Shown here: piece by piece, positions 1 to 25,864 of the stretch | Numbering within the stretch: the first letter of the stretch is position 1 | How the letters are laid out: each line of letters begins with the position of its first letter | Virus record (IMG/VR): IMGVR_UViG_3300037176_000103 | Location: 1-25,864 of that record | From: a virus | DNA: 25,864 nucleotides | Strand: one strand, 5' to 3' | Position numbers and translations under genes: made by a program | Notes under the pieces: model-generated | The model's input: the letters and a program-made list of their open reading frames with translations, nothing else | Told to the model about the DNA's origin: nothing | Database searches by the model: none

Positions 1-729
1 GACACCCCGCGCGACGTGGGGGTCCGAATGCCGAACGGCGATCACAAGGTGGTGCGGGTCAACGAAGCGTTTACCGATCCGCAGACCGGAGAGACGTATC
101 ACTACAGGCTGGGGACCGGGCGCCACAGCGTCTCGATCAGCACCGGGCCGAGCAGCAACTCCCAGCGCCAGGCCGCCAGCGAGTTCGCCGACCAGCTCGC
201 GCAGAATCAGATGGTCTTCCCGCGCATCGCGGATTTGGTGGTCAAGTTGAAGAACCTGGGACCGATCGGCGACGAGATCTCGGATCGGCTGGTACCGGCG
301 GATATCGCCGCGCGGAAGGGAGGGGCGCCGCTGCCGCCTCAGGCCCAGCAAATGATGAGCCAGCAGAAACAGCAGCTCATGCAGCAAGCGGCGCTCATCG
401 CCGACTTGCAGAAGCAGCTCGAAGCCAAACTGCCGGAGATCCAATCGAAGCAAGCCATCGCGGCGCTGCAGGAAGAGACGAAGCGGCAGGATATCCAGGC
501 GCAACTGCGCATCGCGGAGTTACAGGCCGGGGTGCAATCGAGCATCGCCAAGCTGGAAGCGATGGTGGGGTCGATTCAGCACTCCCTCGAGCTGATGGAT
601 TCGCAGGCCGACCGGGATCACGAAGCCACGCTGCAGCAGCAGGCGCAGGACGCGCAAGCGGCGGCTAATCCACCGGCAGCACAGGGGCAGGCGGGGCCAA
701 CAGCGCAGCCGTCGCCCGGTCAAGCTTAA
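1..729 (+). CDS. Portal protein, C-terminal part (P22 gp1-like), 5' truncated by window edge
   Basis: The reading frame is open from base 1, so the start lies outside the window; the internal GTG at 16 and ATG at 28 are not trusted as starts. The segment with TGPS followed by a Gln/Ala-rich helix and IADLVVKLKNLGPIGDEI (about residues 45-95 of the visible part) matches the lower wing region of P22-like portal proteins. The last ~120 residues are Gln/Ala/Glu/Leu-rich and predicted as a long coiled coil, like the barrel that closes P22-type portals, ending in a Pro/Ala/Gln tail. The portal is the dodecameric DNA channel at the capsid vertex. It is followed by scaffold and coat genes in the order of P22 genes 1-8-5, which supports the call. 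The function is inferred from family resemblance and synteny. Confidence 0.85.
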   Translation, partial: DTPRDVGVRMPNGDHKVVRVNEAFTDPQTGETYHYRLGTGRHSVSISTGPSSNSQRQAASEFADQLAQNQMVFPRIADLVVKLKNLGPIGDEISDRLVPADIAARKGGAPLPPQAQQMMSQQKQQLMQQAALIADLQKQLEAKLPEIQSKQAIAALQEETKRQDIQAQLRIAELQAGVQSSIAKLEAMVGSIQHSLELMDSQADRDHEATLQQQAQDAQAAANPPAAQGQAGPTAQPSPGQA

Positions 730-857
730 GCGGCACGAAGGGCCGCAAGTCGACGGAGTTCTGCCAAGGATCGGGAGCAAGGGCGTTCACGAACGATTCT
801 ATTATCCCGCCTATCGCGGAAGGCGTAAAAGAACCGCGGTCAAAGGAGCAAAACAGC

Positions 858-1844
858 ATGGAAGACGAAAACAGCGCGGTCCCGTCAACCGATGAAGCAG
901 CGGGCAATTCACTGGACACGATGACCGGCGAGCAACGGTCGGAGTGGCTGTTGAATGGCACGCCAATGCCGAAAGACGAAGCGGATCCGGCCCCCGCACC
1001 GAAACACAAGTCCGAGGCTGCGAAGCCTGAACCGACGCCGGCGGCGGACACCGGGAATTCAGAGGAGCCGAAACTAGGGAGCAGGGCACACCAGCGCATC
1101 CAGGAATTGCTGACGGAACGCGCGTCGCTTCGCGCGAGACTCGACCAGATCGAAGCTGCAGGCAAAAACAAACCGGCCGACAAACCAGCGGATTCGGCCC
1201 CCGCCAAACCGGCAGCGGAGACGAAAGCGGTCCCGAGCGACGGCCGGCCCGTTCCCCCCGATCCCGAAAAATGGACCGGCACGTGGGAAGAGCTGGAAAA
1301 AGCCAAGCTGAAGTACTTCGACGAATACACCGACTGGAAGATGAAGCAGCCGGAGCGCGACCGCCAGGCGGCGGATACAGCGAAGGCGCAAGCCAAGCTT
1401 ACCGAACTGCAGCAGGGCTATAAGACGCGCGCCGAAGCGGTTCTGGCGGCGGATCCGGAATATGCCGATGCGCAAGACATCATCGGAAAGTTCGTTACCG
1501 CCAAGGGTGTCGACCAGCTCATCCTGGAATCCGAAGTCGGGCCCGAGATCGTGATGCACCTCTACAAGCTGCCGTATGAAGAGCAGCAGCGGGTAGCGGG
1601 ACTTACTCCCGCGGCCCTGGCGAGAGAGATCACGCGGCTCGAAGACAAGCTCTCCCAACCCGCGGCCGCAGCCGCGGCGGCTCCTCAACCGAAACACACG
1701 AGCGCGGCTAAGAAGCCGCCCACGGAACTCAGCGGCAGGAATGCCACCAACACCGTGGACGAGGCCGAGCAGGCGCTCGAAGCAGGTGACATGGGCAAAT
1801 ACATTGCCGTCATGAACGCCCGCGCGGTCAAGAAGCCCAACTAA
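858..1844 (+). CDS. Scaffolding-like head assembly protein (gp8 position)
   Basis: This 328-aa acidic, low-complexity protein has a disordered Ala/Pro/Lys/Glu-rich N-terminal third. A helical segment (about residues 70-100) resembles a coiled coil. A charged helical middle contains W-x-G-T-W-E (around residue 138), and an Ala-rich linker precedes the basic C-terminus, which ends in KKPN. An AAAGGAG ribosome site lies 9 bases before the ATG. Its place between portal and coat genes, its length and its composition are those of podovirus scaffolding proteins, which copolymerise with the coat and leave or are degraded during maturation. No sequence motif proves this; the call rests on position and composition. 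The 128-base gap upstream contains no visible gene. Confidence 0.7.
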   Translation: MEDENSAVPSTDEAAGNSLDTMTGEQRSEWLLNGTPMPKDEADPAPAPKHKSEAAKPEPTPAADTGNSEEPKLGSRAHQRIQELLTERASLRARLDQIEAAGKNKPADKPADSAPAKPAAETKAVPSDGRPVPPDPEKWTGTWEELEKAKLKYFDEYTDWKMKQPERDRQAADTAKAQAKLTELQQGYKTRAEAVLAADPEYADAQDIIGKFVTAKGVDQLILESEVGPEIVMHLYKLPYEEQQRVAGLTPAALAREITRLEDKLSQPAAAAAAAPQPKHTSAAKKPPTELSGRNATNTVDEAEQALEAGDMGKYIAVMNARAVKKPN

Positions 1845-1884
1845 ACCGGGTCTTTTTGACGCCGCGCAAAAGGGTTAACACAAC

Positions 1885-3126
1885 GTGGCGAACACATTCC
1901 AGGTAGTCGACTGGCTTGCGGCCGAGGCCCTCAGGGGACTCGTGAACAAGCTGGCGATTGCCCCATATTTCAATACCAGTTACAACGCGGAGTACACCAA
2001 GGCCTTCGCCGTGGGCGAGACGGTCCGGGTGCCGCTTCCCCAGCGCTTCGTCATCACGAGCGGACTGGGCTACCAGCCGCAGGTGATCAACCGGCTCTTC
2101 ACGACGGTGAGCGTGGATCAGATTTTCGGCGTTCACTTCGAGTACGATTCCATCGAAGAAGCGTTGAAACTCGAACGCGGGCGGGCGGCCTTCAAGGAAA
2201 ACTACCTGGACAAAGCCATGGAACAGATGGCCCAGGAGATCGACTCCAGAGCCGCGTTATGGGCTCTGACGAATACCAACAACGTGGTGGGCGCACTGGG
2301 CACCACGCCGACGTCCTTCGACATCTACGGCCAGGCGCGCGCCAGGCTGATCGAAAACGCCTGCACGCCGGGCAAAAAGGGAATGATCGTTAGCCCGCAA
2401 ATGATGCGGACGATCGTCAGCAACAACCTGACGACTTTCAACCCGCAGGATGCGGTGGCGAAGGCCTTCCGCGAAGGCTACTACGGCGATGCGCAGGGTT
2501 TCACGTGGGACGAGAGCATGTCTCTCTACTCCCAGACGGCGGGAACCTGGCAGAACAACGTCACGGTCAACACGCCTCCCACCAACGGCGCCACTTCCAT
2601 GGTGGTGAATTGCACCAACGGCGATACGTTCAACCAAAACGATGTCTTCAGCGTTAACCTGGTCAACAACGCCAACCCGGTCACCCGGCGCACCACCGGC
2701 ACGCTGAAGCAATTCGTGCTGACCCAGAGCGTGACCGCAACGGGCGCTACGGCCACGATCTACTTCCAGGCTGGGACCCAGGGCATTCAAGGCCCGGGAT
2801 CGCAGTACCAGAATGTGGACGCGCTGCCCGTCGCGAATGCGCAATTGACACTCTATCCGGGCACGACGAGCCCCAACGGCAAATCGGGGATGAACGGCCT
2901 GGCGCTGAACCAGGACGCCTTCGCCCTGGTGGGGGTGAAGCTGGAAATCCCGAAGGCTTGCGAAATGTCGAGCGTCGCCCGCGACCCGAAGACGGGGATC
3001 GCGGTGGCCTTCCTGCGCATGATGGATCCGATCGAGCGGAAGATGGTGAACCGCTTCGACTGCCTGCTCGGGTTCGGGAACCTGTACCCGGACAACTGCG
3101 CGGTTCGCGTGCTGAGCCTGCAATAA
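1885..3126 (+). CDS. Major capsid protein, P22 coat family (gp5-like)
   Basis: The 413-aa product is close to the ~430 aa of P22 coat protein. The N-terminus (ANTFQVVDWLAAEALRGLVN) is followed by a segment with VRVPLPQRF and a stretch with FGVHFEYDSIEEAL, both typical of the P22 coat family. A central Thr/Asn/Val-rich beta region (about 215-310) could be the inserted I-domain-like part. The C-terminal region contains VAFLRMMDPIERKMVNRFDCL, shared with this family. The start is GTG at 1885 with an AAAGGG-type ribosome site upstream. It should form the HK97-fold shell. It is followed at a 55-base distance by a secreted-looking protein gene. Confidence 0.88.
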   Translation: MANTFQVVDWLAAEALRGLVNKLAIAPYFNTSYNAEYTKAFAVGETVRVPLPQRFVITSGLGYQPQVINRLFTTVSVDQIFGVHFEYDSIEEALKLERGRAAFKENYLDKAMEQMAQEIDSRAALWALTNTNNVVGALGTTPTSFDIYGQARARLIENACTPGKKGMIVSPQMMRTIVSNNLTTFNPQDAVAKAFREGYYGDAQGFTWDESMSLYSQTAGTWQNNVTVNTPPTNGATSMVVNCTNGDTFNQNDVFSVNLVNNANPVTRRTTGTLKQFVLTQSVTATGATATIYFQAGTQGIQGPGSQYQNVDALPVANAQLTLYPGTTSPNGKSGMNGLALNQDAFALVGVKLEIPKACEMSSVARDPKTGIAVAFLRMMDPIERKMVNRFDCLLGFGNLYPDNCAVRVLSLQ

Positions 3127-3181
3127 CAGCCAAAACGGAAGGGGCCGGCAACGGCCCTCTCAAGGAGAAAAACCAAACAAC

Positions 3182-4087
3182 ATGAACACTTTCAAACGAT
3201 TCGCTTTCGGCGTGGCTGGGCTGCTGCTGGCACTGATTCCGGTGCAGGCGCAGGCGCAGGCCACCTTGCCGACCACGACTCTCATTACCGCGCTCATGGC
3301 GACGGTATCGAGCAACACTCCCGGCATTTCCACCGACGTCATCCAGGTGGGCTCGACCTCGGGCTTCGTCCAGAATTCGGTGGGACAGTGGACCACTCTG
3401 CTGTACGCCGACTTCGAAGCGATGGATGTGGTGGGCGTTCTCAATGCCACCCAGGGCATCGTGCGGGTAGTGCGCGGCGCCTGGGGCACAAAGGCCAGCT
3501 ATCACAACGCAGGGACCGTAATCTATGTCGGGGCCCCGAGTTCGTTTGGCGGCTCGGCTTTCGCGGGCTCGGCTACCAGCGGCGATCAGTATGGCGCTTG
3601 CATGCCGTCGACCATTCCGGCGCTGCCGTTCATCAACATCGACGACGGCAAAATCTTCAACTGCTTCTCTTCGGGCCAGTGGGTCCAAACCGGACTCGGG
3701 ACCATGGGCGGGGCGCCGGCGCAGCTCCAATCGGATTTCTGCACGGGCACGGTGGCCACGGCGCAGACGGAGTATCTCAACGACACGGCTTGCTCCGGAG
3801 CAACCACGGCGCTGGCTCCGACGATTCAGGTCTCGTACGGGACGATCTACGGGCTGAACGTGGCATCGAGCGCGAACGTGGTGGGCGGAACTTCCGTGGA
3901 CGTGCTGACCATTTACAAGAACGGCTCGGCCACGGCCTTGACCTGTACCATCGCGGCGGCCAGCAAGACCTGCAGCGACACTACCCACTCGGTGGCCGTG
4001 AAGCCGGGCGACCAGATCACCTATCAGTTTGTGACTGCCACCTCGGACACGGCGGCCAACGTCGGCGCGTCGGTCGAGAAGCAGTAG
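3182..4087 (+). CDS. Virion-module beta-rich protein with N-terminal signal peptide
   Basis: This 301-aa protein has a classical Sec-type leader: MNTFKR, a hydrophobic core GVAGLLLALIP, and an A-x-A cleavage region around residues 23-27. The mature part is Ser/Thr/Gly/Ala-rich and predicted beta. It includes FEAMDVVG and a motif RGAWGTKASYHNAG, of the RGxxGTxAxxHxxG type often seen in phage structural proteins. Four cysteines lie in the second half (around residues 160-265), which would suit an oxidising compartment. AAGGAG lies 15 bases before the ATG. Decoration protein, host-surface protein or receptor-interaction protein are all possible; no family is recognised with certainty. A secretion signal on a gene between coat and head-completion genes is unusual. 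Confidence 0.7.
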   Translation: MNTFKRFAFGVAGLLLALIPVQAQAQATLPTTTLITALMATVSSNTPGISTDVIQVGSTSGFVQNSVGQWTTLLYADFEAMDVVGVLNATQGIVRVVRGAWGTKASYHNAGTVIYVGAPSSFGGSAFAGSATSGDQYGACMPSTIPALPFINIDDGKIFNCFSSGQWVQTGLGTMGGAPAQLQSDFCTGTVATAQTEYLNDTACSGATTALAPTIQVSYGTIYGLNVASSANVVGGTSVDVLTIYKNGSATALTCTIAAASKTCSDTTHSVAVKPGDQITYQFVTATSDTAANVGASVEKQ

Positions 4088-4104
4088 CTTTCAAGCATCA
4101 AGTT

Positions 4105-4132
4105 GGGGCGCCTTGGCGGGCGCCCCGTTTTT
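4105..4132 (+). terminator. Intrinsic terminator after the coat/secreted-protein genes
   Basis: A perfect 8-bp GC stem (GGGGCGCC at 4105-4112, GGCGCCCC at 4119-4126) with a 6-base loop is followed by G and five T. It lies 17 bases after the stop of the secreted-protein gene and before the next ribosome site at 4148. This is the strongest hairpin-plus-T-tract found in the late operon. It probably gives partial termination, so that coat transcripts exceed tail transcripts. Confidence 0.8.
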
Positions 4133-4159
4133 CCCCAAATGCAAAACAGGAGAGTTTCC

Positions 4160-4492
4160 ATGTTTGACCGATCGAAGTTGACGGGCGACGCGGCGCCCAC
4201 GCCGGTGGCCGGAGGGCTCGCGGCCGCGCCTGACGCGGATAGCAAGAACTGGATGATTTACCACCCCACCAAGGGGCACAGGGTCGTTACCAAAGATAGC
4301 CCCGAGCACAAGGCGCACCTGGGCGACGGCTGGCAGGACGACCCGATTCCGCCGGCGCCGGAACCCGCGCCGGACGAAGATCGGATCGGCGCACTCGAGA
4401 GCCTGAACATCGAAGCGGAGCTGATGGCGCTGCATGCAATAGGGGATGCGCTCGCCGGCCGGATCGCCGCGCTCGAGACCAAAAGGAAATAG
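4160..4492 (+). CDS. Small protein of unknown function between coat and head-completion genes
   Basis: The product is 110 aa. ATG at 4160 is chosen over an upstream in-frame ATG because it has a CAGGAGAG ribosome site 6 bases upstream, and because the longer version would start inside the terminator hairpin. The N-terminal half contains NWMIYHPTKGHRVVTKDSPE and GDGWQDDP, followed by a Pro/Glu-rich linker. The C-terminus is a predicted amphipathic helix ending in ALETKRK. The W-x-Y-H-P...GDGW pattern looks like a small folded domain found in phage head modules. No function is assigned. It could be a head-tail accessory or minor capsid protein. Confidence 0.7.
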   Translation: MFDRSKLTGDAAPTPVAGGLAAAPDADSKNWMIYHPTKGHRVVTKDSPEHKAHLGDGWQDDPIPPAPEPAPDEDRIGALESLNIEAELMALHAIGDALAGRIAALETKRK

Positions 4493-4498
4493 GCCGCC

Positions 4499-5185
4499 AT
4501 GTCGCTGGTATCGGACATCCTGGGCGACTCGCTGATGTACATCGGGGCATACGGCCCCGGTGAAACCGTCTCCACGGACGATCAGACATTCGCGTTGCGG
4601 CTCGTGAACCGGGTACTGGATAGCTGGAGCGCGCGAAAGCTGTCTCCGATCGGCATCAACCGGGCGAGCTATGGGCTGAGCGGAGCGGGGTCTTATACCT
4701 TCGGATCGTCCGGGACGTGGGTGGCTTCCACTCGGCCGATCAAGATCAAGGCGGCGTCGGTGTTAGCGGCGAACGGGATCGAGAAAGAGTGCCGCATCGC
4801 CAGCGCGGAGCAGTGGGCGGCGGTAGCGGACAAGACGCGCACCGGGATTTTCGTCGAGGATCTGTACTGGGATGGGGGCTTCCCGAGCGGGAACGTATAC
4901 GTTTCGCCGATACCGGCGGGCGGCAACGCGATCCTGTACACCTACCAGCCGATCGGCGACTTCGCGAGCCTGACGGACACGGTTAGCCTGCCCGCGGGCT
5001 ACGAGCGCGCGTTGGTGATCAGCTTCGCTCTGGAGCTGTGCATCCCGTTCGGGCGGCCGATTCCGGACGGATTGCCGCAACTGGCGCAGGAAGCGCTCAT
5101 GACCATCGCCAGCCTCTCGGCCGAGATTCTGGGCACACCGGTTCCCCAGCCGGCGCCGCAAGCGCCGCAAGGACCCAAGCAGTGA
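4499..5185 (+). CDS. Head-completion adaptor, P22 gp4-like (first of two)
   Basis: The 228-aa product is helical at the N-terminus (SLVSDILGDSLMYIGAYGPG; then DDQTFALRLVNRVLDSWSAR). This is the pattern of gp4/gp6-type adaptors, with a domain that counts conserved Asp/Asn/Leu before VLDSW. A beta region with YTFGSSGTW and RPIKIKAASV follows, and after it a second part with GNVYVSPIP and YERALVISFALEL. These adaptors bind below the portal and close the DNA-filled head. The last 30 residues are Pro/Gln-rich. The stop overlaps the GTG start of the next gene (GTGA), and the next gene is also of this family. The family call is by pattern recognition and synteny with P22 gene 4. Confidence 0.8.
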   Translation: MSLVSDILGDSLMYIGAYGPGETVSTDDQTFALRLVNRVLDSWSARKLSPIGINRASYGLSGAGSYTFGSSGTWVASTRPIKIKAASVLAANGIEKECRIASAEQWAAVADKTRTGIFVEDLYWDGGFPSGNVYVSPIPAGGNAILYTYQPIGDFASLTDTVSLPAGYERALVISFALELCIPFGRPIPDGLPQLAQEALMTIASLSAEILGTPVPQPAPQAPQGPKQ

Positions 5186-5931
5186 CTTTAGCGGACCTCC
5201 TCAACAGCGCGGCGAAGGCGCTGGGCAAGCTGCGCTCCGGAGGCGGGTTGTGCGCGAGCGAGCTGGCGGACGGTCTGACGGTAGCCAACGGCCTGGTGGA
5301 TTACTGGCTCACCCGGAAGGCCTTCGTCTATACGACGCGCATGGACGAATACACGTTCAGCGACAAAGGACCGCCGGATGCGAATAACCCGGCGGTGTAC
5401 GAGTTGGGTCCGGGCTCGACGGACTGGCCGGGCAGCGTGCGGCCGACGCGGATCGAGCGCGCGAACATCATCCTGAACGACAGTTCGCCGGGAGTCTTCA
5501 TTCCGCTCGATATTTTGGACGTCGACCAGTGGGCGGACATCTCTCTGGAGCAAATGCCGGTCACGCTGCCGACGAAGATGTACCCGGATTACGCGAACCC
5601 GAACTGCAATCTGTATTTCTGGGGCCAGCCGACGCTGCCGTACATCCTGCAGCTTTTCACCTGGCAGCAGCTCGCGGCCTTCGCCGCACTGGGGGAGGAA
5701 ATCGCCTTCCCGCCCGGTTATTACTCGGCGTTTCTCTACAGCCTGGCGGAGGTATTGGGGCCGCAGTGGAACGTCCAGGTTCCGCTTATGGTGACGGCCC
5801 AGGCGCGGAAGGCGCGGGCCGGGATTCAGAGCCTGAATTCGCGGGCGCCGAAGCTGCACACGCGGGACGCGGGGATGCCGCCGAGCACCCAGCGGACGCC
5901 TTACTTCAATTACCGCACGCGAGGATTTTGA
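5182..5931 (+). CDS. Second gp4-like head-completion adaptor
   Basis: The 249-aa product starts at GTG 5182, which overlaps the previous stop as GTGA and has AAGGA upstream. The longer open frame to 5038 lies inside the previous gene and is not used. The N-terminus (TLADLLNSAAKALGKLRSG, then LTVANGLVDYWLTRKAFVY) repeats the helical pattern of the preceding gene. Both genes then share the RPTRIERAN/RPIKIKAAS type strand and a late motif with a Pro-Gly/Ala-Gly-Tyr before a hydrophobic helix (FPPGYYSAFLYSLAEVLG here; LPAGYERALVISFALEL there). The two look like diverged tandem paralogues. One may be the adaptor and the other a tail-collar component. The stop is directly followed by the TTG start of the gp10-like gene. 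Confidence 0.78.
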   Translation: MTLADLLNSAAKALGKLRSGGGLCASELADGLTVANGLVDYWLTRKAFVYTTRMDEYTFSDKGPPDANNPAVYELGPGSTDWPGSVRPTRIERANIILNDSSPGVFIPLDILDVDQWADISLEQMPVTLPTKMYPDYANPNCNLYFWGQPTLPYILQLFTWQQLAAFAALGEEIAFPPGYYSAFLYSLAEVLGPQWNVQVPLMVTAQARKARAGIQSLNSRAPKLHTRDAGMPPSTQRTPYFNYRTRGF

Positions 5932-7857
5932 TTGCGCTTTGACGCCTTCACTTCCGGGTTCTATTCGTTTCCCTCGCTGGACGCGGCCAGCCAGGCGGCG
6001 ATGAACTATTACCCCGACCTGGTGGAATGGGCCGCGCCGAGCAGCGCCAACCCCGGAGGCGCGGAGAAAGCCCGCAAGGTGCTCTCTCCCACGCCGGGGC
6101 TCTCCTTGTATGGCACGCTGCCCACCGGGCCCATACGCGGGCTGTGGGCGGGGGAAAACCGGCTATTCGCGGCGGCAGGCTCATTCCTCTACGAGGTGTT
6201 GGGGCCTTCGTCTTTCACTAGTCATGGGCTGATCGGTAACGACGGCAACCCGGTGCAGATCATTTCGAACGGCGACCAGTTGTTCGTGGTGTCGGCCGGA
6301 TTGGCCTATTGCGACAACGGAGCGGGCGCGCAGGTGTGCCAGTTTTCCTCCCAGCTCTACGATCTCCAGATCGACGCGGCCACGGGAGGTCTCACCGGAG
6401 ACACGGGGGGAATCTTCAATTCCACGGACGTCGGTATGACGGTGCAGATCACCAATGCGGGACTGCCTCCGTCGGGCAGCGGGGCGGCGTTCACGATCCA
6501 ATCTCAAGTCATCACCTCGGTGAACAGCCAGGGCGAGGCCTTCGGAGCGGCTTCGTGGGGCGTGGCCGGATCCATGGAAGGTACGGGGGTGGAATGGCTG
6601 GGAGCGCCACTGGCACTCACCGGACTCTCGATCACCGCGGGCGGCGGACTCTCGGGCTATACCTTCACCAGTGCCGATGTGGGCTGCCTGATGCAAATCA
6701 CGGGGGGCGCCGGCTTCACCGTGGCATCGCAGACCATCACCTCGGTGGTGGGCGGCGTAGCTTTCGGGAATTCCGACTGGGGCTCCAACGGCTCGACGGG
6801 AGGCGCCGGCACGCTGTGGCAGGGACAAACCCTGGCGGCCGCCAACGGGGCCTTTTTGGATAGCAGTTGCTTCGCCGCGCAGCCAGGCTCGAAGCTGGTC
6901 TACTACTCCGCCATCAACGACGCCACGAGCTGGGACCCGCTGAACTTTTTCAGTAAGGAGGCCTATCCGGACGCGGTTGCGGCACTGATGGCCGACCATG
7001 AGCAACTGTATATTCACGGGGCGCTGGAATCGACGGAAGTATGGGCGAGCACCAGCAGCGGGACGAATCCCTTCCAGCGGAACCCGAGCTACTTCATGCA
7101 CTACGGCAACGGCGCGCCCTACGCCACCTGCCGGCTGAGCGCGGGAGTGGCGTGGATCGGCGGCGACGTACGCAGAGGCGAGAGGGTCGCTTTCCTGGCG
7201 TTAGGTTTTGTGCCTCAACGGATTTCGACGGCGGCGATCGAGAAGGCCTGGGCGGCATATGCCACGGTGCAGGACGCGGTGAGCTACACCTGCATCATGG
7301 ACGGCCACGAGTTCTGGGTCATCAGTTTCCCCACCGGCAACGCGACCTGGGTGTACGACGCGACGCTGGGCGAGTGGCACCAACGGGGCTGGTGGAACGG
7401 AACGGGCTGGGACCGGCAGCGCGGGGCGTTCCACGCATGCATCGGCGTCGACACAATCGACGAAGTTCATTACGTGGGCGACTGGCAGAACTACAACCTG
7501 TACACGATGTCGAGCGCCTACGTGGAAGACAACGGGGTGCAGATTCACAGGCGCCGGCGGGCTTCCCACCTGTGCAACGAGAAAAAGTGGCGCTTCTATT
7601 CGCTGTTCGAGCTGGACTGCGATAACGACGACGCGGACGTGGACGGCGCGCCGCCGCGAGTGCGGTGGCTGCGCTGCGGCCGGAGTCGCGACCGGATCTT
7701 CCAGATCGACGACGATGGCGACGGAAACCTGACGCTAAGCTATTCCGACGACAACTGCCTCACGTTCACGACTCGCGCGTCGATTAGCGTATCCAGCGCG
7801 GCGGCCGCCATTACCATCGTGACGGCGTACCTGGAATTCACGGAAGGGACGGGATAG
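5932..7857 (+). CDS. Tail hub / DNA-stabilisation protein, P22 gp10-like
   Basis: This 641-aa protein is longer than P22 gp10 (about 470 aa). Start TTG 5932 directly follows the previous stop and has GAGG 7 bases upstream; the next in-frame ATG at 6001 would drop a conserved-looking N-terminus. Features of the gp10 type: an N-terminal NYYPDLVEW segment, PGLSLYGTLPTGPIRGLWA with repeated blade-like strands, an LYIHGALESTEVWASTSSG segment, IASIEK-like AAIEKAW, HEFWVISFPTGNATWVYD, and a C-terminal DRIFQIDDDGDG region. Residues ~150-306 are an extra Gly/Ser-rich segment containing two similar modules (ITSVNSQGEAFGAASWG and ITSVVGGVAFGNSDWG), which explains the added length. gp10 forms the hub that carries tailspikes and needle and seals the packaged genome. 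Confidence 0.85.
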   Translation: MRFDAFTSGFYSFPSLDAASQAAMNYYPDLVEWAAPSSANPGGAEKARKVLSPTPGLSLYGTLPTGPIRGLWAGENRLFAAAGSFLYEVLGPSSFTSHGLIGNDGNPVQIISNGDQLFVVSAGLAYCDNGAGAQVCQFSSQLYDLQIDAATGGLTGDTGGIFNSTDVGMTVQITNAGLPPSGSGAAFTIQSQVITSVNSQGEAFGAASWGVAGSMEGTGVEWLGAPLALTGLSITAGGGLSGYTFTSADVGCLMQITGGAGFTVASQTITSVVGGVAFGNSDWGSNGSTGGAGTLWQGQTLAAANGAFLDSSCFAAQPGSKLVYYSAINDATSWDPLNFFSKEAYPDAVAALMADHEQLYIHGALESTEVWASTSSGTNPFQRNPSYFMHYGNGAPYATCRLSAGVAWIGGDVRRGERVAFLALGFVPQRISTAAIEKAWAAYATVQDAVSYTCIMDGHEFWVISFPTGNATWVYDATLGEWHQRGWWNGTGWDRQRGAFHACIGVDTIDEVHYVGDWQNYNLYTMSSAYVEDNGVQIHRRRRASHLCNEKKWRFYSLFELDCDNDDADVDGAPPRVRWLRCGRSRDRIFQIDDDGDGNLTLSYSDDNCLTFTTRASISVSSAAAAITIVTAYLEFTEGTG

Positions 7858-7858
7858 G

Positions 7859-8311
7859 GTGTCGCTGCCAACCCTGACGGCCTTTTTTCAGGGGCAAGCG
7901 TATACGCCGCTGAATTCGCCCTGGACCGGATTCTTCAGCGCACTGGACGCGTTGCTGGGCGCCAGCGGGACGGCGGTAGCGGCGGAGACGTATTCGCTGG
8001 GCGCGGAAGGGACGCTGGCCATTGCGAGCGACGTGGCGCCGAAGACTTACGTGATGACGAGCGTCACGCCCTCCACATTGCGGCTGGATCTGAAGCAGGC
8101 TCCGGTGGGAGCGAACCTGGTGGTGGCGCTGAGCTACTACACCACGCCGGGAGAGACCACGCTGGTAGCCACCTTCACGGCGGGGCCGGGCGAGTTATCG
8201 GATACGCAGACAAGCACGGTGGCCGTTCCGGCGGGGGCGTGGTGGGAAGTGGATATTACCAGCGTGGGGACGACGTTTCCGGGGTCGGATCTGACGGTGA
8301 CGGTGCAATGA
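7859..8311 (+). CDS. Small beta-sandwich-like tail protein of unknown function
   Basis: The 150-aa product starts at GTG 7859, two bases after the gp10-like stop, with a purine-rich ribosome site (GGAAGGGACGGG) upstream. The N-terminus TLTAFFQGQAYTPLNSPWTG resembles short capping segments of tail-associated proteins. The rest alternates hydrophobic and small polar residues (TYVMTSVTPSTLRLDLKQAP, LVVALSYYT, TSTVAVPAGAWWEVDITSVG), consistent with an all-beta fold such as a carbohydrate-binding or fibre-head module. It has no cysteines or signal peptide. The next gene starts 4 bases downstream. It is probably part of the tail tip or fibre; the specific role is unknown. Confidence 0.68.
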   Translation: MSLPTLTAFFQGQAYTPLNSPWTGFFSALDALLGASGTAVAAETYSLGAEGTLAIASDVAPKTYVMTSVTPSTLRLDLKQAPVGANLVVALSYYTTPGETTLVATFTAGPGELSDTQTSTVAVPAGAWWEVDITSVGTTFPGSDLTVTVQ

Positions 8312-8315
8312 CACC

Positions 8316-11300
8316 ATGAGCGCGATGAGCAAACTCGATCCGCGGTACGCCATCAGTCTGAACGGCTTCGACCGGCGCGGCGCGGTGGCCAGCATCAACA
8401 ATGCTTCGGCGTCCGGTTTCACTGTTTCCGGCTGCTGGTCCGATCAAGCGGATTTTGCGGTGGTCTATCTCTGGAACGCGGACGATCTGTACGGGCACTT
8501 GTTCACGAGCCGTTACCTACCGGATTTCTCACTCGCGGGAGTGACTCTGGATTTCGACCTGGCTGTAACGGGCTGCATGAATCCGACCAGCGCGAAATAC
8601 CCGAGCGTGCCATGGAACGCGCTGAGCTACATCACCAGCGCGGAGGCCTCCGGGACGGTGGCATTGCCGGCGCCGACGTCGACGACGGGAGCGATGGCGG
8701 CGAGCTGCAGCTTTACGGTGGCGGGCACGCCGACGATCTACGACCGGATCCAGTTGGTTTACCTGGGCAATGTGTTGGCCGACCTTTCGACGATCGCCAC
8801 GGGGCAGACTCTCGCGACGGTGGCCACCAACCTGGCGACGCTGATTAACGGTCTGAGTTCTTCGACCGTGCCGATTATGGCGACGAGCTCCGGGGCGACG
8901 GTCACCCTCACTTGCACGCAGCCGGGCAGGGACGGCAACGGGATCCAGTTGCTGTCGATGTACAAGACCACGGGCAATACGCAGCTCTACCCGACGGCGA
9001 GTTCATCAACAGCGAGCGGACAGACGGGGAAACTGACGGGCGGCGCGGATCCCACGTCGATGCACTACCACTTGGATTTCTCGGCCTTGGGCTTGGCGAG
9101 CTGCCGGCAGATCTGGCTGACCCTGGCGCCGTGGCTGACGTACGACTCCGGGACGGTGAACCCTTCGCTGGTGGCTTACGCGCCAATGGAGTTTTCGGCT
9201 GTCTTCGCGAATTGGACGGTGGCAGATCCGAACGGGGTGACGCCGCTGAAGATCGCGGGGCCGGGTTCGGTGACGATCGGCAACCGGGACGCCTGGACGC
9301 AATACGCCGGCACGGGCTGGGCGCGGCAAGTGGGCGACTACTTCGAGGGCTTCGCGCAGCAATCCGCGAATGCGGGCGACACGGTGACGGTGGCTTATTC
9401 GTGCCAGTACACGCACAATCTGTACCTGGGGACGGCGCTTTCGACGACGGGTGGGGAATTCGGCGTTTCGGTGGACCGGGGCGCGGCGGCGGTGGTGAAT
9501 ACTTACGCCGATGCGCTGGCGGCATTCGCCGGCCGGCGGCTCATTGCGAGCGGAGTGGCGGCGGGAATTCACCTGGTCACCTTCACGGTGGCGTCGGGAG
9601 CGTGCCTGTTCGATTACTTACAGGCGGCGGTGCTCTCGAATCCGGTGGCGCCGGCGGCGACTTACGCGGGGGTCAATTGCGCGTGCGACTACGACACCGA
9701 TCAGACGTATAAGATTCCGCCGGCGCGGGCGCTGTTCGTCCTTTCGCAGATGGGTTTCGGGGGGGACATCGACTTTTACGCGGGAGTGTTTTTCGCCCTG
9801 AAGCGAGTGAGGAACGGCGGGAACTTTCACCAGGCGACGGTAACTCTTGCGGGCACGATCGGGGTGGGCAATTCGTTCGGGGTGGGCGCGGACACGATCT
9901 GGCTTTCGCTGGGCGGACCGCAGGGGCACGGCACGCCGATCGGCGGGGCGACAAGCATGGGGGGAAACCCCACGGGCACGACGGTGAGCCCCTGGAACGC
10001 GGTGACGGTATTCGGCGCCGCGGCTTACCCGGCGGACACCTTGACCACGCTGGCGCAGCGGATGGTGAACGCCATCAACGGTACGTTCGTGGGAATTTGC
10101 GCGGCGCCGACAACGACGGCCGGGCAGTTCACCATTACCGTGCTGAGTCCGATTAACGGATTCAGCCTCGACGTTTCGCTCAGCGCGGGCGCGAGTATGA
10201 CGCTAAGCGTCGCCGGCGACATCGGGACCGCGGAGCTGGTGGGCGGCAACGAAGGCACCTGGGCGGTGGATTCGAGCCAGGCTTCGCCGTTGAACCGCGG
10301 CTTCAGGGATTACCTGGCGGACTTCGCCGGCCTGGTGCACGCGGCCGGGCGGACGATGACGGTGGCGTTCTCGCAAGAATTGCTGGCGCCCCCGGATCTG
10401 AATACGAGCGTGGGCGCCTGGTCGCAGCGGTTCCCGGACGGTGCGAGCGTGTTGACGGATACGGGGTTTGGGAGCTGGGGCGCGGGCGTGGTGGATGGAG
10501 TGAGCGGGTCGGGACCGCAGACAGTGGAACAGATCGGCCACGGCTACATCACCGGCAACACGGTACATGTGGCGCAGGGGGCGTCGGGCGCCGTGTGGGC
10601 TGCGACCGTGACCGACAGCAACCATTATCGGCTCACCACCCTGGTGAGCGGGACGAGTTTCACGGCGGCGGCGGGGGCGACGACGCTGATCGACCTGCAG
10701 ACGAGCCAATGCACCTTCAATGCGGCGACGGTCACGGCATATTTGGCGCTCTGCTATGTGCAGGCGGCGGACATCCTGGCCGCGGCGGGGCTGGTGCCGT
10801 GGCTGCAATTCGGGGAAGTGGGCTGGTGGTTCTACAGCGAGCACATGAGCGAGGTGGTGGGCTACGCTTCCAACGCCTCGCCCATCGGCATCGGCACAGT
10901 GGAGCCGCACAACCTGGCGACGGGGCAGAGCGCGATTCTGGCGGGGGTGAAGGGGAACACGGCGGCCAACGGGACCTGGCCGGCCATCGTGGTGACGGAC
11001 CCGACCCATTTCACGCTGACGGGATCGAGCGGGAATGGAAGCTATGTGGCCGGGACCGGGACCGCATCGGGCGGCGGGATGGCCTATTACGATGCCTGGG
11101 CGGTCTCGGCCGCAGCGGCGGCGCTGGGGCACGCGCTGGGCAATTACTGGACCCAGGACGATGCGCCGGTAGCGGCGGATGCAAACTGGCTGGCCGGCGC
11201 GATCGCCACGCACATCGCCACGATTACCGCGGCGGTGCTGGCGGCTCAGGCGGGCGCCAAATTCGAGTTGCTGTATCCGCAGGACGTGAACCGGGCGAGC

Positions 11301-11678
11301 TGCTATTACACTTCCGACCTGCCGTATCCTCAGGGCGGACGGCTGAACGCGGCCGTCAACTTTCCGGCCGCGTTTCAGTCGCAGTCCGGATCCGGACTGG
11401 ACCGGCTGAAGATGGAAGGGCTGAGCTGGGGATCGGAATACCGGAATCTGACCAACGCCTTGGAGGCGATCGCCTTTCCCACGACGGCGCCGTGTTCGTG
11501 GCCCGTATCGAAAATTGCCTATCTGGTGCCGATCTTCAACGGCGGGTGTCCGTGGCCGGCCGAGTACCTGGTGGCGTCGGGAGTGCCGCTGGTAAACCTC
11601 TGGGCGGTGGATCACACGATCCTTTTCGATTGGGCGGTAGCTCTTGGGGCCGCGCGGCGCTTCGCGGTGGTCGAGTGA
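8316..11678 (+). CDS. Large tail fibre/receptor-binding protein with putative barrel-type domain
   Basis: This 1120-aa protein is the largest gene here. The N-terminal ~450 residues are Thr/Ser/Gly/Ala-rich and beta. They contain a phage-type segment at residues ~140-245 (TIYDRIQLVYLG ... LATLINGLSS) and a second version of it near 590-640 (TLTTLAQRMVNAINGTF). From about 450 to the end, alternating helices and strands suggest a barrel: residues ~460-490 (ARALFVLSQMGFGGDIDFYA), 663-690 (GRTMTVAFSQELLAPPD), 810-840 (VPWLQFGEVGWWFYSEHMSE), 975-990 (GAKFELLYPQDV) and 1030-1045 (LKMEGLSWGSEY). Glu in GEVGWW and ELLYP are candidate acidic residues. Two ~60-residue beta modules with a (G)HGYxTGN / EPHNLATGQ start and HFTLTGS end sit around 735-790 and 858-915. 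A depolymerase or host-surface-binding fibre is plausible but not proven. Confidence 0.72.
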   Translation: MSAMSKLDPRYAISLNGFDRRGAVASINNASASGFTVSGCWSDQADFAVVYLWNADDLYGHLFTSRYLPDFSLAGVTLDFDLAVTGCMNPTSAKYPSVPWNALSYITSAEASGTVALPAPTSTTGAMAASCSFTVAGTPTIYDRIQLVYLGNVLADLSTIATGQTLATVATNLATLINGLSSSTVPIMATSSGATVTLTCTQPGRDGNGIQLLSMYKTTGNTQLYPTASSSTASGQTGKLTGGADPTSMHYHLDFSALGLASCRQIWLTLAPWLTYDSGTVNPSLVAYAPMEFSAVFANWTVADPNGVTPLKIAGPGSVTIGNRDAWTQYAGTGWARQVGDYFEGFAQQSANAGDTVTVAYSCQYTHNLYLGTALSTTGGEFGVSVDRGAAAVVNTYADALAAFAGRRLIASGVAAGIHLVTFTVASGACLFDYLQAAVLSNPVAPAATYAGVNCACDYDTDQTYKIPPARALFVLSQMGFGGDIDFYAGVFFALKRVRNGGNFHQATVTLAGTIGVGNSFGVGADTIWLSLGGPQGHGTPIGGATSMGGNPTGTTVSPWNAVTVFGAAAYPADTLTTLAQRMVNAINGTFVGICAAPTTTAGQFTITVLSPINGFSLDVSLSAGASMTLSVAGDIGTAELVGGNEGTWAVDSSQASPLNRGFRDYLADFAGLVHAAGRTMTVAFSQELLAPPDLNTSVGAWSQRFPDGASVLTDTGFGSWGAGVVDGVSGSGPQTVEQIGHGYITGNTVHVAQGASGAVWAATVTDSNHYRLTTLVSGTSFTAAAGATTLIDLQTSQCTFNAATVTAYLALCYVQAADILAAAGLVPWLQFGEVGWWFYSEHMSEVVGYASNASPIGIGTVEPHNLATGQSAILAGVKGNTAANGTWPAIVVTDPTHFTLTGSSGNGSYVAGTGTASGGGMAYYDAWAVSAAAAALGHALGNYWTQDDAPVAADANWLAGAIATHIATITAAVLAAQAGAKFELLYPQDVNRASCYYTSDLPYPQGGRLNAAVNFPAAFQSQSGSGLDRLKMEGLSWGSEYRNLTNALEAIAFPTTAPCSWPVSKIAYLVPIFNGGCPWPAEYLVASGVPLVNLWAVDHTILFDWAVALGAARRFAVVE

Positions 11679-12157
11679 CGTTCGACCGCACCTGGGATTA
11701 CGAGCTGGTGCGGACCATCCTGACGCATCCGACACTCTACCGGCACATGGGCGACGATTTCGCGCCGGATCCGGAGCGCTTCGAGGTAAACCGGCATCCG
11801 GCGATCTGGTATGTGCTGGCGACGGAAGAGTGGCGCGCGATCGGCCTGTTCTGCTTTTTCCCGGAGAACGATATCTGCTGGGCGGCGCACGTCGCCATGC
11901 TGCGCAAAACCCCGCCGGCGCTGACGCGGCAAGCCGGGCGCGAGGTAATGCGCTGGCTATGGGAACGGACGCCCTGCCGGCGCTTGGTGGCCAGCGTACC
12001 GATGTGCAACCGCGCGGCGGTGCGCTACGGGCTCGATCCGCAAGGGATGAACCTGCTGCCATACGGAGTGAACGAGAAGTCGTTCCTGAAGGACGGGAAG
12101 CTCTGGGACCAACAACTTATGGGGCGTAGCAGGCCCTCCGCCGCCAGTGCCGCATGA
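11675..12157 (+). CDS. GNAT-fold protein at the P22 gp14 (DUF2824) position
   Basis: The 160-aa product starts at GTG 11675, overlapping the fibre-gene stop as GTGA. The protein has the layout of the DUF2824/GNAT-like family: N-terminal TFDRTWDYELVRTILTHPTL, a strand with WYVLATEEWRAIGLFCFFP, then a strand with ICWAAHVAML. A helix with TRQAGREVMRWLWE and a strand RRLVASVPMCNRAAVRYG follow, the last with the NR-x-AVRYG signature of acetyl-CoA-fold proteins. In P22 a protein of this kind (gp14, head assembly) lies just before gp7, as here. Whether it still acetylates anything cannot be judged. The canonical R/Q-x-x-G-x-G/A loop is only weakly visible (TRQAGREV). The end of the gene overlaps a terminator-like hairpin. 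Confidence 0.75.
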   Translation: MTFDRTWDYELVRTILTHPTLYRHMGDDFAPDPERFEVNRHPAIWYVLATEEWRAIGLFCFFPENDICWAAHVAMLRKTPPALTRQAGREVMRWLWERTPCRRLVASVPMCNRAAVRYGLDPQGMNLLPYGVNEKSFLKDGKLWDQQLMGRSRPSAASAA

Positions 12158-12188
12158 GCGCTCCCGTCCTGTCGAGACTCATTTTTTT
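12154..12188 (+). terminator. Terminator-like hairpin after the GNAT gene
   Basis: An ATGAG/CTCAT stem (12154-12158 with 12178-12182) and an inner CTC/GAG pair are followed by a T tract to 12188, with the stop codon inside the 5' arm. The stem is short and bulged, so termination would be weak or partial. It would separate the tail genes from the ejection genes. Confidence 0.45.
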
Positions 12189-12222
12189 GTTATAGCCGCC
12201 CGGCGGAAAGCCAGTTTAGAAG

Positions 12223-13125
12223 ATGCCATCTATCGTCACCAGCATTATCGGCGGAATTCAGGGTGCATCGGCCGCGTCGAACGCAGCCAACACACTCAGC
12301 ACGGCGTATAACACCGCGGGCCAGACTGTCGTCAACGCGGCGAATACGGTCAATCCGACCATCGCCAATGCGGCGAGCACGGCCGCGAGCAACATCGGAA
12401 GCGCGGGCTCGACGGCCGGTACGAACGTCGTGAACTCGGCCAACACGGCGGCGAGTAATGCCACGGCGGCCGCGAACGCGGGCGCGGCGGGGCTGAACCC
12501 GTATGCCACGGCCGGAAGCACCGCGGCGAACAATCTCTCGACCGCGCTGCAGGCGGGCGGCCAGCTCAATACCCCGTTTACGGCGCAGACCATGGCGCAG
12601 TATTCGCCGGGGTACCAATTCCAGCTTGCGCAGGGGCAGCAGGGTCTGCAACGGCAACTGACGGCGGCGGGACTGAGCGGGTCCGGAGGCGCGGCCAAAG
12701 ACCTGGCGATGTACAACCAGAACTTCGCCAGCACCGCCTACCAGAACGCTTTCCAGGATTACACCACCCAAAATCAAAACCTGTTCAACAACCTGAACAG
12801 CCAGGCGCAGCAGGGTCAGACGGCCTCCACCACCCAGGCCGGCCTGGGAACGAACGCGGCGCAGTACGGCGGCAACATCACCGTCGGAGGGCAGCAGTAT
12901 GCCGGCACCACCAACTTGCAGGCGCAGACCACGGGCAACAATCTGAATTACTCGGCGGCGAACACCACGGCGCAGAACACACTCAGCGCGGCCAACTACC
13001 AGGCCAACACGCAAATCGGAGCCGGACAGGCGACGGCGCAGGGTGACATTAACGCGGCCAACGCATGGAACGGGATGCTGGGCTCGGTGGGCACCGGGGT
13101 CAATAACCTGGCGGCAATGACGTGA
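12223..13125 (+). CDS. DNA-ejection protein, P22 gp7-like
   Basis: This 300-aa protein is rich in Ala, Asn, Gln, Thr and Gly. The first ~110 residues form an amphipathic helical repeat (variants of NAANT, NSANTAASN, NAASTAASN). The middle contains YSPGYQFQLAQGQQGLQRQL followed by LSGSGGAAKDLAMYNQNFAS and YQNAFQDYTTQ, a signature of podovirus internal/ejection proteins related to gp7. These proteins are packaged in the head and injected with the DNA to build a channel across the periplasm. It directly precedes gp20- and gp16-like genes, as in P22. The stop overlaps the GTG of a 32-aa open frame. P22 gp7 is 229 aa, so this version is longer. Confidence 0.82.
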   Translation: MPSIVTSIIGGIQGASAASNAANTLSTAYNTAGQTVVNAANTVNPTIANAASTAASNIGSAGSTAGTNVVNSANTAASNATAAANAGAAGLNPYATAGSTAANNLSTALQAGGQLNTPFTAQTMAQYSPGYQFQLAQGQQGLQRQLTAAGLSGSGGAAKDLAMYNQNFASTAYQNAFQDYTTQNQNLFNNLNSQAQQGQTASTTQAGLGTNAAQYGGNITVGGQQYAGTTNLQAQTTGNNLNYSAANTTAQNTLSAANYQANTQIGAGQATAQGDINAANAWNGMLGSVGTGVNNLAAMT

Positions 13126-13220
13126 TCGCCCCGGTGGGCGGCTTCAGTTCTTTCTCCGGTAACGGTGCAGCGGGAGCGGCTCCATCGAATGGCGGCGGCG
13201 GGTGGGGAGGCTACGGTTAA
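13122..13220 (+). CDS. Tiny Gly-rich protein (32 aa) coupled to the gp7-like gene
   Basis: The GTG at 13122 overlaps the previous stop as GTGA. The 32-aa product starts MIAPVGGFSSFSGNG and ends GGGGWGGYG; it is Gly/Ala/Ser-rich with aromatic residues at the end. The stop TAA is immediately followed by the ATG of the next small gene. The GTGA overlap and close packing argue for translation, but the length and low complexity leave real doubt. It could instead be the remnant of a longer C-terminus of the ejection protein, since SPGY-type ejection proteins often end in Gly-rich tails and a one-base change would fuse them. Confidence 0.45.
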   Translation: MIAPVGGFSSFSGNGAAGAAPSNGGGGWGGYG

Positions 13221-13370
13221 ATGGACACCCCTCCACTCATTCCCAGCCGGGCGCCCGAGAAAGCACCAATGGCCCAGCGCTGGGATCCCAAATCCGACGC
13301 GCACGCACGGCGCCGGCAAGCGCCCAAGAATGCGCCGCCCGGATGGAATCGGCGCAAGCCGAAAGGATAG
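13221..13370 (+). CDS. Small basic protein (49 aa) between ejection genes
   Basis: The ATG at 13221 directly follows the preceding TAA, and GGGGAGG lies 11 bases upstream as a strong ribosome site. The product begins MDTPPLIPSRAPEKAPMAQR and continues with RWDPKSDAHARRRQ and APPGWNRRKPKG. It is very basic, Pro-rich and probably disordered, with Trp in the second half. A DNA- or RNA-binding internal head protein, or a helper for packaging the ejection proteins, would fit, but nothing proves it. The stop is 3 bases before the ATG of the gp20-like gene, whose ribosome site (AAAGGA) lies at the end of this gene. Confidence 0.55.
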   Translation: MDTPPLIPSRAPEKAPMAQRWDPKSDAHARRRQAPKNAPPGWNRRKPKG

Positions 13371-13373
13371 AGC

Positions 13374-15221
13374 ATGCCAGTCGATATGGCTCCGCCGACC
13401 TACTTCAGCCAACTTCCGCAGATTCAGAATCCGCAGAGCGACAACAACTTATTGCAGTTGAGGCAACAGAACGAAACCCTGCAGACGGCCAGGCAATTGT
13501 CGCCGTACCAGGTGCAGAGCGCCCAGCAGGGGGTGCAGGCGCAGCAGCTCGAGAACCAGCAGAAGCAACTGGAGATTCAGAGCCAGCAGGGGCTCATGAA
13601 GGCGTATCTGGCGGCCAACGGCGACCCCGACAAGGCGACTCAGCTCGCGCCATCCTACGGCGTGCTGCCGAAAGACATCATGGCGTTCCGGACCAACATG
13701 CTGAACATGGCGAAGACCAAGTCGGAAGTGGACAAGAACGTCCAGGACGTGACGGACGAGTGGCACGATACGCTGCACAACGCCTACCAGCCGGCGATGG
13801 ACGAGCCGGACCCGGCCAAGCAGGAACAGATGGTCGGGACAATCAACCAGGGGTTACTGAGCCGGTACCCCAACAAACAGGCGACCGATCTGGTTCAGTG
13901 GACGAACCCTAACGACTTCAAGATGGCCATGGCGGCCTACACGACGGACAAGTGGACCACCGCCCAGGGCGCCGTGATGCGGGGCAACGCGGCGGCTAAG
14001 AACGCAGGCACGGAGGCGGCCAAGGAAGCCGCGCTACTGCCGGAACAACAAGCGGCGGCCGACCAGGCCCAACGGAGCAACATAGCGGCGAAGCTGGGCA
14101 GCATGGAGGATCCGGCGAGCTACGATCAGGCCCGCGATGCTTACGTCGCGGGCGGTGGCAGCGCGGCGGTCTTCCCGCCTTCGCGGATGGTGTTCGACCA
14201 GGCCGGCAAGATGATTCCATCGGCACAGACGGCGATCCAAAGAGCCGGCATGACGGCGGAGCAGAGGACGCAGGCGGACCAGGCGGCCGCCAATGCGGCA
14301 CAGCCGAAGACGGAGGCGGAATTGGCGGCGGTAGCCGCGGACCCGAGCAAACCGCAAGCGGCGAGGGACGCGGCCAACGAGGCGCTGAGACGGCTGGACC
14401 AGTCGAAGCTGGCGGCGCGCCCTGTCACCAACATCAACACTACGGCGCCGGGGCTGGGCACGCCGGCAAGCGACACTTCCAAACTGACGGGCGAAGATTA
14501 TCTGAATTCGCTGCCGGCGGGGACGGCCGCGCAGATTCGCGCGATCGCGGAAGGGCGCGCCACGATGCCCTCGGCGGCGACGCGCAGCCAGGCGGCGATT
14601 CAGATCCGCAATGCGGTGTTTCAGTATGACCCGAGTTACAGCGACCAGCGGGCGCAAGTGCGCAAGGCCTTCACCACGGGGGCGGACGGCCGCAACATCG
14701 GCGCGCTGAACACGGCGGCGGTGCACCTGGATCAGTTCGCGGACGCGGCCGGCGCCATGGCCAACGGCAGCTTCGTGCCTGGCAACGCGGTGTGGAACCG
14801 GATTACATCGGCCTTCGGAGCGACGGCGCCCACGAATTTCGCAGCGCTGAAATCGGCGGTATCGGGTGAGATGGCGAGCGCGCTGAAGGGCAACGCAACG
14901 GACCCGGAAATCGCCAACGTGGCGAAGTCGATCGACGCGGCGAATTCTCCGGCGCAGTTGCAGGGCGTGGTGGAAACGAACCTACACGTGCTGGGAGCCA
15001 AACTGAGCACCTACCAGCAGCGTTATCGGCAGCAGATCCCAGGCGACACGACATACAGTCCAGTGCTGCCGGCGGCGCGGGGGGTGTTCCAGAAACACGG
15101 CTTCGACCCAACAAATCCGAATGGCGGCACGGGGCTGAGCGTCGTGTACCAGGGGCACACCTTCGTTTTCCAAGACGCGGCCTCCATGGCGCGATTCAAG
15201 AAAGACCAGGGGCTTCAGTAA
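13374..15221 (+). CDS. DNA-ejection protein, gp20-like
   Basis: The 615-aa protein has a Gln-rich N-terminus (residues ~20-75, with repeated QLENQQKQLEIQSQQG pattern) predicted as a coiled coil. A helical middle contains YPNKQATDLVQW and an Ala/Gln/Glu-rich region (~200-340). The C-terminal domain contains GEDYLNSLPAGTAAQIRAIA, TRSQAAIQIRNAVFQYDPSY, LNTAAVHLDQFADAAGAMAN and NVWNRITSAFG-like segments. This C-terminal set is common in large podovirus structural/ejection proteins. It ends with VYQGHTFVFQDAASMARFKK, a pattern often found at the C-termini of phage injection proteins. Its place as second of three ejection genes gives the gp20 assignment; P22 gp20 is 471 aa. ATG at 13374 has AAAGGA 5 bases upstream. 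Confidence 0.78.
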   Translation: MPVDMAPPTYFSQLPQIQNPQSDNNLLQLRQQNETLQTARQLSPYQVQSAQQGVQAQQLENQQKQLEIQSQQGLMKAYLAANGDPDKATQLAPSYGVLPKDIMAFRTNMLNMAKTKSEVDKNVQDVTDEWHDTLHNAYQPAMDEPDPAKQEQMVGTINQGLLSRYPNKQATDLVQWTNPNDFKMAMAAYTTDKWTTAQGAVMRGNAAAKNAGTEAAKEAALLPEQQAAADQAQRSNIAAKLGSMEDPASYDQARDAYVAGGGSAAVFPPSRMVFDQAGKMIPSAQTAIQRAGMTAEQRTQADQAAANAAQPKTEAELAAVAADPSKPQAARDAANEALRRLDQSKLAARPVTNINTTAPGLGTPASDTSKLTGEDYLNSLPAGTAAQIRAIAEGRATMPSAATRSQAAIQIRNAVFQYDPSYSDQRAQVRKAFTTGADGRNIGALNTAAVHLDQFADAAGAMANGSFVPGNAVWNRITSAFGATAPTNFAALKSAVSGEMASALKGNATDPEIANVAKSIDAANSPAQLQGVVETNLHVLGAKLSTYQQRYRQQIPGDTTYSPVLPAARGVFQKHGFDPTNPNGGTGLSVVYQGHTFVFQDAASMARFKKDQGLQ

Positions 15222-15222
15222 A

Positions 15223-17667
15223 GTGGCCGACGATCCGGTGCAGGCACTGGCGGCGAAGTACGGCGCTACCGCAACGCCTCTAACCACCGCGGCGCCCGCC
15301 ACCGCGACAGCGGACATGCAGGCACTGGCGGCGAAATACGGGGCCAGCGTCGAAGCGCAGCCGGCTACCGGCAACGTGCTGGACGATCCGCGGAATCGGT
15401 ACCTGTACACCACGCCGAGCGGGATCCCGGTGTACAACCGGGAGCCCTACACCCAACCCGAAGGCTCGGCGCTCAGCCGCGTGGGACAGGGCGCATGGGA
15501 ATACACGGGCGGCGGCATCTGGAACCTGGTAAAGGGGCTGACGAGCATCGCCGCGCACGGGACTTCGCCGATCATGCTCGATCCCGAGTCGGACGGCGCG
15601 AAGCTGATCTCTGGAATCGTGCAGAGCCACATCGACCAGGCGCAGCAGGCCAAGGCGGCGCTTGACCGGAAAGACTATGTGGAAGCCTTCGGGCACACCT
15701 TGGCGGCGGCAATTCCGCTCCTTGGGCCTTCGGCGGCACACATCGCCGAAACGGCCGGAGGGACGCAACCGACCTTCGACAAGTACGGCAATGTGGTCAA
15801 GCCGGGGGCGGCACCGGATATTCCGCGGGCCATCGGCCAGGCGTTGGGATTTGCCGGCTCGGCGGCACTTGGGAGCGTGGCCGGAGGCGCGGGCGCGGGG
15901 GTGGAGGGCGCAGAGGCGGCGGAAGGAGCCGAAGCCGCGCCAACAGCCACGGGAGGGCTTGTAAGCAGCCGGTTGAATCCGGTGCAGCAGGCGGCGGTGG
16001 ATTACCTGCGGGCGAACGACGTACCGCTCAACGCGGGTACGGTCACGGGAAACGGGTTCCTGAAAGGCGCCCAGGCCTTGGCGGCGAAAACGCCGCTGGG
16101 CGCCGGCGTGGCGGCACGGGCAGGACTCGCCACCGAGCAGGGCCTTACACGAGTAGCGGGCGAGTTGGCGGATCAGGCGCATCCGATGCCGGCAACGCCG
16201 GAATCGGCCGGCGCGGCCGTGTCCGGAGCGCTCGATCAGAAGATTGCCAATCTGAAGCTAGCGGAAGACGAAACCTACCGGAACGCCTGGGAAGGCGCCA
16301 ACGATCCCAAGAATATCGAGACTGTGCCCATCAAGACGGTGCAGCGGCCAGTTGCGGACGCCACGGGAAAAGACACCGGGCAGACAGAGAGCGTGCCAGT
16401 CATGGGCCAGGTCTCCATGCCCGTGGACGTGCGCGCGATCAAGCAACAACTCGTGCCGGTGATGGATTCGATGTCGTGGATGCCGGCTGCGGACCAGGCC
16501 TCGAGCGCGGGCTACCAGGCGGTAAAGAAGATTCTGAACGGGCCGGATTTCATCCCAGCGCAAGCGGCCGAGCAAGGTTTGAGCGGGTTGAAGACGATGG
16601 CGCGCGTGGACAACGCCAACTTGCGAAACACGGCACAAGGAATGGCCGCGGGAATCATCCCGGATTTGCAGGACGGAATCGACTCGGCGGTGGCAAAGAC
16701 CGGCTGGGACAAACTGGAGGCCTTGCAGGACGGGCGCGCGACCCACGCGACGAAGATGGACCTCGCCGACGTGGCCGACAAGCTTCGCGACGAGCCGGTG
16801 CAGGCCTTCAATCAGTTGACCTGGCAGAAGGACATTGGCGTCAGTTTTCTGCGGAAGATCGCGGAGCACACGCCGGAGGTGCTCCGGCAGATCGGCCGCG
16901 CATACATCCAGAAGCTCTTCGACCAGGCGACACAGGAGGGCGGATTCTCGCGCGCGCAGACCATCGCCAAGCAGTGGGAGAATCTTGGACCGCAGACGAA
17001 GAAACTACTCTACCCAAATCCGGGTCTGCGGACCTCGCTCGATAGATTCTTTCTGGGCGTTAAGATGGCAGCCGAGAATCCGAACCCGAGCGGCACGGCG
17101 CTGGTGAACCAGGTCTCCAACAGTGTGGCCGGATTAACGGGCGCGGGGGCCGGAATTGGACTGTGGCTGCACAGCCCCTTGGCGGCGCTCGGCTCTGCCG
17201 CGCTGGAGGGCGGCTACCTGCTGGGCGGCCGCGCGATTGCCAAGCTGTTGTACTCGCCCGCGGGCGTTCGACTCCTGACGGGCGCACTGAAACCGGAAGC
17301 GCCGGCCGCGGCGGCATTGCGCGCATCCCAGATTCTGCGGATTGCGGGCGACGACGACGTAACCCCGATTCCACCTGGAGGACCTCCAAGTCCCCCGCCG
17401 GCACCGGGAGGTGGCAGCGCTGCGCGGGTAAACCCTAGGACAGGGGGTGGGTCACCGGGTGAGCCTGGCGGATCCGCGGCGAATATTCCAATTGTCGAAT
17501 CGCCGCAAGCGGCGTACGTGAGGGGACTGGACGACGTGCCTCACTCGCAAATCGTGCGCGTGAATGGGCCGGCATTCCAGCACGCCTTCGAGGCGAAGCG
17601 CGGACCGCTGGCTTGGAGTCCGGAGCGATCCGCGGCGCTGAAGGATCTTCCCAGCTTCGACGCCTAA
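15223..17667 (+). CDS. Large DNA-ejection protein, gp16-like
   Basis: The 814-aa protein starts at GTG 15223, one base after the preceding stop. The N-terminus contains two copies of QALAAKYGA (residues ~7-15 and ~32-40), a motif seen in phage internal virion proteins. Hydrophobic stretches at residues ~155-175, ~205-230 and ~635-665 could insert in membranes. A helical central region (about 250-620) contains DETYRNAWEGAND and LSGLKTMARVDNANLR. The C-terminus is a Pro/Gly-rich linker (about 710-755) followed by QAAYVRGLDDVPHSQIVRVNGP. These features and the third position in the ejection cluster match gp16-type proteins, which enter the cell with the DNA. No lytic transglycosylase motif was recognised. 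Confidence 0.76.
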   Translation: MADDPVQALAAKYGATATPLTTAAPATATADMQALAAKYGASVEAQPATGNVLDDPRNRYLYTTPSGIPVYNREPYTQPEGSALSRVGQGAWEYTGGGIWNLVKGLTSIAAHGTSPIMLDPESDGAKLISGIVQSHIDQAQQAKAALDRKDYVEAFGHTLAAAIPLLGPSAAHIAETAGGTQPTFDKYGNVVKPGAAPDIPRAIGQALGFAGSAALGSVAGGAGAGVEGAEAAEGAEAAPTATGGLVSSRLNPVQQAAVDYLRANDVPLNAGTVTGNGFLKGAQALAAKTPLGAGVAARAGLATEQGLTRVAGELADQAHPMPATPESAGAAVSGALDQKIANLKLAEDETYRNAWEGANDPKNIETVPIKTVQRPVADATGKDTGQTESVPVMGQVSMPVDVRAIKQQLVPVMDSMSWMPAADQASSAGYQAVKKILNGPDFIPAQAAEQGLSGLKTMARVDNANLRNTAQGMAAGIIPDLQDGIDSAVAKTGWDKLEALQDGRATHATKMDLADVADKLRDEPVQAFNQLTWQKDIGVSFLRKIAEHTPEVLRQIGRAYIQKLFDQATQEGGFSRAQTIAKQWENLGPQTKKLLYPNPGLRTSLDRFFLGVKMAAENPNPSGTALVNQVSNSVAGLTGAGAGIGLWLHSPLAALGSAALEGGYLLGGRAIAKLLYSPAGVRLLTGALKPEAPAAAALRASQILRIAGDDDVTPIPPGGPPSPPPAPGGGSAARVNPRTGGGSPGEPGGSAANIPIVESPQAAYVRGLDDVPHSQIVRVNGPAFQHAFEAKRGPLAWSPERSAALKDLPSFDA

Positions 17668-17683
17668 ACGAAAGGAATTTCTG

Positions 17684-18082
17684 ATGCGAATCAACGCACT
17701 CATATCGAACATCACGGCCGGTACGCCGGTCAACCTGGGCGTCGCCCTGTGCCCAGGGCTGGTGGCGAACAATGCCGCACTGGCGGCGGCGAACGCGATT
17801 CAGGTGAACCGAATCGACATACAGATGGGCTTCGGCGGGACCGTGGGAGTCGGCTACTACATGGACCTGGCCGGCTTCGTCCCGGGCACTGTGGCCAACA
17901 AGGCGACAGCGGGACACCTGACGCAGCAGCTTGCGCCGGGAACCGCGAGCGTGCCGGGGGCAACGTTCACGGACATGTCGGGCGGGATCCAGAGCGGCGC
18001 GCCGCGGGATCTGACGCGGATCTGGATCGACGTGGCCACCACAAACGCTCCGGTGATCGTGAGCGTAGATCTGAAAGTCTGA
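17684..18082 (+). CDS. Small beta-rich virion-associated protein, unknown function
   Basis: The 132-aa product has AAAGGAATT 6-8 bases before the ATG. The sequence is Ala/Val/Gly/Thr-rich with alternating strands: PVNLGVALCPGLVANN, NRIDIQMGFGGTVGVGYYMD, and ending in NAPVIVSVDLKV. There is a single cysteine and no signal peptide. It resembles short beta-sandwich decoration or fibre-accessory proteins of phages and lies between the last ejection gene and a repeat protein. The name is only descriptive. Confidence 0.65.
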   Translation: MRINALISNITAGTPVNLGVALCPGLVANNAALAAANAIQVNRIDIQMGFGGTVGVGYYMDLAGFVPGTVANKATAGHLTQQLAPGTASVPGATFTDMSGGIQSGAPRDLTRIWIDVATTNAPVIVSVDLKV

Positions 18083-18149
18083 GTCAGAGGCGGTAGCCGA
18101 AAAAGAGATCCTGGAGGGCGTCGATTATGGCAAACGCAGGAGGATCGGA

Positions 18150-18986
18150 ATGAAAATGAAATGGCTTTTGCTTGGGGCTCTGGCCCTGTGCGCGCCGGTG
18201 GGTGCGCAAGGGCTGACGACGGTGCAGGACAGTCTCTACGCCGCCGACGGCCGGTATTGCGCCGGCGCCGTGAATCTATCGTGGCCGATGTTCCTGGCGC
18301 CGGACGGGCGCACGGTATATGCGGGGAATTGGGACTATCCGATCGCGGCGGCGGCCAACGGGCTGAGCGTCACGCTGGAGCCGGGGCAATACACGGCCAC
18401 GTACAACATCACGCCCACGGGCTGCGCGCCGGCGGCGGAGCAGTGGGTGGTGCCGGCGAGCGCCACGCCGGTCAATCTGGCTTCCGTGCGGGGGGCACCT
18501 TCCTCCTCGACCTCGACATTGGTTTTTGTGGACAACTCGGTTCCGGCGGGAACGCTGAACGGGGCGAATACAGTTTTCACTTTGCCGTCCACCCCAAACC
18601 CGGCGCTAAGCCTGAACCTGTACCTCAACGGGATGCTGATGGAAGCGGGAAGCGATTATACGCTTGCCGCCGCGACGGTGACGTTCATCAACGGGGTGGT
18701 GCCGGGAGCGGGAGACGCTTTACTGGCGAGCTACCGGACGGGATCGAGCGGCGTGGCTTCGGTGGACAACTCGGTTCCGACGGGAACGCTGAACGGGACG
18801 AACGCTGTGTTTACGCTGGCATCCGCCCCAAGTCCGGCGTTGAGCCTGGAGCTGTACCGCAACGGGCTGCGGTTGGCGGCCGGTGGGGACTTTACGTTGT
18901 CCGGTTCCACCGTGACGTTCGGCGCCGGCGCGATTCCGCAGCCGGGCGATGCGCTGCTGGCGAGCTACCGGACCGGCGGAATCTGA
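18150..18986 (+). CDS. Secreted-looking repeat protein at the end of the late operon
   Basis: The 278-aa product has a signal peptide: MKMKW, hydrophobic LLLGALALCAPVGAQ, with cleavage likely after VGA (about residue 19). A first domain (~20-115) has two cysteines (residues ~30 and ~91). Two tandem 78-residue modules follow (residues ~127-199 and ~205-277), each with VDNSVPxGTLNGxNxVFTL, a LxLYxNG strand and a GDALLASYRTG end. Such modules occur in phage fibre and decoration proteins. AGGAGG lies 6 bases before the ATG; an 8-codon open frame spans this ribosome site. The 3' end overlaps a convergent gene by 22 bases. Export to the periplasm or cell surface during infection, or a misread leader helix, are the alternatives. 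Confidence 0.68.
   Translation: MKMKWLLLGALALCAPVGAQGLTTVQDSLYAADGRYCAGAVNLSWPMFLAPDGRTVYAGNWDYPIAAAANGLSVTLEPGQYTATYNITPTGCAPAAEQWVVPASATPVNLASVRGAPSSSTSTLVFVDNSVPAGTLNGANTVFTLPSTPNPALSLNLYLNGMLMEAGSDYTLAAATVTFINGVVPGAGDALLASYRTGSSGVASVDNSVPTGTLNGTNAVFTLASAPSPALSLELYRNGLRLAAGGDFTLSGSTVTFGAGAIPQPGDALLASYRTGGI
18528..18746 (+). repeat. Tandem protein-coding module, copy 1
   Basis: First of two diverged copies with a 234-base period inside the secreted repeat protein. It is anchored on GTGGACAACTCGGTTCC at the start and CTGGCGAGCTACCGGAC near the end. DNA identity is high at both ends and lower in the middle, which suggests an old duplication kept partly by conversion. Confidence 0.8.
18762..18980 (+). 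repeat. Tandem protein-coding module, copy 2
   Basis: Second copy, 234 bases downstream of the first and in the same frame. It ends just before the stop codon of the gene. The middle third differs at many codons from copy 1, while the boundaries are almost identical. Confidence 0.8.
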
Positions 18987-19192
18987 AGGAGACGGTCGAT
19001 TTCGAGCTTGTGCTGGGCGACGGCAATGCCGGGCTCGAGCGGGCTGACGGGCTGGACCCGTTCGACTTCCCGATGCTGCGCGCGGACTTCGACGGCGGCG
19101 CAGTACCGGGCCTGTTGAATGCGCGCGGCGGCGCGTTGTCCTTCGGCCTGTTGCAGGGCCGAGAGGGCGAGCAGAATGGCGGTTAGCGGCAT
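18965..19192 (-). CDS. Small protein with hydrophobic N-terminus, unknown function
   Basis: The 75-aa product starts at ATG 19192, overlapping the stop of the preceding membrane-protein gene by 10 bases; a longer frame reading back to 19294 is ignored. Residues 2-13 (PLTAILLALSAL) are hydrophobic and could be a short signal or anchor. The rest is Gln/Arg/Ala/Glu-rich and helical (QRAAARIQQARY, VEVRAQHREVERVQPV). A small anchored helical protein after a tail-anchored membrane protein could be a spanin-like or other lysis partner, but there is no lipobox and no known motif. No clear ribosome site is present, so it would rely on coupling. The 3' end converges with, and overlaps, the late operon. 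Confidence 0.45.
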   Translation of the reverse strand: MPLTAILLALSALQQAEGQRAAARIQQARYCAAVEVRAQHREVERVQPVSPLEPGIAVAQHKLEIDRLLQIPPVR

Positions 19193-19383
19193 GCGAGCAC
19201 CAAAGCTTTCAGGAGCGCGATCAGCAGGATATTGAAGCTGGCCGAGACGAGGAAGCACACCCGCCAGCGGCGCGCGCGCTTCCAGGGGGAACAACCCCAG
19301 TCGCTATCGACCTCGCGGAAGCGATCGGCCCAGGGGTCTTTGTAGTCCTTCTCCCAATCCTTCCAGACATCCTTATCGTCCAT
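19183..19383 (-). CDS. Small tail-anchored membrane protein
   Basis: The 66-aa product starts at ATG 19383, chosen over an upstream ATG at 19425 because GAGGAG lies 7 bases before it. The N-terminal 40 residues are charged (DDKDVWKDWEKDYKDPWADR, many Asp/Lys/Trp). They are followed by a positive stretch KRARRWR and one transmembrane helix at the C-terminus (VCFLVSASFNILLIALLKALVL). Topology would be N-in with a C-terminal anchor. In a phage, a small protein of this kind next to the late genes could be a holin- or antiholin-like or superinfection-exclusion protein; none is proven. It overlaps the next gene by 10 bases. Confidence 0.62.
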   Translation of the reverse strand: MDDKDVWKDWEKDYKDPWADRFREVDSDWGCSPWKRARRWRVCFLVSASFNILLIALLKALVLACR

Positions 19384-19394
19384 TTTCGATCTCC

Positions 19395-19757
19395 TCACTT
19401 GACGTAGTTGCGTAAGCGAAACCAATCGCGATTGAGGCGCTGGACCAGGTGGCCGCAGTCGAGGCCGGTGGCGCGCTCAAACTCGCGTTTCCCAACGCGG
19501 TGATACTCGATGTGCTCCTCGGGCGTGAGAGGTACGCAGGAATAATCGGAGGCCTTTTGGCGCATGCCCCCGTCGGTGCCGGTGTGGGCGGCTTCGCACC
19601 CGGGCAGCCCCGAGACGGCCGAAGGCAGCGAGCGAATCCAGGCGCGGTACTTCCAGTTGCGGGCGGGACCGCGGCGAGCCGGCCGGCGGGGGGCGCGGGG
19701 GCGCTGGGTTTCTCCATGGATGGCGTAGCGGAGATAGCGGACCACGCGCCGGTTCAT
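19395..19757 (-). CDS. HNH-like nuclease, DUF968/Ref-type
   Basis: The 120-aa product starts at ATG 19757, overlapping the upstream stop as ATGA, with AAGGAA 7 bases before. The first 35 residues are Arg/Pro-rich and basic. A W-x-x-W-I-R segment leads to the core: C54-x3-H58, GTDGG at 60-64, KASDYSCVPLTPEEH at 68-82 and Y-H86. This order (C..AH.G..GG...K..D..C.PL...H...H) is the pattern of phage DUF968/Ref-like HNH proteins, which bind zinc and cut DNA in recombination contexts. The usual first CxxC is reduced to a single Cys here. The C-terminus (LDCGHLVQRLNRDWFRLRNY) is helical. Nuclease activity is inferred from family only. Confidence 0.72.
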   Translation of the reverse strand: MNRRVVRYLRYAIHGETQRPRAPRRPARRGPARNWKYRAWIRSLPSAVSGLPGCEAAHTGTDGGMRQKASDYSCVPLTPEEHIEYHRVGKREFERATGLDCGHLVQRLNRDWFRLRNYVK

Positions 19758-20200
19758 CGGGAGTTCCTTTCGGCCGTTGCGCGTTGAGCCCGGCAGGGAG
19801 TATGATGCTTGCGAGGCTCGGCTCCTAAGCGGTTCGGCGCGATTGGGCTCGGAACGGTTTGTACAGAGTCAGTCGGTGCAGCCGGCCCGGGCTCGCGCGG
19901 CAACACGAACGTCCCATCGGGCTGTTCGCCTACCTCGCCTGGCAGCCACACCCTCCACTGAGCTAAAGCTCCTTTCCCGGACCTGTATTTGCAGATGAAG
20001 AAGGGCTGCCGGGCTTGAATGCCGCGGCGTTCGATCCGGGCGGCGACGTCGATGTCGAGGAACATGACGCGGCCGTCGGTGAGCGAGTACATGATCGAAT
20101 GGGCAAAAGCGCGGCGATCCCGCTGAATCGGTCTTCCGCCCGGATACGCCAACGCGAGCTGAACCGGCACGTTGGGCTCGAAGTGTAGAATCTCGGCCAT
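19754..20200 (-). CDS. Unknown 148-aa protein, first gene of the leftward cassette
   Basis: The ATG at 20200 has AAGGAGAG 8 bases upstream, one of the best ribosome sites in the window. Residues 1-85 look like a compact domain: VPVQLALAYPGGRPIQ, SIMYSLTDGRVMFLDIDVA, IERRGIQARQPFFICKYRSG. The pattern (strand, YTLxDGRxMFLD, then GIQxxxPFxIxK) occurs in small phage and prophage proteins of unknown function, and I cannot name a family. The C-terminal 60 residues are Pro/Arg-rich and probably disordered. The stop overlaps the HNH gene start. It is transcribed from the operator region at 20252-20280, divergently from the AT-hook/recombinase pair, so it may belong to an early or regulatory set. Confidence 0.65.
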   Translation of the reverse strand: MAEILHFEPNVPVQLALAYPGGRPIQRDRRAFAHSIMYSLTDGRVMFLDIDVAARIERRGIQARQPFFICKYRSGKGALAQWRVWLPGEVGEQPDGTFVLPREPGPAAPTDSVQTVPSPIAPNRLGAEPRKHHTPCRAQRATAERNSR

Positions 20201-20251
20201 GGTTCTCTCTCCTTTTTGTTGATTTCGGGGAAGCGCGGGCTGCCTAAGTTA

Positions 20252-20280
20252 ATATTGACATACGTGCGCACTGGCGTCAA
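20252..20280 (-). promoter_or_regulatory. Predicted leftward promoter with operator in its spacer
   Basis: On the minus strand, TTGACG (20280-20275) is followed after 17 bases by CAATAT (20257-20252). The -35 is good (5 of 6) and the -10 is poor (3 of 6). The operator-like arm 20260-20272 fills the spacer. The position suits transcription of the gene starting at 20200, leaving an ordinary untranslated leader of about 45 bases. Confidence 0.45.
20260..20272. promoter_or_regulatory. Operator-like element, left copy
   Basis: ATACGTGCGCACT is the exact reverse complement of the right copy at 20298-20310. The core GTGCGCAC is itself a perfect palindrome, as expected for a site bound by a dimeric repressor. 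It lies within the spacer of the leftward promoter. Confidence 0.7.
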
Positions 20281-20288
20281 CGTCAAAT

Positions 20289-20317
20289 TTGCAAATAAGT
20301 GCGCACGTATCTAAAAT
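20289..20317 (+). promoter_or_regulatory. Predicted rightward promoter, probably leaderless transcript
   Basis: TTGCAA (20289-20294), a 17-base spacer and TAAAAT (20312-20317, 5 of 6 to consensus). The expected transcription start is near 20324, only about two bases before the ATG at 20326, and no ribosome site is present. This suggests a leaderless message, as for lambda cI made from PRM. The right operator copy fills the spacer. Confidence 0.55.
20298..20310. promoter_or_regulatory. Operator-like element, right copy
   Basis: AGTGCGCACGTAT is the perfect inverted copy of 20260-20272 across a 25-base centre. It begins 3 bases after the rightward -35, as the left copy begins 3 bases after the leftward -35, so the arrangement is symmetric. 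Binding here would block RNA polymerase at both promoters. Confidence 0.7.
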
Positions 20318-20325
20318 TCTTAGGC

Positions 20326-20583
20326 ATGACAGACGAAACCAACCCGGCTTCTGAACTGGCACGAAAGCGCTGGGACAAGGCCTCCGAAGAGGAGAAAAGA
20401 CAGGTAGGCAAAGACCTCGCCGCGGCTCGATGGCCCGCCGGCTACGTAGCCAAGCGCCCGGCGTCCTCCCGAAACACGGGGAGGCCTGTAGGGCGCCCGA
20501 AGAAGAAAGCGGACACGGCTCTGGGAGACAGGCTGAAACTTGGCCGGCGGCCCGGGAAGAACGGGAAGAAGGACGCGAAATGA
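20326..20583 (+). CDS. Small basic AT-hook-like protein
   Basis: The 85-aa product starts at ATG 20326; a GTG at 20299 inside the operator would extend it by 9 codons and is not favoured. Residues 9-36 are a charged helix (ELARKRWDKASEEEKRQVGK). Residues 51-61 (TGRPVGRPKKK) contain the GRP core with flanking basic residues of AT-hook minor-groove binders. The C-terminus is Lys/Arg/Gly-rich. It is the first gene after a predicted leaderless promoter with a symmetric operator, a place usually held by a regulator or by early DNA-binding proteins. It has no helix-turn-helix, so it is not an obvious repressor. It is followed by a serine recombinase gene after 72 bases. Confidence 0.68.
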   Translation: MTDETNPASELARKRWDKASEEEKRQVGKDLAAARWPAGYVAKRPASSRNTGRPVGRPKKKADTALGDRLKLGRRPGKNGKKDAK

Positions 20584-20655
20584 CCAGGCGGGACTGGGGG
20601 GCCCTTGCGGCGTCGGGTTTATTGTGAGGGAAATCAAGAGAGGACGAATCGAGCC

Positions 20656-21390
20656 ATGAGGGCAGCGATCTACGCGCGGGTCTCGAAGGAGCGCTGCACC
20701 CGAGAGCACTGCGGCCATGTCCACGACGAGCATGCTGGCCGGCATAAGCGCTGCGCGCACCCACGCTGCGAGTGCCGGGGTTACCAGGGGCAGGACCCGG
20801 AGAATCAGCTTGCGGAGTTGCGGCGGTACGCGGCGGCGCAGGGGTGGGAGGCTGTCGAATACATCGACCGCGCGACCGGGAAGAACACGGATCGGGACGC
20901 GCTACAGGCGATGTTCGAAGACGCCAGCCGAAAAAAATTCGATGTGCTGCTGGTGTGGGCTCTCGACCGGTTGACGCGCGAGGGCGCCCTGCCGGCGTTG
21001 CTGCACGTGAAGCGGCTCGCGGACTATGGGGTGAAGTTCGAGAGCTACTCCGAGGCGTTCCTGCGCACGACGGGTCCGGCCGGCGAGCTGCTGCTGATGC
21101 TGTTCGCCTGGATCGCGAAACAGGAGAGCCAGCGAATCAGCGACCGTACGAAGGCCGGCCTGGCCAGGGCCGCGACCAAGGGTGTGCGTCTGGGCCGGCC
21201 GTTCAAACTGTTTGACCGCGGCCGGGTGCCGGAGCTGCGGAAGCAGGGCATGAGCTGGCGGGCGATCGGGCGGAAACTCGGCGTCGGAGAGTCCACCCTG
21301 CGAATGGCGCAAAAGCACGCTCCGGAGGGTGCGCAACAAACCCCTTCCCAGAAACGTAGAAAAGCGACGCATTCTAAATCCCTCAGGTAA
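20656..21390 (+). CDS. Serine recombinase (resolvase/invertase type) with Cys/His-rich insertion
   Basis: The 244-aa product starts at ATG 20656 with AGAGGA upstream. The resolvase domain is clear: AIYARVS with catalytic Ser10, QDPENQ at 46-51, the RD at 80-81, VLLVWALDRLTR with D104, R105 and R108 of the active site, and a helix with ELLLMLFAWIAKQES. A Hin-like helix-turn-helix follows at ~197-226 (LRKQGMSWRAIGRKLGVGES). Total length is near the ~200 aa of small resolvases/invertases. The extra length is an insertion at residues 13-46 and a basic C-terminal tail. The insertion has Cys14, 19, 33, 38, 40 and six His, and probably binds zinc. Likely roles are site-specific recombination in integration, inversion or multimer resolution. 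Large-serine-integrase domains are absent. Confidence 0.88.
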   Translation: MRAAIYARVSKERCTREHCGHVHDEHAGRHKRCAHPRCECRGYQGQDPENQLAELRRYAAAQGWEAVEYIDRATGKNTDRDALQAMFEDASRKKFDVLLVWALDRLTREGALPALLHVKRLADYGVKFESYSEAFLRTTGPAGELLLMLFAWIAKQESQRISDRTKAGLARAATKGVRLGRPFKLFDRGRVPELRKQGMSWRAIGRKLGVGESTLRMAQKHAPEGAQQTPSQKRRKATHSKSLR

Positions 21391-21526
21391 CCCTTTTTTT
21401 TCAGTGTTTTACGGTCGTTTGTTGCGCAGCAGCCGTCCGCGGCGGGCGGGTTGCGGGTTGTGTCGAGGCCGCTGGCGGGGCGAATTGACGCAGGAAAAGA
21501 CAGGCTGGGAGGGGGGGCCGGAAACC

Positions 21527-21664
21527 TCAGCGGGCTCGCGCCCTGCCTCGGGCAACGGCAAGCGCCAGCTCGTGCCGGCGCCGGTACGATGAGCATCGGG
21601 CCGCCATCATGCGCTGATAGCGCTTGAGGCGGTAGTGGAAGGTGGATCCGCGCCGTTTGCTCAT
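21527..21664 (-). CDS. Small Arg-rich protein (45 aa), last gene of the leftward operon
   Basis: The ATG at 21664 overlaps the stop of the preceding small gene as ATGA. The product starts MSKRRGSTFHYRLKRYQRMM and continues with ARCSSYRRRHELALAVARG. It is strongly basic and helical, and could bind nucleic acid. There is no clear ribosome site, only coupling. Between its stop and the recombinase stop (21391-21526) there is an 8-T run at 21394-21401 but no stem, and no gene. Confidence 0.45.
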   Translation of the reverse strand: MSKRRGSTFHYRLKRYQRMMAARCSSYRRRHELALAVARGRARAR

Positions 21665-21801
21665 GCGCTTTTGAGCTTGACGCTGTCGGCCGCTCTTTCG
21701 TCCGCGTCCACCTGGCCGCGCGCGTCGAGCGAGCGCCCCGGCGGCTTGGCGCGCGTGGGGACGGGGACGGAGGAGGCGGGCTTGCGGGTGGGGGCGGGCA
21801 T
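21661..21801 (-). CDS. Small basic Pro-rich protein (46 aa)
   Basis: The ATG at 21801 is 10 bases after the stop of the interrupted 85-aa gene, and its own stop overlaps the next ATG. The product begins MPAPTRKPASSVPVPTRAKP and ends ADERAADSVKLKSA. It is Pro/Ala/Arg-rich and probably disordered. No motif was recognised. The chain of overlaps is the main reason to call it; composition alone would not justify it. Confidence 0.42.
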   Translation of the reverse strand: MPAPTRKPASSVPVPTRAKPPGRSLDARGQVDADERAADSVKLKSA

Positions 21802-21811
21802 GGCAGCTATT

Positions 21812-22003
21812 TTACGCTTCGTCCTCGACGATTTCGGTGGAACCCTTGTAGCCGAGTTCCGCGAGTGCTTGCATGGCGGTTGCTTTGACGAGTGCTTGCA
21901 TGGCGGTTGCTTTGACAATCGCGAAATTATGCTCGTTGCAAGGGACTCCGAAGGATTCGCAGATTTCGGTTTCGGCGAAGTAAATCGCGTTACTTCGGTC
22001 CAC
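21812..22003 (-). pseudogene. 3' part of an interrupted 85-aa phage protein
   Basis: It reads VDRSNAIYFAETEICESFG, then PCNEHNFAIVKATAMQAL duplicated in part, and ends GYKGSTEIVEDEA, 63 residues without a proper start. When joined to the fragment at 22963-23028 it continues exactly in frame from KLAPGVY to VDRSNAIYF. This gives a small acidic protein of a type common in phages (WxKxxxxLAPGVYxD...EIC...GxP.xxxN). Codons 36-53 of the fragment region carry a perfect 27-base tandem repeat. Its separation from the 5' part by 959 bases inactivates the gene in this sequence. Confidence 0.72.
21863..21916 (+). repeat. Perfect 27-base tandem duplication
   Basis: Two adjacent identical 27-base units (21863-21889 and 21890-21916), each starting GAGTGCTTGCATGGCGG. 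On the minus strand this is an in-frame duplication of nine residues (VKATAMQAL) in the interrupted small gene. Slippage or a recent duplication is likely because the copies are identical. Confidence 0.9.
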
Positions 22004-22486
22004 ATCAAGCCGATTCACAAGAACCGGGTGCGCGATAACTTCGATTGGCTCTTTGCCCAAATCGTGGCGCGCGAACTGGCCGGGGACAAGCGCATCACGT
22101 TTGCTATTTCGGAGTCGCCCGACTTTGCGTACAGCGTGTACAACACGTCCTACCACCTGACGCACGGTGACCAAGCCAAGGGTGGCTCTGGCATCGCGGC
22201 CCAGCTTTCGCCACTCATGATTATGGTGGCCCGCAAGATGAAGCGCTTCAAGTTCGATTACTTGGTGTGCGGCCACTGGCACCGGCTGTCAAGCTTCATG
22301 AAGGTGCGCTGCAACGGGTCCCTGGTGGGCTACAACGAATACGCCTTCAACGGCAATTTCGAGTACGAACCGCCGCAGCAGGACCTGTGGCTGACGGACC
22401 CGCAACACGGCGTGGTGGGGTCCTTCCCCATTCACGTTCAATCCAGTCAGGAACCGTGGCTGCTGAAAGCCAAGCAGGCCGCGTAG
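22004..22486 (+). pseudogene. Phage metallophosphoesterase, C-terminal half only
   Basis: Coding begins at the block edge with KPIHKNRVRDNFDWLFAQ, corresponding to the region just after the GNHGR metal-binding motif of phage calcineurin-like phosphoesterases. It then has LTHGDQAKGGSG (His metal ligand), the GHWHR signature at 22271-22285, and the family-typical NGSLVGYNEYAFNGNF and EYEPPQQDLWL. Stop TAG is at 22484. The N-terminal half with the first metal ligands (DxH, GD, GNH) is absent, so it cannot be active. The open frame continues upstream to 21635 only by chance, through sequence that is the antisense of other small genes. Such enzymes are common single-gene accessories of phages. Confidence 0.82.
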
Positions 22487-22496
22487 GGAACCAACG

Positions 22497-22880
22497 ATGC
22501 AACCAACACTGTTGCTGCAACCTGAAGGGTCCAGCCTGTGCGGTCAGGTGTGTGTGGCCATCGCAGCGGGGGTGTCCCTGGACCGGGCGATTGAAGCTGT
22601 AGGGCACAGTAAGAAGCGCGGAACCACCACAGCGGAAGTGGTGGCCGCGCTGCGCGCGCTTGGGCTTCCTTGCGCTGACCGGATGAAGCCAGTGGGCCGG
22701 GCAAAACCGGTGCTTCCTAAGCGCGCGTTGCTCTGTATCCGCAGGCTGGAAGGCAACAAGCGTTCCCGGCTGTGGCACTGGATGCTGACGTGGGACGGAA
22801 CGGTCTACGATCCGGGTGGACGCTGGCCTGACGGGTATCCTGGGTTCCGCATTACCAGCTACCTGTCAATAACAGACTGA
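22497..22880 (+). CDS. C39-like cysteine-peptidase-fold phage protein
   Basis: The 127-aa product starts 10 bases after the phosphoesterase stop; the ribosome site (GTAGGGA) is modest. The order LLLQ-x6-CGQVC (Q8, C15), then a helix, RALLCIRRLEG, WHWMLTWDG (H94) and VYDPGG (D105) is that of C39-like papain-fold peptidases: oxyanion Gln, nucleophile Cys before Gly, His, then Asp. Phages often carry small stand-alone versions of unknown role near head or accessory genes. The gene is intact and travels with the phosphoesterase fragment inside the foreign block. Peptidase activity is inferred from the motif order only; the substrate is unknown. Confidence 0.7.
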   Translation: MQPTLLLQPEGSSLCGQVCVAIAAGVSLDRAIEAVGHSKKRGTTTAEVVAALRALGLPCADRMKPVGRAKPVLPKRALLCIRRLEGNKRSRLWHWMLTWDGTVYDPGGRWPDGYPGFRITSYLSITD

Positions 22881-22937
22881 ATGGCCGGGTTGCCAGTGAG
22901 CTAACTTGCTGAAACGCGGGCATTAGGCACAACGGAC

Positions 22938-22962
22938 ATGTCCCGCACCCACGTGTCAGAAG
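22938..22962 (+). pseudogene. First eight codons of a third gene of the foreign block
   Basis: An ATG at 22938 followed by SRTHVSE runs into the block edge at 22962. Beyond the edge the frame meets a stop after 11 codons. It is most simply the beginning of the next gene in the donor phage, cut by the join. The ribosome site (AACGGAC) is weak, so this is uncertain. Confidence 0.35.
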
Positions 22963-23028
22963 ATACACTCCGGGCGCGAGTTTGCGCATGCCCTTAGCCC
23001 AGGCCGGGGTGTGCGTGGGGCGGTTCAC
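22963..23028 (-). pseudogene. 5' part of the interrupted 85-aa phage protein
   Basis: GTG 23028 overlaps the stop of the preceding gene as GTGA, with AGGAG 8 bases upstream, so this is a real start. The 22 codons read MNRPTHTPAWAKGMRKLAPG then VY, the usual beginning of small phage proteins with WAK and LAPGVY. After the join the frame runs into the foreign block for 36 more codons to a stop at 22852, which would give a 58-residue hybrid with no biological sense. The remainder of the gene is at 21812-22003. Confidence 0.75.
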
Positions 23029-23252
23029 GGCTCGTCTCCTATTACCTGCCCGTCCCACACGTTGACGTGCAGCGCGGGCGGCGGGCTCGGATCCACGCTG
23101 ACCAGGTGACGGCGCCGGCCGTCCAGATACTTGCTCACGATCTTGATGCCGCGGTCTTTGGGATAGATGCAGGCGATAAGCTGGCCGTCCTCCCACACCT
23201 CGACAATCGCGGCGCCGGTTGCGGCGTGCTCGTGCATACGCAGCTCGGTCAT
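23025..23252 (-). CDS. Small protein of unknown function (75 aa)
   Basis: The ATG at 23252 has GGAGGG 7 bases upstream and overlaps the previous stop as ATGA; a longer frame to 23300 is not needed. It reads MTELRMHEHAATGAAIVEVW, then DGQLIACIYPKDRGIKIVSKY and ends ALHVNVWDGQVIGDEP. The pattern (strand, EDGxLIACIYP, then GIKIVSKYL) describes a compact beta fold found in phage accessory regions. I cannot name a family. It lies in the overlap chain and is followed by the interrupted gene. Confidence 0.65.
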   Translation of the reverse strand: MTELRMHEHAATGAAIVEVWEDGQLIACIYPKDRGIKIVSKYLDGRRRHLVSVDPSPPPALHVNVWDGQVIGDEP

Positions 23253-23440
23253 GGCGTGCCCTCCGGCGGCGTGTTGCCGACGCGGACGCGCCCCTCGCAC
23301 AGCTCGGACGCGAGCGCGTGGGCGGCCACCGCCAGATCGTAGCTATCGCAGCCATAGGACGCCGGCGGGAGGCTCAGCTCGCCCGAGACCTGGCAGAAAT
23401 CGCACGACCAGTAGACGAGCGGGGCGTAGGTCTTGCTCAT
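23249..23440 (-). CDS. Small CxxC protein (63 aa)
   Basis: The ATG at 23440 overlaps the preceding stop, and its own stop overlaps the next start, both as ATGA. The sequence contains C13-x2-C16 (WSCDFC), C31 and C48, which may form a small zinc site. It also has a helix YDLAVAAHALASELC and a polar tail. The ribosome site is weak, consistent with coupled translation. Function unknown; many phage operons carry such zinc-ribbon-like microproteins. Confidence 0.6.
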   Translation of the reverse strand: MSKTYAPLVYWSCDFCQVSGELSLPPASYGCDSYDLAVAAHALASELCEGRVRVGNTPPEGTP

Positions 23441-23748
23441 GGCATCACCCAGTCTGTGGGCTTGGTGGGACCCTGACTCTTACCGGTGCGCTCGGCGCGG
23501 TACTTGCGGAAGTCGATGATTAGACCCATAGCTTGCTCCTTGCCCGATCCCACGTGGTTAAGGACCCAGTCAAAGATAAAACTGTCCTCCTCGGCGGCTT
23601 CGGCCGCTTCGAGAATGGCATGAGCGTGTTGGCGGGCCTGCTCGGTATCCATCTGGCAGACTATTTCGGTGCCCCGCAGCAACTGCACGAATGGCTCACC
23701 TTTTTGGTTGATGCCAGATTGGTGCCACAGAATATTGTCGGGACTCAT
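23437..23748 (-). CDS. Small acidic helical protein of unknown function (103 aa)
   Basis: The ATG at 23748 has GGAGG 6 bases upstream and an ATGA overlap with the previous gene; the frame could extend to 23799 but would lose this site. It begins MSPDNILWHQSGINQKGEPF, followed by VQLLRGTEIVCQMDTEQARQ, then an Ala/Glu-rich helix (AHAILEAAEAAEEDSFIFDW) and KEQAMGLIIDFRKYRAER. The N-terminal strand pair followed by a helix resembles small phage proteins with a TExxxARxxAxxIxEAAEAAE helix. It has no catalytic motif. Confidence 0.62.
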   Translation of the reverse strand: MSPDNILWHQSGINQKGEPFVQLLRGTEIVCQMDTEQARQHAHAILEAAEAAEEDSFIFDWVLNHVGSGKEQAMGLIIDFRKYRAERTGKSQGPTKPTDWVMP

Positions 23749-23972
23749 GCGGCCTCCGGAGGCGGTGCAATCCGCTGGTAGGTGCAAGCACGCGGACACC
23801 GCGTTTCATCGGGCTGGTAGCCGAGGGTTTCCATTTTGCACGGGCTGTAGCTGTCGAACACGACCGCGCACTCGTTGCCGCGCTGGTCGACGAGCTCGCC
23901 GAACATGCGCAGGATGGCGTGCGAGCGGCCGTAATACCGGCACGCCGGCGCGGGAGCGAGGGCGGGGCTCAT
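23745..23972 (-). CDS. Small Cys-containing protein (75 aa)
   Basis: The ATG at 23972 overlaps the preceding stop (ATGA), and its stop overlaps the next ATG. It contains YYGRSHAILRMFGELVDQRG, FDSYSPCKMETLGYQPDE and C60-x3-C64, plus Cys at 11, 36 and 46. A purine-rich site (AAAGGCGGG) precedes the start. It may be a small metal-binding protein. No family recognised. Confidence 0.58.
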   Translation of the reverse strand: MSPALAPAPACRYYGRSHAILRMFGELVDQRGNECAVVFDSYSPCKMETLGYQPDETRCPRACTYQRIAPPPEAA

Positions 23973-24157
23973 GCGCCCGCCTTTCTGACGCGCTGGCTAA
24001 GCGCCTGGAAATCGCGCGCGGCGGCGCGCAGACACTCGGGATGGACGGGGATTTCGTCCACGTCGCGCAGCGGCCCCCTGCGCAGGGTGATGGTCGCCTC
24101 TTCGGTGTAGACCGGCGTGCAGCAAAAGTAACAGTTGATCGTCTCTCCTATCGTCAC
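23969..24157 (-). CDS. Small zinc-ribbon-like protein (62 aa)
   Basis: The true start is GTG 24157: GGAGG lies 7 bases upstream and the codon overlaps the HNH-gene stop as GTGA. The much longer open frame in this region continues upstream only through the HNH gene. The protein reads MTIGETINCYFCCTPVYTEE and then VHPECLRAAARDFQ. C9-x2-C12, H39 and C42 make a CCHC set of the treble-clef type seen in small phage proteins. Function unknown. Confidence 0.65.
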   Translation of the reverse strand: MTIGETINCYFCCTPVYTEEATITLRRGPLRDVDEIPVHPECLRAAARDFQALSQRVRKAGA

Positions 24158-24474
24158 GATGCTTCCTCCAAATACGCGAGGATCGGCCGCGCGGCGTCCT
24201 TTTTCGCAACGCGTTCGTCTCGCTGTCCGATGAGCCATTGTGTAAACTTGGCGCTCCAGCTCGGGTAATCGGCCGCGCGATGGCAGCGCCGGCATAAGAG
24301 CGCCAGGTTCATATCGTCGTTGTTGCTTGTATCCCCGTCCAGGTGGGCACCGTCGAGGGCGGAGCGCAGACCTGACGGGCGGTCTGGGAGATCGCAGCGT
24401 TCGCAGGCATAGGAGGCGCGCACCCGCAGGGCGGGAAGAACAATGGTGCGCCAATGGTGGCCGTAAGGGGACAT
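24154..24474 (-). CDS. HNH endonuclease
   Basis: The 106-aa product has a clear HNH core: C24-x2-C27 (ACERC), GAHLDGD with H44 and D48, MNLALL with N56, and C61-x2-C64-H65 (CRRCH). The four Cys form the structural zinc site; His44 is the expected general base. The length is typical of stand-alone phage HNH proteins, which act near packaging or in recombination. Here it is far from the terminase and sits in a leftward operon. The C-terminus is helical and acidic. The ATG at 24474 has no good ribosome site, so translation may depend on the gene before it (27-base gap). Confidence 0.85.
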   Translation of the reverse strand: MSPYGHHWRTIVLPALRVRASYACERCDLPDRPSGLRSALDGAHLDGDTSNNDDMNLALLCRRCHRAADYPSWSAKFTQWLIGQRDERVAKKDAARPILAYLEEAS

Positions 24475-24501
24475 GGCGGGCGCGGGGGGCGCGGGAGACG
24501 G

Positions 24502-25032
24502 TCACACGAGCCCGGCGATTCGCGCCTTGTTGGCATCGATTTCGGCGAGCGTGAGACCTTGAAGCTTCTTCGTGCGCGGCGGCCAAAGTTCCATGAGGGC
24601 TTTAACCGCGGCGATTCGTTTCTGGTGCCGTTCGCGATCTTTCTGGTTGAGCACCTTCAGGTATCTCTCCAGGTCCTCGTAATGGAGCTTGGAGCGCTCG
24701 ACCTTTTCCCCGTCTCCCACGGGCACGAGATCGGGAAGCTTTATGGCAATTTCCCGGATCTCCGGAAATAGCCAGGCGGCGGCGGATTCGTCGCTGCGAT
24801 CACGCTCGCGAAGCCTCTTCACCGTCCGGATAAAGTATCGGCTGCGTAGAGTCTGGTCGAGTTCGGCGAGAAAATCGGGCTCGGCGAGAGTTACGATTTC
24901 CTGCACAAGATTGGCGGCCGGCAGGTTGGGGAAAAGGGCCATGGTGTTGCGGACCAGCTCTTCACACTCCTTGCCACTGACATGGCGTGCACTGCCGTGC
25001 GTGTAGCTTTCTTGCAACAGTCTGTTTTTCAT
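24502..25032 (-). CDS. Helical protein of unknown function (176 aa)
   Basis: The ATG at 25032 has AAGGGG 4 bases upstream. It is mostly helical and rich in Leu/Glu/Arg/Lys, for example LVRNTMALFPNLPAANLVQE and HYEDLERYLKVLNQKDRERH. The segment PEIREIAIKLPDLVPVGDG sits in the middle. There are no metal or nucleotide-binding motifs and one cysteine. The charged helices may form a coiled coil or a scaffold for DNA. It is transcribed with the HNH gene. I do not recognise the family. Confidence 0.65.
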   Translation of the reverse strand: MKNRLLQESYTHGSARHVSGKECEELVRNTMALFPNLPAANLVQEIVTLAEPDFLAELDQTLRSRYFIRTVKRLRERDRSDESAAAWLFPEIREIAIKLPDLVPVGDGEKVERSKLHYEDLERYLKVLNQKDRERHQKRIAAVKALMELWPPRTKKLQGLTLAEIDANKARIAGLV

Positions 25033-25041
25033 GATCCCCTT

Positions 25042-25302
25042 TCACTTCGCGGGCGCGGGGGGCTTGCTGCCTCCCACTGCCTGCACGCGCAGCCGGCGGA
25101 GTTCCGGCCGCGGCCAGTCGTTTTTATCGCTATCGATCACCAATTCCGCCCACACCCGCTCGGCGGGTTCGTACGCCTCCGGCGCGGCGTGGATCTCGCG
25201 CGCCTGGTCGAGCAGGTACGCCCAGCGTTCGGGGGTGAGCGGTGCTTCGATGCCGGCGTAGAGGGGGGGGAGGTGGGATCGTACGCGGGGCTCATCGCTC
25301 AC
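25042..25302 (-). CDS. Small helical protein; start uncertain (possible frameshift)
   Basis: As read, the frame can start at GTG 25302 (MSDEPRVRSHLPPLYAG...), giving 86 aa with the segment TPERWAYLLDQAREIHAAPE and YEPAERVWAELVIDSDK. However, GGAGG touches this GTG directly and is too close. The well-spaced start is ATG 25295 in another frame, which overlaps the previous stop as ATGA; from there one extra C in the run of eight C (minus strand; 25263-25270) would lead into the same protein. Either the GTG is used or the homopolymer has a one-base error or variation. Function unknown. Confidence 0.6.
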   Translation of the reverse strand: MSDEPRVRSHLPPLYAGIEAPLTPERWAYLLDQAREIHAAPEAYEPAERVWAELVIDSDKNDWPRPELRRLRVQAVGGSKPPAPAK

Positions 25303-25864
25303 CTCCTTGTTTTCGCTGGAAGGCCTTCTGTACTGTGTTATCGCCAGTTGCGATATCGCTGGACGGATCGTTGTCGATACTCTCCAGGGCCACACGGCGA
25401 ATCTTCCAGCCTCGATCCTTGCGGGCGGCCAGCAGCCCTTCGGCGACCATGCGGCGTAGCAGGCCCTTGGTGAGCCCGGTATAGGCGGCGGCTTCCGGGA
25501 GGGTCAAAAAGAGCTTGGCGGAGACGCTGGCAGCCTCCGGCGCCGGGGGAGGGGTAACGCTGACGAGTTGGCGCACCAGGGCGAGGACGTCGGAGGCTGG
25601 CACCCCGTTGGACGGGCGGAGTTCCGCGGCGCGCTCCTCGATCGAGGACTCGGAGACGACCACGGCAGTTACGGCCGAGGCTATGGCTTCGACTTCGGAC
25701 GGGTCGAATACTACCTCGGGGCGCTTACCTTTGCGTTGCCGGCGCGTGCACGCCGGACCTTTGCCGCCGGCGACCAGGCGGTCGAGAGTTCTCTCGCTGA
25801 TTCCCAGCCGCGCGGCGGCGACTGTCTTCGGCAACCAGGAGGATAAGTCTGTTGTTGGGGACAT
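25292..25864 (-). CDS. Double helix-turn-helix (MerR/excisionase-like) DNA-binding protein
   Basis: The product is 190 aa from an ATG at 25864, at the window edge, so the start could lie further out. Residues ~9-60 form a first winged-HTH: LPKTVAAARLGISERTLDRL, then a basic loop RRQRKGKRPEVVFDPSEVEA. A linker (60-115) follows, Pro-rich at its end. A second, excisionase/MerR-like HTH is at ~118-163: LTLPEAAAYTGLTKGLLRRM, then RGWKIRRVALESI. Two unlike HTH units in one chain could bind two half-sites or two types of site. In phages such proteins act as excisionases, recombination directionality factors or early regulators. It heads the visible leftward operon. Confidence 0.75.
   Translation of the reverse strand: MSPTTDLSSWLPKTVAAARLGISERTLDRLVAGGKGPACTRRQRKGKRPEVVFDPSEVEAIASAVTAVVVSESSIEERAAELRPSNGVPASDVLALVRQLVSVTPPPAPEAASVSAKLFLTLPEAAAYTGLTKGLLRRMVAEGLLAARKDRGWKIRRVALESIDNDPSSDIATGDNTVQKAFQRKQGGER

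Follow-up and report, generated by a model that had tools for sequence, protein, structure and literature searches.

A small gene of a P22-like phage is split by a 959-bp block of inserted, apparently foreign phage-like DNA (positions 22004 to 22962, plus strand), and removal of the block restores a frame of 85 amino acids that four distinct homologues in related phage contigs carry uninterrupted. The window analysed here is the whole of the linear IMG/VR contig IMGVR_UViG_3300037176_000103 (25,864 bp). As a kind of event this is ordinary (or an artefact), and unusually raw; the evidence for the empty site is unusually good. A fairly probable origin is homology-independent end joining, in which a linear piece from within the genome of a second phage was captured in one event inside the small gene.

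The interrupted gene and its intact relatives

The recipient is a P22-like phage. The window contains a P22-type coat gene (Pfam P22_CoatProtein match), and its right end holds small early-type genes in a leftward run. Relatives are common: IMG/VR contigs encode coat proteins 70–83% identical to that of the window, and one of these contigs belongs to a MAG of the Bryobacterales (Acidobacteriota). An acidobacterium is therefore a possible host, a guess made only from the MAG with this related contig. Two other IMG/VR contigs, L005 and L006, match the left part of the window, at 100% over 9,671 bp (1 to 9671) and 99.98% over 6,443 bp (815 to 7257), respectively; both stop before the insert, and were dropped as witnesses of the empty site for that reason. 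L005 extends about 8.1 kb past the left end of the window. A nucleotide search of the window's first 8 kb against the phage collection returned no match, and a defence-system search returned none.

The small gene is the last of a leftward operon, and its start codon, GTG, overlaps the TGA that ends the gene upstream. The block divides it into a 5' part of 22 codons (22963 to 23028, minus strand) and a 3' part of 63 codons plus stop (21812 to 22003, minus strand). As originally predicted, excision lets the two minus-strand half-frames run together (23028–22963 plus 22003–21812); the product reads MNRPTHTPAWAKGMRKLAPGVY up to the join and VDRSNAIYFAETEICESFGVPCNEHNFAIVKATAMQALVKATAMQALAELGYKGSTEIVEDEA beyond it. 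The insertion probably inactivated the gene.

An uninterrupted version elsewhere had been named beforehand as a test of the prediction. As a lone query against the viral_contigs and phages collections the joined protein found no relative; L025/L026 were reached instead through a shared gene (24502 to 25032 in the window), and the resulting two-sequence profile then picked up L033, L034, and L035. These four distinct homologues (L033:1487-1723, L034:3914-4138, L035:1936-2169, and L025:7008-7232 with L026) are 32–45% identical to the joined protein and all read across the join. They share the pattern P.WA.GM.K..PG.Y...E...GVP....N. Searches of PHROG with the joined and L034 proteins, and of Pfam with the joined protein, gave no match. 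Against a profile built from the four homologues alone, the joined protein scores 76.2 bits, compared with 35.9 for the 5' part and 29.9 for the 3' part. Gene context also agrees with that of the window: in L034 and L035 the small gene directly follows a homologue of window gene 23745–23972; an HNH homologue also lies upstream in L034; and L035 has a recombinase in common with the window, together with the genes at 19395 and 15223. In L033, nucleotide similarity (82%) breaks off at 22961, at the join. A copy of the small gene was not detectable in the relatives G003 and G004 (38 and 30 kb).

The join had been described as perfect, from 22963 directly to 22003. Its open frame stands; exact zero loss is less certain. 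The four-homologue profile was used to score 6,020 open-frame joins around the site. The claimed join came 10th, 2.2 bits under the highest score, and none of the 20 best lies more than about 16 bp from the claimed breakpoints, which are therefore right to about 10–15 bp. At the join, L033 has the same length as the joined protein and the other homologues are one residue shorter. To judge from these alignments, the recipient may have gained or lost a few codons at the site.

The same 85 codons contain a second structural change: a perfect 27-bp tandem duplication in the 3' part (21862 to 21915, minus strand), absent from all four homologues, which is in frame (VKATAMQAL twice) and lies in the C-terminal half. 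The structural model of the small-family protein is of low confidence (pLDDT 74), with three short strands and two helices.

Gene content of the inserted block

The block runs opposite to the genes that surround it, and begins in the middle of one of its own. Positions 22004 to 22486 (plus strand) encode 160 codons plus stop, the last 40% or so of a metallophosphoesterase/exonuclease whose N-terminal part is missing; the match is to positions 250–396 of 398 in phrog_284. Alignment to full-length homologues places the block start just after the GNH motif, in agreement with the original reading. The homologues come from L003 (56%), L039 (52%, an Acidobacteriota genome), L004 (43%), and the podovirus MW202713 (39%).

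An intact gene of 127 codons follows (22497 to 22880, plus strand). Pfam and PHROG searches with its product gave no hit. Its AlphaFold model (pLDDT 85) matches the ComA peptidase domain in Foldseek (E 3.5e-4, TMq 0.65), as expected from the earlier description of one intact C39-like gene. Homologues are found in L002 (60%), L030 (56%), and L031 (36%), and the residues Cys15, His94, Asp100, and Asp105 are invariant in four C39-like homologues. By its predicted structure the protein is a C39 peptidase fold with Cys-His-Asp residues; peptidase activity is putative. The block ends in what may be the first eight codons of a putative third gene (22937 to 22962, plus strand), a stub for which a homologue search found nothing.

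These features indicate phage-like DNA of other origin than the recipient. The GC content of the block genes (0.604) differs weakly from that of the recipient (0.632–0.645). In a nucleotide search of the insert region against the phage collection, the only match covered 85 bp, in the phosphoesterase. The search for a donor phage with the exact phosphoesterase–C39 order found none. That order, proposed as a check on the block, is approached in L030, where positions 8983–10381 encode a metallophosphoesterase, a 99-aa protein, and a C39 homologue in a row. Because of this row the neighbourhood is phage-like, and it is possibly a conserved one; however, the agreement is loose, as the L030 phosphoesterase belongs to another family (phrog_221) and one gene intervenes.

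The block resembles a phage moron in that it is extra DNA with an intact reading frame, absent from relatives and opposite in direction to its surroundings. Morons lie between genes and typically bring their own promoter and terminator (PMC3029335), whereas this block splits a gene and has no promoter-like site. A search of the block for a σ70-like promoter detected none, and the sole terminator-like match lies on the opposite strand and scores under the shuffle mean. The moron explanation was rejected on these grounds.

The joins and their origin

Mobile-element features are absent from the block. No terminal inverted repeats were found at its ends, no transposase among its reading frames (the phosphoesterase and the C39-like gene), and no target-site duplication longer than 2 bp at the joins, so a transposon or insertion sequence was rejected. 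A self-splicing group I or group II intron was likewise rejected, in the absence of Rfam intron hits even at permissive E-values. The only sequence common to both joins is the dinucleotide AT. In simulated random blunt insertions, an ambiguity of at least 2 bp appears in 18% of cases, and the AT therefore carries no signal. All of this is as first described: a foreign phage fragment splits the small gene without mobile-element machinery. A finding of block homologues with the same flanks and a mobile element, which had been named as the result that would count against this description, was not made.

With repeats, intron, transposase, and site symmetry all absent, one-event homology-independent joining remains. 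Both hallmarks of an end-joining insertion are present: minimal homology, in that only AT is shared, and an empty site, documented by the four distinct uninterrupted homologues. A break would have opened in the P22-like genome inside the small gene; a linear fragment from the interior of a second (soil) phage genome would have entered that break in one event, presumably in a cell that was co-infected or lysogenic; and both ends would have been sealed by end joining, with Ku/LigD of the host or some other ligase. In the order to which the MAG with the related contig belongs, 55 of 100 sampled genomes carry Ku; the MAG itself gave no Ku hit.

An insertion of this sort falls within known phage biology. 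It is accepted that illegitimate recombination contributes to gene flow in phages, NHEJ being one of its forms (PMC8136500; PMC3029335 for illegitimate recombination). As in illegitimate-recombination mosaicism, foreign phage DNA is joined without homology and the breakpoints, when they form, ignore gene boundaries (PMC3029335, PMC8136500). The joins of viable phages, by contrast, tend to lie near gene boundaries after selection, whereas the join in the window is raw: it disrupts a gene of the recipient and at least one of the donor. The chance is a little better than even that the insertion is both real and recent, and thus a fresh, unselected end-joining capture of a random internal fragment with the C39-type gene as potential cargo. 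That gene is intact; any expression of captured cargo would be putative. The original prediction went further and proposed a cargo-capture mechanism. This was overstated: illegitimate recombination in phages has already been described (PMC8136500, PMC3029335), and use of the cargo has no support.

Library and φ29/MDA chimeras also join unrelated DNA at a short overlap. A co-occurring phage fragment could have been joined in vitro or in silico, during library preparation, amplification, or assembly, and this is a possible if rather unlikely source of the block. The window is one uncurated IMG/VR contig, and no other record with either join was found; both parts look undecayed, as would be true of a very young or an artificial join; chimeras are known among the large contigs of simulated viromes (<5%, PMC5610896); and where coverage of the contig is thin, one chimeric molecule in the library would give an identical picture. 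However, a chimera would need two joins, each almost free of shared sequence, whose host sides are only about 10 bp apart in a contig of 25 kb. Assembly chimeras normally form at shared sequence, and MDA chimeras usually at overlaps of 5–8 nt (PMC4595205); here each join shares at most 2 nt and returns to almost the same host base. Since the flanks resume so close together, two independent misassemblies are very unlikely. A single insertion event is favoured for the same reason, together with the near absence of shared sequence and the longer overlaps of MDA products. On balance it is quite likely that the insertion is real rather than an artefact.

If real, the window cleanly captures the raw step that the illegitimate-recombination model of phage mosaicism takes for granted, in which breakpoints are random and selection has yet to purge the damaged genes. 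It then also predicts that scans for split genes with intact relatives will uncover more raw insertions. If an artefact, automated annotation wrongly credits the window phage with a peptidase and a phosphoesterase. On either reading, searches should use the excised join, not the annotated halves.

End joining by capture of a fragment is favoured over two further routes, in which the bases at the joins would have a role. In the first, replication would have switched template twice, copying 959 bp of donor before returning to the original strand. The two bases of microhomology would suit such a switch, as would the nearby 27-bp duplication, a product of slippage in the same gene. A homology-free return within a few bases of the point of departure would be unusual, however, and the route is quite improbable.

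In the second, a neighbouring serine recombinase (20605 to 21390, plus strand) would have inserted a circular fragment site-specifically, and AT would be the 2-bp core of the crossover. Serine recombinases exchange strands at a 2-bp core, the gene lies about 600 bp from the insert, and AT is common to both joins, although 18% of random insertions would show a 2-bp match by chance. The sites themselves argue against such an exchange: dyad symmetry is lacking (complementary positions number 3 of 10 in the host site and 1 of 10 in the donor site, against a background mean of 2.7), and the reconstructed host and donor sites are unlike each other. Moreover, relatives with a homologous recombinase keep the small gene intact. 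The recombinase thus has very little probability as the agent.

Two minor features deserve mention. The recombinase has a Cys/His-rich N-terminal stretch (CTREHCGHVHDEHAGRHKRCAHPRC) in common with L027. The gene at 18150–18986 contains an imperfect tandem repeat of 234 bp, in 1.9 copies (18528 to 18973), which amounts to a duplicated domain.
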